Shown in pieces: positions 1 to 64,000 of a stretch of DNA of 64,000 nt (positions within the stretch are counted from its first letter, which is position 1; each line of letters begins with the position of its first letter). The notes beneath the pieces are model-generated. The model made no database searches. It was given only the letters and a program-made list of their open reading frames with translations, and was not told the origin of the DNA. The stretch covers positions 1-64,000 of the forward strand of contig JALVYU010000031.1 of NCBI GenBank assembly GCA_027022365.1, in the 5' to 3' direction. This stretch comes from Desulfurococcales archaeon. GTDB taxonomy: Archaea; Thermoproteota; Thermoprotei_A; Sulfolobales; Desulfurococcaceae. Made by a program: the position numbers and the translations under genes.

Positions 1-94
1 ACCCCCTATTCTTCAGCTCCTCACCCAACATGAGGGCAAGGGTTGTTTTGCCCGAGTCATATGGTAGTAGTCCTGTAATAAGGATCTTCATCAT
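1..94 (-). CDS. P-loop NTPase, 3' part cut off by window edge
   Basis: Only the first 31 codons lie in the window. The reading begins MMKILITGLLPYDSGKTT, in which a Walker A loop of the form GxxPYDSGKTT follows an initial beta strand, so this is a nucleotide-binding P-loop protein. The start at 94 (or the ATG directly after it, at 91) is favoured over the upstream ATG at 103 because GGTGATC, complementary to the archaeal 16S 3' end, lies just upstream. The specific family cannot be decided from this fragment. It is divergent from the surface protein that begins at 226. Confidence 0.6.
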   Translation of the reverse strand, partial: MMKILITGLLPYDSGKTTLALMLGEELKNRG

Positions 95-146
95 GATCAC
101 CATGTAGCAATAGAGACGTAGACGTCAGCATAGCGGATCTTGGAAG

Positions 147-173
147 GGATAGGTAATCATATATTCCCTATCC
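147..173. promoter_or_regulatory. inverted repeat upstream of the surface protein gene
   Basis: GGATAGG at 147-153 is matched by CCTATCC at 167-173, with arm centres 20 bp apart (two helical turns). It lies in the divergent intergenic region between the P-loop gene and the surface protein gene, about 55 bp before the latter's ATG. The spacing suits a dimeric repressor operator, but no regulator is identified. Confidence 0.3.
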
Positions 174-225
174 AATATACAAGCCTATATTGACATCGGA
201 TATTAATGTTACAGCTGGGTGGACA

Positions 226-1893
226 ATGATGAAAAAACTCATGGCAGTACTCGCATTGTTAATAATCCTTTCAGTGTTCTCAACACCGATGATCAATGCT
301 CAATATGTAGTGGTCTCAACATCTCGAACAGTGTTCATATATGCGCCATGCTTCGATCCCGAACAGAACCTTACAGGGACACTGAAAGAGCTGGTAAACA
401 GTTCATCAATATATATTGTTAAGCCGCAGCCCCCATATACGCCACTATATGGATTGCTAAGCCTTGTCAACGGTTCTTGGAGCCTTGATAAAGGTATACC
501 CGGTAATGTAATACTGATACTAGGCAACGGCAGCAGGCTATATCCATACAAGATCATAGACCAGAAACACCTGCAGGCGAGATTGGGGAAAGAATCGATG
601 CTTATAGCGGTACAGGGCATTAACCCGGAGTATTTCAACTATAGTTCAAACCCTTACTACAACATAACAAAGCAGTATATTCCACCACAGAGCATAGTAG
701 TCCCGATCAATGGGACCAGCGAGTGGAAACTACTTGATACCTCGATAAGCGTCTACAAGATAACTGGTGGATACCGTCTGGTCATAAAGGGATACATAAA
801 TATCCTCGTCAGCAACGAAACTTATACCACACCAATAGTTAAACTCAATATTACAAAAACGACGACAGAAGTAGTAGCAGGCGTCTATTGGCTAAAATTC
901 CACCTAGTACCGGAAAACAATCAAATTCTCGTCATAACACTTGGAACTAGGGAGCCAAGAACATGGATAGGAAAGAACTATGGTGAATTCCACAATCCTG
1001 TGACTCCGTGGCTTCCCCCAAGTTTCGCAGAAACAATAGGGTTCAACGCGACAAAGTGGGCGTTAAAAGAAGTGACGTCATTCTATGTCTCATTAGCTGG
1101 CTTCATGTATTCGTATACAAAGTCGAGATTCATAACGATCAATTATCCTGTCATCTATAATGCATATATAGTCGCTAAAGCACTAGGCCTCGATGAAAAG
1201 CAGACCAATGAGCTCATACAAATAGCGCTAGACGGACTAAACAAAATACTTGACACCACCAGGAACAAACTAGGAGCGGACACATCGATCTTAATATACT
1301 CATCCTTCAACAAGCTTCCCAAACCACAAGAAATAAAGAATACAATAGAGGTCGTCCCTGGACTATACAAGATAAGCGGAGCAATCGATGTTAGTGCATT
1401 ACCTGAAGGAACACAAATAATTAATATAAATGGTGAAAAGTATCTGATCGTGCCTAACAATGATCTAAAAGGATACCTACTAGTAAAATCACCCTACTCT
1501 AAGACTGGAGTACAAGGCACTATGCCTCCAGACGCTGTAATCGGAATATTCGGTGCACTTGCAAACGATTACGGGATAGCAGTATCGAAACTACTATACG
1601 AGATCGTTAGCCTCCAAAACAAGGTCTCCGACCTAACCGCGGACAACATTAAGCTTAAGGACGAGAACTCCCAGCTCAACCAGACGGTTGAGAATCTAAA
1701 GGCCGAGCTCGGCAAATATAAGGCCGTAAACGCTAATCTTACTAGTAAAGTCCTGGACTTAGAGGATCAAATAAAGAAACTAAAGCACGACGTTGATAGT
1801 GCAATTCTCTATGCAACGGCGGGTGTGGTTAGCATAGCCATCTTCGTGCTAATACTCTACTATACTGTGAGTAAGAGTATTAGGAAGAGGTAA
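226..1893 (+). CDS. secreted, C-terminally anchored surface protein with coiled-coil stalk
   Basis: A predicted cell-surface protein of 555 residues. Residues 1-25 form a classical signal peptide (MMKKL, a hydrophobic core, then INAQ). The ectodomain of about 430 residues carries more than ten N-x-S/T sequons. Residues about 458-526 are a strong heptad coiled coil, followed by a single membrane helix (about 530-548) and a basic cytoplasmic tail (SKSIRKR). This order of glycosylated head, coiled-coil stalk and C-terminal anchor is that of S-layer stalk proteins such as Sulfolobus SlaB, but I see no sequence match that proves homology. The start at ATG 226/229 is preferred over an upstream in-frame TTG at 190 because GGGTGG lies just upstream and the signal peptide begins there. 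It is transcribed alone and converges on the next gene. Confidence 0.7.
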   Translation: MMKKLMAVLALLIILSVFSTPMINAQYVVVSTSRTVFIYAPCFDPEQNLTGTLKELVNSSSIYIVKPQPPYTPLYGLLSLVNGSWSLDKGIPGNVILILGNGSRLYPYKIIDQKHLQARLGKESMLIAVQGINPEYFNYSSNPYYNITKQYIPPQSIVVPINGTSEWKLLDTSISVYKITGGYRLVIKGYINILVSNETYTTPIVKLNITKTTTEVVAGVYWLKFHLVPENNQILVITLGTREPRTWIGKNYGEFHNPVTPWLPPSFAETIGFNATKWALKEVTSFYVSLAGFMYSYTKSRFITINYPVIYNAYIVAKALGLDEKQTNELIQIALDGLNKILDTTRNKLGADTSILIYSSFNKLPKPQEIKNTIEVVPGLYKISGAIDVSALPEGTQIININGEKYLIVPNNDLKGYLLVKSPYSKTGVQGTMPPDAVIGIFGALANDYGIAVSKLLYEIVSLQNKVSDLTADNIKLKDENSQLNQTVENLKAELGKYKAVNANLTSKVLDLEDQIKKLKHDVDSAILYATAGVVSIAIFVLILYYTVSKSIRKR

Positions 1894-1913
1894 TAACAGA
1901 GATAATTGTTATT
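1892..1913. terminator. bidirectional terminator-like hairpin between convergent genes
   Basis: AATAACA (1892-1898) and TGTTATT (1907-1913) form a perfect 7-bp inverted repeat with an 8-nt loop, followed on the plus strand by ATTTTATTT. It spans the stop codon of the surface protein gene and the stop of the convergent YdjM-type gene, so one element could serve both. Confidence 0.4.
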
Positions 1914-2394
1914 TTATTTCAATTATCAGGTATTTTACCAACAGTTCTAATGCACCAGAATAGATAAGCCAGGACAACAGCAAGATAAACGCTATTATAA
2001 AACCCGTGGCTGTCGAGGCAAAACTGTCTGACCTAAAAATTCTCAATCCATAGGCCCTGTTACTGAAAGGCCAGAATATGAAGACACCTCTCTTTGTAAG
2101 GCTATCACAAAAAATATGTAGAAGCCAGCCAGCCGCGAATGAGAGCGTCAAAGACCATACATTATCACGGAGTAAATTGAGAGGAAAAAGAATTAACAAT
2201 AGGTAGAGACCTATAGTCCCGATAAGCACGGAGAACAAATTATGTAACGATTTTCTATGCTCAAATCCTAGATCGAAATCTGGTACATAACCACCTATAC
2301 TTCCCATGATTAGACACAATGGGGCCAGATAAAGTTTAGAAGCGAAAAATAGGCCGGATATAGCACCTATTATGACATGTATTGACCTATGCAT
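1909..2394 (-). CDS. YdjM/DUF457-type membrane-bound metal-dependent hydrolase family protein
   Basis: A 161-residue polytopic membrane protein. The N-terminus (MHRSIHVIIG) and the motif GFEHRKSLHNLF at about residues 43-54 place conserved histidines and an arginine next to membrane helices, the hallmark of the YdjM / DUF457 family of putative membrane-bound metal-dependent hydrolases. A second polar cluster (HIFCDSLTKRGVFIFWPF) near residue 95 is also typical of that family. Four to five hydrophobic segments are visible. The catalytic activity and substrate of the family are not established. It lies downstream of tiaS on the same strand but is separated by 100 bp that may encode a small guide RNA. 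Confidence 0.75.
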   Translation of the reverse strand: MHRSIHVIIGAISGLFFASKLYLAPLCLIMGSIGGYVPDFDLGFEHRKSLHNLFSVLIGTIGLYLLLILFPLNLLRDNVWSLTLSFAAGWLLHIFCDSLTKRGVFIFWPFSNRAYGLRIFRSDSFASTATGFIIAFILLLSWLIYSGALELLVKYLIIEIK

Positions 2395-2414
2395 GGTTTT
2401 CTACCACTCATTAA

Positions 2415-2474
2415 TGGTCAGCAGAGGACCACATCTTCATCTATCAGTTCGATCCCGGGGTATCTCTTCATCCC
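2415..2474 (-). ncRNA. candidate C/D box sRNA
   Basis: Read on the minus strand: a C-like box ATGAAGA (2471-2465), 17 nt, a perfect D' box CTGA (2447-2444), 3 nt, a C'-like box ATGAAGA (2440-2434), exactly 12 nt (TGTGGTCCTCTG) and a perfect D box CTGA (2421-2418). The C'/D half has textbook archaeal geometry; the first guide is longer than usual and both C boxes deviate by one base from RTGATGA. It fills the gap between tiaS and the YdjM-type gene. This is pattern evidence only. Confidence 0.3.
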
Positions 2475-2494
2475 TACCCATAATATCCGGAATA

Positions 2495-3853
2495 TCAGGC
2501 TATAAAGCGGCTCTCTCCCTTCAAATAAAAATTAGTCGGGGTGTATCTCTCGGGAAACCCCTTCTTTTCTTTGCCGAACCTTTCAAGTGGTTTCATAAGG
2601 TGCTTGAACGCTCTTGGTGGGGGCTCATACCATCCAGTAGATATTTTTCGCTCAAGGTAAACAATCTCCCTAGGCAGATCCCCTACTCTCAAGCCGCATT
2701 TGGGACACTTAAATCCCTTGTTTTTCCCGGCGCTTTTAAGCCTAGAACCACAGCGGGGACACAGCGGATTCAATAACTTTACACTAGGGGCGAGGGCTAC
2801 TACATGGAGCTTTTCGAGATTTATGGTGGGTCCATGCCGGCTACTCATCGGCCGGATGACTCCCATAACCTCTACGATATCGCCCGGTAGAAGCTTCTCT
2901 ACTATGTCTCTGAAACGACCGGTTGGCTCGTATGCGGCTACATCAATTACATGGATGCCATCTGTAACACTAAATATTACGTGTCCTCCAGTTATTCTCT
3001 TAGGCTTGGAATGAACTCTTACTTTAACTCTCACAGATCTATAGATGTAGGCTCCTCTCAGATTATTAATCCTCAATAAATGCGCATCCGTGTGTTGGTT
3101 AGTCCGAAAAATCAATGCCCCTTCTACAGGCTCCTCTATGTCCAGCATTCCGAAAGCCTCAAGAACATCCCCGGGTTCTTCGCCCCTTATCCCGAGCAGT
3201 ACTGGGTCTGGACCATGCGGTAGGATTAAGGGCTTATCCGTCTCCCAGTCATAGTTTAGAAAAGTTCTTCCACGTGTAGCAATCGCCATCTTCTTCACTG
3301 ATTCAGATGATACTTTTCTAGGTTTTCCATAATTCTCCTCAGATCTATACGCTATTAATTCGTAGGTATAATCAGTCCTAGTCATGTGGTACCCTATCCC
3401 CGCAAGGCTGCCGATAAGGCCTCTGTGCCCCCTAGTTATTCTTTCATAGATTATCTTATCGCCGAGCTTACCGATGATGCGGTCTAGTAATGACGATGGT
3501 ATGATATCCGATAATGCTTTACGAGAAAACCATTCGAGAAGAGCGTTGATCTTACCCTTATATAGGGCCATGCCTGGCTGGCTCTCCGGGTGTCTGTACT
3601 CCGATACATATTCTTCAGCATATGCAAGGGCTTCCTCAAACAAGTCCTCTGGATCACGGCTCGTATCTAGTCTGAGGACAAGTGCTCCATTTCCTCTCGT
3701 CTTCCATGGAACGCCGGGATTCAACCTAATTAGGTTTGGGTAATCAATAAGCTTTATTTTCGGATCATGTAACCATTTCCCAAGTAACCTGTAAATAAAA
3801 TGAGTTGTGCATCCGCCACGGGGCGAGTCTATATCATCGACGCCTAAATGCAT
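2495..3853 (-). CDS. tiaS: tRNA(Ile2) 2-agmatinylcytidine synthetase TiaS
   Basis: TiaS ligates agmatine to the wobble cytidine (C34) of tRNA-Ile2 with ATP, so that the anticodon reads AUA instead of AUG. The start MHLGVDDIDSPRGGCTTH is the family signature of the N-terminal kinase-like region. Later come the TRGHRGLIGSLAGIGY segment, an OB-fold-like region and a C-terminal zinc ribbon with CPRCG and CPKCG at about residues 365-386. The length of 452 residues suits the family. ATG 3853 is chosen over the in-frame GTG at 3868 because family members begin at this point and GGAGTGAT lies about 10 nt upstream. It is co-directional with dys, whose stop is 11 nt upstream, so the two are probably co-transcribed. 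Confidence 0.93.
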   Translation of the reverse strand: MHLGVDDIDSPRGGCTTHFIYRLLGKWLHDPKIKLIDYPNLIRLNPGVPWKTRGNGALVLRLDTSRDPEDLFEEALAYAEEYVSEYRHPESQPGMALYKGKINALLEWFSRKALSDIIPSSLLDRIIGKLGDKIIYERITRGHRGLIGSLAGIGYHMTRTDYTYELIAYRSEENYGKPRKVSSESVKKMAIATRGRTFLNYDWETDKPLILPHGPDPVLLGIRGEEPGDVLEAFGMLDIEEPVEGALIFRTNQHTDAHLLRINNLRGAYIYRSVRVKVRVHSKPKRITGGHVIFSVTDGIHVIDVAAYEPTGRFRDIVEKLLPGDIVEVMGVIRPMSSRHGPTINLEKLHVVALAPSVKLLNPLCPRCGSRLKSAGKNKGFKCPKCGLRVGDLPREIVYLERKISTGWYEPPPRAFKHLMKPLERFGKEKKGFPERYTPTNFYLKGESRFIA

Positions 3854-3864
3854 GATCACATGTA

Positions 3865-4890
3865 TCACTCCTTAGACAACAGACATTTAGCTCCAGCAAC
3901 GATTATCGGAAGGAATACTGTAGCATCACCATATACTACGACCTGTTTTCCGGACGGCTTTATCTTGTTCCAACTAATTGCTTCACGAGGTTGTGCACCG
4001 CTGAGACTTCCATCATATTCTACAGCAGTAGTAATGTATACCGCATAATCGAGCCCATCCTTGAACTGTGCCCACCATATCGTGTGATGCTTGCTTATAC
4101 CTCCACCGATTATCAGGCCTCCAAGCCTCTTGGACTCGAATACCATGTCAAGTATCTTCCTCTCATCGCTTAGCAGATCTAGCTTTAATCCAGTGAAGGG
4201 CTGGTTAAATACAAGCTGTGAACCAAAAGCGCCATCCACAATACCGGGCACGAATACAGGGATCTTTTTAGCGGCTGCGGCAGCCAGTATGCTGTAAGGA
4301 TCCTTTATTCTTTTACCAGCTTCATAAAGTAGTTCACTCGGACTCCACTCTTTCTTATCCTTAAGTATTTCGTCAAGGAGATTCTTTACGAACTTCTCGA
4401 TCGGTAAGCCATAATTTTCCATTGGTATGAACACGTTTCCAAGCCTATGTATTTCTAAGACCCGAAGCATAGAGTCGTCGGCCAGCCAGTCTCCCTTATA
4501 GTACTTATAGCCTAATCCCCTGGCAATGTCGTGGTCGATTGTACCGCAGGTTGTTATAATAGCGTCCGCGAATCCCTCCCTGATGAGCTGGGCAAGCACG
4601 CCTCTAAGCCCTGTAGAGACTAGATTGCCTGTGAACGCTAGGATCCTAGTAGCATCTCTGTTTCTCCACATTTCTGCTAGTATTTTCGCTGCGGCATAAA
4701 CGTGTCCTGCCATGAACCCATGTGATTTACCGAGTGCTTCGACTAGTTTACAGACACTCATATCTCCTCTAATGAAGTAGTCCTCAACGGGTTCTTTCAA
4801 TAATATTTTTCTCGCGTCCTTCAAAACAGGCGTATCATCCACGTCTGACACGACAACATCACCATTACGGGTTATAAGGAAATTATGCAA
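3865..4890 (-). CDS. dys: deoxyhypusine synthase
   Basis: Transfers the 4-aminobutyl group of spermidine to a lysine of archaeal translation factor aIF5A, the first step of hypusine formation. The 341-residue product carries the NAD-binding motifs FTGNLVSTG and TTCGTIDHD, the conserved VPGIVDGAFGSQ stretch, and the active-site lysine in GGGISKHHTIWW (about residue 267), equivalent to the lysine that forms the enzyme-imine intermediate. No key residue appears missing. It is upstream of tiaS on the same strand, linking two translation-related modifications. Confidence 0.93.
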   Translation of the reverse strand: MHNFLITRNGDVVVSDVDDTPVLKDARKILLKEPVEDYFIRGDMSVCKLVEALGKSHGFMAGHVYAAAKILAEMWRNRDATRILAFTGNLVSTGLRGVLAQLIREGFADAIITTCGTIDHDIARGLGYKYYKGDWLADDSMLRVLEIHRLGNVFIPMENYGLPIEKFVKNLLDEILKDKKEWSPSELLYEAGKRIKDPYSILAAAAAKKIPVFVPGIVDGAFGSQLVFNQPFTGLKLDLLSDERKILDMVFESKRLGGLIIGGGISKHHTIWWAQFKDGLDYAVYITTAVEYDGSLSGAQPREAISWNKIKPSGKQVVVYGDATVFLPIIVAGAKCLLSKE

Positions 4891-4923
4891 CTATAACTGT
4901 TTTTCACAAAATCATCGACTCTA

Positions 4924-5646
4924 CTATGGAGTGTACTTCTCGACCTCTATGGGTTGCACACCGAGATAGTCGATGACCATGTATATGTCCTTAAGGAAAT
5001 TGTTGAGCTCATATATGCTCATTATCAAGACATCATCATACACTCTGATCTTGGGCCTAGTAAGCGTAACGACTAGCGGAATTATTGTTTTGGCATACTT
5101 GAAAAACCTCCATTTGCTGATCGCCCATGCTATATGCTCAGCAAGTCTGAGGGCTCTCGTTTTATGTTTGCTCGCGATCTCCTTGAGAGCCGATGGGGAG
5201 ACCCCCCTTGTCCAGTGCTTACAATCAATAATGATGCATCTCCTCGCACCCACATCAATTCCCACTACATCTACCTCTAGCCTCACCGGCCTAGTTAGCC
5301 GGAAATTATTTCTAACAATGTAGCCATGACCCGACAGTATTTCTTTGGAGAATAGCTCGAAGTCGTGCCAGTCGAGATAAGGAGCTATGCGTTTGTAATA
5401 AACGCCTCTTCTTATCCCATAGATAGCAGCCTCTATGGGTGCCTCAACGACGACTCTATCATTATTGCCTATGACTCTGATCCCAGGCATGGATGAGCAT
5501 AGTTCTAATAACGTCTCGCGGGAAATACCGGTTATCCTGCTGAGCTCATTAATGCTTATCTCTCTGTGTTTGAGCAGCGTTTCTAGGAGGCTAGATAATA
5601 GAAACATCAAGGGTACACCATGCACGGTATTTCTGTTTTCACACAC
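4924..5646 (-). CDS. winged-helix plus PD-(D/E)XK nuclease domain protein
   Basis: Residues about 18-70 form a helix-turn-helix (ISINELSRITGISRETLLE). Residues about 93-150 contain an Mrr-like restriction endonuclease core: E97 in DWHDFELF, D126 in RLEVDVVGID, and D141-C-K143 in IIDCKHW. These fit the E...D...(D/E)xK active site of the fold, so metal-dependent DNA cleavage is predicted. GTG 5646 opens the frame; ATG 5607, with GGTG eight bases upstream, would trim 13 non-domain residues and is an alternative start. It is divergent from the PCNA gene across less than 100 bp, suggesting shared control and a DNA repair or replication role. It is not recognised as a named enzyme. Confidence 0.7.
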   Translation of the reverse strand: MCENRNTVHGVPLMFLLSSLLETLLKHREISINELSRITGISRETLLELCSSMPGIRVIGNNDRVVVEAPIEAAIYGIRRGVYYKRIAPYLDWHDFELFSKEILSGHGYIVRNNFRLTRPVRLEVDVVGIDVGARRCIIIDCKHWTRGVSPSALKEIASKHKTRALRLAEHIAWAISKWRFFKYAKTIIPLVVTLTRPKIRVYDDVLIMSIYELNNFLKDIYMVIDYLGVQPIEVEKYTP

Positions 5647-5731
5647 TATAGTTGTTGTATTGTCATGAAAAACTATTAGATTTACATGTTAGAGTATTAT
5701 ATTGTGGTATCAGCGATTATCGGTGGTGCAT

Positions 5732-6469
5732 ATGGCGAGAATAGTCTATCCAGAAGCAAAATACATCAAGAGCATTATCGATGTTCTCGCAAAACTAGTA
5801 GATGAAGTAGCCTTCCAGCTAACACCTGACGGCTTAAGGGTGAAGGCCTTAGACCCAGCGAGAGTTGCTCTCATCGACATCGATCTGCCCTCAACAGCTT
5901 TCCTAGAATACGACGTTTCCGAGGACACTATAGCTGGTATATCAACAGCCAACCTAGCAAAGCTGCTAAAGAAGATTAAGAAAGGAGATAAATTCGTCAT
6001 GGAGGTAACAGAAGACACGATTACGATAACCATAGAGTCTATATCGCGGCGAAAATACCGGTTCAGAAACATGGAGGTACCGGTACCCGATATCCCAGAG
6101 GCAAAACTAGAATTCAATGTTGAGGCCCAGCTCCTCGTCGATGTGATTAAACACGCGATCAAGGATGCAGAGGCAGTAGGCGATACATTAGAAATAGAGG
6201 CACCCGACGAGGACACTCTCTACCTGAGAGGTGTGGGTACTACGACGACGGAGACAAAACTAACCCGTGACATGGCAGCACTAATAGATCTCATTGTTAA
6301 AGAGCCCAGCAAATCAATGTATCAGCTGGAATATCTCAAACACGTGGTTAATTTGACAAGAATAGCAGAAATCGTTGTGCTGAGATTCTCTAGTGATATG
6401 CCTCTCGAAATGGAGTTCAGTCTCGCCGAGGGCAAGGTTAAGTACCTGTTAGCACCCAAGGCGATCTAG
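5732..6469 (+). CDS. pcn: DNA polymerase sliding clamp (PCNA)
   Basis: Ring-forming processivity factor for replicative polymerases and for PIP-box proteins such as Fen1, ligase and Nre. The 245-residue protein begins MARIVYPEAKYIKSIIDVL and shows PCNA landmarks: LTPDGLRVKALDPARVALIDI at the first beta-alpha repeat, FRNMEVPVPDIPEAKL around the interdomain connector, and a C-terminal MPLEMEFSLAEGKVKYLLAPK. ATG 5732 has GGTGGTG immediately upstream (5722-5728), which rejects the upstream in-frame extension. Crenarchaea often have three PCNA paralogues; only one is in this window and I cannot say which subunit it is. Confidence 0.93.
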   Translation: MARIVYPEAKYIKSIIDVLAKLVDEVAFQLTPDGLRVKALDPARVALIDIDLPSTAFLEYDVSEDTIAGISTANLAKLLKKIKKGDKFVMEVTEDTITITIESISRRKYRFRNMEVPVPDIPEAKLEFNVEAQLLVDVIKHAIKDAEAVGDTLEIEAPDEDTLYLRGVGTTTTETKLTRDMAALIDLIVKEPSKSMYQLEYLKHVVNLTRIAEIVVLRFSSDMPLEMEFSLAEGKVKYLLAPKAI

Positions 6470-6521
6470 CCGGTATATAACATGGTGCTTTAAACAGCTA
6501 ACCTGGTGCCCCATCGATTTG

Positions 6522-7166
6522 ATGCCCTCTAGAAAAACTGATTATGCATCACACATTATTTTCCGGATAAGTCACCTAGCTAAGGAAATAAAGGAATATG
6601 GAGGGCGCCTTGTAGTTCTTAATGATATTGCAACAGCGCTTTACGGATTGATTAAACCTGTATCAGAGATACGGATACTTGTTGGTGACATAGAGGATGA
6701 AAGACTAGCGGAAATTGTTGTTAACGGTCTTGGGATGACTGGCTATAAAGATGATATATTGAAAAGTTTGAATACTATCGACAGAGCTGTTCTTAATCCA
6801 TTATTCATTCCAATAACCATTGTAGAGAAGCCTAGGAAACCTGTAGATAGAGTGATTCTTGAAGAGCCTATAGAGTTTGTTGATAATCAGATAGAAATGA
6901 ATCTTCCTAGATTAGAATACCTGATAGTTAAGCTCCTAGACATCGGAGAGTATCCATATATTGTCGATGCGAGCGCTCTTCTACTCGCCCATATTGACTT
7001 GATAAATATAGATGTCCTCATGAACTACGCGGATCTGTCCCCTATAATGGATTTGTTGCGTAATATTAGAGAATTCACTAGTATTTTCCCGGAGCTTAAT
7101 AAGCATCAAAGTAAAATAAGTGATCTAATGGAAAAAATAAAAGACTCCTACAAAACCATTTTCTAG
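6522..7166 (+). CDS. uncharacterised protein, possibly a degenerate nucleotidyltransferase fold
   Basis: A soluble 214-residue protein I cannot assign. The segment GGRLVVLNDIATALYGLIKP, followed by a strand IRILVGD, resembles the opening of MNT-type nucleotidyltransferases, and the later PRLEYLIVKLLDIGE resembles their helical tail. The catalytic GS...DxD signature is absent, so any relationship implies loss of catalysis. ATG 6522 directly follows a TTG codon at 6519 and either could serve. The stop codon is immediately followed by the ATG of the PhoH-KH gene with no intervening base, so the two are translationally coupled and probably functionally linked. Confidence 0.6.
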   Translation: MPSRKTDYASHIIFRISHLAKEIKEYGGRLVVLNDIATALYGLIKPVSEIRILVGDIEDERLAEIVVNGLGMTGYKDDILKSLNTIDRAVLNPLFIPITIVEKPRKPVDRVILEEPIEFVDNQIEMNLPRLEYLIVKLLDIGEYPYIVDASALLLAHIDLINIDVLMNYADLSPIMDLLRNIREFTSIFPELNKHQSKISDLMEKIKDSYKTIF

Positions 7167-8342
7167 ATGGAAAATGATCATGGTGATGCCTACATGCCGC
7201 AGGAGAGCATATTTGCTCAGCTAAAACCACTCTCACCGGGACAAAGGGAGATAGTCGAAGCTTTCAGGAATAAGAACTATGAAATAATAGGTATATTTGG
7301 ACCTACAGGGTCAGGTAAGAGCTTGTTTAGTGTACTCTATAGTATAGATGCGGTCCTCCGTGGAGAATATAATAGGTTCATACTCTCCCGCCCCATAGTC
7401 GATGTAGTCACGGGAAAAGAATTAACGGCAGCGGATATAGGCGAACTATACTATGATATCGCCATTAGTTATCTCAAAGACATTCTGCACGGGTTCGTGG
7501 ACTGGGGTATAGTCAAGAACATGCTCGAGACAGGGAAGATCATTGTCGCGGACACTCATTATCTGAGGGGAAGGACATTTGATAACTCAATAATATTTCT
7601 GGACGACGCGCAGAGCATACCCCCTGAAAGCGCTGTCGAGATAATGATGAGAATAGGCAGAAACAGTAGATTCATTACTGCTGGCGATCCTGTGTTCCAG
7701 AAGACGAGTAGCCGAGACGGTGCAAGCCTGCTCAGAGAAATCCTGCTGAGCGAAGACACCGCCAAAGTCATTGATTTAGGGCTGAAGGATATAGTGAGGC
7801 CAGGAGCACGTCGTGGTATAAGGCTACTCCTAGAGATCAGAATGAGAAGGCGTGAGCTGACGGAGGTAGAAAAACGAATCATGGACTCTGCCAGGATTCA
7901 TGCGCCTGATGCTGATGTTATAACGGTTGCAGAATTCGTCGATGAGAAGAGAAAATTCAATATAGAATCGGAGAACGCACCGGACGCCATAATAGTTGTT
8001 AAGGAAGGGCATCTAGGACGAATAATTGGTAGAGGAGGAGAGAGGATAGAGGCTATAGAAGCAGATACTGGGCTTAAGATAAGAGCGGTGGAACTATCCC
8101 TGGACTTCAAGCCATTAATAAGAGCACTACACCCGGTAGGATGGATACACAGGCACATCATAGACGTTGATTTTGCAGGCCCGAATCTAGCAGTTAAAGT
8201 AGAGTCCGAGGGATTCGGAGCATTTGTTGGGCAGAGAGGCTTCTACGTGAAATACCTCGATGCCGTAATGAATAAGATACTCGGTGTAGGCGTGAAAGCT
8301 ATAGAAGTAGAAACCGGTGGAAGGCAGAGGAGAAAGAAGTAA
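7167..8342 (+). CDS. PhoH-like ATPase with C-terminal KH domain
   Basis: A 391-residue protein combining a PhoH-type P-loop ATPase (Walker A GPTGSGKS at residues 45-52, Walker B IIFLDDAQ at about 142-149, sensor region FITAGDP) with an RNA-binding KH module (GRIIGRGGERIEAIE near residues 282-296) and further KH-like sequence to the C-terminus. The combination predicts an ATP-dependent RNA-binding or RNA-remodelling factor; related archaeal proteins usually carry a PIN nuclease domain instead or as well, and none is visible here. It starts on the base after the stop of the preceding gene. The specific RNA substrate is unknown. Confidence 0.85.
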   Translation: MENDHGDAYMPQESIFAQLKPLSPGQREIVEAFRNKNYEIIGIFGPTGSGKSLFSVLYSIDAVLRGEYNRFILSRPIVDVVTGKELTAADIGELYYDIAISYLKDILHGFVDWGIVKNMLETGKIIVADTHYLRGRTFDNSIIFLDDAQSIPPESAVEIMMRIGRNSRFITAGDPVFQKTSSRDGASLLREILLSEDTAKVIDLGLKDIVRPGARRGIRLLLEIRMRRRELTEVEKRIMDSARIHAPDADVITVAEFVDEKRKFNIESENAPDAIIVVKEGHLGRIIGRGGERIEAIEADTGLKIRAVELSLDFKPLIRALHPVGWIHRHIIDVDFAGPNLAVKVESEGFGAFVGQRGFYVKYLDAVMNKILGVGVKAIEVETGGRQRRKK

Positions 8343-9200
8343 TTATTTTTCAATAAATACATCGACAACAATCTGATAAGTCCTAGGCTTTACCGTCCTA
8401 ACTTTTCTGATAGTTCCAAAACTGTATTTCTTTACAAGCTCGCTGAGGGCATCCGCAACCATGTTCTTTGCCTTCTCGTAGGGATTCTCGCTCTTATCAG
8501 CCTCGATGTGTAGGTAGACATGAATCCATCCAGAACTACGAATAGCCATCACGGCGTATCTTAAATAATCCAGTGCCAGCTCCGGGTAGGGCATTAAAAC
8601 CCTGTCACTAGAGCTTTGAAGCTTCTCCATAATTACTTGGGCTGCATCGCCCAGGATCGGCTCTACAATGCCTTCTACCTTGTTTAGCCTCACGTTTTCA
8701 ACCATAAATCTGTACGCATCAGGATTAATGTCTATACTGTACACTTTTCTAGGCCTTGAAAGCTTAGCCGCTATAATGCTGAAAAACCCCGCCCCAGCAA
8801 ACATATTAGTAATCACCTCACCGGGTCTGACCAAACGCGCTATTCTACGATGTTCGTAATTAAGTGTTGGTGAGACGTAGACCCTAGTGATGTCGACTTT
8901 GAAGAGGCATCCGTGCTCTCGGTAAATAGTCTCACTCCTCTTCTCTCCTGCTAGATGGACATAAGGTCTCAGCCTATAAGGACCCGAAACTCCCGGTAGT
9001 CCTCCCCATACACTTCTAATATACTTGAACTCTTCTAGTATTCGCTCAGCCAATGGTTTTAGTTCCTCGGGCTCTAGCTCAAAAGGAATTCTTATAACGG
9101 CGATGTCGCCGATGATCTCTATTCTCCCCCAGATAAGTGAAGCCTTATCCTCTCCTAGGACCTCCCTGGCTATTTTCTTAAGGAACCTCCCACGGCTCAA
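8343..9200 (-). CDS. Trm5/Taw2-family tRNA(G37) methyl- or aminocarboxypropyl-transferase
   Basis: A 285-residue class I SAM-dependent enzyme of the Trm5 group, acting on G37 or a wyosine intermediate of tRNA. It shows the family run: SPTLNYEHRRIARLV before motif I, TNMFAGAGFFSIIAA (SAM-binding motif I), YSIDINPDAY (motif II acidic residue), and DRVLMPYPELALDYL at motif IV, where classical Trm5 has a form like DRVVMNLP. The MPYPE variant leaves open whether it makes m1G37 (Trm5) or transfers an aminocarboxypropyl group (Taw2). The N-terminal D1 domain is short. It is followed downstream by nothing co-directional, so it ends the minus-strand run from asnS. Confidence 0.85.
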   Translation of the reverse strand: MSRGRFLKKIAREVLGEDKASLIWGRIEIIGDIAVIRIPFELEPEELKPLAERILEEFKYIRSVWGGLPGVSGPYRLRPYVHLAGEKRSETIYREHGCLFKVDITRVYVSPTLNYEHRRIARLVRPGEVITNMFAGAGFFSIIAAKLSRPRKVYSIDINPDAYRFMVENVRLNKVEGIVEPILGDAAQVIMEKLQSSSDRVLMPYPELALDYLRYAVMAIRSSGWIHVYLHIEADKSENPYEKAKNMVADALSELVKKYSFGTIRKVRTVKPRTYQIVVDVFIEK

Positions 9201-9207
9201 GGATTCA

Positions 9208-9936
9208 TTACCTCTCTATCGTTAGGTTTACTGCAGGAACTATTGCTAGTCCAGCCGCTACGTCTAGATCTAGGAGGGAAGAGTCCTCATACGCGCGAGA
9301 CTCTAAATAGAGGAACAGGTTGTCTATATAGACCATAAACTTCTTTCCTGAATCACACTTGATCCTCCAATACCTCTTAGCATCAGTGGCGCATTTCGTT
9401 TTTGCTTCATTCAAAACATTTTCTCTATTGGGTAGGTTTCTCTGCTTTAGGGACTCGAGTATTCTTGCTGCTCTCGAGATGGAGTACTCGTACATATCGA
9501 GGATGGTATAGTCTGCTATTCTCAAGTGAAGCTTCCAGTCTTTGTTATCAAGTTCTTTACAAACATATATCGATTCAACAGCGTATTTTTCAAGAATGGA
9601 GAAGTGCTTCGGTGAAAGAAGAAGTAATGGGGAGATATAGGCCGAGGAAAATACTAGTGCTTCTCCCAGTATTTTCGAGCCCAGAAACTTTCCTAGTTTC
9701 TCGGATAGTCTCTCTAGAACTTTGACCGGATAGTAGAGGGGGCGGAAGGGCTTTCCATCGATCTTATCCTTAAAATAGTCTTTCCCGGCTTCCAGTAGAC
9801 TTGGCGGTACACCGATGTTTCGGTATCGGAACCTCTTAGTCAACCAGTTGATCCTATCCATGGCAACTGGATCGCCGGGCTCAAATGCCACAACCCCTCT
9901 GAGATTCTTAACTATCATTGCATATCTGTAGAACAA
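9208..9936 (-). CDS. uncharacterised conserved-looking protein
   Basis: Unrecognised 242-residue soluble protein. It is rich in charged and aromatic residues, with a helical middle (LRIADYTILDMYEYSISRAARILESL) and a short hydrophobic stretch (FSSAYISPLLLLSP) too polar in context to be a clear membrane anchor. TTG 9936 is preferred as start because GGTGG lies 7 nt upstream and overlaps the stop codon of the endonuclease III gene, giving translational coupling; ATG 9918 is the alternative. It sits between nth and the Trm5-type gene on the same strand with gaps of 2 and 7 bp, so it is in an operon with them. Confidence 0.6.
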   Translation of the reverse strand: MFYRYAMIVKNLRGVVAFEPGDPVAMDRINWLTKRFRYRNIGVPPSLLEAGKDYFKDKIDGKPFRPLYYPVKVLERLSEKLGKFLGSKILGEALVFSSAYISPLLLLSPKHFSILEKYAVESIYVCKELDNKDWKLHLRIADYTILDMYEYSISRAARILESLKQRNLPNRENVLNEAKTKCATDAKRYWRIKCDSGKKFMVYIDNLFLYLESRAYEDSSLLDLDVAAGLAIVPAVNLTIER

Positions 9937-9938
9937 AG

Positions 9939-10625
9939 CTAGCCACCTTTCTCCGATCTATAATATTCGCAATAATCTCTGATAGGGCATTCGCCACACT
10001 TTGACGTCCTGGCCTTACATGTCCTCCGCCCATGTGTTATGAGGAGAAGATGAGCGTAGAGATACTTATCTCGGGGGAGATTCTTCATCCACCAGTCCGA
10101 GATAGTCCTATAGTTCTTGGACTTAACTACTCCTAGTCTCAACGATATTCTCCGTATATGAGTATCTACAGCAAATACTGGTTTTCCGAAATATTGATTG
10201 AGGATCACATCGGCAGACTTGATCCCGATTCCTGGCAGGCTCATCAATAAGTCTCTGGCCTTCTCAGGATCGGATGCTTTTATTTTATCGATCAACTCCT
10301 TAGCGAAATTTTCCTTGCAGAATAGATTGGCGAGGGCAAGTATTTTCTTGGCTCGTTGCCTGTACATTCCCGCGGGTTTTATCAGTTCTTCGATCTGCTC
10401 CGGAGAAGCCTCCTTGATCATACATGGATTCAAAGGATCCCCAAATGCTTTCCTAAGATTATGTAAGGCTCTTATTGCGTTCTTATCGCTCGTGTTCTGG
10501 CTTAGGAGGACTCCTATGATCATGTCAAATAATGGTCTTCCTTTAACCTTGTTTACAATGAATTCCTCCGGGTTAATCCTGTATTTTCTTGATAAAAGAT
10601 CTATTATCTTCTTCGCTCTGTTCAA
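9939..10625 (-). CDS. nth: endonuclease III (DNA glycosylase/AP lyase)
   Basis: Removes oxidised pyrimidines from DNA and cleaves the abasic site. The helix-hairpin-helix motif LPGIGIKSADVIL carries the catalytic lysine, and VDTHIRRISLRLG carries the catalytic aspartate. A C-terminal 4Fe-4S loop is present as C-x6-C-x2-C-x5-C (CKARTSKCGECPIRDYC). The open frame extends to 10688, overlapping asnS by 47 bp. TTG 10625 is a better start: GGTGAAC lies 5 nt upstream, the overlap with asnS disappears, and the 228-residue product beginning MNRAKKIIDLL matches family length. Confidence 0.9.
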   Translation of the reverse strand: MNRAKKIIDLLSRKYRINPEEFIVNKVKGRPLFDMIIGVLLSQNTSDKNAIRALHNLRKAFGDPLNPCMIKEASPEQIEELIKPAGMYRQRAKKILALANLFCKENFAKELIDKIKASDPEKARDLLMSLPGIGIKSADVILNQYFGKPVFAVDTHIRRISLRLGVVKSKNYRTISDWWMKNLPRDKYLYAHLLLITHGRRTCKARTSKCGECPIRDYCEYYRSEKGG

Positions 10626-10641
10626 AGAATGTTCACCAGTG

Positions 10642-11955
10642 TTATGGATATATCCTGCCCCTGAACCTCGGGAACGGGATCGCGTCACGGATATGGTCGA
10701 GACCCGCTATCCACATGACCAGTCTCTCGATGCCTAGGCCGAACCCGCTGTGGGGTACACTCCCGTACTTCCTCAGATCAAGGTACCACGTATAGTCCTC
10801 GGGGTTGAGTCCCTGCTCCTTGATCTTCTCTAGAAGCCTGTTGTAATCGTCTTCACGTTCACTACCACCGATTATCTCGCCGTATCCCTCGGGAGCTAAT
10901 AGGTCGAATCCAAGCACCGTTCTCGGATCACCTGGAGTTAGCTTCATATAGAAGCTCTTGATATCCTTAGGGAAATGCGTTACGAAGAATGGTCTGTCAA
11001 ATTCTTGTGTTAATATTCTTTCCTCGTCAGCGCCCAGGTCATCACCCCACTCGATATTCACGCCTTTACGCTGGAGAATCTCGATAGCTTCGTCGTATTT
11101 TATCCTAGGATAAGGAACCTCTACTGCTCTCTTCAGCGCATTTATGTCGCGTCCAAGAAACTCTAGCTGGGATCTACAGTTCTCCAGCACTTTCTCTACG
11201 ATATAGGATACTAGTTCCTCCGCAACGCGCATCATGCCCTCCATGTTATACCATGCAGCCTCTGCCTCGAGGTGCCAATATTCGGCCAGGTGGCGCCTAG
11301 TACGGGATTTCTCGGCACGGAAGCTCGGCGTTAGGCTCCACACTTTCTCCAGGGAGAATATAAGTGCTTCGAGGTAGAGCTGGGCGCTCTGGCTTAGATA
11401 CGCTTTTTTCTCGAAGTACTTGACAGGAAATAGCGTTGCTCCGCCCTCGACAGCTGAAGCTGTCAGTATTGGCGGTGTAACTTCCCACCAGTCGTTCTCT
11501 ATGAAATAGCCGCGGCCAGCTTTGAGTACGTGGTGCTTTATCTTCATGATCTCTGTTAGTCTCCTGCTCCTGATCCACAGGTGCCTATTGTCGAGCAAGT
11601 ACTCGATTCCTTCACCACCCTTTATCGGGAAATCCCTACTATACCCCACGATATCGATCTCTTCCACGTGGACTTCGTAGCCCGTAGGTGCCCTCGGTTG
11701 TTTAACTACTTTGCCCTTAAGCACTATGCTTGCTTCCAGCCCTATGTCCTTGAACTCCCTTACTTTCTCTTCGCCTACGTCACGTTTATCGGCAACTACT
11801 TGTATGATCCCCGAGCTGTCCCTGAGAACTATGAATGCTTTTCCGCCTATAACTCTCCTCCTATATATCCATCCACGTAGACATACGGTCTTGCCGACAT
11901 ATTTGTCCGAGCTGATCTCCGAGGCTTTGCTCCATTCTGTACAGGTGATCGGCAC
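10642..11955 (-). CDS. asnS: asparaginyl-tRNA synthetase
   Basis: Class IIb aminoacyl-tRNA synthetase charging tRNA-Asn. An N-terminal OB anticodon-binding domain (VCLRGWIYRRRVIGGKAFIVLR) is followed by the class II core: motif 2 (TPSFRAEKSRTRRHLAEYWHLEAE) and motif 3 (HSGFGLGIERLVMWIAGLDHIRDAIPFPR). EYWHLEAE and GLDHIRDAIPFPR are of the AsnS type, not AspS. The raw frame runs to 12024, but GTG 11955, with GAGGTG ending 10 bases upstream, gives 437 residues, as expected. It precedes nth on the same strand. Confidence 0.9.
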   Translation of the reverse strand: MPITCTEWSKASEISSDKYVGKTVCLRGWIYRRRVIGGKAFIVLRDSSGIIQVVADKRDVGEEKVREFKDIGLEASIVLKGKVVKQPRAPTGYEVHVEEIDIVGYSRDFPIKGGEGIEYLLDNRHLWIRSRRLTEIMKIKHHVLKAGRGYFIENDWWEVTPPILTASAVEGGATLFPVKYFEKKAYLSQSAQLYLEALIFSLEKVWSLTPSFRAEKSRTRRHLAEYWHLEAEAAWYNMEGMMRVAEELVSYIVEKVLENCRSQLEFLGRDINALKRAVEVPYPRIKYDEAIEILQRKGVNIEWGDDLGADEERILTQEFDRPFFVTHFPKDIKSFYMKLTPGDPRTVLGFDLLAPEGYGEIIGGSEREDDYNRLLEKIKEQGLNPEDYTWYLDLRKYGSVPHSGFGLGIERLVMWIAGLDHIRDAIPFPRFRGRIYP

Positions 11956-12075
11956 TATGACGTACACCTCAAGATTATTGTAACTGGTTTTATTGTAGAA
12001 TAGAATTATGTGCTTATACCGCATATAGGTTTTTCAGACCACTAACAAAGAACTAATAATGCATAGCTGTAATGG

Positions 12076-12642
12076 TTATGGTAATGGTCTAGCCATAACG
12101 TACGCATCTTCGCCGTCGAGATAATACCTATGAGCGATCTTAACCACTATGTATCCTAGCTTCTCATAGAGATTAATGGCAGGCTTATTAGTTACTCTGA
12201 CTTCAAGATATGTTTCTTCACAACCATAAGACTCGTAGAGGCCCTTCAGTGCGTAAGCCATGAGAGCGTATCCTAGACCCCTCCTCCTATGGCCATCCAT
12301 AACGGCTATGCTAACAATGTGGCCGCTCTTCACCATGAAGTGTTTAAAGAAACCCGGTTTTCTCTCAACTCGGCACATGATGTAGCCGACAACAACACCA
12401 TCAGGAGATTCTGCAACATAGAATGCATCCCTGTACCTTTCCCATAAGTCGTGGAAGAAGTAGGGAGGATAGTTTTCTGGGAGAGAAAGCCTATTTATCT
12501 CCATTACTCTCCCAAGATCTTTTCCCTCAGCCCTCCTTATCTTGTATCCTGGAGCCTTTTCCTTAAGCATGATGTTAGCCAGTCTATATATATCGTCGAC
12601 GCTGGGAAGATCGTTAGGAGGCTTAGGTTTCTTAAACACCAA
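12076..12642 (-). CDS. GNAT N-terminal acetyltransferase, Ard1/RimI type
   Basis: A 188-residue GNAT-family enzyme predicted to acetylate protein N-termini co-translationally, as Sulfolobus Ard1 does. The acetyl-CoA-binding signature appears as IVSIAVMDGHRRRGLGYALMAYAL (R-R-G-L-G at about residue 120), followed by ETYLEVRVTNKPAINLYEKLGYI, the conserved strand-helix that contacts the peptide. The N-terminal 35 residues are an extra extension also seen in crenarchaeal Ard1. The start is TTG 12642 or the adjacent GTG 12639, behind GGTGAT. It is a single-gene unit. Confidence 0.85.
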   Translation of the reverse strand: MVFKKPKPPNDLPSVDDIYRLANIMLKEKAPGYKIRRAEGKDLGRVMEINRLSLPENYPPYFFHDLWERYRDAFYVAESPDGVVVGYIMCRVERKPGFFKHFMVKSGHIVSIAVMDGHRRRGLGYALMAYALKGLYESYGCEETYLEVRVTNKPAINLYEKLGYIVVKIAHRYYLDGEDAYVMARPLP

Positions 12643-12778
12643 TCAGTATCACCACAATCTAAGCCCTTAAGCGATTATCTGATTTTAAACATATGTGCCG
12701 GAAAGAATTAAAACACCTGCTCTTCGAGGCAATACTAAAAACTCGTCGTAGAGGATACTATTGTGTTAGGTGAAAAAG

Positions 12779-14020
12779 GTGGAAAAAATTTCTCGTAAAT
12801 ACATTTTCTCCGGGCTGAGAGACAAGAAGATAATTATAGGGCTAACTGCGAGCTCCGCAATATATAGGTCGATCGATCTTGCCCGTGAGCTCATAAGACA
12901 TGGGGCAGAAGTAGTTTTCACTGCGACTGAGGATACAAGAAAATTTATCGGTGAGACTCTCCTAGAGTGGGCCGTAGGCTCCAAACCGATCTATGAAGCA
13001 ACCGGGAGAGCAGAGCACATTGAGCTGGCAGAATGGGCTGACGCGATGCTGGTTGCCCCGGCTACACTGGCAACTATGTCGAGAATAGCATATGGGATCA
13101 CAGAAGACATAGTTAGCCTAACCGCTACGACTATGCTCGGCTCCGGCAAGAAACTCATAGTAGTGCCGACAATGAATGCTAAGCTATACAATTCACCACA
13201 GTATCGGAGAATCGTAGAAACGCTTAAATCACTGGGTGTCTTCGTAGCACCACCCTATATCTCTGAAGGAAAAGTCAAGTTTCCACCCCTTAGGGATCTT
13301 ATACATCTCGTAGATGCTCTGATCAATAGAGGCAGAGATCTAGAGGGAATTAATGCCTTAATTACAGGAGGTGCAACAAGGGAATACATAGATCCAGTCA
13401 GGATAATAAGTAATCCAAGCAGTGGTTTAATGGGGGTTCTACTAGCCCTTGAAATGGGGGCACGTGGAGCATTTGTCGACCTAGTACTAGGAGTCTCGTC
13501 CCATCCCCCGCCCTACTATGTAGCTGTTCATAGATGCGAAACAACTATCGAGATGATAAACGTTGTCAGGAAGCTGAGCCAGAGTAAAAGATATGATGTG
13601 GCAGTCTTTGCAGCAGCGCCCTGTGATTTCAAGCCCTTGATCAAGACTAGGGATAAAATAGACACTCATGGCGTTAGCGTGTTGAATCTGAGGATAAAGG
13701 TCAACCCCAAAGTAGTCAATGCGATCCCGCGTACAAAGAGACCTCGGCTCAAGATAATATTCGCGGCTGAGACGGTTTCCGACGAGGCAACATTGATCGA
13801 GAAAGCTGTGAGGAAGCTCGAAATCTATGACGCGGATATGGTGGTGGCAAACATTGTTGGAAAAGGATTACCGGGATTCTCATCAGAGCTCATAACAGCG
13901 TGTATAGTAACGAGAAATGAACATGTATGTCTGGGAACTATAGGTAAGAACATACTGGCGCGGAGGATAGCAGATGAAATATCCCGGCTCATTAAAGGAG
14001 GAACCCCGGGTACTGGTTAA
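12779..14020 (+). CDS. coaBC: bifunctional phosphopantothenoylcysteine decarboxylase/synthetase CoaBC
   Basis: Joins cysteine to 4'-phosphopantothenate and decarboxylates the product to phosphopantetheine. The N-terminal flavoprotein half shows GLTASSAIYRSIDLARELIRHG, the catalytic histidine in RAEHIELAEWADAM, and PTMNAKLYNSP. The C-terminal synthetase half begins ALITGGATREYIDPVRIISNPSSG and includes FAAAPCDFKP. Where E. coli Dfp has a cysteine-containing ACGD loop that closes over the substrate, this protein reads APPYISEGKVKF, so that cysteine is absent from the expected place. GTG 12779 has GGTGA 5 nt upstream; the in-frame GTG at 12770 is less well placed. First gene of the plus-strand CoA operon, overlapping pantoate kinase by 47 bp. 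Confidence 0.92.
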   Translation: MEKISRKYIFSGLRDKKIIIGLTASSAIYRSIDLARELIRHGAEVVFTATEDTRKFIGETLLEWAVGSKPIYEATGRAEHIELAEWADAMLVAPATLATMSRIAYGITEDIVSLTATTMLGSGKKLIVVPTMNAKLYNSPQYRRIVETLKSLGVFVAPPYISEGKVKFPPLRDLIHLVDALINRGRDLEGINALITGGATREYIDPVRIISNPSSGLMGVLLALEMGARGAFVDLVLGVSSHPPPYYVAVHRCETTIEMINVVRKLSQSKRYDVAVFAAAPCDFKPLIKTRDKIDTHGVSVLNLRIKVNPKVVNAIPRTKRPRLKIIFAAETVSDEATLIEKAVRKLEIYDADMVVANIVGKGLPGFSSELITACIVTRNEHVCLGTIGKNILARRIADEISRLIKGGTPGTG

Positions 14021-14918
14021 GGTACCACTACATGTTTCCGGAATATGGTTTCCGGTGATGAAATGCAACCTCATAAGCTCTGGTAGCCTTGGTGCTGGGG
14101 TTAACCTCGATATATGGCTTTCTGCAAAATTAAACTCATCCCAAAAATCTCCTTTGCTCATTAATGGCCAGGAATATTTCATGGAACACTACAGCTATAT
14201 ACTAAGGAGAACAGGCGTTAAGCCCATAAAGATATTGATCGAGTCGCCTATCAGGCCGGGAGCAGGATTCGCTGTATCAGCTGCATCATCAATAGCTGTC
14301 TCTCTCGTACTACAATTGGTTTCAAGCACTAGGAAAACAGTGGAGAAAATGCTTTGGCCTGCCCATGAAGCGGAGATAATGATGTCTACGGGTCTCGGAG
14401 ATGTTCTCGCAGAATATTTTGGTGGCGCGGAGATCAGGGTGAGGCCCGGTGCACCGGGTATAGGTATGGTTGAACACATACCTTTCGATGATAGTTTACG
14501 AGTAGTTGTGGCGGATATCGGGGCGAGTCTTGGTACGCCTAGAATGCTCGCCGAAATAGGTGATGCCGAGTATGGTTTTGCAAGAGAGCTATATAGCCGC
14601 TTAGTTAGAGAACCAGGTATTGAGGTTCTATTCACGTACTCCAATATGTTCACAAGAAAAATATTCGACTATAGCTCAGTGGATAAGCTTTTGCTTCCGA
14701 TCAAGAACCTCGTGCTCGGATATTATCTCAAAAAATCAGCACTTGTAATACTAGTTGATAAACAAGAGGCCAGAGAAGTTAATGAATATCTCTCCTCAAA
14801 AGGCTTGAAATCCATAATAACAAGAATAAGCATGGAGGGAATAAAGATTGTATATACCCGAGAATCACCCGAGAAGAGAGAGCCTATTAATAAGAGAGAA
14901 AATAGTCGAGGGCTTTAA
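13974..14918 (+). CDS. pantoate kinase (GHMP family)
   Basis: Archaeal pantoate kinase phosphorylates pantoate with ATP to 4-phosphopantoate, replacing the bacterial pantothenate kinase order. The product shows an N-terminal substrate strand (PLHVSGIW), the GHMP ATP loop [17 protein letters not shown], and the pantoate-kinase motif [24 protein letters not shown]. The frame opens at ATG 13974 inside coaBC; the homologous part begins about 11 codons later at RVLVKVP, where AAGGAGGA (13996-14003) lies upstream but no standard start codon follows, so the start is uncertain. It is placed between coaBC and the phosphopantothenate synthetase gene, the two enzymes that act after it. Confidence 0.9.
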
Positions 14919-15621
14919 GCGAGGCCTCGTGGTGCCAGAGGGCCTCATAGCTCATGGACGGGGCGAGTGCTTCGACTACCTAATAGGAGAGAAAACACAG
15001 TACTTCGCAGAAGAGGCCATAAGGGCTGCGGCTGCATACCTTCTGCTAGCAAAGCACCCGGTCATATCAGTTAATGGTAATACAGCCGCACTCGTTCCAG
15101 ATCATGTAGTTAGACTTGCTGATGAAATAGGTGGATATATTGAGGTAAACCTGTTCTACAGGACGAGAGATAGAGAAGAAGCTATAGCCTCCTGGCTGAA
15201 ACAGCATGGCGCCAAAGAAGTACTCGGCGTAGGAGATGATGCATCAGCAACTATTCCAGAACTGTTCAGTGAGAGAAGAAGAGTAAGTCCAAGGGGAATA
15301 CTTAAGGCGGACGTCGTACTCGTGCCCTTAGAAGACGGTGATAGAACAGAGGCTCTTAGAAAGATCGGGAAGACCGTGATCACCATAGACTTGAACCCGT
15401 TATCCAGGACTGCACGAGCAGCCAATGTGACCATTGTGGACAATATTGTAAGAGCAATGCCTAGACTAGTAGATACCGTCAGGAAACTGAAGAGTAAACC
15501 TAAGGCAGAGCTTAGGGGAATAATAACTAATTATGATAACAACAAGATACTGAGCGAGGCTTTGAAATTCATAAGGAGACGACTAAACGAGCTAGCCAGA
15601 ACTAAGCTAACACTATTCTAA
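14848..15621 (+). CDS. 4-phosphopantoate-beta-alanine ligase (phosphopantothenate synthetase)
   Basis: Condenses 4-phosphopantoate with beta-alanine to 4'-phosphopantothenate, the archaea-specific step that replaces bacterial PanC. The 257-residue protein matches the DUF137 family signature: [20 protein letters not shown], then [15 protein letters not shown], then the Rossmann-like [19 protein letters not shown]. The TTG start at 14848 is supported by GGAGGGA (14834-14840) 7 nt upstream, and it overlaps pantoate kinase by 71 bp, so translation is coupled. Last gene of the coaBC operon. Confidence 0.93.
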
Positions 15622-15687
15622 TTTTGCTTACTAAGCGTTCCTTAGGTCATCATAGGATCTATATTTTCACTAAACCATCCTAAGACA

Positions 15688-16533
15688 TCAAGAAGACGGA
15701 AACAGTCTTTTGACAAGCTCCTTATAATCTTTATCTTTCATATGAAAATAATGTTCCTCAGCTGGAAATACGGAGTTCCTTACATCATCAACATATCTTT
15801 TTACAGCATTAACAACTATACTTCTTAGATCAGCGTATTTTTTAGCAAATGGTGGGATCTCCCTGTTTATGCCCAATAGATCGTGTAGTACGAGAACCTG
15901 GCCATCACAGTAGGGCCCGCTGCCAATACAAATTGTCGGGACGCTAACCTCCTCGGTAATAATTTTTGCTACCTCGGCGGCTGTGTACTCAATGACTATC
16001 GCAAATACTCCAGCCTCTTCCAGTGCTTTTGCGTCCTCGATGATCTTTTCCGCCTCTACGATCTTTTTTCCTCTCCTCCTATAGCCGCCCAATACTAGGT
16101 ATCTCTGGGGAGTTAGACCGATATGGCCCATAACAGGTATACCGGCTTTCATCATCGCCTTTATTTTATCGGCTTGCTCGGCTCCCCCCTCTAGCTTAAC
16201 AGCATCAGCTCCCGCCTTGAGCATTAACCCGGCATTCCTAATAGCTTCCTCCGTACTGACTTCATAGCTAAGGAACGGCATATCGCCGATGACAAGAGCT
16301 CTGGGCTTAGCTCTCGCAACGCTGGATACGTGGAGAAGCATTGTATCCATATCTATGGGTAGAGTGGAGGATAATCCATGTACAACCATGGCGGCGCTAT
16401 CTCCAACGAGAATGGCATCAACGCCTGCCTCATCAACAAGTCTGGCGAATGCATAGTCATAGGCTGTAATCATAACTATTTTCTCTTTACCTTTCTTCTT
16501 GATGAGATCCCTCACAGTGATCTTGTCACGCAT
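15688..16533 (-). CDS. panB: 3-methyl-2-oxobutanoate hydroxymethyltransferase
   Basis: Makes ketopantoate from alpha-ketoisovalerate and methylenetetrahydrofolate (in archaea, probably a pterin C1 carrier). The 281-residue protein shows the PanB barrel landmarks: MITAYDYAFARLVDEAGVDAILVGDSAAMVVHG, GADAVKLEGG, MGHIGLTPQ and the Mg-binding IGSGPYCDGQVLVLHDLLG. Third gene of the minus-strand unit HTH-ThiN regulator, panE, panB, it converges on the plus-strand CoA operon. The two units together cover the pathway from ketoisovalerate to phosphopantetheine. Confidence 0.95.
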   Translation of the reverse strand: MRDKITVRDLIKKKGKEKIVMITAYDYAFARLVDEAGVDAILVGDSAAMVVHGLSSTLPIDMDTMLLHVSSVARAKPRALVIGDMPFLSYEVSTEEAIRNAGLMLKAGADAVKLEGGAEQADKIKAMMKAGIPVMGHIGLTPQRYLVLGGYRRRGKKIVEAEKIIEDAKALEEAGVFAIVIEYTAAEVAKIITEEVSVPTICIGSGPYCDGQVLVLHDLLGINREIPPFAKKYADLRSIVVNAVKRYVDDVRNSVFPAEEHYFHMKDKDYKELVKRLFPSS

Positions 16534-16575
16534 GCTATTGCACCGTTTTCCTTGCTGATTATACTCCTGTATAAA

Positions 16576-17481
16576 TCAGGATAAAATCCCTGCCTCGATC
16601 AAGTGGACTATCAACGTTATGATCTTATTGACGCCATCGCCGATGATCCTTGCAACGTACCCATTGATATAATCGATCTCGGTAGGCCTCCTTGAGAGCA
16701 AGTCTTGCGCCATACTGCTATAGTTGTTCATAGTAGAATACGCAATCCTCTTGACGAGTCTTAATAGCCTCTCCTTATCCAGGGAAATGCCTTGCTTGCT
16801 CGCTGCTTCCACTACTTCATCAAGAATCAGTGAGGCGAGCTCAAGTCCTTCCCGGGTCAAAACGATTTTATTAGGGGCACGCGCGATAGCTGTTATGGGA
16901 TTAATAACGCTATTAACACCTAGTTTAAGCCATCGGTAAAACATGATCTTATCCGTAACCCTGACATCACAACCTCCTCGCCTTAGAATACTTGCTATCT
17001 CGAAGACATCGCGATAAATCCCTTTCTCTCTGCCAATAAATACGGGGCCGGGTCCACGTAGTTCCACGGTGTACCTGTTAAGCCTGTATGCACCGAAGTA
17101 TACAGCGCCGAAAATAGTGTTTGTCTTCGAGACTTTCTCCCAGACGAGTTCTTGGCCGCCGAACCCGTTTTGAAGCATAACTATAGATGTACTGTTGCTA
17201 ATGATCTTTCTTAGTAGTCCGAGAGTGCTCTCTACCTGGTGCGATTTAACACAGTTAAACACTACATCATAGATTCCGTTCGGCGAACTAGACAGATAGG
17301 GAGATACAGGAACAAGGTATTTTTCACCATCTATCACTACGTTGATGCCTTTGTTCTTCTTAACAGCGTCAACGCTTTCTCTGCTACCATAGTAGACGTC
17401 TATTTCGCTTACACCGCCCCTAAACGAGTAGTACGCTATTATGCCTCCTACCGCACCGCCCCCAATTATGGCTACCCGCAT
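16576..17481 (-). CDS. panE: 2-dehydropantoate 2-reductase
   Basis: Reduces ketopantoate to pantoate with NAD(P)H. The N-terminal Rossmann motif is VAIIGGGAVGGIIAYY; VVFNCVKSHQVESTL and SIVMLQNGFGGQELV match the ketopantoate-reductase core, and RWLKLGVNSVINPITAIARAPN carries the conserved lysine and asparagine of the C-terminal helical domain. Its length of 301 residues is usual. AGGGGA lies 6 nt before the ATG and overlaps the stop region of the regulator gene upstream, so it is translated from the same mRNA; panB follows after 42 bp. Confidence 0.93.
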   Translation of the reverse strand: MRVAIIGGGAVGGIIAYYSFRGGVSEIDVYYGSRESVDAVKKNKGINVVIDGEKYLVPVSPYLSSSPNGIYDVVFNCVKSHQVESTLGLLRKIISNSTSIVMLQNGFGGQELVWEKVSKTNTIFGAVYFGAYRLNRYTVELRGPGPVFIGREKGIYRDVFEIASILRRGGCDVRVTDKIMFYRWLKLGVNSVINPITAIARAPNKIVLTREGLELASLILDEVVEAASKQGISLDKERLLRLVKRIAYSTMNNYSSMAQDLLSRRPTEIDYINGYVARIIGDGVNKIITLIVHLIEAGILS

Positions 17482-17489
17482 AAAATCCC

Positions 17490-18383
17490 CTAGTACTTTC
17501 GAGCTATGTATCTTATCAGCGATAACATGTCATCAAGAGATTCCGTGAACAGGTATATCACTGGCTCTAGCCCCATCCCACCCCTGTCGGCTATCGCATC
17601 AGGTTTCTTGACCGCAACTTGTTCTATGCTTCTCCAGAAATCGGCTTGAGAACCATGCGGACCAGTATAAGCTATGTTGAGCTTCTTATCGGACAAAAGA
17701 CCAAGTATTTTATCATCGTATCTTATATTCGAAGCTGTTCTTATCTCAGGCCTCGTCTTCGAGATCATGATGAGTACTCTAGCCAAATGTCTCGATGCAC
17801 CATACATAGGATCTCCTATCGCGACGGCCCTGTCCCCCTTCCTCACGATCCTGCCTGGTAACCCTATAATATCTGTAATGTCTTCTGGTGCCGTAGGTGC
17901 GTACACGACATTCATGCCTACTTCAGGAATTAGTTTTTCGAGACCTTTAATGACAAGTAGTTTCTCAAGAAACATCCTATATTCCTCGATGAAAGGATCA
18001 TTAAACTTCAGTGTATTACCGGTCTGCCTACATAATTCCCTGAAGTAGGGCTTAGTCTCGCAGAGCAACTGGATAGACAACGAGTCTATGAGGCTTGTTA
18101 GCACGAGGACAAATCTCGGCTTATCACCTTTCGAGAGGAGTTTGAGCGCTATATCTACGACCCTATTAATGTAGTCCACATCAAAACCCAGAGCCTCGAG
18201 ATACTCATAATAGTAGATGCGGCTCCTAGTCACATATTTATGTACTTGCGGTTGTGATATTTCGAGAAGACGGGCTATCCTGTGCTGACTATACCCCATA
18301 TTAATCATTTTATGTATAATTAAACCCTTCAACGAAGGTATGATCTTCTTAGCCGCTATTTCTTGGGGGAACAATGTGATCAC
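17490..18383 (-). CDS. HTH-ThiN domain transcription regulator (ThiR-like)
   Basis: Residues about 20-55 form a helix-turn-helix (MGYSQHRIARLLEISQPQVHKYV), and the C-terminal half from about residue 155 is a ThiN domain (AIGDPMYGASRHLARVLI, then TASNIRYDDKIL, then PDAIADRGGMGLEPVIY). In crenarchaea this architecture is the thiamine regulator ThiR, in which ThiN senses thiamine phosphates instead of making them. Whether the catalytic residues remain cannot be settled by eye: the histidine of GASRHLAR and the arginine of NIRY are both present. It is the first gene of a unit with panE (8 bp gap) and panB, which suggests control of, or cross-talk with, pantothenate synthesis. The start is GTG 18383. 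Confidence 0.8.
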   Translation of the reverse strand: MITLFPQEIAAKKIIPSLKGLIIHKMINMGYSQHRIARLLEISQPQVHKYVTRSRIYYYEYLEALGFDVDYINRVVDIALKLLSKGDKPRFVLVLTSLIDSLSIQLLCETKPYFRELCRQTGNTLKFNDPFIEEYRMFLEKLLVIKGLEKLIPEVGMNVVYAPTAPEDITDIIGLPGRIVRKGDRAVAIGDPMYGASRHLARVLIMISKTRPEIRTASNIRYDDKILGLLSDKKLNIAYTGPHGSQADFWRSIEQVAVKKPDAIADRGGMGLEPVIYLFTESLDDMLSLIRYIARKY

Positions 18384-18485
18384 ATCATCAAAAACCAGTA
18401 TACAAACCTAGTATTAACAGTTTGATATTGATAGATGGTACCTTATAATAGGTTTTCAGCTTGAGGAAAAGGTAGACAGAAATTT

Positions 18486-19145
18486 TTAGAGCGGTTCTCC
18501 CAGCCTGCTTTCCTCTATTGTAGTTTTCAAATCGGGTCTACTGAGCCTTTTCTCCCCCTCAAGCCTCGCGGCTACACGTTCGGCAAGCAATATGATCTCG
18601 TTCAGGACGGCTATTTCTTTCTCGAATACATCTTCATATTCCATCATATTCTCAAGTATTTCAGCGATTAGATCTAGCTCTTTGAACACTATCTCCTTGA
18701 AAACTTTCTTATCAATACTCGATATAACTGGTTTCGTCGATATCCTTTTTAGAAAACTAAGTATCCTAGTTGGTTCTAGGCTTCTGTACTTTATTAGCAG
18801 TATACGTAGTCTAGGATCATCAAATGACGTTCCACCCATATACTCATTAACGGCGTTCCTAATACCATCTAAGTCTATAAATCGCCACCACTTCTGGTTC
18901 GAGCTTGAATATGTTTTCTCTATTAGAGAGTATTCTCGTTCCATTATACGCAAAAGGTTCGAGGGATTATAGTTTATCCCCATAGCACGTAAACGTATAA
19001 CTAGATGCTTGTAGCTGAAATCTCCAAGCCTATGATCAATATTTGGATCGAGAGCTATGTCAAGAGCAGTCCGCAAGATCAGCAGGCCTTTATCACCATA
19101 TTGTCTAAGGAAATCAAAAACCTGTGCCCTAGTGATCTCGCTCAA
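18486..19145 (-). CDS. uncharacterised protein with possible winged helix and C-terminal helices
   Basis: Unrecognised 219-residue protein. Residues 1-80 (AQVFDFLRQYGDKGLLILRTALD ... LRIMEREYSLIEKTYSS) have the alternation expected of a winged-helix domain, and the rest is helical and highly charged, ending in amphipathic helices (FKEIVFKELDLIAEILENM). TTG 19145 is preceded by GGAGG about 9 nt upstream. It is divergent from the ABC-transporter operon; the inverted repeat at 19247-19270 lies between them, so this protein is a candidate regulator of that operon, by position only. Confidence 0.55.
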   Translation of the reverse strand: MSEITRAQVFDFLRQYGDKGLLILRTALDIALDPNIDHRLGDFSYKHLVIRLRAMGINYNPSNLLRIMEREYSLIEKTYSSSNQKWWRFIDLDGIRNAVNEYMGGTSFDDPRLRILLIKYRSLEPTRILSFLKRISTKPVISSIDKKVFKEIVFKELDLIAEILENMMEYEDVFEKEIAVLNEIILLAERVAARLEGEKRLSRPDLKTTIEESRLGEPL

Positions 19146-19246
19146 ATCAGTGCTCCTCCTATATTTTGCATTACCTGTTTTTACCCTCTATATCTATAGT
19201 TTTGCAATGAACTAATAAACTGAAGCATTAATAACACAATACCCCT

Positions 19247-19270
19247 AGGTCAAAGTGATGTGTTTGACCT
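19247..19270. promoter_or_regulatory. palindromic candidate operator upstream of ABC exporter
   Basis: A perfect inverted repeat AGGTCAAA-N8-TTTGACCT with 16 bp between arm centres. It is followed directly by ACATATATTTATT (a TATA-box candidate, about 19273-19285) and then GAGGTG and the TTG start of the ATPase gene. A regulator bound here would occlude the BRE/TATA region, so repression is the likely mode. Confidence 0.5.
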
Positions 19271-19302
19271 TAACATATATTTATTGAGGTGTATGAAAAG
19301 TT

Positions 19303-20052
19303 TTGAGTAATGCCATAGTGGTTGTTGAGGATCTACATAAGATCTATGATAACAAAGTACATGCTGTTAGAGGCATTTCTTTCATAGTCCGCAAAGGAGA
19401 GATTTTCGGTCTAATAGGACCTAACGGAGCAGGTAAATCATCTACTCTTAGAATGATAGTCGGACTGATAAGGCCCACGCGGGGAAGAATAAAGGTGATG
19501 GGGATAGATGTTGTTAGGCATCCTGTGGAGATCAAGAAGTATATTGGCTATCTACCTGAAGAAGCTGATGTCTATGATAGGCTTACAGGATTGGAGCACT
19601 TAAGATTCTATGCTATGCTCCGCGGGCTAGTAGGCAGTGAGCTCGAGAAAACAATAGAGTACGGGATAAAATTGTCAGGACTAGAACAAAGCGCGTTGAA
19701 GAGACGAGCTTCAGAGTACAGTAAAGGAATGAAGAGGAGACTACTCCTAGCATCAGTGTTGATGACTAGGCCTAGGCTCGCAATTTTGGATGAACCAACA
19801 AGTGGGCTCGACGTATATGCCTCCGTAAACGTCAGGAAGATGATCAAGGAATACGTTGGTGAAACAGGTGCAAGCATAATTCTCAGTAGTCACAACATGT
19901 TAGAGGTAGAGTATCTATGTGACCGCGTAGCATTCATTGCTCACGGGAGGATAGTGGTTGAGGCCGATCCTGACCGTATAAAGCAGATGTACAATGCTGT
20001 AAACCTCGAGGAAGCATTTGTAAAAGCCGTTAAGGAGGCCGATCGCATGTGA
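19303..20052 (+). CDS. ABC transporter ATP-binding protein
   Basis: Cytoplasmic ATPase subunit of an ABC-2 type exporter. All nucleotide-binding motifs are present: Walker A GPNGAGKS at residues 39-46, the Q-loop at YLPEEADVY, the signature YSKGMKRRL, Walker B LAILDEPTSGLD, and the switch histidine in ILSSHNM. Its 249 residues put it in the NatA/DrrA-like class. The TTG start has GAGGTG (19286-19291) 11 nt upstream. The last codons overlap the GTG of the permease gene (ATGTGA), showing translational coupling. The substrate cannot be inferred. Confidence 0.92.
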   Translation: MSNAIVVVEDLHKIYDNKVHAVRGISFIVRKGEIFGLIGPNGAGKSSTLRMIVGLIRPTRGRIKVMGIDVVRHPVEIKKYIGYLPEEADVYDRLTGLEHLRFYAMLRGLVGSELEKTIEYGIKLSGLEQSALKRRASEYSKGMKRRLLLASVLMTRPRLAILDEPTSGLDVYASVNVRKMIKEYVGETGASIILSSHNMLEVEYLCDRVAFIAHGRIVVEADPDRIKQMYNAVNLEEAFVKAVKEADRM

Positions 20053-21317
20053 AGCCCGGGAAGATAATGGCGGAGATGAAGGTACTTTTATGGAAAGAGC
20101 TAACTGATCTAAAGAGAGACAAGAAGACCCTGTTCACAAGTATACTGTTACCCCTCCTAATGCTCCCGTTAATGGGATTCATAGGCTTTGCACTGGCACA
20201 AGAACAGATCATTAATGTGGCGGTTGTAGATCTCGATCACGCTACAGCCCATAATAGATTGCTAAACATAACGTTTAGCTCCGGGTGGCTTCTCGGAAAC
20301 ATTACTTATTATCTAGCAAAATATGGTTACAACTACACTGTATCCAATTCCACATCCATCATAAAGAACCCCTCTATAGACCTAATGATAGTCATACCGA
20401 GGGGTTTTGCTGAGAACGCGACAAGCCTCACTCATGTTGCTAGGATCGAGATCTACAGGAAAGCTGGCCTACAAACAACTGGTAGAGTAGAGGGCTTAAT
20501 TTACAGTATAGTCAACTGGTTTTCAGATCAACTCAGCAAAGAGAAAATCATGGCGCTAGCAAGACTCGCTGGAGTAAACGCGACGATCGAGGCGCTCCGT
20601 AACCCCATAATATACACCACAACAATAGTAAGCATATCTGGATCGCCTGTCAATACAGCCTTTCAGATCAGGGTAACCATCTCTAGGTTCTTAGTCCTTG
20701 CATTGAGCTTTGTAGTGACTCCCGCCGCATCATATGTTATTGACGGTATAATCGGTGAAAGAGAAAGAAAGACTATGGAGCTCCTTCTATCCCATCCGGT
20801 GAAGCCCTCTACGATAATAAATGCCAAGGTAATTGCGGCGACCATACTTGGATTAATTACGGCGATAGCGGATGCCTTCGGCCTCCTGATCTATATCTCG
20901 CTCTCAGCGATAACTTATGGCTCTCAAGCACCATTCTTGGTTGATCCCTGGTTACTATTGGTGCATAGCATAACTGCTTTCTTCACAATTCTAGTAACAG
21001 TTGCTATTAGCCTGCCGTTCATCACGAGGACAAAAGGAATTAGGAGTGCATCTAATATCATGAGTATAGTGACCATGATGGCTGTTGTCTTCTTCTTTAC
21101 AGCTCTCTTTGTGGATTATATGAGGCTTCCCACATATATTCTGGCCCCATTGTACGTAATACCTTATGTTCACAGCATACTAGCAATACAGACATACGTG
21201 ATAGGATATTCCTTCCAAGCATTCCTGCACATATTGTTCCTCGCAATAACAAGCACTGCAATACTATACCTTACAACGAAAACACTTAACACAGAAAAAC
21301 TACTGATGTCAAAATAG
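20049..21317 (+). CDS. ABC-2 type permease with large extracellular domain
   Basis: Membrane partner of the upstream ATPase. An N-terminal membrane helix (TLFTSILLPLLMLPLMGFIGF) is followed by an external domain of about 170 residues with sequons (NITFSS, NYTVSNSTS), and then five more helices. The segment between, VIDGIIGERERKTMELLLSHP, is the ABC-2 permease coupling motif. The layout matches NatB/YhfP-like permeases for Na+, drug or lipid export. GTG 20049 overlaps the ATPase stop by four bases; ATG 20070 is a possible alternative. Confidence 0.88.
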   Translation: MKPGKIMAEMKVLLWKELTDLKRDKKTLFTSILLPLLMLPLMGFIGFALAQEQIINVAVVDLDHATAHNRLLNITFSSGWLLGNITYYLAKYGYNYTVSNSTSIIKNPSIDLMIVIPRGFAENATSLTHVARIEIYRKAGLQTTGRVEGLIYSIVNWFSDQLSKEKIMALARLAGVNATIEALRNPIIYTTTIVSISGSPVNTAFQIRVTISRFLVLALSFVVTPAASYVIDGIIGERERKTMELLLSHPVKPSTIINAKVIAATILGLITAIADAFGLLIYISLSAITYGSQAPFLVDPWLLLVHSITAFFTILVTVAISLPFITRTKGIRSASNIMSIVTMMAVVFFFTALFVDYMRLPTYILAPLYVIPYVHSILAIQTYVIGYSFQAFLHILFLAITSTAILYLTTKTLNTEKLLMSK

Positions 21318-21325
21318 CGCTTAAA

Positions 21326-21386
21326 CGGATGATGAGCCCAGGAAAGCCGAGCGGGAGGCAATGAAGAGTTCAGCCTTGGCTGACAA
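21326..21386 (+). ncRNA. candidate C/D box guide sRNA
   Basis: Nine bases after the permease stop lies a near-canonical double guide: C box ATGATGA (21329-21335), an 11-nt guide GCCCAGGAAAG, D' CCGA (21347-21350), 10 nt, C' ATGAAGA (21361-21367), a 12-nt guide GTTCAGCCTTGG, and a perfect D box CTGA (21380-21383). The second guide is complementary over ten consecutive bases to CAAGGCUGAA, which I recall as part of archaeal 16S rRNA just before AACUUAAAGGAAUUGGCGG. By the D-plus-five rule, the first G of that CAAGG would be 2'-O-methylated. The target of the first guide is unknown. Confidence 0.55.
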
Positions 21387-21503
21387 TACGATATTAGAAA
21401 GACTATTAGCTTGTTTAATTATTAAGAGTACTTTGGTAATCATTGAAACTTTAGTCTTCTATTAATATGAGTGTTTTTACTTTCTTTCCATGGTATTTCT
21501 TTA

Positions 21504-21741
21504 GTTTTTCTTGATGGTTCACGGAAACTAGGAGAGATACCGGTAAGCCTTAATGGCGACACTATATGGGTTTACTTGACGTTTAAGTAAGAAGGAGGTA
21601 AAGCTAGGGGAGATAAGAAATGTTATGGGTGTTGATATTAATTTTGGCTCCGTGGTATATACAGTTCTCGGCAATAATGGGGAACTAATCTCTATGAATG
21701 TATTGGTGTTTCGTGGTGGTTGTCTGTGCCCGTTAGTTTAG
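21504..21741 (+). pseudogene. TnpB remnant containing the RuvC-I motif
   Basis: Reading from 21504 gives ...VSLNGDTIWVYLTFK, then an in-frame TAA at 21588 and a one-base frame change. It resumes as VKLGEIRNVMGVDINFGSVVYTVLGNNGELISM to a stop at 21739. GVDINF is the RuvC-I active-site motif of TnpB nucleases, and the surrounding strands are in the family order. No start, no RuvC-II/III and no zinc finger follow, so this is a dead central fragment of an IS200/IS605-type tnpB. Whatever followed has been replaced by an oppositely oriented element end. Confidence 0.6.
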
Positions 21742-21783
21742 GTAGTTTAGCTACTTTAGTTACTTGTTACTAGTTCGGGCACG
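21735..21783. repeat. 49-bp repeat, copy A (second copy at 29217-29265)
   Basis: AGTTTAGGTA, a variable centre, then TAGTTACTTGTTACTAGTTCGGGCACG. The other copy in this window has the same length and the same ends in the same orientation, with about nine differences concentrated in the middle. On the minus strand both copies encode the tail VPELVTSN-stop. They look like the shared 3' terminus of a family of tnpB elements. Copy A is also flanked by the pair GTGCCCG/CGGGCAC. Confidence 0.55.
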
Positions 21784-21868
21784 GGTTCATCCCACCTTGT
21801 TTCTTCCTCGTAGCCCGCCTAAGGCTCCAGAGAGTCGCTTATACCTCCAGAGCCATCGGCGAACTACG
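21756..21868 (-). pseudogene. C-terminal tail remnant of a second tnpB
   Basis: The minus strand reads FADGSGGISDSLEP, a stop, then AGYEEETRWDEPVPELVTSN and a terminal stop. There are stops inside the frame and no upstream TnpB core. A low-complexity acidic tail of this kind after the catalytic core occurs in some archaeal TnpB proteins, and the matching tail at 29238-29264 shows the same ending. The element is inverted relative to the RuvC-I remnant beside it, so at least two insertions have been superimposed. Confidence 0.45.
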
Positions 21869-21928
21869 GTGCACATGCCTCGTCCCTCAGCTAAGCTTCA
21901 TCAGCTCATCGGCTTTCCGAAATACTTA

Positions 21929-21950
21929 TATCTGGATATCTGGATATAAA
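21929..21950. promoter_or_regulatory. tandem TATCTGGA repeats abutting a TATA-like box
   Basis: TATCTGGA occurs twice in direct succession (21929-21936, 21937-21944), immediately followed by TATAAA. The block is almost identical to its own reverse complement, differing only at the two TG/CA steps. It lies just before the ribbon-helix-helix gene, and such short tandem sites are what ribbon-helix-helix proteins bind, so autoregulation is likely. Confidence 0.4.
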
Positions 21951-21966
21951 TCTTTTGGTGAATAGT

Positions 21967-22119
21967 ATGGGTAGGATGTTAGTTAAGATTGATGATGAGC
22001 TTGAGGAAAGGTTTAGAATAGCTGTACTCAAGATTAAGGGTAAGAAGCGTGGAGCATTATCGGAAGCTGTTGAGGAGGCTATCAAGTTATGGTTGGAAAA
22101 ATACGAGAACCAGAAGTAA
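21967..22119 (+). CDS. small ribbon-helix-helix DNA-binding protein
   Basis: An intact 50-residue reading frame, MGRMLVKIDDELEERFRIAV, continuing into a basic KIKGKKRG turn and an amphipathic helix ending ENQK. A leading beta strand (LVKIDDELEERF) followed by two helices separated by a short basic turn is the ribbon-helix-helix (Arc/CopG/VapB) fold. GGTGA lies 5 nt before the ATG. It overlaps the first 31 bases of the decayed tnpB, and small genes of this type are found directly upstream of tnpB in crenarchaea, so it is probably an element-encoded regulator that has outlived the nuclease. Confidence 0.7.
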   Translation: MGRMLVKIDDELEERFRIAVLKIKGKKRGALSEAVEEAIKLWLEKYENQK

Positions 22120-22675
22120 AGCATATAACAATAACTGGTAGGATAATACCGCTGGATAACGATAGCTACATGGAGCTAGTACTTCTAGCACACAGGTTTA
22201 GGAAATTACTAAATGATTCATGTCATTTAATTGCAGAGAGTATTGTTGGGATTGCAAGGAATACAGTGCAGTAATAGCATTAGAGGATTTGAAGAGAATC
22301 AGAGATAGAGTTAATGGAAACAACAGGTTTAGCTGGAAAATATATTTAGGGGCTAATAGGAGGATACAGAACTACATCCACTACAAGGCACTACTAGAGG
22401 GGGCACCAGTGGTATATGTTAGTCCTAGAGGGACTTCAAAAACCTCCCCAAAAGGTGGTAGATTAATATCCATCAACTATAGACAGGTTAAGCTACCTAA
22501 TGGAATAATCACTACCAGAGACGTTGTTGCTTCATGGAATCTCGCTTTGAGGTACCTGCAGATGAGGGGCTCTCGTGGTTGGTTGAGCCCTGATAGCCTC
22601 CTCAATGATGGGATGAAAACCCGACCAAATAGGAGGAAGCCCCTTCAGGTTTTCAAAGTTTCGAAAATACCCTAA
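22089..22675 (+). pseudogene. tnpB: tnpB (IS200/IS605-type nuclease), internally deleted and frameshifted
   Basis: The 5' part (22089-22256) encodes a TnpB-like N-terminus (LDNDSYMELVLLAHRFRKLL) that runs straight into ESIVGIA, with the roughly 150-200 residues between them, including RuvC-I, missing. A one-base loss near 22256 then shifts the frame, and the remainder reads EYSAVIALEDLKRIRDRV (RuvC-II glutamate), YVSPRGTSKTSPKGG and TTRDVVASWNLALRYL (RuvC-III aspartate). The usual CxxC...CxxC zinc finger is reduced to SPKGG with no cysteines. The protein cannot be active. The 3' end (about 22600-22680), where a tnpB guide RNA would be encoded, still has GGGATGAAAACCCG, similar to the element ends elsewhere in the window. 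Confidence 0.8.
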
Positions 22676-22744
22676 ATACTATACACGGGCAACCACAGAA
22701 ATAGGAGTCTTTAACCAATTTCCATAGATGACCCAAATAATCAC

Positions 22745-24157
22745 ATGGTGTACATAGTGGATAAGACCGTAGACGATATACAGAAAATCATAGAATGGCT
22801 TGCAAATAAGCACTGGTGGCCATTCAGGAACACTGAACACGGGAAACTCGCTGTAAGAGAACTCTTCTCCACAGATAAGATCACTGCATTATTAATAGAA
22901 GATAGCGTCAGAAAGGTAGTGGTTCCCTTAGCTGTATCATATGAAAAACCGGTTACAATTGATTATCTGAGAATAAATGGTAAGTACATCTTTGAAGCGG
23001 AGTACCTTAGAAACTACTGGGAAGAGCTACGCAGGGTCTGCGATATTAAACAATATGTAAAGATACATGGAAAAACAAGCAACGTTCATCTTCTAACTAG
23101 AGAATCGACTCACTTCATTATATCACACGAACTAAGTACCGGAGACAGCATAGTGGTTAAGGGATATAGGCACATATTACCATTGAATATCGAAGAAAAA
23201 TACTATGAGACTATCCTAGGAGCAGGATACAAGTATGCTCCTAAACCTCTTGTCTCTGTAAGTTATCAAGGAATACCCATAGGCATAGTCATCGAGTATA
23301 TTGACAACATTGGTGACGCAACAGCACCATTCAGAAAAGCATTCGAGGAGAAGACAGGAAAAGCATCCCTCAAACTAGGATTAGCCGCTAAGCTGGGCTC
23401 ACAAATAGCGGGGCTCCACCTTGCACTAAATAGCGCCGACAATGATTTCAGCGGGAAAGACAGGATTAGTCAGGAAGACATTAGAAGATGGAGTAATAGA
23501 ATACGACGGAGATACAAGGATGCAGTCAGACAGCTCGAGAAACTAGTAGATAATGCGGACGGGAAAAGAAAAACTGCAAGATACGAAAAATGGTTAAACC
23601 ACCTATATCTCTTCAGAGAAAATGTTGAAAGAGCTATCTCCTACCTCGAAGCATACATAGACTCTTACAAGATAAGGACTCATCAAGACCTGCACCTTCT
23701 ACAGATTCTTTATGGCCGTGACGAAAACTTCTACTTCATAGATTTCGAGGGAGAACCCGGAAGAACACGTGACGAGTTATTGGAAAAAGAGCCTCCACTA
23801 AGAGATGTTGCAGTCATGATAAGGAGTTTCCAGTATCTTTCCTATGAACTATATATGTTTAAACACAAACTTACACGCACAGCAACATCAGGTAGACTTC
23901 TGAGAAACGATCCTCTATGGAACTGGAGAATGAGACACTCCCTTAGCATGCTGTTAAGCTACCTATCTGCATCTATTAACGCTGACCTACATGGTATTCC
24001 TCGAGAGATTATATTGACGCGTTACAATGACCTCATCTATCCCTGGCTAGTAGATAGGGGGTTATACGAGATAATATATGAGGCTACATATAATCCCGAT
24101 AGAATCCCAATACCACTGATCGGACTGGTCAATCCAAGTATACCAATAAATACATAG
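22745..24157 (+). CDS. maltokinase-like / aminoglycoside-phosphotransferase-fold sugar kinase
   Basis: A 470-residue kinase-fold protein. The catalytic loop THQDLHLLQILY (aspartate about residue 315), the metal-binding YFIDFEGEPGRTRDELLEKEP and the following LRDVAVMIRSFQYLSY are the arrangement of bacterial maltokinases (Pep2/Mak1) and trehalose-synthase-fused kinases, where HGDxHLGQ and FIDFEGEP occur. Phosphorylation of maltose or a related sugar is therefore the best guess, with glucosamine as an alternative. No GlgE, TreS or glycosidase gene is adjacent; it stands alone just downstream of transposon debris, so horizontal arrival is possible. Confidence 0.75.
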   Translation: MVYIVDKTVDDIQKIIEWLANKHWWPFRNTEHGKLAVRELFSTDKITALLIEDSVRKVVVPLAVSYEKPVTIDYLRINGKYIFEAEYLRNYWEELRRVCDIKQYVKIHGKTSNVHLLTRESTHFIISHELSTGDSIVVKGYRHILPLNIEEKYYETILGAGYKYAPKPLVSVSYQGIPIGIVIEYIDNIGDATAPFRKAFEEKTGKASLKLGLAAKLGSQIAGLHLALNSADNDFSGKDRISQEDIRRWSNRIRRRYKDAVRQLEKLVDNADGKRKTARYEKWLNHLYLFRENVERAISYLEAYIDSYKIRTHQDLHLLQILYGRDENFYFIDFEGEPGRTRDELLEKEPPLRDVAVMIRSFQYLSYELYMFKHKLTRTATSGRLLRNDPLWNWRMRHSLSMLLSYLSASINADLHGIPREIILTRYNDLIYPWLVDRGLYEIIYEATYNPDRIPIPLIGLVNPSIPINT

Positions 24158-24278
24158 TTTCATTAACAGCTACTTTTTCTCGTACTAAGAATTTGACTAT
24201 ATAATATATCAATAATATAGTTACAGAATAGAACAAGAAAATACGCTAATATAGCTAGTATGTGGTGAATAAGCGAGA

Positions 24279-25040
24279 ATGACTCCAAAGTATGTGGCGG
24301 CAGCACTACTATTATCTACCATTACGCTGGCTCTGATATCTGTGTCTCCATTATCTTCTGCTGAGAGCATGGAGGAGTACTTTGACGTAAAAATACTGAT
24401 CAATGCAAGATACGTAGGGGGAAGCATAATCAGTATAGATGTCAGGTTCGAGTTTATCAATAAGTTTATGGAACCTGTTCGCATTTTTGTTCTCAGGGAG
24501 CCTCGAATATCGCTCATATATAGTAATACATCCAAGACGCTATCGGTACCATGTAGGAGTAGAGCCTTAGATACTGATGCGAGATCAAGTACAACATACG
24601 CTACGGCTAGACTCTATCTACTAGTAAATAATGTGCCCGACAGACTTATCATCGACGGTGGATTAATAGAGGTTGTTTCTGCGAACAGGAGTCTCGCAAA
24701 TCTAACTAAGATAATATCATATAACACACATACAGCATCATCGAGAATACTGTTTAATAACATATCTCTAAATAATAAAAGTGTCCAACCCCAAATGAAT
24801 TATCGCGAAATCCTTTATAAAGTAAGAACACCTGAGCAACAGAGCCAGTTAACTGCGACAACATCTCCTCAGATCAATGTCTATAGAGCCATCCGGATAA
24901 AACCGGGAGAAAACATAAGTGAACACAACACTAGTCCACAATCTGATTATACATATTATATATTAGAGATCATGGGTATCATTTTTCTATTACTTGCTGT
25001 ACTGATCCTTTATTTGTTAAAAAGTATATTTGTTAGGTAG
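24279..25040 (+). CDS. uncharacterised exported membrane-anchored protein
   Basis: Unrecognised 253-residue protein with a signal peptide (MTPKYVAAALLLSTITLALI ... SSA, residues 1-28), an ectodomain of about 195 residues with several N-x-S/T sequons (NTSKT, NRSLANLT, NNISLNNKS), and a C-terminal membrane helix (about 229-249) ending VR. Type I topology. The coding sequence is AT-rich. The promoter region upstream holds TATATAATATATC near 24197. The gene downstream (a winged-helix membrane protein) is co-directional after 90 bp and may be functionally linked. Confidence 0.6.
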   Translation: MTPKYVAAALLLSTITLALISVSPLSSAESMEEYFDVKILINARYVGGSIISIDVRFEFINKFMEPVRIFVLREPRISLIYSNTSKTLSVPCRSRALDTDARSSTTYATARLYLLVNNVPDRLIIDGGLIEVVSANRSLANLTKIISYNTHTASSRILFNNISLNNKSVQPQMNYREILYKVRTPEQQSQLTATTSPQINVYRAIRIKPGENISEHNTSPQSDYTYYILEIMGIIFLLLAVLILYLLKSIFVR

Positions 25041-25130
25041 TATACAAATCATAAATAAAATAGCTACATCATATCTTTCATAATGGTTTATCTATGACTG
25101 GTAACAATATGTTTCTCCTGGTGCCGTCTT

Positions 25131-25598
25131 TTGAGGAAGGATAAAATAAGGGGGAATGATACCCCTGATCCTGTGCTTGAACTAAGTGGGAATAGTCTAA
25201 GAGTATACATGCTGCTCCTATCAGAGAGAAAACCAATGAGTATCAGGGAGATACAGCGCAGAGTCGGGTTCAGAAGCCCTAATAGCGCACGTCACCACTT
25301 AGAAAGACTATACAATATGGGATTCATTCGTAAAACTAGGAACGGATATGTAGCGATAAAGCCTAGTTCCTCGATACTTGATTTAGTCTTTATGATAAAA
25401 GGAAAGATCCTCCCCCGAATATTATATGTTGATCTGCTTGCAGTTCTTCTTCTCATAGGTTATATTGTGATCTATCATTCTTCGCTAAATATATTCGTCA
25501 TAGGCTCGTTCGTCGCGATCATAGCGGCACTGACTATTGAGCTACACCGGATACATAACAGGTTGAAAAAGCTTATAGAACGTGTTAAAAATAGTTAA
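25131..25598 (+). CDS. membrane-associated winged-helix transcription regulator
   Basis: A 155-residue protein with an N-terminal winged helix (about residues 20-75: RVYMLLLSERKPMSIREIQRRVGFRSPNSARHHLERL), then two membrane helices (about 98-115 and 118-135) and a short basic cytoplasmic tail. DNA-binding domains tethered by two C-terminal helices recur in crenarchaea, where they are presumed one-component membrane-bound regulators. TTG 25131 has GGTG seven bases upstream. It follows an exported membrane protein gene, which may be its sensor or target. Confidence 0.75.
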   Translation: MRKDKIRGNDTPDPVLELSGNSLRVYMLLLSERKPMSIREIQRRVGFRSPNSARHHLERLYNMGFIRKTRNGYVAIKPSSSILDLVFMIKGKILPRILYVDLLAVLLLIGYIVIYHSSLNIFVIGSFVAIIAALTIELHRIHNRLKKLIERVKNS

Positions 25599-25699
25599 AA
25601 TAAGTCATTTGCAATAGCTTTATGTTTGACCTGATAGCAAAATAACATTGGCGAAGTTGAAGTTATTGATAAAAACTAAACACGTGGGATGATAGCGCT

Positions 25700-26629
25700 A
25701 TGGCGAAGACAATAGTGATAAGCCACTGGGATCTTGATGGTCTTGCCAGTGCAACTATACTAGCTTTAAAACTAGCACCCGTAAAGATATGGCTGGCAAG
25801 CGTTACGGCTGTTCCTAGATACTTAAAGAAAGCCCTAGAGGAATACAGCCCGGACCAGATCTGGATAAGTGATCTAAACCCTCAAATAAGTCAAACCAAC
25901 GATCTGAGAATATTTATTAAACAAGCAAGAATTGAGGGCGTTAAGATAAAGTGGATCGACCATCATGAATGGGATCGCAAAATATATGATCTAATCCACC
26001 GATACAATGAAACGGTATGGTATCTGGTAGATCCCTCGACCGTAACAGCCGACCTTATTGCTAGAAGGTTAAGAATAAGAGATAATCCCTACATTAATGA
26101 ACTCGTTAGTCTCGCAATAGACGATGATTTCTTCATGAACAGATACGAGCTAACCATTAGATGGAGAAGAGTCCTGCGCTGGTACTCTTGGAGCATAAGA
26201 TACAAGGCACTCAATAGTTTCATCGGCGGTGACATAAGTCCCTACTGGATGAACAAGATGTATGAAGATGAGGTCAAAAACCTCTATGAGAACCTGATAA
26301 GAGAAGCCCTAGGCAGAATGGATATTATAGAGAAAAATGGGTTCAAGATAATCATATTCCAGGACGTGGATCCGAAAGTACACCCAGGAGAACTCACGGA
26401 AGCAGCGAAGAAGAACGGTGTAACAGCTGATGTCTACATTGTCAGGTATCCGAGAGGAGCAAGCCTAAGGAGTGACTACTATGATGTATCTATAATTGCG
26501 AAGATGCTTGGTGGTGGGGGCCATCCATATGCTGCCGGCATACCGGGAAAGATCAATATATCCAAGATCATTGAGGCGGTCACACACACATTCAAGCAGA
26601 GGATGAATACCAATACAATTATCATGTAG
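25700..26629 (+). CDS. DHH-family phosphoesterase
   Basis: A 309-residue DHH/DHHA1 protein. The N-terminus has SHWDLDGLASATI (metal-binding motif I), then ISDLNP, the defining DHH in KWIDHHEWDRKIY, and a C-terminal DHHA1 motif MLGGGGHPYAAGIPG. These families hydrolyse short RNAs, cyclic dinucleotides or single-stranded DNA (RecJ/NrnA relatives). The replacement of the usual HxDxDG by HWDLDG keeps the metal ligands. A second member lies at 54488-55513. It is followed after one base by a membrane protein gene. Confidence 0.85.
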   Translation: MAKTIVISHWDLDGLASATILALKLAPVKIWLASVTAVPRYLKKALEEYSPDQIWISDLNPQISQTNDLRIFIKQARIEGVKIKWIDHHEWDRKIYDLIHRYNETVWYLVDPSTVTADLIARRLRIRDNPYINELVSLAIDDDFFMNRYELTIRWRRVLRWYSWSIRYKALNSFIGGDISPYWMNKMYEDEVKNLYENLIREALGRMDIIEKNGFKIIIFQDVDPKVHPGELTEAAKKNGVTADVYIVRYPRGASLRSDYYDVSIIAKMLGGGGHPYAAGIPGKINISKIIEAVTHTFKQRMNTNTIIM

Positions 26630-26630
26630 A

Positions 26631-27140
26631 ATGGGTTCCGTCACGGGCCACGGGAATATAGAACTAATGAAGATGAGTCGTCCATTGTACGAATTGCTTG
26701 CTCTAATATTTACTGCTATTCTCCCAGGCATCGAAGCTAGAGGCGCCATTCCATTAGGTTTCGTCATGGGTCTTAACCCGTACATAGTTCTGATAGTATC
26801 CTACCTTGCAAGTTCTTTCCCATCAATACCGATCATTTACTTTCTTGAGAAAATAGAGCCCGTTCTTAGAAGGTATAGACTCGTAGCAAAGATATATGAT
26901 GCTTTTCTCGATAAGGTTAGGGGGAAAGCTGAATCCCTGCGTAAGCATAGATATATGTATTTGGCTCTTTCAGCCTACGTGGCTATTCCCCTTCCATTGA
27001 CGGGGGTATGGACTGGTAGTTTCTTAGCCTATCTACTGGGCCTTGAGCCTAAAAAATCGGTGATCAGTATATTTCTCGGAAACCTTGTTGCGTCCTTGAC
27101 AATTTTCACGACAGTCTATGGTATTTCAATCCTGCTATGA
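26631..27140 (+). CDS. putative small multidrug export family membrane protein
   Basis: A 169-residue membrane protein with the features of the Sm_multidrug_ex family (PF06695): AILPGIEARGAIPLGFVMGL near the N-terminus and YVAIPLPLTGVWTGSFLAYLLGL near residue 125, with four hydrophobic segments. The family name is historical and transport has not been shown for most members. The ATG follows the DHH gene stop by one base; an internal ATG at 26676 (MSRPLYELL) could be the true start. It is probably co-transcribed with the DHH gene. Confidence 0.75.
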   Translation: MGSVTGHGNIELMKMSRPLYELLALIFTAILPGIEARGAIPLGFVMGLNPYIVLIVSYLASSFPSIPIIYFLEKIEPVLRRYRLVAKIYDAFLDKVRGKAESLRKHRYMYLALSAYVAIPLPLTGVWTGSFLAYLLGLEPKKSVISIFLGNLVASLTIFTTVYGISILL

Positions 27141-27193
27141 ATCCTAGCCCCTTTAAATAAACAATTGACTACTTATAGACCGGTGTGTGGTTC

Positions 27194-27721
27194 ATGAGCG
27201 ATGTAAGGACAACTCTTAACAATAATGTGCTGATAGAAGAAGACTTAGTTGGAACCGCATATACAATATCAGACATGATAATTATAAGTCTGGCATATCA
27301 TGACATCGTGGATAAGCCAGAAGAGAAAGAGCATGCAAAGAACATAATTAGAAGCCTCGTAACAGAATGGCTAGAACTAGTTGCGCCGATCAAATACGTT
27401 CCGGGGCTTGTCGAGGAAGTAGCAAATACCATAAATAATAAGTTATGGGATTCAATAGTTGATGAAGAATTCCTAGAAAGAATAATTGTTGATACTTTGA
27501 TCTTCAAGGAAAAAGCACTTGTTGGTGATGAACCGGAAGTAATCGAGGCGCTCGCAACTGTCCTAGCGGCAAGGCTCGAGTATCTTATTGAAGCCCTTGG
27601 CGGTGATCCACGTAACACTGTAATAATTTACGATATACTATATGGTGAGAAACCTGGATCGGTAAGGATCGCCGAAGAGGTAGCCCTAGCAGCTACATTA
27701 CTGACTATAGCTACTAATTAA
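27194..27721 (+). CDS. uncharacterised acidic helical protein
   Basis: Unrecognised 175-residue soluble protein, predominantly acidic and helical (SDMIIISLAYHDIVDKPEEKEHAKNII, EEVALAATLLTIATN). No motif suggests an activity. ATG 27194 is chosen over the in-frame GTG at 27185 because GGTG lies 8 nt before it. It is followed by about 200 bp of AT-rich sequence without a gene, in which only T-rich tracts are visible. Confidence 0.6.
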   Translation: MSDVRTTLNNNVLIEEDLVGTAYTISDMIIISLAYHDIVDKPEEKEHAKNIIRSLVTEWLELVAPIKYVPGLVEEVANTINNKLWDSIVDEEFLERIIVDTLIFKEKALVGDEPEVIEALATVLAARLEYLIEALGGDPRNTVIIYDILYGEKPGSVRIAEEVALAATLLTIATN

Positions 27722-27924
27722 TAAGTGGATGTTTCTGCGTGATGATATAATAGTGTATATGTTTTGATATTTGTATGATTTTGTTATTGTATTTTGATAT
27801 ATTCTCAGAGTATTTTTCGTACTAAACGGATAACTATTATACCATTGTTTGCCAGAAATAACATGGCATTCATACAGCAGTTAAGATATCCGATGTTTTT
27901 GCATCCACATGGTGGTGTTTCAAC

Positions 27925-28839
27925 GTGGTTTCGAAGAAAGAGATCACGCGCACTTATGTCCCCATAATAATATTGATTATTGGTCTTTTCATAAACTACA
28001 ATATTGCGATCTCAACACTCGTCATAGGTGATTTCCCAGCTGAAATCCCATTATATTTTAATCTGCCGATGAGGTTTACGCAGGACTACCTGGTGACTGA
28101 CATAGGGTCTGGAAACTCCGTGCTCATACAGCATGAAGGATTCTCCTGGGGTGTAGGGTTTGCAGCCACAAGTAATAGTACGTCGTTCATACACATTGAA
28201 CTCTCGGGGCCGGATATTTATGCTATTACTGTATGGATAGCCTCTATGATCATATATTATCTCGCCTATAAGCTTATCAGTTATCGGTACGATTTCGTAA
28301 AGATAGTAATCGCAATTATACTTATCCTATCCTTGATCAGCCTCTACTACTATAATAATTATTATAGCATTCCAATGGTCAAGGCATATAATACCATCAG
28401 ATTTAAGCCAATAACAGCTGTTAATACTACTCAAACAACAATGTACGTCATAGATCAAGGCATAACATCGGACTCCCTCATCTATATCTCCACATCAATG
28501 CCTGTAAATATAATACTCGCCTACGGCCCGAACCTCGAGCACAGCAAGGTATTGGCTGTAGCGACGACACGGTTTGGCGGATACCTTAAAGCAACTGAGC
28601 CACACAGTGTTCTCGTCATACAGACCCTTAAGGGATTAAAGCCAAGTTTTGTCTATCATCGAGTATATTTCATATTCATACATGGTCCCAACATCTTTGT
28701 ATTCATAACTCCCATATTGATGTTGATAGCGGCGCTAGCAATTGTCTCAGTATATTCTAGACTCAGTCGTAAAATAGAGGATATATCTATTGATAAAGGA
28801 TCTAGAGAAACCAAATTAGGGGCGAGCCAGACCACATAG
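27925..28839 (+). CDS. uncharacterised polytopic membrane protein
   Basis: Unrecognised 304-residue protein with membrane helices at about 12-34, 100-118, 125-145 and 252-275. Two extracytoplasmic segments carry sequons (NSTS, NTTQTT), and the cytoplasmic tail is charged (SRKIEDISIDKGSRE). The GTG start has GGTGGTG (27911-27917) 7 nt upstream. The sequence is AT-rich and lies next to a transposon scar. No function can be proposed. Confidence 0.6.
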   Translation: MVSKKEITRTYVPIIILIIGLFINYNIAISTLVIGDFPAEIPLYFNLPMRFTQDYLVTDIGSGNSVLIQHEGFSWGVGFAATSNSTSFIHIELSGPDIYAITVWIASMIIYYLAYKLISYRYDFVKIVIAIILILSLISLYYYNNYYSIPMVKAYNTIRFKPITAVNTTQTTMYVIDQGITSDSLIYISTSMPVNIILAYGPNLEHSKVLAVATTRFGGYLKATEPHSVLVIQTLKGLKPSFVYHRVYFIFIHGPNIFVFITPILMLIAALAIVSVYSRLSRKIEDISIDKGSRETKLGASQTT

Positions 28840-28888
28840 ATGAAGTGGAACGCATCAGGGCTCTCTGTGAGAAACACGGTGTAAACTA

Positions 28889-29233
28889 CTAGCTCGTTTG
28901 AGTACCTGAAGGGTTTTGGTATATGGAGACTTTAAACTTATATGTGCTACGCGGGTAAGTTAATACGAGCATGCACGCCAGGGCTGTGATGCCCGATGAC
29001 GGTTTCTGTCCCATAAGGCGCTTCCCGTTGTAGGCATTGATGCAGCTCCTGATGAACCACTGGCAAGGATGAAGCGGCCGAGGGAGAAGTTCGTACAAGC
29101 CCCCGTAGCTACCGAAATAACCTAAACGCCGTACATGGACAACCGCCCTGATAGGGACGACTATGTCATCAAGAACCAAAGGGAGGTAAAATAGGTAGGA
29201 TGAACCCGTATCCGCGAGTTTAGGTATATTCAC
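28889..29233 (-). other. 114-codon open frame within transposon-scarred gap; status unclear
   Basis: The 430-bp gap between the membrane protein and the VWA gene holds one long minus-strand frame (including VHVRRLGYFGSYGGLYELL and SSGITALACML). The opposite strand, in one constant frame from 28989 to 29265, reads like a coding remnant interrupted by about six stops and ending in DEPV, as the TnpB tail at 21756 does. The second reading fits a decayed plus-strand tnpB 3' end, making the minus-strand frame a shadow. I recognise neither protein, and the GC content here is higher than in the neighbouring membrane gene. Confidence 0.3.
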
Positions 29234-29265
29234 TGTCCTAGTTACTAGTTACCAGTTCGGGCACG
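29217..29265. repeat. 49-bp repeat, copy B (matches 21735-21783)
   Basis: AGTTTAGGTA ... TAGTTACTAGTTACCAGTTCGGGCACG, the same length and ends as copy A. On the minus strand 29264-29238 reads VPELVTSN-stop, the same tail peptide as copy A, and this frame is continuous with the VWA gene just beyond that gene's own stop codon. On its left, AGGATGAACCCG (29197-29208) is an element end of the opposite orientation, so two convergent tnpB 3' ends meet here. Confidence 0.55.
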
Positions 29266-29273
29266 AGAAACCA

Positions 29274-30587
29274 CTAGACCTCAACAATCTGGAGGAGGTT
29301 CTTTTGGCTCAACCTCATTACAGCGAAATACTTGACTGAGATCCTCTTGAGGCTCCTATTATCTCCCATGACCATGACTGTGACGAGTCTTGCTCGTGCT
29401 TTCTTGAGATTGTATCTTACAATGTTCTCAGCTATTCTGTCAACTCCGTCAGTTATCAGTATTATGTCGCTTAAGTCCTTGGATCTTGCTCTCCTTATAT
29501 CGTTGCAAGCGGCTATGATTGCCTTCGAGATGTCTGTTCCCCCGCTGCCCTTGATCCTAGCAATATACTCGATCATCTTCAATACTTGCTTAGCCTTGGG
29601 TCTACGGCCGATCGAGGTTAGCGGGTAGGGTATGCTGTCGAAGAACCTAAAATAGAACTCCCTGTTCTCTCTCACAGCCCTCATGTAGAGGCTTAAAGTT
29701 ACCGCCTTGGCCCAGATCATCTTCGTGCCGTCCATACTACCTGATTTATCTAGTAAGACATAGATGGGGCCCTTACCTTGTGTTAACACCTTCCTGTATA
29801 GGAGGAGCTTACCTTCAAGTAGCCTTAAATAAAATAATTCATCGGGGAGAGCCAGTCTGCTAGGCACGATCCTCTCGATATCCTTACCGAACTCATAGCT
29901 CTCCAGCTCACCGTGTTTAAACTGGAGCTTTCTATCCGGTATCCGTAGCTTCCATGGCTTGATCCCGGTAAGGAGGTCAAGTATTCTCCGCACCTCGAGG
30001 TTGCGGGCTAGCTTGATCAGCTCGGGGCCGTACTCTTCATAAGCCATCATGCTTACTGTTCCGGGTTGCTGGCCCTCAACAAGGGTTTTAAGCTTCTTAG
30101 CGTTATCCACGTCTTTAGCCGTTATATTTGCGGCTTTCTCCACCATGCTCCTTAATTGGTCTTCCCTTACACCTGAGGGGAGAAGCTCGGAACCCCTCTT
30201 ACCATTCTTACTGGTCTCTCCACCATTGTTTTTCTCCGCTAGCTTCATCATTTCCACGAGGAAGACGCTTGCCGCAATCGATGATAATAGGGGGTCAACG
30301 AGCGTCTTTGATCTTATCTCGTGGATGCGTGTTGATGATAATAGATTCTTGATGAGCTTGTAGTCATTAATTCTGGAGGGCGGTATTTTCTCGGCGTCCT
30401 TAAGTATAGGCATTGGGAGGTAAAAGCTGTAGAAGAGGTCTGTGGAAAGCCTTATGGGTACATCTACTTCTTTTCCGAAGAGAATCCGCGATATCCTGGC
30501 GACACGGGCCCCCCTATACTGTGCCACGGGATCCCTGTAGTTCACGCCCCTGAGCAGGCCTTCTTCAATATCTTTTTCCGGATCCAT
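29274..30587 (-). CDS. CoxE-like von Willebrand factor A (VWA) domain protein
   Basis: A 437-residue cytoplasmic protein. The C-terminal half is a VWA domain with an intact MIDAS metal site: DKSGSM near residue 277, the threonine in GSGGTDISKA, and ILITDGVD. The N-terminal half is helical and charged. Partnered with the MoxR AAA+ ATPase encoded immediately upstream (13 bp), it forms the MoxR-VWA pair found across prokaryotes, which acts in chaperone-like metal insertion or complex remodelling. The client is unknown. A transposon end lies directly after its stop codon without visibly truncating the domain. Confidence 0.88.
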   Translation of the reverse strand: MDPEKDIEEGLLRGVNYRDPVAQYRGARVARISRILFGKEVDVPIRLSTDLFYSFYLPMPILKDAEKIPPSRINDYKLIKNLLSSTRIHEIRSKTLVDPLLSSIAASVFLVEMMKLAEKNNGGETSKNGKRGSELLPSGVREDQLRSMVEKAANITAKDVDNAKKLKTLVEGQQPGTVSMMAYEEYGPELIKLARNLEVRRILDLLTGIKPWKLRIPDRKLQFKHGELESYEFGKDIERIVPSRLALPDELFYLRLLEGKLLLYRKVLTQGKGPIYVLLDKSGSMDGTKMIWAKAVTLSLYMRAVRENREFYFRFFDSIPYPLTSIGRRPKAKQVLKMIEYIARIKGSGGTDISKAIIAACNDIRRARSKDLSDIILITDGVDRIAENIVRYNLKKARARLVTVMVMGDNRSLKRISVKYFAVMRLSQKNLLQIVEV

Positions 30588-30600
30588 GTTTTCGTCCCTA

Positions 30601-31758
30601 TTACATCATGAACTTCTGCTTAATCAGATCTATCAGCTCATTGATCTCGGATAAGACATCCAAGGCCCTCTTCCTAACGGCCTCATCGCTTGTTTCGTCA
30701 GCGATTTTTCTGACACGCTCTCTGACGGCCTCGAAGCTCCTCAGATAGTCGACAAGCCTTGGGTCGAAATCGGTTACGTGTAATATATATTCTTTGGCCT
30801 CCCTAGCGTTGGCCTCTATTTCGGCGAGCTCTTTTAGGTGCTTCTCGGTAGCACGTATCTCGTCAAGGAGTATGGCGTAGACTTGGCTCATCTCGTCCTG
30901 ATCCCTGGGAGCCACGTGTTTGAGCACGTATAGATCTTCTTCCCTAGCTACTAGTCTACCATCAAGTACTGCTGAGCCCGCTATCGCCTTTAGTGCCTTG
31001 CCTTTCCTCCTATCGGTTATATGTATTCCCTGGTCCTCAAATATAGCATAGAGGCGTAGTAGCTTCTCCTTTACTGGCTCGAGGTTTACCCTGAATACAA
31101 GCTGGTTAAGCATCCTTATGTCATCTATGCTTAGGATGGGCTCGGGCCTCTGGTAGAGACCTCTCTCTATATCCCATACGGCATCAAGTAGTTCCCTCCA
31201 CTTGTCCTCGCTAACGGGCATGACGAAGTGCCTATAAAGGAACCTATCGTATAGAGCCTGTAGCTCGGGCTCGTCGGGGACATTATTGCTGGCAGCTATC
31301 ATAGACCAAAGAGGCACTTTGATCTCGCTATAGCCGTCATATAGTATTCTCTCATTCATAATGGTAAGAAACATATTCAGTATGGCGCTGTTCGCGTTGA
31401 ATATTTCATCGATAAAAGCGATCTCGGCCTCCGGAAGCTTGTTACGAGTAATCCTAACATATCTCCCCTGTTTCAAAGCATTAATGTCCAGGGGTCCAAA
31501 TAGTTCATCGGGCTCCGTAAATTTCGTTAATAAGTACTTAAAGAACCTTGCATTGATAAGATCAGCCGCTCTTCTCGCTAGTGCTGACTTACACGTGCCC
31601 GGCTCACCGATCAATACAACATGCTCGCCTGTAACGATCGCGAGGGCTATGACACGCGCCTCTTCCTCCCTCCCCACAAAGGGCTCGGCAAGTTTCTCCA
31701 CGAAAAGCCCTGCTCTTCCAAGCAGTTGTTCGGTCATTAGTTTCTCCAAGACAGACAC
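30601..31758 (-). CDS. MoxR-type AAA+ ATPase
   Basis: A 385-residue AAA+ ATPase of the MoxR/RavA clade. Walker A is GEPGTCKSALARRA at about residue 51-64, with cysteine where GEPGTGKS has glycine; Walker B is IAFIDEIFNANSAILN; a sensor-1 asparagine lies in AASNN and an arginine finger near LYDRFLYRHF. The last 90 residues form a long charged helical region. Several starts are possible: GTG 31758, TTG 31749 (GGTG 6 nt upstream) or ATG 31737. It precedes the VWA gene in the same transcription unit. Confidence 0.9.
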   Translation of the reverse strand: MSVLEKLMTEQLLGRAGLFVEKLAEPFVGREEEARVIALAIVTGEHVVLIGEPGTCKSALARRAADLINARFFKYLLTKFTEPDELFGPLDINALKQGRYVRITRNKLPEAEIAFIDEIFNANSAILNMFLTIMNERILYDGYSEIKVPLWSMIAASNNVPDEPELQALYDRFLYRHFVMPVSEDKWRELLDAVWDIERGLYQRPEPILSIDDIRMLNQLVFRVNLEPVKEKLLRLYAIFEDQGIHITDRRKGKALKAIAGSAVLDGRLVAREEDLYVLKHVAPRDQDEMSQVYAILLDEIRATEKHLKELAEIEANAREAKEYILHVTDFDPRLVDYLRSFEAVRERVRKIADETSDEAVRKRALDVLSEINELIDLIKQKFMM

Positions 31759-31820
31759 CGGTGATTTGTGAGCTCCTAAACTGGAGATTCTAGATAGACG
31801 TTAAAATAAGGCGCGGAGAA

Positions 31821-31879
31821 CGGTCGGCTGAGCAACTCTTCAGCATCTTGGTTCAGCTGAAAACCGGGTTCGTCATCCC
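31821..31879 (-). ncRNA. candidate C/D box sRNA
   Basis: On the minus strand: ATGACGA (31876-31870, one mismatch to the C box), 13 nt ACCCGGTTTTCAG, a perfect CTGA (31856-31853), 6 nt, ATGCTGA (31846-31840, one mismatch), 12 nt AGAGTTGCTCAG, and CCGA (31827-31824) in place of the D box. Spacing is right throughout, but three of four boxes deviate. It lies in the otherwise empty gap between the MoxR gene and the next minus-strand gene. Confidence 0.28.
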
Positions 31880-31902
31880 AGTGAAAAAGTATTGAAAACT
31901 AG

Positions 31903-32253
31903 CTAGAATAAATTACTGATTGCGTCGTGCAGGGCTTTCTCTAGCTCCTCGAGGTCTTCCTGTAGCATGTCTCTTAAGCCCTTAACTCTTCTCCTCATAA
32001 GGAGCTTCCCGGTTATCACCATTGAGACACCTATACTTGTAGAGATCATTGTCGGGTCCGGCATCATCAAGAATATACTGCTATACTTCAAGAGTTTTTC
32101 GCCACGCTCATCAGGGCCTCCCTTAATAACTCTCACAGTCTTTTTTATCTCCTCGTACACTTCCTTAATCTCATCCTCTTCTATTCCTAGACTCATTCTT
32201 ATACGCCCTAATTCAGAATAGTAGTAATTATACAGTTTTAATAAAGGGGGCAT
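31903..32253 (-). CDS. uncharacterised small protein with one hydrophobic segment
   Basis: Unrecognised protein of up to 116 residues: charged helices (DEIKEVYEEIKKTVRVIKG), a hydrophobic stretch (MMPDPTMISTSIGVSMVI) that may be a membrane helix, and a C-terminal acidic helix (MLQEDLEELEKALHDAI). The open frame extends into the divergent DUF123 gene, so a shorter start is needed. ATG 32253 leaves only a few bases between the genes; ATG 32196 fits a TATA-like TTTATTAAAA at 32245-32236. Confidence 0.5.
   Translation of the reverse strand: MPPLLKLYNYYYSELGRIRMSLGIEEDEIKEVYEEIKKTVRVIKGGPDERGEKLLKYSSIFLMMPDPTMISTSIGVSMVITGKLLMRRRVKGLRDMLQEDLEELEKALHDAISNLF
32236..32245. promoter_or_regulatory. 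symmetrical TATA-like element between divergent genes
   Basis: TTTTAATAAA reads as a TATA-like box on both strands. It lies 36 bp before ATG 32276 of the DUF123 gene, giving a start site near that codon (leaderless or nearly so), and about 45 bp before ATG 32196 of the divergent gene. One box may thus serve both directions. Confidence 0.35.
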
Positions 32254-32275
32254 AACGGATTTGTACAATTTGTTT

Positions 32276-32728
32276 ATGGAAAGGAACACTGTAAGGGGAG
32301 TGTATCTCTTAATAATAGAAATCCAAAAACCATTAACCATAGTTATAGGGAACACGAGGTATAAGCTAGAGCCCGGATATTATATCTATGTCGGATCGGC
32401 CTGGGGCCCTGGCGGCCTTAGGTCTAGGATAGCAAGGCATATCAGGAAGGACAAAAAGATACATTGGCACATAGACAGGATAACCTCCACGCCATTTACA
32501 GCGGTTAAGACAATATGTTTACTGCCTGGAGCACCTCCATACTATGAGTCTAGGATAGCGGGTATACTATCAGCGAAACTGGATTTTATCCCGGGTTTTG
32601 GCTCCACCGATAGACGCGGAGATACATCTCATCTATTCATATGTGGAACATATAGCAAATGCGTGGAAACAGTGAGATCTCTTGAGAAGACGATCAAGTA
32701 CCCTGTAATATTCATAACATTGTATTAA
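32276..32728 (+). CDS. DUF123 / Uri-superfamily GIY-YIG-like protein
   Basis: A 150-residue protein of the DUF123 family, a GIY-YIG-related (Uri superfamily) fold. RGVYLLIIEIQKPLTIVIG gives the first strand, GYYIYVGSAWGPGGLRSRIARH is the GIY-YIG-like core with tyrosines and arginine in place, and KKIHWHIDRI is the family's hallmark histidine cluster. Nuclease activity has been proposed but I know of no proof. In some bacteria the domain is fused to endonuclease III; here nth is elsewhere in the window (9939-10625), so any link is only suggestive. The start is ATG 32276 or TTG 32270. Confidence 0.8.
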   Translation: MERNTVRGVYLLIIEIQKPLTIVIGNTRYKLEPGYYIYVGSAWGPGGLRSRIARHIRKDKKIHWHIDRITSTPFTAVKTICLLPGAPPYYESRIAGILSAKLDFIPGFGSTDRRGDTSHLFICGTYSKCVETVRSLEKTIKYPVIFITLY

Positions 32729-32830
32729 AGAAATAATCGTACGTTTGAACGAGTATCGGATACAAGGATATATTAACCTCTCATGTAATAACTGGAATTA
32801 ACCCATAACACGTAGGAGACGAAACCCGTA

Positions 32831-33271
32831 ATGTCCGGATCAGAAGAAAACACGTCCCAGAAAAAACGAATAATCGATCTCAAATCCGGAGAAGAAAACG
32901 TCCACGTAACCGGAAGGGTTCTCGAGACAACCCCTCCTAGGGTAATACAGACGAAAAGAGGACCTAGAACAATCAGCAACGCCATTATCGGTGACGAATC
33001 AGGCAGAGTCCAAGTAACCCTCTGGGGAAGCAAGGCCGGTAGCCTTGAAGAAGGAAAAGTCGTTGACATCAAGGGTGCATGGACGACCAGCTTCAGAGGC
33101 AAAGTCCAACTAAATATAGGTAGGTCAACAAACGTGGAAGAAGTACCCGACGAGGAAGCACCGCAGCCCGAGGAAATCCCCGAAGACCAGCCAACAGCAC
33201 CATACACACCGTCCAGGAGACAAGGCTTCGGACGTGGCAGGAGAAGATACTATCGCCAAGGAGGATTCTAA
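32831..33271 (+). CDS. ssb: single-stranded DNA-binding protein (crenarchaeal SSB)
   Basis: A 146-residue SSB with one OB fold at residues about 20-105 (ENVHVTGRVLETTPPRVIQT, ISNAIIGDESGRVQVTLWG, KVVDIKGAWTTSFRGKVQLNIG), an acidic, proline-rich linker (VPDEEAPQPEEIPEDQPT), and a short arginine/glycine-rich C-terminus (RRQGFGRGRRRYYRQGGF). The Sulfolobus SSB has one OB fold and a flexible acidic tail; the basic RG-rich end here is notable and could bind nucleic acid. TATA-like GATATATTAACC at about 32767 precedes it. The PqqD-like gene follows 1 bp after its stop. Confidence 0.88.
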   Translation: MSGSEENTSQKKRIIDLKSGEENVHVTGRVLETTPPRVIQTKRGPRTISNAIIGDESGRVQVTLWGSKAGSLEEGKVVDIKGAWTTSFRGKVQLNIGRSTNVEEVPDEEAPQPEEIPEDQPTAPYTPSRRQGFGRGRRRYYRQGGF

Positions 33272-33272
33272 G

Positions 33273-33629
33273 GTGTCCAATATGGAGAGCGGGGAAATGT
33301 CCGTCCCAAACAATAGCAATGAGAACAAGATATCCGAGAAAGCCAGGAAAATATATGATCAATTAAAGGAGAAGAAGCCAAAAAGAAACGGTGCATTCCT
33401 AGGCGAGGAACAAGACAAGTTCTACGTGGCGAAGTCCGAGGAGGAGATCTACGAGCTCTCAGCGCTCGCTTATTACGTATGGCTCCTCTGTGACGGCGAA
33501 CACACAGTCGAGGAAATAGCCAACAAGATAAGCGAGGACGTGCAGGTCTCGGTGGAGGAGGTCATAGAACCCCTCGCTCTAGCTATTAATAGTCTCAACG
33601 AGGCAGGACTAGTAGAGATCGCGAACTAA
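33273..33629 (+). CDS. PqqD-like small protein
   Basis: A 118-residue protein whose C-terminal 75 residues match the PqqD fold: DKFYVAKSEEEIYELSALAY, then YYVWLLCDGEHTVEEIANKI and VEEVIEPLALAINSLNEAGLVE. PqqD domains bind leader peptides of ribosomal peptide substrates for radical SAM maturases (RRE function). The start is taken as GTG 33273, with AAGGAGGAT (33258-33266) upstream inside the end of ssb; the frame opens earlier at 33234. It is co-transcribed with ssb, an unexpected partner, and a SPASM radical SAM enzyme is encoded 4 kb downstream. Confidence 0.75.
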   Translation: MSNMESGEMSVPNNSNENKISEKARKIYDQLKEKKPKRNGAFLGEEQDKFYVAKSEEEIYELSALAYYVWLLCDGEHTVEEIANKISEDVQVSVEEVIEPLALAINSLNEAGLVEIAN

Positions 33630-33665
33630 AACTACAAGTCCTCACATATAATACGTAACACGTAG

Positions 33666-33678
33666 CGTTTTTTCTTAG
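33666..33678 (+). terminator. T-rich tract after the ssb unit
   Basis: GCGTTTTTTCTT about 40 bp after the PqqD-like stop is the kind of oligo-T signal at which archaeal RNA polymerase terminates, and it precedes the promoter of the glycerate kinase gene. Confidence 0.35.
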
Positions 33679-33743
33679 AAAATCTGTTTAGTCTTTTCCA
33701 AGAATAATCTTATCCCTAGGAATAAAGACTGGTGACTATTGAC

Positions 33744-35072
33744 GTGACTAAACAGGCAGAAAGAGATCTTTTGCCTCGGCACTATTGTCTTGACTTGGCG
33801 TTATACGCCATAAAAATGTCGGATCCATACATTAGTGTCCGTAAGAACCTCACATACACCCATAAGGAACTTATTATCAAGAATAAACGGGTAGGTGTAG
33901 AAGGGAAAATATACGTTGCTGGTATAGGTAAGGCATCCTGTAGAATGGCAAGGGCAGTAGAGGAGATCGTAGGAGACGATATAGAGTATGGCGTAGTGTC
34001 CACTAAGTACGGCTACGGCGAAAAACTCGAAAAGTTAAAGGTTATTGAGGCAGGTCACCCCGTTCCTGACGAGAACAGCCTCAGAGCAGCCGACGAGATA
34101 ATCGGAATAGCCAAGCGGATGAAGCCCGAGGACATCCTGATATTCCTGATCTCAGGCGGCGGCTCAGCATTATTCACGAAGCCTTATCCGCCGATAACGC
34201 TCGATGAACTGATAAGGACACATGATCTACTCGTGAAATCGGGAGCACGAATACAAGAGATCAATACTGTTAGGAAACACATATCCCTTGTCAAAGGCGG
34301 CAGATTCGCTGAAATAGTTCCCGGAAAAATAATATCGCTAATAGTGAGCGACGTTGTCGGAGATGATCTCTCGACCATAGCTTCTGGCCCAACAGCGCCT
34401 GATCCAACAACATATGCTGATGCCAAAAGGATACTCGTCAATTATGACCTATGGGACAAGATTCCTGAGAATGTGCGAAAAGTCATAGACAAGGGGTTAA
34501 GGGGCGAGATACCCGAGACCCCCAAGAAGCTGGAGAATGTTGTCAACAATATTATAGCGAGCGCTAATATCGCCGCCGAACACTCAGCGAGACGCGCATT
34601 AGAGCTAGGGCTAAAACCAATAATCATGACAACTACAATAGAAGGAGAGGCACGACATGTAGGCACAGCCATAGCATCAATAATAGAAGAAATAGCCAAG
34701 AACCATCGTCCATTCAAACCACCAGTATGCCTGATCTTCGCCGGCGAGACCGTGGTTACTATTAGGGACGAATCGGGAATAGGCGGGCCAAACCAAGAAC
34801 TAGCACTCAGCGCATCCATGAAAATAAGAGGCTATAGAGGAGTAGCTCTGATAGCTTTGGATACTGATGGAACAGATGGCCCCACAGATGCAGCAGGAGG
34901 TCTAGTTGATTCAAAGACATATGATATCCTCATTGATAGGGGTATTGATCCTGTGAAAAGCCTGATGAAACACGATGCATACAATGCATTGAAAATCTCA
35001 GGAGACCTGATCAAAACAGGCCCTACTGGCACGAACGTCAATTCAATAATGATAGCCGTCATACTGAGATGA
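33744..35072 (+). CDS. glycerate 2-kinase (GCK/MOFRL family)
   Basis: Phosphorylates D-glycerate to 2-phosphoglycerate, feeding the non-phosphorylating branch of the Entner-Doudoroff pathway or glyoxylate/serine breakdown. The 442-residue enzyme shows IYVAGIGKASCRMA, EAGHPVPDENSL, LISGGGSALF, NTVRKHISLVKGGR and, in the C-terminal MOFRL domain, GGPNQELALS and ALDTDGTDGPTDAAGG. All are family signatures. GTG 33744 has GGTGA eight bases upstream and is preferred over GTG 33732. Confidence 0.93.
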   Translation: MTKQAERDLLPRHYCLDLALYAIKMSDPYISVRKNLTYTHKELIIKNKRVGVEGKIYVAGIGKASCRMARAVEEIVGDDIEYGVVSTKYGYGEKLEKLKVIEAGHPVPDENSLRAADEIIGIAKRMKPEDILIFLISGGGSALFTKPYPPITLDELIRTHDLLVKSGARIQEINTVRKHISLVKGGRFAEIVPGKIISLIVSDVVGDDLSTIASGPTAPDPTTYADAKRILVNYDLWDKIPENVRKVIDKGLRGEIPETPKKLENVVNNIIASANIAAEHSARRALELGLKPIIMTTTIEGEARHVGTAIASIIEEIAKNHRPFKPPVCLIFAGETVVTIRDESGIGGPNQELALSASMKIRGYRGVALIALDTDGTDGPTDAAGGLVDSKTYDILIDRGIDPVKSLMKHDAYNALKISGDLIKTGPTGTNVNSIMIAVILR

Positions 35073-35079
35073 TGAGGAT

Positions 35080-36153
35080 ATGAAAACTCTTCGAACTATA
35101 CTCCTACTAATTCTATTGACTCTATCATTGGCCCCGATAATGGTGAGCGTAAATGCTACGGCACAGTCTAGTAATCCTTTGGACTGGTTTAATCTCACAA
35201 TAATAATTAATGGCTCGATAACCAATCTAGGAGACAAGCCACTCCCTATAAACCAGACAGACCTCCTCGTATTTGATTATCCTATTAACATGTCTACACA
35301 GAAAGTCATAGGAGTAAAGACGTATGTAAACGGCACACCTTATCCCTATAAAATACGGGGACCATGGTATAATCCGAGCCTAGTGATACAGGCACCGAAG
35401 TACGAAAAAATGAGCTTGATGCCAGGCCAGACAGTGACTAGCATGGCGGTATATAACGTCTCGGTCAATGTGGCTCAGCGCCTATTACAAGCAACAAGTA
35501 TAAAGCCTGAACTGGCAGAGGGCTGGAAGTACATACCAGCTAAGATAAAGTCTAACTATACACAGGCAACACCGCTCTGGAACTACTCTAACCCGCTAAT
35601 TAATCTATTCATAACATATATCCGGTCACAGGAGCGTACAAAAACCCCATTAGGAGCCGTAGAGGAGGTTCTAAAATGGTTTGATAAGAACGTCAAATAC
35701 AAGACAAGAATACCTGCCAGACAGCCATGGGAAACTCTGATGTATATGGAGGGCGATTGTGACGATCAGTCGAACTTGCTCATAACCGTTCTCCGCGGAA
35801 TAGGTGTGCCAGCCTACCTAGAGATAGGAATAGTCTATATCATGGGGCTAAACATAACAAGCAAAGCCGCTGACGGTCTCCTCGAGTATAGGTTTGTGAA
35901 CGGGGGAACTCATGCATGGACAACCGCCTATGTTCCGCCATGGGGCTGGATAAGAATCGATCTAACGGCTAGTCTAGGGATAGGGATTAATCACATTAGG
36001 GGAGCAGCCTACTACATCTACCCTACAGTTGTAATATCAAAAGTCTATGGACAGAACTATGCTGCAAGCTCGGCCAAATTCACGGAAGAGCTAGTATCCA
36101 AGAAGATAGCTTATAGGGTAACGATAGAATTAATCACTCCCGAGAAATCATAG
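35080..36153 (+). CDS. secreted transglutaminase-like protein
   Basis: A 357-residue exported protein with a signal peptide (MKTLRTILLLILLTLSLAPI ... NATA, residues 1-28), a sequon-rich N-terminal domain, and a transglutaminase-like core with the full catalytic triad: cysteine in MEGDCDDQSNLLITVLRGIGVPAY (about residue 227), histidine in GGTHAWTTAYVPPWGW, aspartate in RIDLTAS. Archaeal members are thought to be cysteine proteases or amidases acting on cell-surface proteins. No membrane anchor is apparent at the C-terminus. It begins 7 bp after the glycerate kinase stop. Confidence 0.85.
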   Translation: MKTLRTILLLILLTLSLAPIMVSVNATAQSSNPLDWFNLTIIINGSITNLGDKPLPINQTDLLVFDYPINMSTQKVIGVKTYVNGTPYPYKIRGPWYNPSLVIQAPKYEKMSLMPGQTVTSMAVYNVSVNVAQRLLQATSIKPELAEGWKYIPAKIKSNYTQATPLWNYSNPLINLFITYIRSQERTKTPLGAVEEVLKWFDKNVKYKTRIPARQPWETLMYMEGDCDDQSNLLITVLRGIGVPAYLEIGIVYIMGLNITSKAADGLLEYRFVNGGTHAWTTAYVPPWGWIRIDLTASLGIGINHIRGAAYYIYPTVVISKVYGQNYAASSAKFTEELVSKKIAYRVTIELITPEKS

Positions 36154-36155
36154 TT

Positions 36156-36240
36156 CTAGATAGGAACCGGATGACCGAAGACTCCAATACTGAGACCATA
36201 TGTCTATGAGGAAACTCCACCCCTCGGGACGGCTATCTAG
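36156..36240 (+). ncRNA. hairpin with consensus kink-turn in a convergent intergenic region
   Basis: Outer helix CTAGATAG (36156-36163) with CTATCTAG (36233-36240), a GAA bulge, CCG/CGG, then 5'-GAT-GA (36170-36174) opposite GA (36228-36229), then CCGA/TCGG. A three-nucleotide bulge followed by tandem G-A pairs between a C-stem and an NC-stem is the kink-turn consensus bound by L7Ae. The loop contains a further AGAC-CATAT-GTCT hairpin. Only the plus strand forms the kink-turn. It fits neither a complete C/D nor an H/ACA RNA; it could be a structured 3' UTR or a novel sRNA, or simply a terminator shared by the convergent genes. Confidence 0.4.
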
Positions 36241-36569
36241 TATTTTGGTGGTACATAGCGTTTAGCAAGATCCTCATAGTTCTCAGTGATCATGGATATG
36301 ATCTCGTTACGATGAACTCTCGTTAAGTGAAGGTAGAAACCTCTCCTCGTAAACGGTCCCTTACCACATATACCGCACCTGATGAGTCCCTTCTGTATGA
36401 CTACTATGTCGGATGCAACGATGTTTACAACCTTCCTCATAATAGGGTATCTTGACGAGCCAGTAATTCTATGTAAATCAATGTCGTCAACAGGTAGGCC
36501 GGAAGCCTTCCTTGCAATATATTCAACTAACCTGTTAGCAATAGCCTCAACACTAACCACTCTAGGCAC
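36237..36569 (-). CDS. small C2H2-type zinc-finger protein
   Basis: A 110-residue basic protein with a single zinc finger CGICGKGPFTRRGFYLHLTRVH (C-x2-C-x12-H-x4-H, about residues 64-85), preceded by a helical domain (AIANRLVEYIARKASGLPVDD ... YPIMRKVVNIVASD). Single C2H2 fingers are frequent in crenarchaeal and viral DNA-binding proteins, so a transcription factor is likely. GTG 36569 opens the frame and GTG 36560 is an alternative with AAAGGTG upstream. A TATA-like ATATATTAAA lies directly before the start. Confidence 0.7.
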   Translation of the reverse strand: MPRVVSVEAIANRLVEYIARKASGLPVDDIDLHRITGSSRYPIMRKVVNIVASDIVVIQKGLIRCGICGKGPFTRRGFYLHLTRVHRNEIISMITENYEDLAKRYVPPKY

Positions 36570-36683
36570 CTTTTAATATATCATGCGCAAATTAGATTTA
36601 AGATGTATGGCCCTTACAACTATCATATGGTAGGCCGGATTTTAAGACGATTATTTTACGTAGTAACAGGGGCTTGATATATT

Positions 36684-37340
36684 GTGAGACACAAAATAAG
36701 AGAGCAGTTCGTTGAGGATCTAGTATCCTCGGCCAAAAAGTTGATCAAAGGATGTATTGATGGAGAATTCAAATGTATAGATCCGCCGATAACGATCACT
36801 CGCTTACTTGAAGAGATGAACCTTGGCGAGTATAGGCTTAGAAGATTCTGGGCCGATGCACAGAAGATCGCTGGTACAACTGTAAAGCTTTACAGTAGGA
36901 TGGGATCAGAATTCCTAATATCTGTTGAGGTTAGGCAAGGCTCAGTTTATTTTAATGAGGAATTCGACATACCTGTTGATTTCATTGATTGTAAAATGCA
37001 TCCTGAATCATGTATAGTTATCCCAAGGACGTATTCGCTGTACGTATACCTGGACGGTAATATTGAGAACACAAAATATCACATTAACGTCATAAGACTG
37101 CTTGTCCTCCTCGAAAGAAGTATGCCTGGCACCTCATACAAGATACTTGATGCTATTCTAAGACTAGCTAGGAATGATAAGAGGGGTTACTTAGAACTGG
37201 TAAATGTTCTCTTAGTGATATTTAAGAACATAAGCGTGCTCAAGTATATCTTGCCGTTTATGCCGATGAGCGTGAAGGATATATTGAATATGTCTCCTGT
37301 TCTAAGAATCTTGAACACTTTATTTGGCAATAATAAATAG
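36684..37340 (+). CDS. uncharacterised protein
   Basis: Unrecognised 218-residue protein. The first 60 residues have the look of a DNA-binding helical region (EQFVEDLVSSAKKLIKGC ... ITITRLLEEMNLGEYRLRRFWADAQKIAG), followed by beta-rich sequence with three cysteines (FIDCKMHPESC) and a hydrophobic helical C-terminus (VLLVIFKNISVLKYILPFMPM). The GTG start has only a weak ribosome site (ACAGGGG). It is divergent from the zinc-finger gene. Confidence 0.55.
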   Translation: MRHKIREQFVEDLVSSAKKLIKGCIDGEFKCIDPPITITRLLEEMNLGEYRLRRFWADAQKIAGTTVKLYSRMGSEFLISVEVRQGSVYFNEEFDIPVDFIDCKMHPESCIVIPRTYSLYVYLDGNIENTKYHINVIRLLVLLERSMPGTSYKILDAILRLARNDKRGYLELVNVLLVIFKNISVLKYILPFMPMSVKDILNMSPVLRILNTLFGNNK

Positions 37341-37454
37341 TTGATGTCCTAAATTATAATTACATATACATATTTCAATGAGTATTCTTCTTCGGTAATC
37401 TACAGACTACCTTATACAGAATTATTAGCAATAATAAAGAATCGGTGAGAGGAG

Positions 37455-38942
37455 ATGCCAGAGAAGAAGAAAAGGGGAGGAGTAGGAGCATTCTTAGCAG
37501 GCATAAGACTGCTGTTCAACAATCCAGTGACGAGAAGAGCGTTGTTGCTGGCATCAAAAGAATATGTCTGCAAATACGGTGAAAAAGATGTCAAAGCACC
37601 CGTGATCTACCATAGCTTATCCAGTATCGCGGGCGAACCCGTAGAATGCCCATTGGCAGCCGGAATACTCATGGGCATCATAAAGAAGATAATAATGTTC
37701 GGCGTTCATGTACTGAAAGGCGATGAAGAAGAAGTAAAGAAGGCGCTTAGCGACCCGGCTATAAGGAGAGGTATAACGCTGGTTATGAAGGGCCTTGGAT
37801 TATACGGCGTAACCGTACCGCAGAAGATGCCGGCGCCATTCCTTATAGTCTGGAATTTCACCAACATGTGCAACTTTAGGTGCAAACACTGTTACCAGAG
37901 AGCGGATAGGCCTCTTCCCGACGAGCTAAGCCTCGAGGAGAAGATAATGCTTGTCGACCAGCTGGATAAAGCGGGCGTTGCAGCTGTCGCTCTTAGTGGC
38001 GGTGAGCCAACGATACATCCCCACTTCCTCCGGATAGTCCGGGAGATAGCTAGCAGGGGAATGTACGTGGCTGTGGCAACAAATGGATGGGTGTTTGCAG
38101 ACATTGAGAGGCTTAAGAAGGCCAAGGAGGCGGGAGTACGCTACGTAGAAATAAGCGTGGACAGTGCCGATCCGAAGAAACATGATGCATTCAGGGGCAC
38201 GCCCGGTGCCTGGGAGCATGCAGTTAAAGCCCTAGAAAACGCGGTGAAGCTAGGAATAAACCATGCCATGGCCGTGACGATCACGAAGGCTAACCTGGAC
38301 GAGGTTGACGAGATACTGGATCTAGCGGAGAGCATAGGCGTGAAGAGAGTGATATTCTTCAACTTCATACCTGTTGGAAGAGGTATCGAGATAAGCCACT
38401 TGGATCTCACGCCGGAGGAGAGGGAGAGGTTTCTGCGGAAGCTCTATATTGAAATGAAGAAGCGGAAAGGCATGGAGATCATAAGTACCGCGCCCCAGTA
38501 CAGCCGTGTAACACTTCAGATGAGCAGCGGGGAGGAGATAGCACCTACACACTTCTATGTGGGTGATGACCCCATAGTAAAAGCCCTGGCTGAATTCATA
38601 GGTGGATGCGGAGCTGGGAGAATATATGCGGCCGTACAACCAAACGGTGATGTAACCCCGTGTGTGTTCATGCCATTAAAGGTCGGCAATATAAGAGAGA
38701 CACCATTCTGGGAGATATGGACAAAATCACCAGTGCTATTGAGCCTGAGGGATCGCGAAAAACTGAAAGGAGGGTGCGCAAGATGCCCCTACAAGTACAT
38801 ATGTGGAGGATGTCGTGCAAGAGGATATGCATACTTCAATGACCCGTTAGCCCCGGATCCTGGATGCATTATAAATCTGAAGCACTGGAAAGAGCTAATG
38901 GAGATGAAAAAAGTAAAGATAACTGTCGCCCATAATCAATAG
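37455..38942 (+). CDS. SPASM-domain radical SAM protein
   Basis: A 495-residue radical SAM enzyme. The 4Fe-4S/SAM motif is MCNFRCKHCYQ (cysteines 139, 143, 146), followed by VALSGGEPTIHPHF and ATNGW. The C-terminal SPASM region carries auxiliary-cluster cysteines in FIGGCGAGR, VTPCVFMP, GGCARCPYKYICGGCRARGYA and DPGCI. The first 110 residues are an extra helical domain with two cysteine-containing stretches. SPASM enzymes modify peptides or proteins (PqqE, anSME) or act in haem synthesis (AhbC/D). A PqqD-like gene is 4 kb away; no precursor peptide is seen next to this gene. Confidence 0.88.
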   Translation: MPEKKKRGGVGAFLAGIRLLFNNPVTRRALLLASKEYVCKYGEKDVKAPVIYHSLSSIAGEPVECPLAAGILMGIIKKIIMFGVHVLKGDEEEVKKALSDPAIRRGITLVMKGLGLYGVTVPQKMPAPFLIVWNFTNMCNFRCKHCYQRADRPLPDELSLEEKIMLVDQLDKAGVAAVALSGGEPTIHPHFLRIVREIASRGMYVAVATNGWVFADIERLKKAKEAGVRYVEISVDSADPKKHDAFRGTPGAWEHAVKALENAVKLGINHAMAVTITKANLDEVDEILDLAESIGVKRVIFFNFIPVGRGIEISHLDLTPEERERFLRKLYIEMKKRKGMEIISTAPQYSRVTLQMSSGEEIAPTHFYVGDDPIVKALAEFIGGCGAGRIYAAVQPNGDVTPCVFMPLKVGNIRETPFWEIWTKSPVLLSLRDREKLKGGCARCPYKYICGGCRARGYAYFNDPLAPDPGCIINLKHWKELMEMKKVKITVAHNQ

Positions 38943-39140
38943 ATTTTAACTTTGATTAATATCCTGTCCTAACATGATTTATTATCTCTTCTCTACTCCT
39001 AATATTCACCCGGTTTATAATTGTCTCCTCATATTGGATAGAGGATATCATTATGTGTGAAACAAAATATTAATTGTTACAATGCCTATAACATAGGATT
39101 GAATACTCTCCCGTGATTCTCCGGATAATGGTGCGTGAAT

Positions 39141-40319
39141 ATGGCGGACAAGATCTATATTATAGGTGTTGGGATGACCAAGATAGGCCGATGGTATAAT
39201 CGGAGCGCCAAGGACTTGTTCTACGAGGCTATAAGCAAGGCAATAGAAGACGCCGGAGGAGTAAAGCCCCAGGCGCTTGTCATAGGGAATATGACCTCCA
39301 GTGTCCTGATGGAGCAGGATAGCCTCGCTGCACTGCTCGCGGATCACTCGGGCTTGAGGGGAATACCTGCTTTCAAAGTAGAGGCAGCCTGCGGTAGTGG
39401 AGGAGCGGCTTTCTATGCAGGCTATAGTCTCGTGAAGAGCGGATTGGCAGATATTGTTGCCGCGGGAGGCGTGGAAAAACTAACGGAGGGTATATCGAGC
39501 GAGGTGACAAAGGCGCTGGCGCAGGCAGCGGATGCAGAGTATGAGGTGTTCTATGGTGTGAGCTTCACCGGGCTGAACGCTCTCGTCGCCAGATACTATA
39601 TGGGTAAGTATGGCTATACTAGGGAAGACATGGCGTACTGGCCTCTCAGAATGCATGAATATGCTGTGAGCAATCCCTATGCGCAGTTGCCGAAGAAGAC
39701 AAGTCTGGAGGCGATACTCAAGAGCCCCGTTGTAGCGGAGCCTCTCCATCTTTTCGACTGCTCACCAATAGGCGACGGGGCGGCCGCTGTGATCCTGGTT
39801 AGAGGTGAGGATAGAGCACGAGAGATATCTAGAAAGATAGGTAGAGATGTTCTCGTAGAAGTTAGGGGCGTAGCATTATCGACCGATAGCGTAGACCTCG
39901 GCAGTAGAACCGACCTTCTAACACTCACAAGCACCGTAAACGCCAGCAGGCAAGCCTACAGGATGGCAGGCATAACAGCTAAGGACGTCGATTACCTCGA
40001 GGTACATGATGCTTTCCACATAACGGGATACCTAGCACTAGAAGACATGGGGTTCGCCGCTAAAGGCGAAGCACCAAAACTCTGGAAGGAAGGAAGATTC
40101 GCCAAGGGTGACAAGCCCGAGGTAAACCTTAGTGGAGGCCTAAAGGCAAGGGGACACCCTGTCGGTGCAACAGGTATATACCAGATAGCTGAGTGCGCAT
40201 TACAGCTTAGAGGAGAATTCCCAGGAGTAAAAGCATCGGACCCAACTATAGCAGTCGCACAGAACATAGGCGGTGTAGCGACCTATTCGGCTGTAACAGT
40301 GCTTGGCCGTGCCCGGTAG
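39141..40319 (+). CDS. thiolase (archaeal acetyl-CoA acetyltransferase-like)
   Basis: A 392-residue thiolase of the archaeal/SCP-x class, condensing or cleaving acyl-CoAs. The acylated cysteine is in VEAACGSGGAA (about residue 84), the histidine pair in VHDAFHI and KARGHPVGATG. ATG 39141 has GGTG eight bases upstream and is preferred over GTG 39135. Archaeal thiolases of this class usually work with a small DUF35 OB-fold partner encoded next door; none is present here. The neighbour is an acyl-CoA carboxyltransferase, suggesting acyl-CoA metabolism. Confidence 0.88.
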   Translation: MADKIYIIGVGMTKIGRWYNRSAKDLFYEAISKAIEDAGGVKPQALVIGNMTSSVLMEQDSLAALLADHSGLRGIPAFKVEAACGSGGAAFYAGYSLVKSGLADIVAAGGVEKLTEGISSEVTKALAQAADAEYEVFYGVSFTGLNALVARYYMGKYGYTREDMAYWPLRMHEYAVSNPYAQLPKKTSLEAILKSPVVAEPLHLFDCSPIGDGAAAVILVRGEDRAREISRKIGRDVLVEVRGVALSTDSVDLGSRTDLLTLTSTVNASRQAYRMAGITAKDVDYLEVHDAFHITGYLALEDMGFAAKGEAPKLWKEGRFAKGDKPEVNLSGGLKARGHPVGATGIYQIAECALQLRGEFPGVKASDPTIAVAQNIGGVATYSAVTVLGRAR

Positions 40320-40429
40320 CAGGGGATAATTGTTTTTATTCATTACATTATTATTCATTGGCTTGTTAGATATTCGAAACACATATTACTTTATTTGCGA
40401 GAAATAGGCTCTCCAGCAGGTGTATCGAA

Positions 40430-41995
40430 TTGGTTGAAAAGACGATCAAGGATCTCCTGGAAGAGGTAAATGAATTAAGAAAGAAATCAACGATGGGTGG
40501 CGGAGAACAGAGAATAGAGGCGCAGCGAAAGAAGGGAAAGTTATGGGTTTGGGATAGGATCAATAGGCTACTGGATCCTGATACGTTCCAGCCCCTTCAA
40601 TGGATGCGGACAACGAGGTCAACATATTTCGGCCTAGATAAACTAAAGTATCTTGGAGACGGTGTCGTAGTAGGTTATGGCAAGATCGATGGAAGGCCTG
40701 TATTCGTTTATGCCCAGGATTTCACGGTAATGGGTGGAAGCATAGGCGAGGCCCACGCGGACAAGATAGTCTCTGTTATAGAGAAAGCGATAGAGGTCGG
40801 TGCACCAGTTATTGGGATCTATGATTCCGGTGGCGCGAGGATACAAGAGGGAGTAGCATCTCTACATGGATGCGGCAGGATATTCGCAGCAAACGTTAAG
40901 GCTAGTGGTGTTATACCACAGATAAGTCTGATCATGGGTCCATGTGCTGGTGCGGCTGCCTATAGCCCTGCTCTAACAGATTTTGTCATAATGGTTAAGA
41001 AGAGCTTTATGTTCATAACAGGCCCCGAAGTAGTAAAGGCTGCTACAGGCATAGAGACATCCTTCGAAGAACTTGGTGGAGCAGATGTTCATGCATCTGA
41101 ATCAGGTGTAGCTCATTTTGTGACGGAAGATGAGGATACTGCTTTCCAGCTTGTACGCGAGCTATTATCATATCTGCCAAGTAGTTTCGATGAAGATCCC
41201 CCCAGGGTCAAAACAGATGATCCTGTTGATAGGAAAGCCGAGGATCTAAGGGATATAGTTCCGCTTGATCCCTCAAAGCCATTTGATATGCACGAGATAA
41301 TATATAGGATCATTGATGACGGGCGGTTCCTTGAGGTACACCAGAACTACGCCAGATCAGCCATCGTGGGCTTCGGCCGGATAGGCGGGTACAGCGTGGG
41401 TATAGTAGCCAATAACCCCTCGGTAAACGCGGGCGTGATAGATATTGATGCGAGCCTCAAGATAGCTCGTTTCGTAAGGTTCTGTGACAGCTTCAACATA
41501 CCTATTATAACGTTTGTCGATACGCCCGGCTTCATGCCTGGACTGGACCAGGAGCATGGTGGGATAATAAAACATGGCGCAAAGATCCTCTATGCATATG
41601 CCGAGTCAACAGTACCCAAAATAACCGTGATCGTGAGAAAAGCCTATGGGGGAGCCTATATAGCTATGGGGAGTAAGAGCCTCGGTGCAGACGTAACTTA
41701 TGCGTGGCCAACAGCAGAAATAGCGGTGATGGGGCCCGAGGGAGCCGTGAGAATACTCTACAGGAAAGAAGCCATGAAGAAAGAAGACCCCGACGCCTTC
41801 CTCCGAGAAAAACTCGCGGAGTACAGGAGGGTCTTCGCTAACCCGTATAGAGCTGCGGAGCTCGGATATGTCGATGATATCATTGATCCCGCTGATACCA
41901 GGTACAAGATATACCTTGCCCTCGACATGCTGAAAGAGAAGAAAGAGGAAATGATGCATATACTACCCAGGAAGCACGGTAATATGCCATTGTAA
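40430..41995 (+). CDS. acyl-CoA carboxylase / methylmalonyl-CoA decarboxylase carboxyltransferase subunit
   Basis: A 521-residue carboxyltransferase of the PccB/MmdA family, moving a carboxyl group between an acyl-CoA and biotin. It has the twin crotonase-fold domains: GGSIGEAHADKI and YDSGGARIQEGVASLHG in the first, ITFVDTPGFMPGLDQEHGGIIKHGAK and RKAYGGAYIAMGSK in the second. TTG 40430 has AGGTG seven bases upstream. It converges on a biotin carrier gene. With no biotin carboxylase or membrane decarboxylase beta subunit in the window, propionyl/acetyl-CoA carboxylase and sodium-pumping decarboxylase remain equally open. Confidence 0.9.
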   Translation: MVEKTIKDLLEEVNELRKKSTMGGGEQRIEAQRKKGKLWVWDRINRLLDPDTFQPLQWMRTTRSTYFGLDKLKYLGDGVVVGYGKIDGRPVFVYAQDFTVMGGSIGEAHADKIVSVIEKAIEVGAPVIGIYDSGGARIQEGVASLHGCGRIFAANVKASGVIPQISLIMGPCAGAAAYSPALTDFVIMVKKSFMFITGPEVVKAATGIETSFEELGGADVHASESGVAHFVTEDEDTAFQLVRELLSYLPSSFDEDPPRVKTDDPVDRKAEDLRDIVPLDPSKPFDMHEIIYRIIDDGRFLEVHQNYARSAIVGFGRIGGYSVGIVANNPSVNAGVIDIDASLKIARFVRFCDSFNIPIITFVDTPGFMPGLDQEHGGIIKHGAKILYAYAESTVPKITVIVRKAYGGAYIAMGSKSLGADVTYAWPTAEIAVMGPEGAVRILYRKEAMKKEDPDAFLREKLAEYRRVFANPYRAAELGYVDDIIDPADTRYKIYLALDMLKEKKEEMMHILPRKHGNMPL

Positions 41996-42011
41996 GAGGA
42001 TAAGGGCTCCC

Positions 42012-42560
42012 TTATTTCTCCTTCTTCTTCGCCTCGAACGGCTTTATACGGATCAATAATGTATTCTTTGTCACGGCTTTGCCAGGTTCAACTCTGATCT
42101 CCTCAACTATTCCATCGACATCACTCCTTATCATAGTGACCATTTTCATAGACTCTATTAATGCTACTACATCACCGGCTGTGACCTTGTCACCCGGCTT
42201 CACTTTAATATCTATGACTTTTCCGCTAAGCGGTGCTCTGATCTCTCCTGGTCTGCTGATGACCTTACCGGTCGTTTTACTTGTTCCCGATGCACCAGCC
42301 AATGGTATAAGCTCAACGATCTTGCTCACCAGCGCGTTTTCATCGTTAATGAAGATACCGGTATCATCGGCTCTGACCTTATAGGTTTCACCGTTGATCT
42401 CGACCAAGAGGGTATTATCGTCAACCTTCTTCTTGAAGATAATCTCAAGCTCCTCGTTACCACCAATGAGCCTCACAGCCACCTTGTTCTTGCCGGTATC
42501 TTTTACCTCGACATCAACTATGTCTCCGCTGAACGTTTCCACTCGGTAGCGTCTCGGCAT
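42012..42560 (-). CDS. biotin carboxyl carrier protein
   Basis: A 182-residue biotin carrier. The C-terminal 75 residues are a biotinyl domain (IRAPLSGKVIDIKVKPGDKV ... ALIESMKMVTMIRSDVDG) with the biotinylated lysine in ESMKM (about residue 139), a canonical site. The N-terminal 95 residues form a beta-rich domain joined by an alanine/serine/threonine linker. Its stop is 16 bp from the stop of the convergent carboxyltransferase gene, with which it must act although the two are not co-transcribed. Confidence 0.92.
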   Translation of the reverse strand: MPRRYRVETFSGDIVDVEVKDTGKNKVAVRLIGGNEELEIIFKKKVDDNTLLVEINGETYKVRADDTGIFINDENALVSKIVELIPLAGASGTSKTTGKVISRPGEIRAPLSGKVIDIKVKPGDKVTAGDVVALIESMKMVTMIRSDVDGIVEEIRVEPGKAVTKNTLLIRIKPFEAKKKEK

Positions 42561-42657
42561 TAATGCAACACCCTTGGCCGTGCTAGCTATAATGAATTAT
42601 CGTTTCACCTATATTAAATCCTGTTAAACAAATTATGATATCAAACGGTGTAGTGAC

Positions 42658-43995
42658 TTGGCGAAACTTCTGCTCGAAAAAGAAATGATATACGCGTTGA
42701 TAGAGGCTGTACGGTTCGCAGAAGAGATTAAGCCTAGCCAGGACGCTAAGCGAAGAGCGTTCAGAAAATACGGGTTGTTAGGTGGTAAGAGAGACCCGCT
42801 CGTGACAGCCGTTTTCTACGGTATAATGAAGCATCTGGGAATACTTGATAGGATTATCGAGAAGGTAATCGGGGTCGAACCACTAATACTGGACCCGTGG
42901 CTCAGAGCAGCGCTCCGGGCAGTCCTAGAGATCATAGTTTTTAGGGATCCTTCCCAGAAAACACTAAAACTACTCGATAAACCAGTAGCTGAACTAATCT
43001 CGCATAAAACCCATCCCTACACCGGCATGTATTACCACAGGCTTTTCGAAACAAAACTAAAGAACTACAAGTATGAGCCGAGCAGTGAGGACGAAAAAAT
43101 AGAGTATAAGTACTTCCTGCCATCATGGTATGTGAGAAAGATAAGAGAACTCCTAGGCGACGAAACCGATGAGCTCATAAGAAGTCTTGACACACCACTA
43201 CCAATAAGCATCAGGGTCAATACCCTCAAGACCAGTGTCGACGCAATAGTAAAGCAGCTTAAGAAGGAGGGAAAACAGCCAGAAGTCTCAAAAATAGTCC
43301 CTACAGTCATAAGGTTTAAGGGCCCATACAACTTCGAGAAATCTCCTATTTGGCGTAAAGGAATGATCATAATGCAGGAGGAAGCCAGCGCTCTGGCATC
43401 CCTTATCCTCGCACCCGAGCCCGGCATGACCGTTGTAGACATAGCGGCAGCGCCGGGCGGCAAGACCGAGCACATGGGAGAACTAATGAAGAATCAAGGA
43501 ACAATATATGCCTTCGACATCAACAAGCTCAGAATGCAGAGGCTTAAACAAATCATTAGGCGGGCTGGCATAAATATAGTCAAGACTTACCTCAGGGACG
43601 GACGAGAAGCCCCGAGAATACTGGGCGAGGAGATAGCTGATAGAGTACTCGTCGACGCACCATGCAGTAGTGATGGAACCCTAATGAAAAACCCTGATCT
43701 TAGGTGGAGACTACGTCCAGAGAAAGTAGAGGAGCTGAGCAAACTACAGTATGAGTTGCTCGAGGCCGGCTGGAAGCTACTACGAAGAGGGGGAAGGCTA
43801 CTCTACTGTACATGTAGTTTGTTGAGAGAAGAGAACGAGGACGTGGTAGCAAGGTTCCTAAAGAAACACGGCAATGCAAGACTCGTCGAGCTGAACGGAC
43901 CATACAGCCCCGGTTTTATACCCGGCACCATGAGGGCATGGCCACATAAACATAGAACAATAGGCTTCTTCTACGCTTTGCTAGAGAAGAAATAA
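42658..43995 (+). CDS. RNA (cytosine-5) methyltransferase, NusB-Nop2/Sun type
   Basis: A 445-residue SAM-dependent m5C methyltransferase. The first 130 residues are a NusB-like helical domain, as in bacterial RsmB. The catalytic core shows RVNTLKTS, QEEASALASLILAPEPGMTVVDIAAAPGGKTEHM, VLVDAPCSSDGTLMKNPD (motif IV cysteine) and LLYCTCSL (motif VI nucleophile). Both catalytic cysteines are present. The substrate, rRNA or tRNA, is not decided by sequence. TTG 42658 has GGTG seven bases upstream. Confidence 0.9.
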   Translation: MAKLLLEKEMIYALIEAVRFAEEIKPSQDAKRRAFRKYGLLGGKRDPLVTAVFYGIMKHLGILDRIIEKVIGVEPLILDPWLRAALRAVLEIIVFRDPSQKTLKLLDKPVAELISHKTHPYTGMYYHRLFETKLKNYKYEPSSEDEKIEYKYFLPSWYVRKIRELLGDETDELIRSLDTPLPISIRVNTLKTSVDAIVKQLKKEGKQPEVSKIVPTVIRFKGPYNFEKSPIWRKGMIIMQEEASALASLILAPEPGMTVVDIAAAPGGKTEHMGELMKNQGTIYAFDINKLRMQRLKQIIRRAGINIVKTYLRDGREAPRILGEEIADRVLVDAPCSSDGTLMKNPDLRWRLRPEKVEELSKLQYELLEAGWKLLRRGGRLLYCTCSLLREENEDVVARFLKKHGNARLVELNGPYSPGFIPGTMRAWPHKHRTIGFFYALLEKK

Positions 43996-44060
43996 TTAGG
44001 TTTATCATGGATACCTTTAAACATGTATGATCAAGGTATCGTAGGAAGCAGTGATGGGCC

Positions 44061-45458
44061 TTGAAGCTATTCGGTACCGCTGGGATCAGGAAAAAATACC
44101 CCGACGTCTTGGATCCAGTGCTCGCATATAAACTGGGACTAGTCCTGAGACGGACAATTCGTGCCCGTGAAGCCTATATCGTATATGATTCCAGGACCAC
44201 GGGCCACTTATTCACGGCATCAATATCAGCGGGCCTCATGGCCTCAGGATTCAATGTGAACATCATAGGCCTAGCCCCTACGCCCGTCGCAGCCTATGCG
44301 GCGAAAAAACACGGGGCACTCGGAATATCGGTTACCGCGAGCCACAACCCGCCAGAATACAATGGCTTTAAATTCTACGACAATGAAGGCTACGAGTACG
44401 TGCGTAGCCTCGAAAACGTAATAGAGGAGAACCTCGACAAAACAAAACCTCTACCATGGGACAAAGTAGGAAAGACGAGAATAATTCCTCGAGTACTCGA
44501 TGACTACATCCGTGACATGGCAAACATCATCGGTGAAACGAGACCTGTATGGAAGCCCAGAATAGTCATAGACTTAGCCAATGGTACGGCATATAATGTC
44601 ACACCAAACATTGTTCGTATCCTTGGAGCAGTACCAATAACGATCAATGCTAATCCTGACGGGTACTTCCCAGTCAGACCACCCGAGCCACGCAAAGATG
44701 TCCTTGAGTCGTATTTGAAGCTATATTCCTCTATAGAACCAGCCATGATCCTAGCCCATGACGGCGACGCTGATAGACTGGCCGTACTCGATCCTCATAC
44801 AGGCTTCATAAGGCAGGACAGGATCATAGCATTATACGCTAAGCTGGCATTACTCGAGAGAAAAGGACACGTAATAGTATCAATCGACACGGGCAAGGTA
44901 GTCGATAAAGTAGTCGAAGAACTAGGAGGTAAGCTAGAGCGATACCTCTTAGGGAAAACCCACGAGCGAGTAAAAGAGCTCGGCGCATCAAATGTAGCGA
45001 TAGCGGCAGAGCCCTGGAAACTAATAGATCCAAGGTGGGGTCCCTGGGTCGACGGCATATGGCAAGCGGCTATACTCACCAAGCTAGTCGTGGAGAGAGG
45101 TAAACCTCTCGCTAAAATCCTTGATGAAGAGGGTATCCCCGACTATCCATGGGATAGGAGAAGCTATTTATTCTCGCCGATAGAGGTGAGGGATAAAATA
45201 TACCTTGATCTTGTTGAAGAGCTGAAAACACTGCTAGGCGGGCCCGATAACATAATAACTATTGACGGATACAGGTACGAGTACAGAGATGGCTCATGGA
45301 TTCTAGTGCGGAAAAGCGGTACCGAGCCCAAGATCAGACTATACATGGAGGCACAACGACAGGATAGGCTCAAAGAAATGATTGAGAAGACCGAGAACAA
45401 GATAAAGGAACTATGCAGAAAACATGATGCAAAGATAATAGAAAAAACTATCGGATAA
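44061..45458 (+). CDS. phosphohexomutase (phosphomannomutase/phosphoglucosamine mutase family)
   Basis: A 465-residue alpha-D-phosphohexomutase. Active-site loops in order: TASHNPPEYNGFK (phosphorylated serine, about residue 92), HDGDADR (metal-binding), and RKSGTEPKIR (phosphate-binding). The sugar-specificity loop, usually GEESGH or GEQSGH, is here AAEPWKLIDPRWGPWVDGIW, a variant I recall from some archaeal members, so substrate preference (mannose, glucose or glucosamine phosphate) cannot be read off. TTG 44061 is followed directly by the family start KLFGTAGIR. Confidence 0.9.
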   Translation: MKLFGTAGIRKKYPDVLDPVLAYKLGLVLRRTIRAREAYIVYDSRTTGHLFTASISAGLMASGFNVNIIGLAPTPVAAYAAKKHGALGISVTASHNPPEYNGFKFYDNEGYEYVRSLENVIEENLDKTKPLPWDKVGKTRIIPRVLDDYIRDMANIIGETRPVWKPRIVIDLANGTAYNVTPNIVRILGAVPITINANPDGYFPVRPPEPRKDVLESYLKLYSSIEPAMILAHDGDADRLAVLDPHTGFIRQDRIIALYAKLALLERKGHVIVSIDTGKVVDKVVEELGGKLERYLLGKTHERVKELGASNVAIAAEPWKLIDPRWGPWVDGIWQAAILTKLVVERGKPLAKILDEEGIPDYPWDRRSYLFSPIEVRDKIYLDLVEELKTLLGGPDNIITIDGYRYEYRDGSWILVRKSGTEPKIRLYMEAQRQDRLKEMIEKTENKIKELCRKHDAKIIEKTIG

Positions 45459-45462
45459 AAGA

Positions 45463-45639
45463 CTACTTGATAATCCTCCTTTTCCTAAGCATCGTTTTGA
45501 GCTCTTCGCGATCCATGAGCTCTAAACCCTTGATTTTTTCAAGTACTCGGCGAGCTTCTTCCCGAAGACTTGGCTCCAAATCCTTTAAAACATCTTCAAT
45601 GATCTCCTTCTTGCTGCGTTTATCTCTGTAGAGGGACAA
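45463..45639 (-). CDS. small basic/acidic helical protein, 58 residues
   Basis: A short reading frame, MSLYRDKRSKKEIIEDVL, continuing KDLEPSLREEARRVLEKI and ending MLRKRRIIK. It is entirely helical, with alternating charges and no hydrophobic segment. A stop codon directly precedes the TTG, so this is the earliest start. The strong helical bias and the position, ending 4 bp from the stop of the convergent phosphohexomutase, argue that it is real. No family is recognised. Confidence 0.5.
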   Translation of the reverse strand: MSLYRDKRSKKEIIEDVLKDLEPSLREEARRVLEKIKGLELMDREELKTMLRKRRIIK

Positions 45640-45712
45640 TCACGACCCCGAAACATGTTCTTAATTAATCCTTCGTATGTCCCAATATTTAATGTTTAAT
45701 AATACAGAACAA

Positions 45713-47236
45713 CTAGAAGATCAAATTATTGATGCTCACTGGGTAGACCTTAATACTTCTTATAAGCCCGATATTGATCATCAAGGGATCATTGTCAAAG
45801 CCGATAATGTCAGCATAGCATCCGGGCAGGAGAGCACCCAGAGAACTATCACGTAGGAGGAATGACGCTGTTCTCGTATAAAGGTGGAGGGCATCTACGA
45901 GTTCTAGTTTTTCATTAGGTGCGTATTTCTCGTAGGGGCTTCCAGGATCTCTAGTGACTGCATAATATAGTCCGTCACGAGGATCAATCGGCTCCACGGG
46001 ACAATCTGTCGAGAAGCTTACTGTTGTCCTCTCCATGAGCGAACGGAACCTATATGCCCATCTGACCCTATATCCTATCCTTTCCATTATCCACTTATCT
46101 GATGCTATGAATCTCGGCTGCACACTTATGAGTGGTTTTATCTCACGTATCATTTCTAGCTGGTCATCCCTGACGAGACTCGCATGCTCGATCCTGAGCA
46201 AATGACTGTGCTCTTTGAATAGATAATAGGCTTTTAGAACCTCATCCAGAGACGCATCGCCGATAGCATGGATAGCCACTTGTGCACCGGCCTTGACCGC
46301 CTCTTCGACGTATTTTATTATTTCATCATGCGTTAGAAGTAGTTTTCCGCGATTTCCAAGATCGTCATTGTAAGGTGTTGAGAGATATGCCGTCCTAGTA
46401 CCTAGAGCGCCGTCGGCGAGCAGTTTTATTCCAAGAACTCTAATGTTTCCTCTCGCCTTATCTCTCCACCGATAATATTCCTCGACCCAGTCCTCTTGTC
46501 CAGGATAAATGTAGACGTACACCCTTATTCTCAGTTCTCCGCTTCTTTCTGCCCCTAGCAGTGCCTTCATGCATTGCTCATCGCATCCCGTAACAGCTAC
46601 TGTGGTAACACCGTGTCTCAGAATATGGTTTTGAGCCTCCAGTATCATGTTAATGAAATCCTCTTTTTCGATCCTGCTCTTGATCCAGGAGTATGTCTTC
46701 CATAGCGCGTCTTCAACTAGAATGCCTTTCTCCAGATCAACTTGATCTTTTGGTAGAGTCTCTAGGAGTGTCTCCAACCCCTTAATACCAGCTGTGTTGA
46801 GGAAACCCATGTGGCCACTCTTATGTATTAGGAGTACAGGATGCTCAGGAATTAATGAGTCTAGTTTGTTTTTATCAATGATTTTATCATCGATGAACAA
46901 GTTGTGGTCGAATCCCCTCCCGACGATCCATTCTCCTACCTTGTTCTTTACAACAGATATTCGCTCTGAGAGTTCCTCCATACTAGTTATTTTGGATAAG
47001 TCTATTGTCCGTAACATGACCGCGAGAGTATCAATATGCATATGTGTGTCTATGAAGCCCGGCGCTAACACGTAATTATAGTTCCTCTTCTCGGCCCCGA
47101 CGGCCGAGGCTTTTTTCTCGGCGTTGAGACCATAAGCTATAACCCTCCCTCTGCATACGAGTAGCTTATCAGTAGCGATGAGCGGCTTGTAAGAGAGTAT
47201 GATCCTAGGTGATGAGAAAAGAACGCATTCACTCAC
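45713..47236 (-). CDS. YtcJ-like amidohydrolase
   Basis: A 507-residue metal-dependent hydrolase of the amidohydrolase-3 (YtcJ) group. VLAPGFIDTHMHIDTL carries the HxH metal site, HKSGHMGFLNTAG, GIKLLADGALGTRTAYL, VAIHAIGDASLDEVL and STDCPVEPIDPRDG follow in family order. Members hydrolyse N-acyl or amide bonds of diverse compounds; the substrate is unknown. The GTG start lies 7 bp after the stop of the upstream FAD-dependent reductase gene, so the two form an operon. Confidence 0.88.
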   Translation of the reverse strand: MSECVLFSSPRIILSYKPLIATDKLLVCRGRVIAYGLNAEKKASAVGAEKRNYNYVLAPGFIDTHMHIDTLAVMLRTIDLSKITSMEELSERISVVKNKVGEWIVGRGFDHNLFIDDKIIDKNKLDSLIPEHPVLLIHKSGHMGFLNTAGIKGLETLLETLPKDQVDLEKGILVEDALWKTYSWIKSRIEKEDFINMILEAQNHILRHGVTTVAVTGCDEQCMKALLGAERSGELRIRVYVYIYPGQEDWVEEYYRWRDKARGNIRVLGIKLLADGALGTRTAYLSTPYNDDLGNRGKLLLTHDEIIKYVEEAVKAGAQVAIHAIGDASLDEVLKAYYLFKEHSHLLRIEHASLVRDDQLEMIREIKPLISVQPRFIASDKWIMERIGYRVRWAYRFRSLMERTTVSFSTDCPVEPIDPRDGLYYAVTRDPGSPYEKYAPNEKLELVDALHLYTRTASFLLRDSSLGALLPGCYADIIGFDNDPLMINIGLIRSIKVYPVSINNLIF

Positions 47237-47243
47237 AGCCTAT

Positions 47244-48596
47244 CTACCAGTTCCTCAATAGTATTCTTCCGGCGATTACAAGCGCGTCCCATACCGTGTT
47301 GACGGGTGGCGCGTAGCCGAGGTCTGTGAAGAATAGGTCCTCTACAACGCCTCTTCTATGAAGGAGTGCGGCGACAACATTAATCCTCCAATAGGCGTCT
47401 TCACCACCAATGGCCTGGGCCCCTAGGAGGAGCCCTGATTTCTTATCAGCAATTACTTTCAGCAAGACTTTCCCGGAGCCGGGCATGTAGCTAGGTTTAG
47501 TTCTTGCCTCGACTAGGGCCGCAATAGGATCGAATCCGTGCCTAACAGCCTCTTTCATTGTTAGCCCTGTCCCGGCGACAACTACTCCCTTAATGCTGGT
47601 CACGCTCGTGCCTGCGACGCCGGGGAACAATATTGTTTTACCTGCAATGTTTGAGCCCGCCACGTATCCCTCCTTATTGGCTTCCTGTGCGAAAGGAGCC
47701 CAGGTATACTTGTCTGTAACAACGTGTTTAACTTCGACGTTGTCGCCTGCTGCGTATATGTCCGGATTACTTGTCCTCATCATGCTGTCAACGATGATTG
47801 CCCCGCTCTTCCCTGTTCTAAGACCTAGTTGTTCGGCGATCGATGTGTTAGGCTCTATCCCTGTAGCCACTACTACGGCGTCGGCCTCGTAGGTGTTCTT
47901 GGAGGTTATGACTTCTAGGCGTCCGTTCTTCCTCCTTATCTCCTTAAGGCTCTCGCCATAATTGATTAGTATCCCCTTGTCTCGCAAGATACTTGCGAGC
48001 TTCCCACCCATATCGGGGTCCAAGAGCCTTGACAACGGGTACTCGGACCGCGTCGATATTATGACGTTTTTACCGATCCTTTGAAGGTTTTCGGCGAGCT
48101 CTAAGCCTATGTAGCCGCTACCGATTATAACGATGTCCCTGACGGAATCTCTGCTGATCTCTTCTCTGAGAACGACCGCATCATCTATGTGGTGAAGCTT
48201 ATAGACGCCGGACTGGTCGATTCCAGGTATGTCTGGGAGGTCGGCCTTTGCACCGCTGGCTATGAGCAGTATATCCCACTCATATTTTCCTCTCCCATCC
48301 GGCCCCTCGTATTCTAGGGTTTTCTTATCGGGATCAATACTAGTGACCCGGTGATTCAGCCTTAGATCAATACCCCTCTTCTCAATGAAGAATCTGGGAG
48401 GATAATGCATTAGTTTCTCCGGCTTATCGATAAGACCTCCGACATAGTACGGTGTCCCACATAGCGCGAAGCTCGCCCATCGAGTCTTCTCAAATACTGT
48501 TACGTGGTAATCGGGTCTAAGTTTCTTGATACGGGATGCAGCCGCTAATCCCGCGGGTCCGGCACCAATAATAGCGACCCTGATGCTCATAATCAT
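47244..48596 (-). CDS. FAD/NAD(P)-dependent disulfide reductase (CoA-disulfide reductase/NADH oxidase family)
   Basis: A 450-residue flavoprotein with FAD (VAIIGAGPAGLAAASRI), NAD(P) (IVIIGSGYIGLELAENL) and second FAD (NPDIYAAGDN) motifs. The single active-site cysteine is in ASFALCGTPYYVGGLI (about residue 46), as in CoA-disulfide reductases and related NADH oxidases and polysulfide reductases. In hyperthermophiles lacking glutathione this enzyme keeps CoA reduced or reduces sulfur, which fits a sulfur-respiring anaerobe. The start is ATG 48596, or the ATG two codons on. It leads an operon with the amidohydrolase. Confidence 0.88.
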   Translation of the reverse strand: MIMSIRVAIIGAGPAGLAAASRIKKLRPDYHVTVFEKTRWASFALCGTPYYVGGLIDKPEKLMHYPPRFFIEKRGIDLRLNHRVTSIDPDKKTLEYEGPDGRGKYEWDILLIASGAKADLPDIPGIDQSGVYKLHHIDDAVVLREEISRDSVRDIVIIGSGYIGLELAENLQRIGKNVIISTRSEYPLSRLLDPDMGGKLASILRDKGILINYGESLKEIRRKNGRLEVITSKNTYEADAVVVATGIEPNTSIAEQLGLRTGKSGAIIVDSMMRTSNPDIYAAGDNVEVKHVVTDKYTWAPFAQEANKEGYVAGSNIAGKTILFPGVAGTSVTSIKGVVVAGTGLTMKEAVRHGFDPIAALVEARTKPSYMPGSGKVLLKVIADKKSGLLLGAQAIGGEDAYWRINVVAALLHRRGVVEDLFFTDLGYAPPVNTVWDALVIAGRILLRNW

Positions 48597-48695
48597 ATCG
48601 CCTAGAACAGTTTTGTTTCCGTGCTCTAGTTTTTGGATTAGGTCTTTTTAATAAGTAGCGTAGACGTATATCATGATTGAATGGGGGTATCTATT

Positions 48696-49268
48696 ATGCC
48701 GAAATACATAGCAATGGCTCATGGGAGAATATTAGGAGTTTATAATAGTTTTGCTGAGGCGCTTAGAGCTCTTGTAGAGGTTGGTGAGGGCGAAATATAC
48801 AGGGGTGAGCTGATCCTACGCCTAGGCCCTGAAGAAGCAGAAGATCTGAGGGGCTACCTTCCGGGTGTACCCCTAGAGCCTGTGGAAGCACCTAGAACAC
48901 CGGGACCACGTAGAGGCGTGGCAGTTGTACTAGACCAGATGTTCAGAGGGTTCTTCGTAGAGGTGTTGTCTAGGGAGTTCAGAGACATTGAGATACACGA
49001 GATAGTAGGTAAGGGCTTGGAGAAGACAATCCGTGTCGGGAATATTTTCAGACACCCAGCCGCTAACGACTATGATGTGGCGAGACTCGTGGAAACCCTT
49101 GCCGAGAAGGGCAAGAAAGTCATATTCTTCACCGGAGACAAGAAACTCTATAATCACATTGCAGGCTATGAAGGTGTCGCAGCATATTATGCACCGCCCA
49201 ACGAGTTCCCGAGTAAAGAGGCTCTTGCAAAGTTTATGGTAGAGAAGATAAAGGAGAATCTTGGCTGA
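48696..49268 (+). CDS. uncharacterised alpha/beta protein
   Basis: Unrecognised 190-residue protein in two parts: a small N-terminal domain (MPKYIAMAHGRILGVYNSFAE), a proline linker (APRTPGPRR), and a C-terminal Rossmann-like domain (GVAVVLDQMFRGFFVEVL, DVARLVETLAEKGKKVIFFTGDKKLY). Strand-turn-helix repeats with VLDQM and FFTGD suggest a PIN-like or HAD-like fold, but no complete active site is visible. ATG 48696 has GGGGG eight bases upstream and is preferred over ATG 48681. The next gene overlaps it by 8 bp. Confidence 0.6.
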   Translation: MPKYIAMAHGRILGVYNSFAEALRALVEVGEGEIYRGELILRLGPEEAEDLRGYLPGVPLEPVEAPRTPGPRRGVAVVLDQMFRGFFVEVLSREFRDIEIHEIVGKGLEKTIRVGNIFRHPAANDYDVARLVETLAEKGKKVIFFTGDKKLYNHIAGYEGVAAYYAPPNEFPSKEALAKFMVEKIKENLG

Positions 49269-49917
49269 GCAGCTGACAAGGATTTCTTTTTCCCGCAAAT
49301 ATTTTAGTTTTGGGGACAGAACCGTTAGTGTGGACGATGACTGTCTTATTCTATGTTTGGGGTGCCAGTACGTATTGACTAGCGGTGGTGAACAGAACAG
49401 TAAGGCGTTGTCTCTCGACGAGATACTTGAGATGAGTGTAGGAGAATTCATGAGAAAATACAGGCCTCCATCAACAACATACATTATAGCTAGGCCGGGA
49501 ACTAAGCTCTATAACATATTAAAGGCGGTTGCCACGGGTCATCCACAGATAGTGATCGTGATAGATGAGAGCAGGAGACCCGTAGGCTTTATAACAGATA
49601 CTCATCTACTTAAAAGCCTCCAACTAAGGCACGGTCATAGGAGCATATTGTCATCGTTCACAGTATCTCGATTTATACTCCCACTGGATAAGAGCCTAAA
49701 TGTCCCCGTTGAGAGCATTATGGATAGGAGACCCCCTGTTGTGAAAATAGATCAGAAACTCATTGACGTTATTAGACAGATGATACATCTTGATGTTTCT
49801 GCCGTCATCGTGACTGATGAAAAAGAGAGAGTTATAGGAGTCCTCACTCGTCGTCATATCATCAGGGCTGTTCTTAACATCTTATTGGGTGAACCAATGA
49901 TTATTGATCTTGAATAA
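49261..49917 (+). CDS. CBS-domain pair protein
   Basis: A 218-residue protein. The N-terminal 60 residues have two close cysteines (DDDCLILCLGCQYV), possibly metal-binding. Two CBS repeats follow: first GTKLYNILKAVATGHPQIVIVIDESRRPVGFITDTHLL, then VESIMDRRPPVVKIDQKLIDVI ... VSAVIVTDEKERVIGVLTRRHII. CBS pairs bind adenosine nucleotides and act as energy sensors. The TTG start, with AAAGGAGAAT just upstream, lies within the preceding gene, showing translational coupling. The partner it regulates is unknown, though the unassigned upstream protein is the obvious candidate. Confidence 0.82.
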   Translation: MAEQLTRISFSRKYFSFGDRTVSVDDDCLILCLGCQYVLTSGGEQNSKALSLDEILEMSVGEFMRKYRPPSTTYIIARPGTKLYNILKAVATGHPQIVIVIDESRRPVGFITDTHLLKSLQLRHGHRSILSSFTVSRFILPLDKSLNVPVESIMDRRPPVVKIDQKLIDVIRQMIHLDVSAVIVTDEKERVIGVLTRRHIIRAVLNILLGEPMIIDLE

Positions 49918-50037
49918 AAACTCCGGCATGTTCTTGGGAAATATTTAAATATTCGTTCAATACCTAAGATAATGGTTTGCCCAGAAAAGTTCCACCAATA
50001 TAATTTTGTGAAAATATCATATATAGGTGTAAGGGAA

Positions 50038-51567
50038 ATGGGTATCCATCTAGAGACCCGTCATTTTCAGATTGAACCCATAGATGTAGATATCGGCAGA
50101 TCAATCGTGATCATGCACGAGTCTGACGCCCACGAGCTGGGTTTAGGTCCAACGTCGAGGGTAAGGCTCGCCAAAGGCGATAGGATAAGGAACGCTGTGG
50201 TGGCCCTGACAAGAACAATGGTTAGTCCGGGAAAAATACTAGTCAGCCGAGACATAATCGATGCGCTCAAGCTGACCAAGCACGACACCGTCGGGGTACG
50301 CCCTATACCGGTTCCGCCGAGCTTCTATATCCTGCAGAGAAGGCTCAAGGGGGAAAGGATCAGCCAGGACGAGATGTTCAAATTAATAAAAGATATAGTT
50401 GACGGAGCATACGGCGAGGCAGAAATCGCTGCTTTCCTGACCAGCCAGCTATACTATGAGCTCAGCGAGGACGAGCTACACTCCCTAATAAGAGCAATGG
50501 TAGAGACCGGGAGCAAGATAGTGTTCGAAGACACGGTCTTCGACGAGCACAGCATAGGTGGTGTGCCCGGCAACAGTAAAGTAGCTCTAATAGCTGTCCC
50601 AACAGTAGCTGCGGCAGGCCTACTAATACCTAAGACGAGTAGCCGTGCGATAACGAGTCCGGCCGGGACAGCAGACACCATGGAGACGCTTGCAAGGGTG
50701 GATTTCACTGCCGAGGAGATAAAGGAGATAGCAAGGAAGGTCAGGGCAACACTTGCCTGGGGTGGACGGCTCAATCTAGCCCCTGCAGACGATATCTTCG
50801 TGAATATAGAGCGTAAACTAAGCATTGATCCATGGCACCAGATGGTTGCAAGCATACTGGCGAAGAAAGCCGCTATGGGTGTGGACAACCTCGTAATAGA
50901 TATTCCGGTCGGGCGTAAAGCCAAGGTCAAAAGCCTTGAGGAAGCCGACCAGCTTGCAGGGATATTTATAAGGCAGGCCGCCAGGCTCGGGATGAGGATC
51001 AAGATAGCGCTGACGTTTGGAGGCCAGCCAATAGGGGCGACCGCTGGCCCCGCTCTTGAGGCTATGGAGGCGCTGAAGACTATGATTGAGAGAAAAGGTA
51101 AGAAGAGCCTGCTGGACAAGGCATTAACGATCGCCGGCATGGTGTTGGAGCTCAGTGGAAAAGTACCGCCAGGACAGGGCTTCGAGGCGGCACGCGAGAT
51201 ATTCATGTCGGGCAAGACCTACGAGAAGTTCAAGGAGATCGTTGAAGCACAGGGCGGGGACCCGAACGTAAAGCCCGAAGACCTCCCTGTCGGAAAACAC
51301 TCCTACACAATAACATCGCCTATAGCCGGGGCTGTAACATATATCGATAATGCGGCCATAACAACAATAGCACGTGCAGCGGGGGCACCGTTTGATAAAG
51401 GAGCTGGCGTCTACCTCCACGCCAAAGTAGGATACAGGGTAAACAAGGGAGACCCACTAATAACAATCTACAGTAGCAGCTCGACCCGTCTACAAGAAGC
51501 AGTTAATCTAGCGACAAGATATTCTCCATTGATTGTAGAGGGTATGTTGCTCAAAGTATTACCGTAA
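50038..51567 (+). CDS. deoA: AMP phosphorylase
   Basis: Archaeal AMP phosphorylase converts AMP and phosphate to adenine and ribose-1,5-bisphosphate, feeding the pathway through ribulose-1,5-bisphosphate to type III RuBisCO. The 509-residue protein has the N-terminal AMPpase-specific domain, then the pyrimidine-phosphorylase core: AEIAAFLTSQLYY, DEHSIGGVPGNSKVALIAVPTVAAAG, KTSSRAITSPAGTADTME and a C-terminal swivel domain (ITSPIAGAVTYIDN, AGVYLHAKVGYRVNKGDPL). ATG 50038 has GGTG eight bases upstream and matches family length; the frame opens at 49972. R15P isomerase and RuBisCO are not in the window. Confidence 0.92.
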   Translation: MGIHLETRHFQIEPIDVDIGRSIVIMHESDAHELGLGPTSRVRLAKGDRIRNAVVALTRTMVSPGKILVSRDIIDALKLTKHDTVGVRPIPVPPSFYILQRRLKGERISQDEMFKLIKDIVDGAYGEAEIAAFLTSQLYYELSEDELHSLIRAMVETGSKIVFEDTVFDEHSIGGVPGNSKVALIAVPTVAAAGLLIPKTSSRAITSPAGTADTMETLARVDFTAEEIKEIARKVRATLAWGGRLNLAPADDIFVNIERKLSIDPWHQMVASILAKKAAMGVDNLVIDIPVGRKAKVKSLEEADQLAGIFIRQAARLGMRIKIALTFGGQPIGATAGPALEAMEALKTMIERKGKKSLLDKALTIAGMVLELSGKVPPGQGFEAAREIFMSGKTYEKFKEIVEAQGGDPNVKPEDLPVGKHSYTITSPIAGAVTYIDNAAITTIARAAGAPFDKGAGVYLHAKVGYRVNKGDPLITIYSSSSTRLQEAVNLATRYSPLIVEGMLLKVLP

Positions 51568-51595
51568 AATTATCCTCGCCGGTTAAAACGCCTTT

Positions 51596-52396
51596 TTACT
51601 CTTGCTTCAACTCTATCCTGATGTTTTTAGGTTTGATCGAAGCTGGTAGAACGTTGGATAAGAATCCCTCAATAACACCTATCAATGCATTTGCCAGCTT
51701 ATCATCTAGTATAATAGGCTTATTGTTAACAATGATACTTACGCCTCTCGTCTCAATACACTGTGAGGGAGTTATGAATCCCTTCAACAATTTTTCCGCT
51801 ACCTCGTGCTTTGAAGCCATTCCGCAGAGAGAAGGATCAATGTTTATGGCGGAAGAGATCTGTGTGATAGCGTCATTGTAGATTTCTCTCGCCAGCTTCT
51901 CCGCCTCGTCTATAAGGAGAGCATTGAAGCCTTGCTGAAGCGCGGTTTCAACTACCTCTAGATCGTTACTGACTATATACCATAACCCCGGCTCACCCGA
52001 GATCAGCTCTATCTCCCTAGGCTCCTCGACAATGGCTATTGCTCTCCCGATGTTTGCCCCTTTAAAGCCCTCGGCAAGTACTAATGGCGTATAGTAGCTG
52101 AGATTCTCGATGATTTCTTCGAGGCTCTCCATAGGCTCGGTTATCATGATTAGTTCTTCAGGATTAGAGACCACAATATTGGATGCCCCTGCATTCCTAT
52201 ATCTGAACGCGTCATTGAATTTTTCGAGCACTGATGAGCTTGTTTGGAGGATCACAGTAGGCTTAACACCTATCCTGTTAAGCTCCCTTGTAAGGAGAGC
52301 GCCAAGACTTGTCTTTCCCGCACCTGGTCTCGTCGATATGATCCTATAGACGCTTGTCAGTCCTTCCAGCAACTTATAGGGTTTTTTCGATGACAT
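51596..52396 (-). CDS. MobB-like P-loop GTPase
   Basis: A 266-residue protein with Walker A STRPGAGKTSLGALLTREL (residues about 20-38), and PLVLAEGFKGANIGRAI, which corresponds to the DxVLVEGFK motif of MobB (molybdopterin-guanine dinucleotide biosynthesis adaptor) proteins. The C-terminal 90 residues are extra, with two cysteines (PSLCGM, SQCIETRGVSIIVNNKPI). A role in molybdenum/tungsten cofactor assembly is plausible for an organism with tungsten oxidoreductases, but other G3E/MobB relatives are possible. The ATG has GGAG eight bases upstream. It is divergent from the geranylgeranyl reductase gene. Confidence 0.7.
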   Translation of the reverse strand: MSSKKPYKLLEGLTSVYRIISTRPGAGKTSLGALLTRELNRIGVKPTVILQTSSSVLEKFNDAFRYRNAGASNIVVSNPEELIMITEPMESLEEIIENLSYYTPLVLAEGFKGANIGRAIAIVEEPREIELISGEPGLWYIVSNDLEVVETALQQGFNALLIDEAEKLAREIYNDAITQISSAINIDPSLCGMASKHEVAEKLLKGFITPSQCIETRGVSIIVNNKPIILDDKLANALIGVIEGFLSNVLPASIKPKNIRIELKQE

Positions 52397-52595
52397 GAAT
52401 ATACTCCACCATACATGATTGTCGTAAATACGGTACTAATAATTAACATCTAGTTGTCTAGGTTTAATTTAACTATCCGCAAATCAGTGCTGTCGAAGCT
52501 AAAGGCGATAATATCTTATTTAATTCATGGTTGTCCTTATAAGTCATAGTAGAATATAACCTTAGACTAGTAAACTGTTTTTCGAAGGTGTAAAC

Positions 52596-53975
52596 ATGGC
52601 CGAGAAATATGATGTAGCAATTATTGGAGCTGGAGTCGCAGGATTAACCGCTGCTTATGATCTCGTCGCCCGGGGCTTCAAAGTAGCGGTTATCGAGAGC
52701 AAGCCCCGGGATCGAATAGGAGATAAGACCTGCGGCGATGCAATAGGTACCCACCATTTCTCCGAGCTCGGCTGGAAACCCCCGTCCAGCATTATTGATC
52801 ACAAATACTCGGGCGTCAAGATCTACAGTCCCAGCGAGAAATACGGATTAGTTGTTCCGGGAGAAGGCGTAAGTGTTAACCGTGTTAAGTTCGGCCAATG
52901 GCTTCTCGCCAGAGTCCTTGATCACGGTGGCATACTTTATGATAGCCATGTCCTCGTCGATGTTGCTTTGAAGAATAACAGGGTAGAGAAGATAATAGTC
53001 AAGAAAGTTGGCGAGCCCGGCCTCAGAGAAATATATGCCGAGGCATTCATTGATGCGAGCGGCGCCAAGCCAAGCCTCAGGCCTAAACTACCCAGTGAAT
53101 GGCCCCTGGCCGAGAGGCCCTACATGACGGATTTCAATATAGCGTATAGAGAGGTCATAGAGCTCGAGAAACCGCTAGAGTCGGACATAGAATACGCGAT
53201 CATATATCTGAATACCGAGGTAGCCCCCGGAGGCTACTGGTGGCTCTTCCCTAAAGACCCCGAGGGGAGGAACATCAATGTAGGACTGGGCGTTGTATGG
53301 GGGCCCCAAGGCTACAACCCTAGGCACAACTATAACAAGTACTTAAAGCCAAGGTTCAAGGGCAAACTACTACACGCTGGGGGCGGTATAGTCCCGACGA
53401 GAAGACCTATGCCGACACTCGTATGGAGCAACGTGGGAGTAGTGGGGGATGCAGCCTATACCGTCAACCCTGTCCACGGAGGCGGAATAGGCTCCTCAAT
53501 GCTGTCAGCCAGCATAGTGGCGAGAAATATGGCCAACGCGCTTGAAGCCGGAAGAGTTGATGAGACAACCATGTGGAAAGCCAACAAAGAATACATGGCC
53601 GTGTATGGTGCAAAACAAGCATCACTGGATATCCTGAGAATGTATCTACAGAAACTAACAAACGACGACTTCGAATGGATACTTAAGAACAAGATCGTTG
53701 ATGGTGCCTCAATATATGATCTGGGGACAAAAGGAAGCCTTGTGGAGGAGATAATTCGGGGTGTAGGAAAACTTATCAGGCTTCTGGGAAAGCCATCCCT
53801 ATTGAACCAGTTAAGAATAGTTAGAAGCTATATGAACAAGGTTAAAACATTGTATCTAAACGAGTACCCCGAGACACCGGATAAGCTACACGAATGGATA
53901 TTGAAGACAGAGTCGGTCTTCAATGAGTACAGGGTAGAAATAGGATATGATCCCGGGCCAAGGGTCAGATGGTGA
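52596..53975 (+). CDS. geranylgeranyl reductase family FAD enzyme
   Basis: A 459-residue flavoprotein reducing isoprenoid double bonds of archaeal lipids. It has the FAD dinucleotide motif VAIIGAGVAGLTAAYDLV, the family motif DKTCGDAIGTHHF, the substrate-side PGGYWWLFPKD (the YxWxFP signature), and VVGDAAYTVNPVHGGGIGSSMLSA. Saturation of digeranylgeranylglycerol lipids is the likely role, though quinone side chains are also possible. A TATA-like CTTATAAGTC at about 52535 and AAGGTG just before the ATG give a normal promoter. The DUF429 gene overlaps its last 7 bases. Confidence 0.92.
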   Translation: MAEKYDVAIIGAGVAGLTAAYDLVARGFKVAVIESKPRDRIGDKTCGDAIGTHHFSELGWKPPSSIIDHKYSGVKIYSPSEKYGLVVPGEGVSVNRVKFGQWLLARVLDHGGILYDSHVLVDVALKNNRVEKIIVKKVGEPGLREIYAEAFIDASGAKPSLRPKLPSEWPLAERPYMTDFNIAYREVIELEKPLESDIEYAIIYLNTEVAPGGYWWLFPKDPEGRNINVGLGVVWGPQGYNPRHNYNKYLKPRFKGKLLHAGGGIVPTRRPMPTLVWSNVGVVGDAAYTVNPVHGGGIGSSMLSASIVARNMANALEAGRVDETTMWKANKEYMAVYGAKQASLDILRMYLQKLTNDDFEWILKNKIVDGASIYDLGTKGSLVEEIIRGVGKLIRLLGKPSLLNQLRIVRSYMNKVKTLYLNEYPETPDKLHEWILKTESVFNEYRVEIGYDPGPRVRW

Positions 53976-54508
53976 AGGTGGCAGGTCTCGATCTCAGAGC
54001 TAGACAGGATAGGCCTTCAGGGATAGCGTTTCTCCAGAAGAGAAGACTCATTTTTATATCAAAAGTTTACGGAGATGAAGAAATCCTTTCATTACTTGAT
54101 AAATACAAGCCCAAAATAGTAGCGATAGATTCTCCTCTGTCTCATTCCAGAGGATTTAGGAGAGTTGACAGGAAAATGATCAAGATGGGCTACAAGGTGT
54201 TACCGCCGGGATGGCCCGCAATGAGGAAGCTTGTTTCGAGGGCCATTAGGCTCAGAGAAATACTAGAAAGAAGAGGTGTTTTAGTTATTGAAACACATCC
54301 GAGGAGCTCGCTTTTATCATCTGGATGTAGTATATGGGAATTAATGGTACGCGAAGGGCTTGAACAGTCCTTGATCAGAGATCTTTCGAAAGATGAGATT
54401 GACGCACTCATAGCCGCGCTAACGGCTTACCATTACATGATCGGTGACTATGTTTCCGTCAAAGATGTTGATGGAGAAATAATCTTGTTACCACGTATAT
54501 GCAGTTGA
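53969..54508 (+). CDS. DUF429 family protein (predicted RNase H-fold)
   Basis: A 179-residue member of the DUF429 family. VAGLDLRARQDRPSGIAF opens the fold, KIVAIDSPLSHSRGFRRVDRKM and LPPGWPAMRKLV carry conserved residues, and VIETHPRSSLL and KDEIDALIAALTAYHYM close it. The family is predicted to be an RNase H-like nuclease on the basis of conserved acidic residues (D in AGLD, D in AIDSP, E in IETHP, D in EIDAL), all present here. It overlaps the reductase gene upstream, and its end overlaps the convergent DHH gene by 21 bp. Confidence 0.82.
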   Translation: MVKVAGLDLRARQDRPSGIAFLQKRRLIFISKVYGDEEILSLLDKYKPKIVAIDSPLSHSRGFRRVDRKMIKMGYKVLPPGWPAMRKLVSRAIRLREILERRGVLVIETHPRSSLLSSGCSIWELMVREGLEQSLIRDLSKDEIDALIAALTAYHYMIGDYVSVKDVDGEIILLPRICS

Positions 54509-55513
54509 TTTTTTCTGAGGCAGGTACTGGGGAGCAATACTGATTATTTTATTCATAATATAGTCTAAGACAGCGGTTTCACTGAACAATTTCTTGATTC
54601 TAACTATGATCGGTATTTTCACTGCGAAACCGCTGGCGTGGGGATGTCCGCCTCCCCCTAGGGCTTTGGCGATCTCCCTTATATTGATCTCTTTGCTTCG
54701 CAGGCTTACCTTTCCCTTATCCGAGATAACCGCTACAACCTCGGCGTTCTTGCGCGCCATGATGTAGGCGGCGGCGAAGCTGTTCTCGATATACTTGTTG
54801 GCTTTTACAAAGGCAAAGAGTATTCCATTGATTCTCTTGAGCTTTACCAGTCTCTCCAGTTCCCCGTACGCATTGATTTCTTTCTCGACTCTATCGATCA
54901 GTATGTCATCGAAGCTCTTATCCCATAGCTTCTCTTCGAGAATAGTGTTCAGTACTTTTTCTCGCCACGAATCCGGGTCGTCTCTCCTTATGAGTCTGAG
55001 ATACCATGGGCCTAACCAGTGATCGAATCTCCACAGGTCTCCCGAGCAAACACCTTTTACGAGTTCTTCGATAAACTCTTTATTAATACTGCTTCGACGA
55101 GGCGCGTACTTGGCGACAACCCCCGTTGCACAGATGGAATTATCTACATTGATTCTAACACCGACCTCTTTGAGGCTGTCAAGCCATTCTTTATCCCATA
55201 TATGGTGGTCGTACCACTCTATCTCGATTCCCTCGGCGATCTTTTTCTCCAGTATGGGTCTGATGTACTCGTAAGTCTTCTGGTTCATCCCTAAGTCCAT
55301 GAAGGCTATGGTGTGGACATTCCGAATCTTGGAGATCTTCTTGAAGGCCTTTATGAGTAGATAAGGCTCAGTAAACATGATCTTGGAAGGCCTATACCCC
55401 CTATAATGTATGTAGACGGCGGCTGACCCCACTCCATCCATATCAGTATGTGTTACGACCATATAGTCATCCATATCAACCGTTCCCCAATCATTGTTGT
55501 GTCGTCGAATCAT
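54488..55513 (-). CDS. DHH-family phosphoesterase
   Basis: A 341-residue DHH/DHHA1 protein with VVTHTDMDGVGSAAV (metal motif I), AFMDLGMN, the defining EWYDHHIWDKEW and a C-terminal DHHA1 motif LGGGGHPHASGFAV. It differs from the copy at 25700-26629 in keeping the canonical HxDxDG. RecJ-like or oligoribonuclease activity is predicted. A TATA-like TTTATAAT lies about 20 nt before ATG 55513, so the mRNA may be leaderless from this codon; ATG 55474 is an alternative. Confidence 0.85.
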   Translation of the reverse strand: MIRRHNNDWGTVDMDDYMVVTHTDMDGVGSAAVYIHYRGYRPSKIMFTEPYLLIKAFKKISKIRNVHTIAFMDLGMNQKTYEYIRPILEKKIAEGIEIEWYDHHIWDKEWLDSLKEVGVRINVDNSICATGVVAKYAPRRSSINKEFIEELVKGVCSGDLWRFDHWLGPWYLRLIRRDDPDSWREKVLNTILEEKLWDKSFDDILIDRVEKEINAYGELERLVKLKRINGILFAFVKANKYIENSFAAAYIMARKNAEVVAVISDKGKVSLRSKEINIREIAKALGGGGHPHASGFAVKIPIIVRIKKLFSETAVLDYIMNKIISIAPQYLPQKKSTAYTW

Positions 55514-55572
55514 TTTATCTAGCTTAATAAGGAATTATAAAGTAAGTGATAACCTGATAATAGGTCAGTGGC

Positions 55573-56814
55573 GTGAAGACAGAGTTGCCAGGCAAACCAA
55601 GGGACCTATGTCTAAGATGCAAGGGATACCGTAATCTCTGCGGGCTTGGATATTGTCCACTCCTACGCGGATTCCGCGGCAAGGTCAAAATGATATCGAG
55701 GATTAATAACACACGAGTCAACGGAGCTACACCGCCTTCTGCCCTGGTAGGCGAGTACGGGTATCCATACGTCAACGTGTACATAGGCCTCCCGCCTTGC
55801 ATACATGGTGATGAGGCCAAGAAATACGATGATCCTTCTTCATGGTTCCTAAGACTAGGATTAGGAGACATAATAGAGCTAAGATCACAGCTAGTGTACG
55901 CTAAGAAGAAAGCGAAAGTGAACGATCCATTGATGTTGTACGAGAAAGAAATAGGATTAGCGGCTTTGTCGAGAAAACCAGTTGACGCAGAGGCAGAACT
56001 ATCAGGTATACCGAAGCCCAGGCTAAGACTTGATCCTCTTCTTCCGCCAATAGGCCCCACGATATCGGCCAGAAGAATAAGAGTATCAGGTAATCCGTCT
56101 CTTCACCCAGCTCTCGAGAAGCTGATATGGGATGATGTTAGGGCCGAAGAAGCTGTTTGGATCCTTCACCGTGAAGGCCTCGACCACTACGAAATAGTAA
56201 GAGCCCTATCTCTCGGTTTCATCGGAACTATTAGGCGGAGGAAGCTTGTTCCCACGAGATGGAGCATAACAGCGGTTGACAGTATTGTAGCCAAAATGTA
56301 TCTAAGAACAATACACTTGTCGAGACCTATAAGCGATGTACTGGTCTACCATGCCGAGTATCTCTACAACAAGTACACCATAATACTTTACCCGGGAAGA
56401 TATAGTTCCGAGTGGATAGAGGTATGGATGCCCAACAGCCTTTGGAACCCACACGCTGAGCCGTCAATACTCATCATACGTGACGACTACCGTGGTCGCC
56501 CGGAGAAGATGGATGGAGGATTCCTTGCGGCAAGAACACCTATTCTCGGGCACCTTGCAAGCACTAGGAGGCAGGCCAAGGTAATAATTTTGAGGGAGGT
56601 CGCGCCACAATATATCTACCCCGTGGGCAACTGGCAGATCAGAATGACCGTTGCAGAAGCACTTCGTAGGGGCCCCGTGCTGAGAAACCCTACGAAAAAA
56701 GAGCTCCTCTTATATCTTAGGAGAACACATAGTGTTCCAACGCACATATATGATCATATTGTCGAGAAAATATACAGTGAGAGGCAGATGACCATCGATG
56801 ATTTCAAGAAATAA
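55573..56814 (+). CDS. Nre-family DNA repair protein with C-terminal PIP-like motif
   Basis: A 413-residue Nre protein. Residues about 12-28 form the family zinc site (CLRCKGYRNLCGLGYC). NGATPPSALVGEYGYPYVNVY and the run RWSITAVDSIVAKMYL are conserved. The C-terminus ends QMTIDDFKK, the position of the PCNA-interacting motif in NreA. Here the final position that usually supplies a second aromatic residue is lysine, so the PIP box is partial. Nre proteins have been implicated in DNA damage tolerance in haloarchaea. The PCNA gene is in this window at 5732. The membrane protein gene downstream overlaps it by 17 bp. Confidence 0.88.
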   Translation: MKTELPGKPRDLCLRCKGYRNLCGLGYCPLLRGFRGKVKMISRINNTRVNGATPPSALVGEYGYPYVNVYIGLPPCIHGDEAKKYDDPSSWFLRLGLGDIIELRSQLVYAKKKAKVNDPLMLYEKEIGLAALSRKPVDAEAELSGIPKPRLRLDPLLPPIGPTISARRIRVSGNPSLHPALEKLIWDDVRAEEAVWILHREGLDHYEIVRALSLGFIGTIRRRKLVPTRWSITAVDSIVAKMYLRTIHLSRPISDVLVYHAEYLYNKYTIILYPGRYSSEWIEVWMPNSLWNPHAEPSILIIRDDYRGRPEKMDGGFLAARTPILGHLASTRRQAKVIILREVAPQYIYPVGNWQIRMTVAEALRRGPVLRNPTKKELLLYLRRTHSVPTHIYDHIVEKIYSERQMTIDDFKK

Positions 56815-58114
56815 TAATATAGACACGCGCATGGAAGCCTCAGCAGGAATAATTGTATTATCACTATTTGTTTATATAGCCATTATAGCCTCAATTACCC
56901 TGGCAACCTATATGTTCTGGAACACATACTTTTTGGCACCAAGCCTCATCGTTAAGCTCAGCACATACTTTGTACTAATATTATTCACGTATATTGTTTT
57001 GACGGAGATGTATGACTTAGCGAACAACTTATCAAAAATAAAGTTATTCTCGGAGAACCTCTACATGAACCTGGAATACCTACTGATTCCTTTGAGCATT
57101 ATCTTGTCAATTGATCTACTAACTGATATAACAGCAAATATTTACAGAGAATATGAAATCGTAATGATATTAATTGATATAACTTTGATACTAGTAGAAT
57201 CTATTCTCCTCTATCTTCTTGGGAGAAGAATATTCTTAGGCCTCGAACTTAGAAAACTAATAAGAATACTTTACGGAAACACCCAAGGCCTATTACGTAG
57301 TTTTTGGAGAAAATTAAAGAATAGAGAATTATTCACCAATGCAGCATACTTTATCTCCTTCGTACTCCTTTACAACTATGGAATCCTTGCTTTCCAAGCT
57401 ATAAGAGTGATAACTGTAGCAACCGAACACATAACAATTAATTCTATTCTCAACTGCTTAGTCCTAATAATGATGATTAAACTAGTGCTATACTCATCAA
57501 CAATATCATATATGATGTACACAGGAATTATCCTATCGCCTGAACAAAAAATAGATTTGAGAAAAGTACTTGTTACACTGGATAGGCGCCAATCACTAAT
57601 TACGGCCATATATTATAGGTCCGTTAAGGAGCTGAAGATGTATATACATGAGGTTCTTCTTAATCCACTAAATGATGTTATTATCATATTACCGTATAAC
57701 ATAGATACAGAGTGTACACGTTTTATTAGAGAAGTTAAGAATAACAATACCGCCGTTATAATATATCTGAGAAGACAAACAACCGCTCTCCAGAAACTCC
57801 CCATTTCATCGGAAAAAAAGATATTTTATATTAGTTCTCTGCAGTATATGCAGATAAACTATATTATACGTGGCGTGAGATTTACCGCTCCTATACTAAG
57901 AATAATTATTTGTTTAATGCAAGATGAAAGCTTTATCGAAAAAATGGGCACTACGTTCTATAGATTCGTGAGAGGCATTATAGATTACTTCTGCGGGGCC
58001 AAGTTTACCCGTGTCTTTATAGAGTTTATAGCGCCTTATAATCGGTTCGATAATATTTCCGAATTATTGTCACTAATTGTTCATGATGAATATACATTAT
58101 CAAAACAACAATAG
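56798..58114 (+). CDS. polytopic membrane protein of KaiC-linked module (protein A)
   Basis: Unrecognised 438-residue protein: six predicted membrane helices (about residues 16-40, 48-68, 92-108, 120-141, 178-200, 213-236) followed by a soluble C-terminal domain of about 190 residues. The domain alternates strands and helices (VIIILPYNIDTECTRFIREV, AVIIYLRR, KIFYISSLQYM) in the manner of RecA/KaiC-related or DUF835-like domains but has no Walker motif. The gene is strikingly AT-rich and rich in Ile, Leu and Tyr. It overlaps the Nre gene; a KaiC-like ATPase gene follows after about 190 bp that contain an AT-rich promoter-like stretch. Confidence 0.65.
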   Translation: MISRNNNIDTRMEASAGIIVLSLFVYIAIIASITLATYMFWNTYFLAPSLIVKLSTYFVLILFTYIVLTEMYDLANNLSKIKLFSENLYMNLEYLLIPLSIILSIDLLTDITANIYREYEIVMILIDITLILVESILLYLLGRRIFLGLELRKLIRILYGNTQGLLRSFWRKLKNRELFTNAAYFISFVLLYNYGILAFQAIRVITVATEHITINSILNCLVLIMMIKLVLYSSTISYMMYTGIILSPEQKIDLRKVLVTLDRRQSLITAIYYRSVKELKMYIHEVLLNPLNDVIIILPYNIDTECTRFIREVKNNNTAVIIYLRRQTTALQKLPISSEKKIFYISSLQYMQINYIIRGVRFTAPILRIIICLMQDESFIEKMGTTFYRFVRGIIDYFCGAKFTRVFIEFIAPYNRFDNISELLSLIVHDEYTLSKQQ

Positions 58115-58306
58115 ATGTTTTCCAATAATACAACACTGTTATAATTAGTTGAAATCATTTATTGGTTAAAATAAAAAACTTGTTTTATGATATAAATCAA
58201 TATTTAGTCTTAGTGACATAGAAGTAATGTAGGTGTATTATTGGAAAGGAAACCATTACGTATGGGTGCATCTACTCATTTACACAGAATAGAGGAGGGA
58301 ATAAAT

Positions 58307-59047
58307 ATGGTCGTGATCGAAAAAGTGCCCACAGGGATTAAAGGGTTTGATGATATTGTCGAGGGAGGCCTGCCAAGGCCTGGTATAACATACATAATTG
58401 GGCACCCAGGCGTCGGGAAAACTACATTGGCTCTACAGATACTTTATAATCGTGCCCTTCAGGGAGAAAAAGGCATGTATGTATCGTTAACAGAGAAAAA
58501 AGAATCGGTTATAACTAGATATAAGGACTTCCCAGCGTTTAATAGGCTCGAGGAGTTCCTCCAAAAGAAACAACTAATGTTTTTCGAAGCCATACCCACC
58601 TATGGCCTCGGCAAAGACATGGTGATAAGCCTTATAGATGATGCATTCAACATAGCTCAGGAAAACAGTGTCAAAAACATAATATTCGATACTGTCACAA
58701 GCCTTACCATGTATCTGAGGAGAGACGAGGTTAGAACGATACTATCCTATATCAATGACAAAATCTATAACTCGAAGACAATGGGGATAATGATTGCCGA
58801 GCTACCCCTCTACAGCGAAGTAATCAACCCGCCGAATGAAGAATTCCTGTGTGACGTATTGATCGTGATGGATTATGTATGGATATATGCTGGCGCGCCA
58901 AAACTCGACGTGAGACTAATTCCCGTGAAAAGCAGAGTTGGACGAGTCGACAGGAGATCCTATATCGCGGTAATATCCCCGGAGACAGGTGTTGAAATAA
59001 TAGGTACCATTGAGACAGAGCACTTCACCCCATTCAGACAGGGATAA
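58307..59047 (+). CDS. KaiC-like RecA-superfamily ATPase
   Basis: A 246-residue single-domain KaiC-like ATPase. VPTGIKGFDDIVEGGLPRPG is the KaiC/RadA-type entry, Walker A is GHPGVGKTT at residues 32-40, the KaiC catalytic glutamate pair region reads MYVSLTEKKESV, and Walker B is KNIIFDTVTSLT. No Asgard- or archaellum-specific FlaH features are obvious. ATG 58307 has AGGAGGGA six bases upstream, which excludes the 22-codon extension to TTG 58241. KaiC-like ATPases have been proposed as hubs of archaeal signal transduction; the flanking membrane proteins suggest that this one acts at the membrane. Confidence 0.85.
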   Translation: MVVIEKVPTGIKGFDDIVEGGLPRPGITYIIGHPGVGKTTLALQILYNRALQGEKGMYVSLTEKKESVITRYKDFPAFNRLEEFLQKKQLMFFEAIPTYGLGKDMVISLIDDAFNIAQENSVKNIIFDTVTSLTMYLRRDEVRTILSYINDKIYNSKTMGIMIAELPLYSEVINPPNEEFLCDVLIVMDYVWIYAGAPKLDVRLIPVKSRVGRVDRRSYIAVISPETGVEIIGTIETEHFTPFRQG

Positions 59048-59052
59048 CATAA

Positions 59053-60597
59053 TTGACCAATAGATTTTCAACCTGTATCCGCAGATCTATAAAACACACA
59101 GCCTTCATACCGCTCTATTTATTTATACTTATCATCTTCATCGCAATACTCTCCATTATGACCGAGAGAGGCAAAACAATTAGTGTTTCCCCGGTATTTT
59201 TGTTCTTATCTATGATAATGTATACACTCTACATTGCATTGCTCATAAGGATATACATGTATGCTAGGACTATTTTAGATATAGAAACATCGTGTGGAAT
59301 AATATCCCTAGGTATACTTACTTTTCTTTATCCTCTAGTCATTTTGCTGCCGTTTTTTTATCAAGCTAATAAAAGTTTTTCATACATAATAGATGTCTTT
59401 ATTATAGTAAATGCCTTGTTGATCGAATTACACTACGCTAATGTGCTATCTAGAGTTTTTAGTCTAATAAGTAATATTAGTGGAGCGAATGAGGGCGAGC
59501 CTTCAAGCCTCGTATCCTATAGATTTAAGAATATGTGGCTTCTAAGGGGCTTCGCTATCCTTGGTTCAATCCTCGTTTTAGTTCTTTTTATACTAATGAA
59601 GCTGTTTGTATCAAGTGTGAGCCATGAGTATCTGTTTTTTATCGTTGGCTTGACTATAGTGTTTCTTGTTTTGTCAGGAGTAATAACAGTGAGGTATAAG
59701 ATTACAAACGTCTTGTATCAAGGCCTCAGATTCGCATCTCTTTATAGGTTGTTTACATTAATGAATATTCTCGCCATACTGGTCTTTTTCGGCGTAGCGG
59801 CTGCAAATACAATGATAGAATACAAGGGTTTTATTGATCCATACGCTGTGTCTTTTCTCGTCGAGATAGTCATTGCTATGTTTGTTCTTGCTTTCCTAAA
59901 ATATTCTCTTGACGATCTTGTCGGACTTATTATTGTGTCGAAAGTCCCGGGCATTGCTATGAAGGTAGGCCTACTCCCCATCTATATGATCGTGCACGAT
60001 ATCCCCGTTATGAATAGTGTATCTAAGGTTACCCGTGTTTTTGGTGACATCCTTCGCTCGGTATGGATGGCCGGGTTCCCGATAAATACCATAATATATA
60101 TATCGAAGCCTCACAGTCTTATTAGGGCTTTACTTCTCTTCAACTTTTATGAAACCTACGACGAAGTAAAAACAGAGATTACGTCTCTAGGAAGAAACAT
60201 GGATAAACTACTCGGCAATCCTATAGCTCATATATTCAATATAAACATATCTTATCCGACATCAGAAACTTTGCCTAGACAACCTAGACAGTATTTCGGC
60301 ATAGAGGTTCATGAGAGGAGCATTACCTTCGAGCGCATCTACTTGATACGCTCTATCATGGGTATCATAAGAAGGTCTAAGGGCGTTCTCTTGGTTATAG
60401 AGGATCTATCAGATCTGATCAATATATCGAGCTTTACAACAGTATATTCCCTTATAAGAACACTTATATCGTTATTGAGGCCTAATGTGGATGCGATGGT
60501 CATCATAACACCCAAATATAGACCGCATGAAGAATACATAAATGTTTTTAAGAGTATAGCTAATAGCGTGGTGGACGTAACAAGATTATTAATCTAA
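59053..60597 (+). CDS. polytopic membrane protein of KaiC-linked module (protein B)
   Basis: Unrecognised 514-residue protein: eight predicted membrane helices (about residues 17-37, 45-68, 80-102, 108-127, 163-185, 190-210, 231-251, 264-283) and a C-terminal soluble domain of about 215 residues. In the latter, RRSKGVLLVIEDLSDLINISSFTTVYSLIRTLI looks like a Walker B strand and following helix of a KaiC/DUF835-type domain, with no P-loop. It starts at TTG 59053, 5 bp after the ATPase stop, so the two are co-transcribed. Protein A has the same membrane-plus-soluble plan. Confidence 0.65.
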   Translation: MTNRFSTCIRRSIKHTAFIPLYLFILIIFIAILSIMTERGKTISVSPVFLFLSMIMYTLYIALLIRIYMYARTILDIETSCGIISLGILTFLYPLVILLPFFYQANKSFSYIIDVFIIVNALLIELHYANVLSRVFSLISNISGANEGEPSSLVSYRFKNMWLLRGFAILGSILVLVLFILMKLFVSSVSHEYLFFIVGLTIVFLVLSGVITVRYKITNVLYQGLRFASLYRLFTLMNILAILVFFGVAAANTMIEYKGFIDPYAVSFLVEIVIAMFVLAFLKYSLDDLVGLIIVSKVPGIAMKVGLLPIYMIVHDIPVMNSVSKVTRVFGDILRSVWMAGFPINTIIYISKPHSLIRALLLFNFYETYDEVKTEITSLGRNMDKLLGNPIAHIFNINISYPTSETLPRQPRQYFGIEVHERSITFERIYLIRSIMGIIRRSKGVLLVIEDLSDLINISSFTTVYSLIRTLISLLRPNVDAMVIITPKYRPHEEYINVFKSIANSVVDVTRLLI

Positions 60598-60669
60598 AGA
60601 GTTATTTAACAAGATATAGGTTGTACTCTATCATGTTTTTCGGTCGGGTTTTGTAGGGGAGGATTATCA

Positions 60670-61476
60670 TTGGCCGAGAATGCCGATGAGAGAGAGATAT
60701 ATGATATCATTGCGGGTATGCCTATAGAGACGGAAAAGCTCAATATACTGTCTGATATAACATTTGAGGCGCAGCTCCTCCTGAGAAGCAAGTTCATCAA
60801 GAAGATCAAGCTCAGCTTCGATGATTTCAAAAATCTCCCTAAGCTGGCCGAAGACAAGGAGGTTCTCCTCACAACAACTCTAGATGGAAAGAGATTTATA
60901 GTATATTTGAGCCACGGGAAAATCGTTTCTTCAGCCATGGTAGATACAAGAAAAGGAACCAGACAAGTAGGCCTAAAGCCGCTCGCAACATTAATCGCAG
61001 CTTCAAAGATAGCTCCCATAGTGTTTAAACTGTATGAGATCCAACCAATGGTCTCAGAAGATAGAACACGGGAAGCAAGTATTAGGCCCCGGTCACTAGA
61101 AGTTGGTTTCAAAAGACGTACTAGGCCTGTCAGGGTAATGGCTAAACCCGAGATCAGGCATGGTGGAATCGAAGAAAAAGAGAGTGGAGAACCAATAATA
61201 CTCGAGTTCACTAAACGCATAAAAGAGTTCATGGAAAAAATGAAGGAAGATGTTGCAGATCTAGCCGGTTATTACGGCTGTAAATTCATTGATCTCAAGA
61301 TCGAGATAAGCAGAGGGATACTTAAGATAAAGATCTATGTAAAAAAGAAAGGATTGTTCACAAAATGCCGTGCTGAGGACTTGAAGAAAGCTGTTGAAAA
61401 CGATGCAGACATACTGCTCACCATGCTTGACCTAGATACTCCTTGCGAGGTACATGTGATCGAGCGCAGAAAATAG
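60670..61476 (+). CDS. uncharacterised two-domain soluble protein
   Basis: Unrecognised 268-residue protein. An N-terminal domain (about 1-120) includes strands and helices such as KEVLLTTTLDGKRFIVYLSHGKIVSSAMVD and GLKPLATLIAASKIA, in the style of small ligand- or effector-binding domains. A basic linker of about 40 residues follows, then an alpha/beta C-terminal domain (KFIDLKIEISRGILKIKIYVKK, ADILLTMLDLDTPCEVHVIE). TTG 60670 has GGGGAGGATT upstream. It lies 72 bp downstream of protein B on the same strand and may belong to the same system. Confidence 0.6.
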   Translation: MAENADEREIYDIIAGMPIETEKLNILSDITFEAQLLLRSKFIKKIKLSFDDFKNLPKLAEDKEVLLTTTLDGKRFIVYLSHGKIVSSAMVDTRKGTRQVGLKPLATLIAASKIAPIVFKLYEIQPMVSEDRTREASIRPRSLEVGFKRRTRPVRVMAKPEIRHGGIEEKESGEPIILEFTKRIKEFMEKMKEDVADLAGYYGCKFIDLKIEISRGILKIKIYVKKKGLFTKCRAEDLKKAVENDADILLTMLDLDTPCEVHVIERRK

Positions 61477-61619
61477 GGTTTGCCGTGAATCGGAGAGTAT
61501 TTAAAGCCCATTCTTGCTTGTACGAACGGGTATTTAACTATTATTTATATTTGATAGACCTTATAGATAGATTATGTAATCAATTAGTTGTTTGAGATTT
61601 TAGCGTTAAGGAAACTATA

Positions 61620-62510
61620 ATGAATAGTGGTGGATCGTGCTTGATACTGAGATTTGTACGTGTCAGAGAGAGGCCTGCCGGAAGAATACCTGATCTCTAC
61701 ATCGACACTATCTATGAGCTTGGGAAATACTCGTATTCAGCGGTAGTACTGCGTGTGAGAGATCAGCCAGGAGTTCTAGCCAAGATATTGGATGTTATGG
61801 CTAAACATGGAATTGATATTGCTAAGGTGAATGTCCCTGAGATCCCACATGGAGGAGAGGCATTCATATCAATAATAATGCGTAACTGTGATGAAGCATG
61901 TCTTGACGAAATAGAGAAGCAATTGCGAGGACTCGATGTTGTCCTTGGAATCAAGAAATTTGTGCCGCAGACGGGATTCTTGTTTATCAAATATAATTCT
62001 ATAAAAATACTTGATCAGCCCAGCATAATACTAACACGCAATATGATACGTAGCATTATTGATATGTTCATTAAGCATGGAGGCTATGCTGATCTTGGAA
62101 CTAGGAACACTCTCAGAACGATCGGTCATGGAATAGGGAGGCAGCTCTATGAGTGCATATCCAAGATAGAGACTGAAGTTGGGGAGGGAATAGAAGAGTA
62201 TAAGGTCGCGTTAGACTTGTTAAGAGATATCTATGAGTCCTTGGGATTCGGAACAATGGACATCATTGAAGTAACTCCAATGATGAGGTATACCATAAGG
62301 ATAAAGAACAATATGGAGTGTGCCGCTGCACGTGATCTCCACATAATCGATTTCACGGGATATATCACGAGAGGAATACTAGAGCAGTTCTTTGCCGATC
62401 TTTTCGGACGACGTGCAGTAGCCAAAGAAACAAGATGCATAAACCATGGCGATGAAATAGATGAATTCAAAGTTGACGTGTACGAGTCCACAACAATATT
62501 CTTAAGATAA
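61620..62510 (+). CDS. ACT-V4R domain ligand-sensing protein
   Basis: A 296-residue protein with an ACT domain (about residues 38-115: YSAVVLRVRDQPGVLAKILDVMAKHGIDIAKVNV) and a C-terminal V4R domain (about 140-296) ending in RCINHGDEIDEFKVDVY. V4R proteins normally have cysteines near GDxCEF; here the second is replaced in GDEIDEFKV, while NNMECAAARD and TRCINHGD keep others. ACT domains bind amino acids and V4R domains bind hydrocarbons or act as signalling adaptors, so a small-molecule sensor is predicted. Promoter-like AT-rich sequence (about 61530-61560) precedes it. Confidence 0.8.
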   Translation: MNSGGSCLILRFVRVRERPAGRIPDLYIDTIYELGKYSYSAVVLRVRDQPGVLAKILDVMAKHGIDIAKVNVPEIPHGGEAFISIIMRNCDEACLDEIEKQLRGLDVVLGIKKFVPQTGFLFIKYNSIKILDQPSIILTRNMIRSIIDMFIKHGGYADLGTRNTLRTIGHGIGRQLYECISKIETEVGEGIEEYKVALDLLRDIYESLGFGTMDIIEVTPMMRYTIRIKNNMECAAARDLHIIDFTGYITRGILEQFFADLFGRRAVAKETRCINHGDEIDEFKVDVYESTTIFLR

Positions 62511-62664
62511 AACTTTATCGCTAACAGACAGAGAAACGGGGTTGTTTTTATCAGTTCTATATCCTTTAATGGAGGATGTTGCGGTATAAATAACCTATTA
62601 ATTTACAATTAATTCCTTTGACGAATACAATAGCGAGATACAATAGAGAAAAGAGAATGATGAA

Positions 62665-64000
62665 TTACATGCCGAGCTCTCTTGTGCGTTCGAATAACTC
62701 CTTTGTAGCTTCACCAACTTCTTTTGTGCCTGAAACCAGTTCTGCTGTTTCTGCAGCTTCTGTTTCAGGCGCCATTGGAAGTACTTCAACCTCTGTCCCT
62801 GTCTCTTTTAGCTCTTCTACCGCACGCTTATAGACCGCTGCGGGGTCGTAGTAGTAGTTGAATATTATTCTCGAGACATCCCATACATTAGTTACCCCCT
62901 TGTACAACATCCAGTTCAATATAGTTGCCTTCCTGTAGATCTCGTCAATAATGTCCTCGAGGTCGAGGCCGCGCTTCATAGCGATATCTCTCAAGTGTAT
63001 GCTCTTCTCAAGATCTACTCTGAACGCGTCCTCCTTAGGATCCCATTGCGCCACTGTTATGTAGCGGTTATAGTCCTCAACCTCCTGCACGATAGTGACT
63101 CTTCTCTGCACCTTCACAACTCCTTTCTCAATACGCGTGATCACACGCCGCAAGTGTATGAACACGTTCATTAGCTTCATATAGGTAGGCGGGATATTCA
63201 TTGGCGGGCTCGTCAGCCTCTTGATAGCATAATCAAGCGTCTCGGCGTGAATGGTCGATAAACCTCCGTGTCCCGTGGCTAGTGATTGGAAGAGCACGAA
63301 TGCCTCCTCGCCACGGACCTCGCCGACGACGATGTAGTCTGGACGGTAACGTAGGCTGAGCTTCACGAGATCGAAGAGCCTGATGCTTGTACCGCCGGAT
63401 GAGCCTACTAGGTAGCTCTCACGGCTCGTAAGCTGTACCCAGTTGGGGTGGGGGAGGTTGATCTCAGGGGTGTCCTCAACCGTTACTATCTTCATACCGG
63501 GCTTGATGAACATCGAGATAACGTTTAGCAAAGTGGTCTTGCCGGTACCAGTACCGCCTGCGATCATCGCTGTCTTGGCGTGCTCGATCAGTTCCCATAG
63601 ATAAGCCGCTACGAGAGTGTTGAGCTCTCCCGACTGTATTATCTCTGTCACGCTGAATGGTCTCTCGCGGAACTTACGTATTGTGAATGTTGGTCCTTTA
63701 ACCGATACTTCTCTGCCGAAAGTTGCCGCTAGCCTGTGCTTCTCGGGTAGCATCGCGTCTAGGATTGGGAACGCAATACTGATGTGTTTACCCGCCATGT
63801 GTGCCATTTTCATGATGAACTCGTTCAGGTAGTCTTCGTCGAGGAAGGTAATGTTTGTAGGTATGCTCTCATACTTTTTGTGCCATACATAGATCGGTAT
63901 ATTTACGCCGTTACAGCTTATATCCTCGATATTCGGATCCTTCATGAGCGGGTCTATCGGTCCGTAGCCCAGCAGGTTTCTCTCGATATAGTAGAGCAAT
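62665..64000 (-). CDS. type II/IV secretion system ATPase (GspE/ArlI-like), 5' end beyond window
   Basis: Hexameric secretion or pilus-assembly ATPase; its N-terminus lies beyond the right edge. In order: LLGYGPIDPLMKDPNIEDISCNG (N-terminal domain), Walker A AGGTGTGKTTLLN, the aspartate box TVEDTPEINLPHPN, Walker B DYIVVGEVRGEEA, and the histidine box ATGHGGLSTIHAE. These assign it to the archaeal type IV filament ATPases; archaellum (ArlI), adhesive pilus and other machines cannot be separated on this part. The C-terminus has an unusual acidic extension rich in Glu/Ala/Thr (EVEVLPMAPETEAAETAELV, then a charged helix). Its membrane partner should lie just downstream of typical operons but is not present on this side. 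Confidence 0.9.
   Translation of the reverse strand, partial: LLYYIERNLLGYGPIDPLMKDPNIEDISCNGVNIPIYVWHKKYESIPTNITFLDEDYLNEFIMKMAHMAGKHISIAFPILDAMLPEKHRLAATFGREVSVKGPTFTIRKFRERPFSVTEIIQSGELNTLVAAYLWELIEHAKTAMIAGGTGTGKTTLLNVISMFIKPGMKIVTVEDTPEINLPHPNWVQLTSRESYLVGSSGGTSIRLFDLVKLSLRYRPDYIVVGEVRGEEAFVLFQSLATGHGGLSTIHAETLDYAIKRLTSPPMNIPPTYMKLMNVFIHLRRVITRIEKGVVKVQRRVTIVQEVEDYNRYITVAQWDPKEDAFRVDLEKSIHLRDIAMKRGLDLEDIIDEIYRKATILNWMLYKGVTNVWDVSRIIFNYYYDPAAVYKRAVEELKETGTEVEVLPMAPETEAAETAELVSGTKEVGEATKELFERTRELGM

Follow-up and report, generated by a model that had tools for sequence, protein, structure and literature searches.

A probable dual-guide box C/D small RNA with variant, mutually compensated boxes and two predicted 16S rRNA sites in a Desulfurococcales archaeon

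The window, by which we mean the whole 64,000-nucleotide stretch of Desulfurococcales archaeon DNA that was analysed, holds a pair of convergent genes with a conserved RNA element between them. On the plus strand, a transglutaminase-like gene (Pfam PF01841) occupies positions 35080-36153, and on the minus strand its convergent neighbour (36237-36569) encodes a 110-residue protein with a zinc-finger-like C/H pattern, for which no Pfam or NCBIfam match was found. The conserved core of the RNA, as bounded by the covariance-model match, comprises 66 nucleotides of the plus strand (36167-36232) and begins 13 nucleotides past the transglutaminase stop codon, a distance at which the core may be co-transcribed with the transglutaminase-like gene. 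Flanking the core are the arms of an 8-bp outer stem (CTAGATAG/CTATCTAG; 36156-36163 with 36233-36240), the 3′ arm of which shares nucleotides with the convergent gene's stop codon. Promoter and terminator patterns were not seen near the RNA in a scan of bacterial type. In the wider neighbourhood, Pfam places a PqqD-like protein (33234-33629, plus strand) near a radical SAM/SPASM protein (37455-38942, plus strand). Such pairs often occur in peptide-modification systems.

The original prediction described this intergenic region as a long hairpin with a consensus kink-turn, and all of the letters it described are present. Inward of the outer stem lie a GAA bulge and CCG/CGG, followed by a GAT bulge with GA on one strand side and GA opposite, then CCGA/TCGG and finally AGAC/GTCT. 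The pattern and the fold, however, are both at chance level. Counting a 3-bp stem, NNN, GA/GA and a 4-bp stem on both strands gave 3 occurrences in the window versus 2.9 expected (sd 1.8) from 100 random windows matched in dinucleotide composition, and the kink-turn pattern by itself was therefore dropped as evidence. Folding of the 105-nucleotide strand was no better than that of shuffled sequences (z -0.56, with 59 of 200 shuffles at least as good), and single-strand folding produced a signal on neither strand. The 8-bp stem exists as described, but all eight pairs are kept in just two of the six genus genomes, this genome included, so we rejected it as a conserved element and regard it as lineage-specific. 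What stands of the hairpin as a structure is its inner part, 36167-36232, which is conserved as an RNA; within the NC stem CCGA/TCGG, conservation is limited to the first two pairs, and the following two extend into a guide region.

Conservation of the core reaches well beyond the genus. A 131-base query found matches over 104 to 131 bases in the five remaining genomes of the genus; in most of the rest of the family, the match was restricted to about query positions 40-101 (36169-36230). Homologs were gathered by iterated profile searches and 32 of them were aligned with MAFFT. A covariance model built from 22 of these 32 (R1) detected the RNA in 85 of 214 genomes of the order, and a second model built from 86 sequences (R2) gave matches in 111 of the 229 genomes sampled from the class, all of them within one order. 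Within the family, model R2 recovers the core from 37 of 40 genomes. The phylum sample behaved in the same way (34 of 398 genomes matched, all within the order), so that neither the class sample (229) nor the phylum sample (398) contained a homolog outside the order; members of families f9 and f11 listed in the phylum search gave no match. The three family genomes without the RNA (G018 and G026 of genus g14, and G110) matched neither model, and since G018 and G026 are near complete and belong to one genus, the RNA has likely been lost there.

The conserved core has the anatomy of a box C/D guide RNA. Reading along the plus strand, box C (AUGACCG, 36171-36177; consensus RUGAUGA), in which G36173 and A36174 form sheared pairs, is followed by the D′ guide GACUCCAAUA (36180-36189), box D′ (CUGA, 36190-36193), a D′-C′ stem-loop (36194-36204) that pairs GAC at 36194-36196 with GUC at 36202-36204 and is kept by compensatory changes, box C′ (AUGAGGA, 36206-36212), the D guide CUCCACCCCU (36215-36224) and box D (GGGA, 36226-36229; consensus CUGA). 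The same order and spacing of C, D′ guide, D′, short stem-loop, C′, D guide and D is found in the 32 aligned homologs. The apical hairpin of the original prediction is the D′-C′ stem and its kink-turn is the C/D motif; its statement that a D box is lacking was wrong, as a CUGA box D′ and a degenerate box D are both there, and the guide RNA was overlooked because box D reads GGGA.

The letters from which the tandem sheared G·A pairs are built, the RUGA core of box C and the ..GA of box D, are present in the window as AUGA and ..GA, and across the homologs the sheared G·A/A·G letters of C/D are complete in 79 of 86 sequences and incomplete in seven. Box C position 6 and box D position 1 can also form a Watson-Crick pair, which is C-G in the window. 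Outside these letters the boxes depart from the full consensus (RUGAUGA and CUGA), with box C positions 5-7 of the window copy likewise deviating, and for this reason we file the RNA as a variant with compensated boxes. Such departures are common among the homologs: both boxes are fully canonical in only 4 of 86, and box D reads CUGA in 21 and something else in 65. The second motif, C′/D′, combines CUGA/AUGAGGA with the GAC/GUC stem and is backed by covariation, the guides beside D and D′ are complementary to rRNA with their fifth nucleotide paired, and the genome encodes fibrillarin (G000:C7:90594-91271, E 9e-109). The putative C/D architecture accounts for the conserved parts of the RNA.

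Two sets of homologs depart from this anatomy at the D guide. The guide has been lost in two of the 86 sequences (L074 and L080, genus g13), where box C, the D′ guide, D′ and C′ remain and the RNA lies in tandem with the neighbour gene rather than convergent. We looked for a new target of the replaced stretch, and as its longest match to the rRNA of this genome is 5-6 bases, none was assigned. At six further loci (L017, L020, L064, L071, L073 and L185) the D guide and box D together form the palindrome CCCCUAGGGG, in which box D is preceded by one additional nucleotide.

Covariation was assessed on an alignment that had not been fitted to the structure, namely the MAFFT alignment of 22 of the 32 homologs. 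The 14 pairs reached a covariation score of 0.226, compared to 0.105 (sd 0.019) in shuffled alignments, none of 500 shuffles attaining the observed value, and sliding the 3′ partners dropped the score to 0.150 or less. In the same alignment the D′-C′ stem is 90% paired, with both sides varying at all three pairs. The pair counts of the order-wide set (86 sequences, 84 distinct) come from an alignment fitted to the model, and therefore leaning towards it: at D′1-C′6, CG 43, GC 30, AU 7, UA 1 and other 3 among the 84 distinct sequences; at C6-D1, CG 37, GC 24, UA 7, UG 2, AU 1, other 10 and gap 3 among the same 84; and at C5-D2, CG 35, AU 9, UA 8, GC 6, GU 3 and other 21, including U·U. The comparison of relatives that the original prediction had proposed as a check thus finds compensatory changes in both the D′-C′ stem and the C/D kink-turn. 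Conservation together with covariation supports its view of a structured plus-strand RNA, probably one that binds L7Ae, while the suggestion of a new L7Ae-binding class finds no support, the anatomy being that of a box C/D methylation guide aimed at 16S.

The variant box D can be rationalised by comparing families. In the window, C:G occupies both of the C/D positions that adjoin the sheared G-A pairs, where the canonical motif has U:U and G:C. When the box pairs were taken from ungapped ends, C:G and C:G recurred in 34 of 37 members of family f1, whereas family f8 has mostly A:U, U:U or A:A with G:C, family f2 has U:U with U:A in six of seven and family f4 has G:C or G:U with C:G in all three. 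The pairs therefore vary in a linked manner across families, and GGGA represents one state of a motif that is maintained by paired changes. According to a passage in PMC5689011, archaeal box C/D RNAs strongly favour U:U at 3b:3n and G:C at 4b:4n; the family of this RNA differs from them in having GGGA, with C:G at both positions. Standard (Kt-7-like) kink-turns of rRNA and riboswitches resemble the motif in the three-nucleotide bulge, the tandem G·A pairs and the C:G at 4b:4n. They differ at -1b:-1n, which is G:C in the window and in 64 of 86 homologs, and a passage in PMC5689011 describes kink-turns with C at -1n as a type that does not fold in Mg2+ alone and folds with L7Ae. A further difference is that the C/D motif is one half of a guide RNA with two kink-turns.

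Both guides find partners in the 16S rRNA of their own genome. The D′ guide forms nine contiguous pairs with AUUGGAGUC and the D guide ten with AGGGGUGGAG, the two sites being 21 nucleotides apart. Equal paired matches arose in two of 100,000 shuffled guide pairs and at 3 of 127,510 other 62-mers of the window, which overlap and are thus not independent. The fifth nucleotide from box D′, C36185, lies opposite a 16S guanine at contig position C7:1336, and the fifth from box D, C36221, opposite a guanine at C7:1315; this fifth nucleotide is paired in 86 of 86 sequences for the D′ guide and in 84 of 86 for the D guide. On the side of the target, a search of 61 genomes returned no 16S match for 39, and in all 22 that gave one the target cores are identical. 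On the side of the guide, 25 of the 26 departures from consensus at D′ guide positions 3-10 still pair as G-U (seven C to U and 18 A to G), a single A to U breaking the pairing, and the D guide retains its full ten pairs in 55 of 86 sequences. The spacer between the D guide and box D measures 1 nucleotide in 56 of 86 sequences, 2 in 28 and 0 in two, and the predicted target guanine therefore shifts by one nucleotide. The target guanines align to positions 950 and 971 of one E. coli 16S gene of 1,554 nucleotides, the usual E. coli 16S length being 1,542; anchoring on G966, we take them to be about G941 (C7:1315) and G962 (C7:1336) in E. coli numbering. In the Rfam archaeal 16S model the D′ target falls at a CCGG...CCGG hairpin, which we take for h31, and both predicted methyl marks would presumably lie near the P site.

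We consider it very probable that the RNA is a dual-guide box C/D small RNA with variant boxes and two predicted sites in 16S rRNA, and most likely it would direct two methyl marks onto that rRNA. The observations behind this reading are the sequence itself, its conservation, the covariation of both kink-turns, the 16S complementarity with its upkeep, and the fibrillarin gene. Once transcribed, the RNA would be bound by L7Ae at the C/D and C′/D′ kink-turns, and Nop5 and fibrillarin would join the L7Ae-bound RNA. In 16S, the D′ guide would then pair at the h31 hairpin, and the strand 21 nucleotides upstream of that site would be bound by the D guide. Fibrillarin would thereupon methylate the 2′-OH opposite the fifth guide position from each D box, at the 16S guanine C7:1336 (about E. 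coli G962) for D′ and at C7:1315 (about G941) for D. Any effect on the folding of the 16S head would be a further possible consequence. In the family of this RNA, the C/D kink-turn would have passed from U:U and G:C to C:G and C:G by paired changes, which would explain why box D reads GGGA.

It is improbable, in our estimate, that the RNA serves mainly as a 16S folding chaperone, with a degenerate C/D motif that no longer supports methylation by the D guide. Roles of this kind are proposed for such guides in a passage of PMC4644070, and the frequent departure of box D from CUGA (65 of 86) would fit, as would the variable spacer of 0, 1 or 2 nucleotides that moves the predicted target by one; against this, the C/D kink-turn is maintained by compensatory changes and shows no decay, and the fifth guide nucleotide pairs in 86 of 86 sequences at D′ and in 84 of 86 at D. 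We regard it as very unlikely that the D guide acts on 23S rRNA rather than 16S. Ten contiguous pairs with GAGGGGUGGA can indeed be formed in the same genome, but GAGGGG and CCCCUC flank this 23S site, placing it in a hairpin, and beyond GAGGGGUG its sequence varies among relatives that have kept the D guide as it is. The full site is also carried by G018 (locus L145), a genome without the RNA, whereas the competing 16S site is identical in all 22 genomes that gave a 16S match and adjoins the D′ target.

The genes beside the RNA bear on its origin. Relatives of the convergent gene occur in 48 of 61 genomes searched, 12 of which have no RNA in the compiled list. In the 36 genomes with both, gene and RNA are adjacent and convergent in 22, adjacent and divergent in three, in tandem in three (two at 66 nucleotides, one at 763) and apart in eight. 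Convergent cases come from families f1, f2, f7 and f8, a spread that speaks for common descent rather than independent origin. That the RNA works as a structured element in the 3′ UTR of the transglutaminase-like gene, binding L7Ae and controlling that mRNA, is hardly credible even though the 13-nucleotide distance may place both on one transcript, for close relatives of that gene (76-92% identity) are confined to the five congeners among the 12 loci found while the RNA occurs in 111 of 229 class genomes, it is the convergent zinc-finger-like gene that accompanies the RNA from family to family (22 of 36), and two guide-like stretches with maintained 16S complementarity are unexpected of a UTR hairpin.

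Dual-guide box C/D RNA, the reading we prefer, is a well-known kind of RNA; what is unusual here is the wide conservation and the mutually compensated box sequences. The archaeal layout is defined in a passage of PMC7994747, a review of archaeal dual-guide box C/D sRNAs, and predicted sites of such RNAs are given in PMC4644070. They share with this RNA the length, order and spacing of the boxes, two guides of 9-10 nucleotides aimed at nearby 16S sites, tandem G·A pairs, a short D′-C′ loop and a location beside the 3′ end of a gene. In Rfam, no family reached its cut-off on the window, nor did any except tRNAs on 20 homolog loci; a lax search of the window gave one match (12.5 bits versus a cut-off of 80), which we took as chance. 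A close counterpart is sR46 (RF01130), which we take to be a Pyrococcus RNA. Its D′ guide aims at the same 16S site, whereas its D guide is another and its boxes are canonical. Three order-wide homologs match sR46 below the gathering cut-off (24.5, 23.9 and 21.5 bits versus 50), and the window's own copy gave no sR46 match. Where the D′ guide of the window (GACUCCAAUA) reads GACUCC, the sR46 consensus D′ guide, GAAUCCAAUG, reads GAAUCC; at the target, this genome shows GGAGUC and the Rfam archaeal 16S consensus GGAuUC. The change of C to A in the guide is thus compensated by G to U in the target, in support of 16S as the target of D′. A T. kodakarensis RNA named sR46 has RNA-seq reads according to a passage in PMC9014305. 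Searches of the main texts of the papers covered, among them searches for the guide words, returned nothing that names the RNA.

The persistence of both guides and both kink-turns across many families of one order, with linked changes in the boxes, supplies a set of naturally occurring pair swaps in kink-turns on which L7Ae rules can be tested. It also suggests that box searches requiring CUGA, or the U of the U:U pair, would miss such RNAs. The two methyl marks predicted on 16S are measurable. More tentatively, and with rather little confidence, we propose that the switch to C:G and C:G is functional, pre-pairing the NC helix and giving the motif its own behaviour in L7Ae binding or assembly, and that the two guides together clamp the 16S head (h29-h31) in an ancient arrangement passed on vertically. 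If true, such a clamp would contrast with the usual rapid turnover of archaeal guides, which a passage in PMC7994747 describes as turning over fast with few shared sites.

As a separate observation, the 16S gene of this genome is interrupted at G000:C7:286-1256 (L084 451-1128, plus strand), where 971 bases span 328 model positions. Inside the interruption lies a 225-residue frame with two LAGLIDADG-like stretches, and the interruption is probably a 16S intron with a homing endonuclease.

Follow-up and report, generated by a model that had tools for sequence, protein, structure and literature searches.

Introduction

Archaeal KaiC-like ATPases were reportedly described by Makarova et al. in 2017 as hubs whose partners, DUF835 and MEDS among them, are inactivated KaiC (iKaiC) proteins, and how such hubs connect to the membrane is, to our knowledge, an open question. 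Elp4, Elp5 and Elp6 of Elongator are ring-forming RecA-fold domains without classical ATPase motifs. Inactivated KaiC domains have been discussed as signalling partners (Galperin et al. 2018, PMC5847659), the fusions reported being those with receiver and PAS domains (PMC5847659), and KaiC families have been predicted to act as pilus regulators (PMC4858521).

The locus analysed here lies in a stretch of 64,000 nucleotides from a Desulfurococcales archaeon (the window; contig JALVYU010000031.1 of assembly GCA_027022365.1). It agrees with the iKaiC hubs in that a live KaiC-family ATPase is linked to a protein that carries a P-loop-less KaiC-like domain, with an ACT-V4R sensor nearby, and differs from them in that the dead domain is part of a predicted eight-helix membrane protein, whose gene immediately follows that of the ATPase, and does not reach the DUF835 cut-off.

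The locus and its gene calls

Three genes, read as uninterrupted open reading frames in one orientation, were taken as the core of the locus: those for membrane protein A (56798..58114, + strand, 438 aa; called from its reading frame and hydropathy), ATPase K (58307..59047, + strand, 246 aa) and membrane protein B (59053..60597, + strand, 514 aa). Other contigs from this genus (L009-L013) likewise have the three genes open, in one orientation and in the order A-K-B, to the extent that each contig covers them. Ratios of dN/dS were 0.01-0.20 for A, K and B wherever dS was unsaturated, which indicates purifying selection, and the three are therefore regarded as real genes. The start of A overlaps the 3' end of nreA (55573-56814), and A and K are about 190 bp apart as against 5 bp between K and B, so that the three genes do not resemble equal members of a single operon. 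Hydropathy analysis gave six transmembrane helices for A, with a seventh peak that falls within the soluble domain, and eight to nine for B, in agreement with the six- and eight-helix flanking proteins of the original prediction, which had been made from the letters of the window; loop charges place the C-terminal domains of both proteins in the cytoplasm.

The ATPase K

The start codon of K is most likely ATG 58307, which is preceded by GGAGG; TTG 58241 is less likely, because the codons upstream of ATG 58307 are unconserved. As predicted, K is a complete small KaiC-type ATPase with intact Walker motifs: it scored 113.7 bits against the KaiC family PF06745 (curated cut-off 26.6), and its Walker A (GHPGVGKTT, 58400..58426, + strand), its Walker B strand (NIIFDTVTSL, 58676..58705, + strand, with N124 and D128) and its K-S-R motif (58928..58936, + strand) were kept, with key residues invariant, in 10 sequences from 5 genera. 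The K-S-R motif stands at the position of the trans-acting K-x-R finger of KaiC and, from what is known of KaiC, presumably has that role. In the catalytic glutamate pair the second residue (E63) is retained and the first is replaced, and the chemistry of K is uncertain for this reason. Orthologues of K in 5 genera form one clade (100/99).

Cyanobacterial KaiC belongs to the same ATPase family as K and has in common with it the Walker motifs, the K-x-R finger and one catalytic glutamate. K is set apart from the clock protein by its one domain in place of two and by its 46.1 bits on the clock model TIGR02655 (cut-off 546); it also has the first catalytic glutamate replaced, is paired with a membrane partner rather than with KaiA and KaiB, and comes with no clock evidence. 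A role in anti-phage defence was discarded, PADLOC having returned only weak P-loop matches for K and no match for A, B, C or D.

The pseudo-KaiC domain of B

The C-terminal domain of B (59938..60594, + strand; DUF835/DUF7504-like) was modelled with pLDDT mostly above 70, and Foldseek matched the model to RadA, KaiC and FlaH with probabilities of 0.99-1.0. In profile comparison (hhalign) the domain scored against a broad KaiC profile above 60/60 column-shuffled and 60/60 reversed controls (120/120 together), and its profile resembled that of a TM-MEDS-DUF7504/DUF835-like protein (P 2e-7); a comparison of B with KaiC paralogues was set aside, one column shuffle being aberrant (score 133.7). Orthologues of B matched DUF835 and DUF7504, the best orthologue reaching a DUF835 (PF05763) domain E-value of 5e-4 and 17.9 bits over the whole protein, below the cut-off of 33.1, and a PF05763 search with B itself gave no match. 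Sequence profiles from the PDB yielded no credible relatives for the domains of A, B or the paralogue B2 (below). The Walker-B-like strand that had been noticed in B (VLLVIEDLSDL, 60385..60417, + strand) aligned in hhalign with the Walker B of K, and a GxxGxGKT P-loop was found neither in B nor in any of its orthologues. With a RecA/KaiC fold in the model and no P-loop, the domain is assigned as an inactivated KaiC in the sense of PMC5847659; lacking both the P-loop and the K-x-R finger, it cannot be a working ATPase. The prediction of P-loop-less KaiC/DUF835-like ends on both membrane proteins was thus borne out for B; for A it has a weak model in its favour.

The membrane part of B evolves faster than the domain (56-59% as against 77% identity), and its outside loops are very short. 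The many helices and tiny outside loops would also suit a transporter or enzyme whose activity, rather than a signal, is regulated by K and the dead KaiC domain, and the location of the B2 gene beside a gene for an M55 D-aminopeptidase could mean peptide metabolism. We consider this improbable: no transporter or enzyme family matched A, B or their orthologues, and the low conservation of the membrane part relative to the domain is unlike a typical transport core.

The K-B pair and the paralogue B2

In the gene-neighbourhood comparison that the original prediction had called for, K and B were adjacent in 4 genera, with gaps of 5, 0, -8 and 75 bp and with differing upstream genes; the objection that the genes might never be neighbours in relatives falls away, because K and B adjoin in genera other than this one. 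B is about 20% identical between genera, yet still adjoins K, and among the complete genomes of the family none carries K or B alone, the lone finds being at contig ends. K and B make up a single conserved unit. B has a paralogue at an unlinked site, here called B2, which is a membrane protein with a like domain and was found in the same seven genera as K and B; since these genera are close relatives, the joint presence of K-B and B2 amounts to few independent events.

That closeness also counts in favour of a reading in which the genes are neighbours without a joint function, K being one of several KaiC paralogues and A and B unrelated membrane proteins; so do the KaiC-type proteins of the genome, at least five in number, and the variability of A, which is bound to one genus. 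Such an account is hard to reconcile with the closeness of K and B (-8 to 75 bp) despite their differing upstream genes and with a B domain that is itself a relative of K, and we hold it to be very improbable.

Protein A

Sequence homologues of A are confined to this genus, where dN/dS for A was 0.08-0.20. Its cytoplasmic alpha/beta C-terminal domain (57557-58111, + strand) gave a low-confidence model whose Foldseek matches were Elp4/5/6, the best of them, and PH0250; Elp4/5/6 are soluble and eukaryotic, unlike A, and the likeness depends on that low-confidence model alone. Profile comparison gave no support for a KaiC/RecA fold in the A domain. Nor did it support A and B as paralogues (P 0.01 when all A sequences were compared with all B sequences; A domain against B matched by 1/60 shuffles). 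In the gene slot ahead of K, one genus has another kind of membrane protein, a second has a soluble protein of 153 aa and a third has no gene. The membrane protein in this slot in G015 agrees with A in position alone and is not supported as its orthologue by profile comparison (P 0.22), and the 153-aa protein of G020/G021 found no profile support as a small iKaiC. An inseparable A-K-B trio was rejected, because A is genus-bound and the content of the slot varies; by sequence comparison A is an additional membrane protein specific to its lineage, outside the conserved K-B unit. Of the receptor-ATPase unit originally proposed, the pairing of K with B is supported, since the two adjoin in further genera, and A, with its overlap with nreA, drops out.

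Neighbours C and D and the type IV pilus locus

Downstream of B follow protein C (60670..61476, + strand; two domains of no known family), protein D (61620..62510, + strand), a putative ACT-V4R sensor (ACT 3e-9, V4R 4e-5, with V4R over the cut-off in several orthologues), and, on the - strand, a type IV pilus secretion ATPase of the T2SSE family (62665..63999; PF00437, 118.9 bits), which extends beyond the window end. C and D, suggested earlier as possible members of the unit, are indeed stable neighbours of K-B; both are also present in genomes without K-B and so need not be subunits, and their membership is unproven. In the search of the order, C was present in 26 genomes, mostly adjoining the pilus ATPase and also where K-B is absent.

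K-B-C-D is convergent (tail-to-tail) to the pilus ATPase in 4/4 genera where this was readable, and TadC-like and pilin-like genes follow the ATPase beyond the window. K could on this ground be an ArlH-like regulator of the adjoining pilus, binding its secretion ATPase in the manner of ArlH and ArlI, with B serving not as a receptor but as an adaptor at the base of the pilus, the more so as KaiC families are predicted pilus regulators (PMC4858521) and FlaH is among the Foldseek matches of B. ArlH (FlaH) of the archaellum resembles K in being a KaiC-type ATPase of one domain that is encoded close to the locus of a secretion ATPase. K differs from it in lying far below the ArlH cut-off (equivalog NF052589, 42.4 bits against 215), which excluded K as ArlH itself, and in being paired with B and convergent to the pilus genes, not in one operon with them; moreover, the genome encodes an ArlH-like protein distinct from K, next to an ArlI-like ATPase, and other genera retain the same pilus locus without K-B. 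We regard a pilus regulator of this kind as unlikely. As C also stays next to the pilus ATPase in genera that lack K-B, this linkage says little about K-B.

Discussion

On balance we lean, by a small degree, towards K and B as a membrane-tethered KaiC switch, in which B would serve as a receptor or as an anchor and would dock on the K ring through its pseudo-KaiC domain. The fold of the B domain is taken here from the model and the topology from loop charge, and we infer that K binds B, as well as the signal and the output. About eight helices would hold B in the membrane, and, because its outside loops are very short, it probably takes its input from another membrane protein or from a signal that is membrane-borne or small and hydrophobic. 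The pseudo-KaiC domain would most likely dock on the K ring or occupy a place within it, and docking would control whether K binds ATP, hydrolyses it or autophosphorylates, or would keep K at the membrane. K would then pass its state to an effector, for which the type IV pilus machine encoded tail-to-tail is the likeliest candidate, at a chance short of even; D may provide a second input, and K may have an alternative membrane partner in the unlinked B2.

The pair fits the published proposal of active and inactivated KaiC homologues as archaeal signalling hubs, as a variant and not as a new kind of system. A more general scheme, in which the receptors are membrane-anchored dead KaiC proteins that enter or cap a live KaiC ring, with B, B2 and perhaps A as swappable subunits of one shared ATPase, is rather doubtful; if true, it would be a principle of transmembrane signalling without histidine kinases or receiver domains. 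A live KaiC and a dead membrane-bound relative are kept as a tight pair over several genera, whose members also encode a second membrane subunit at an unlinked site, and because they are encoded as a tight conserved pair the hub idea can be tested with one small pair of proteins. In this group of heat-loving archaea, a dead relative of KaiC may anchor or control a live one.

Reading frames and the conserved gene pair

The three reading frames of the original prediction were present as described, namely the membrane protein A (56798-58114), the KaiC-family ATPase K and the membrane protein B (59053-60597). For K, ATG 58307 is most likely the start rather than the listed TTG 58241, since GGAGG precedes this ATG and the initial 19 codons of the longer frame are unmatched in most relatives. 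In comparisons with unsaturated dS, omega was 0.08-0.20 for A, 0.01-0.07 for K and 0.06-0.18 for B; wherever dS is unsaturated, all three are under purifying selection. The gene order nreA, A, K, B, C (60670-61476, no known family), D (ACT-V4R putative sensor, 61620-62510) and pilus ATPase (type IV pilus secretion ATPase gene, 62665-63999, minus strand) was maintained in the contigs of the same genus (L009-L013), as far as each contig extends.

Genus-level profiles of A and B were searched against 214 genomes of the order and matched only within the genus; in searches of the order, K was found in five genera and C in 26 genomes. The order K, B-like membrane protein, C, D, pilus ATPase was maintained in G020, G021, G015 and G011, with B-like proteins of 4-7 predicted TM helices, about 20% identity to B and an alignable C-terminal domain. 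These were retrieved by the joint profile, which was itself built from them and so is no independent test; three of them match the window's B by BLASTP across the B domain (E 4e-6, 6e-4 and 5e-3), with the joint profile not involved. The distance between K and B is 5 bp in the window, 75 bp in G015, -8 bp in G011 and zero in both G020 and G021. B, C and D lie at contig ends in G037 and G014, and K and C each at a contig end in G039, as expected if the assembly breaks within B. In G010, nreA, C and D are present and A, K and B are all missing between them.

The gene before K encodes A in the window's genus, another membrane protein in G015 (no profile similarity to A, P 0.22) and a soluble protein of 153 aa in both G020 and G021; in G011 the divergent DHH gene occupies this place. 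Because the gene upstream of K varies and the order K-B is constant, the conserved unit is K-B and A is accessory; of the proposal that A, K and B form one unit, the K-B part extends beyond the genus, but sequence homologues of A are restricted to it and its slot is occupied differently elsewhere. The 153-aa protein of G020 and G021 (L090:6016-6477 and L091:9661-10122) contains a Walker-B-like stretch, LIVFVDIDDL; profile comparison gave no support for a relation to KaiC.

The ATPase

K scored 113.7 bits against the KaiC family profile (cut-off 26.6) and by this score is a member of the family. Its orthologues, spread over ten genomes and five genera, scored 357-422 bits, with the runner-up at 113 bits (211 genomes of the order), and formed a single clade with support 100/99. 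Invariant across the five genera are Walker A G32, P34, G35, G37, K38 and T39, the glutamate E63, Walker B D128 and K208-S209-R210; given this conservation, K would be expected to bind and probably also to hydrolyse ATP in oligomeric form. E63 aligns to the second of two adjacent glutamates in solved KaiC and the first is substituted, so that altered chemistry is possible.

Membrane proteins

B has 8-9 TM helices by hydropathy; its even-numbered loops are short with few positive charges, which most likely puts its C-terminal 207 residues in the cytoplasm. In the full-length model the membrane part was poor and the domain fair to good (block means mostly 72-90). Foldseek against the PDB returned RadA (7e-4), KaiC CI (1.2e-3) and FlaH (3.6e-3), as well as NSF, Rho and the uncharacterised PH0250, mostly at probabilities of 0.99-1.0; target-normalised TM-scores were 0.39-0.50 for KaiC CI, FlaH and PH0250, query-normalised scores being low because the query includes the membrane part. 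The window's domain alone had no match in Pfam, and B orthologues matched DUF835 (5e-4), DUF7504 (2e-3) and KaiC (0.07). Against a broad KaiC profile, B aligned with P 5e-4, its Walker-B-like strand falling on the KaiC Walker B, and this score exceeded 60/60 column-shuffled and 60/60 reversed-rotated controls. A P-loop is absent, and the domain stops short of the K-x-R finger position. On model and profile evidence, the KaiC-related, P-loop-less end foreseen for B is thus upheld as an inactivated KaiC domain, the term used for such domains in PMC5847659, at a score below the Pfam cut-off for DUF835 membership. A joint profile of B and its unlinked paralogue B2 matched the terminal domain of a TM-MEDS-DUF7504/DUF835-like protein from another member of the phylum (P 2e-7, 143 columns), and a full-score DUF835 domain alone only with P 0.01.

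A has six TM helices with a distinct inside-positive pattern, which places its C-terminal domain of about 185 residues in the cytoplasm. Its model was weak, the domain having block means of 45-71; the top Foldseek matches were Elp4/5/6 of Elongator and PH0250. Elp4/5/6 are P-loop-less RecA-fold proteins. The same kinship had been predicted for A as for B; here the structural matches make a P-loop-less KaiC relative possible, but profile comparison with KaiC stayed at noise level.

B2 was retrieved by the B-domain profile (hhalign against B 2e-14, 146 columns); it has about 470-485 aa, 5-8 predicted TM helices and a domain of the same type as B. In the window's genome it lies at G000:C11:81767-83182 (L139:5768-7183), adjoining an M55 D-aminopeptidase gene; its domain is P-loop-less and KaiC-like. 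B2 profile matches occur in g1, g5, g6, g7, g11, g15 and g16, the same seven genera that carry K or B. As these fall in one group of the pilus ATPase tree, within which g4 (genome only 70% complete) is the sole other genus among those sampled, the co-occurrence counts as roughly one common gain and no more than one common loss, a hint that B2 may be a further membrane partner of K.

Pilus context and proposed scheme

Beyond the window, the secretion ATPase gene stands head-to-head with a gene for a 598-aa TadC-like protein; proteins starting with a hydrophobic segment resembling that of class III signal peptides are also encoded there. Extra components of this kind have been described in pilus loci of Desulfurococcales (PMC4858521). 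C is close to the pilus ATPase gene in almost every locus that could be read (exception G019; G004 was not readable). This holds for most of the family's genera with C, whether or not K-B is present, and C may contribute to the assembly or control of the pilus.

Several side observations were made. G014 carries two ACT-V4R genes, one on either side of C (L098:3948-6658). In several relatives, long insertions resembling inteins interrupt the pilus ATPase gene (L013:11396-15478, L090:10662-13871, L092:5493-8660, L095:939-5348); they occupy one or two sites, close to residues 150 and 242, and in most the reading frame is kept. At the contig end L005:1-1437 (G000:C11), an ArlI-like ATPase adjoins an ArlH-like gene, and the tail of the ATPase resembles an intein start.

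The principle of a live KaiC that signals together with dead relatives of itself is an existing proposal. Neither the K-B pair, with its dead partner a fast-evolving 8-TM protein encoded right after the ATPase, nor the B2 family was found described in the literature searched; an earlier mention in the central 2017 KaiC paper is possible.

What the analysis establishes is the parts with their folds and linkage; the scheme beyond these is a proposal. A membrane-borne signal would alter B, whose pseudo-KaiC domain would dock on or in the K ring, as suggested by their common fold, the close pairing of the two genes and their absence together. A shift in the ATP state of K would follow, and K would act on a target, which may be the pilus machine or else some regulator; D would serve as a second sensor. 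Pilus control is the leading guess for the output of K-B, given the gene context, the prediction that KaiC families regulate archaeal pili (PMC4858521) and the influence of the Haloferax KaiC-like CirA on motility and cell shape (PMC13286277); because C is linked to the pilus ATPase independently of K-B, its chances are put at less than even.
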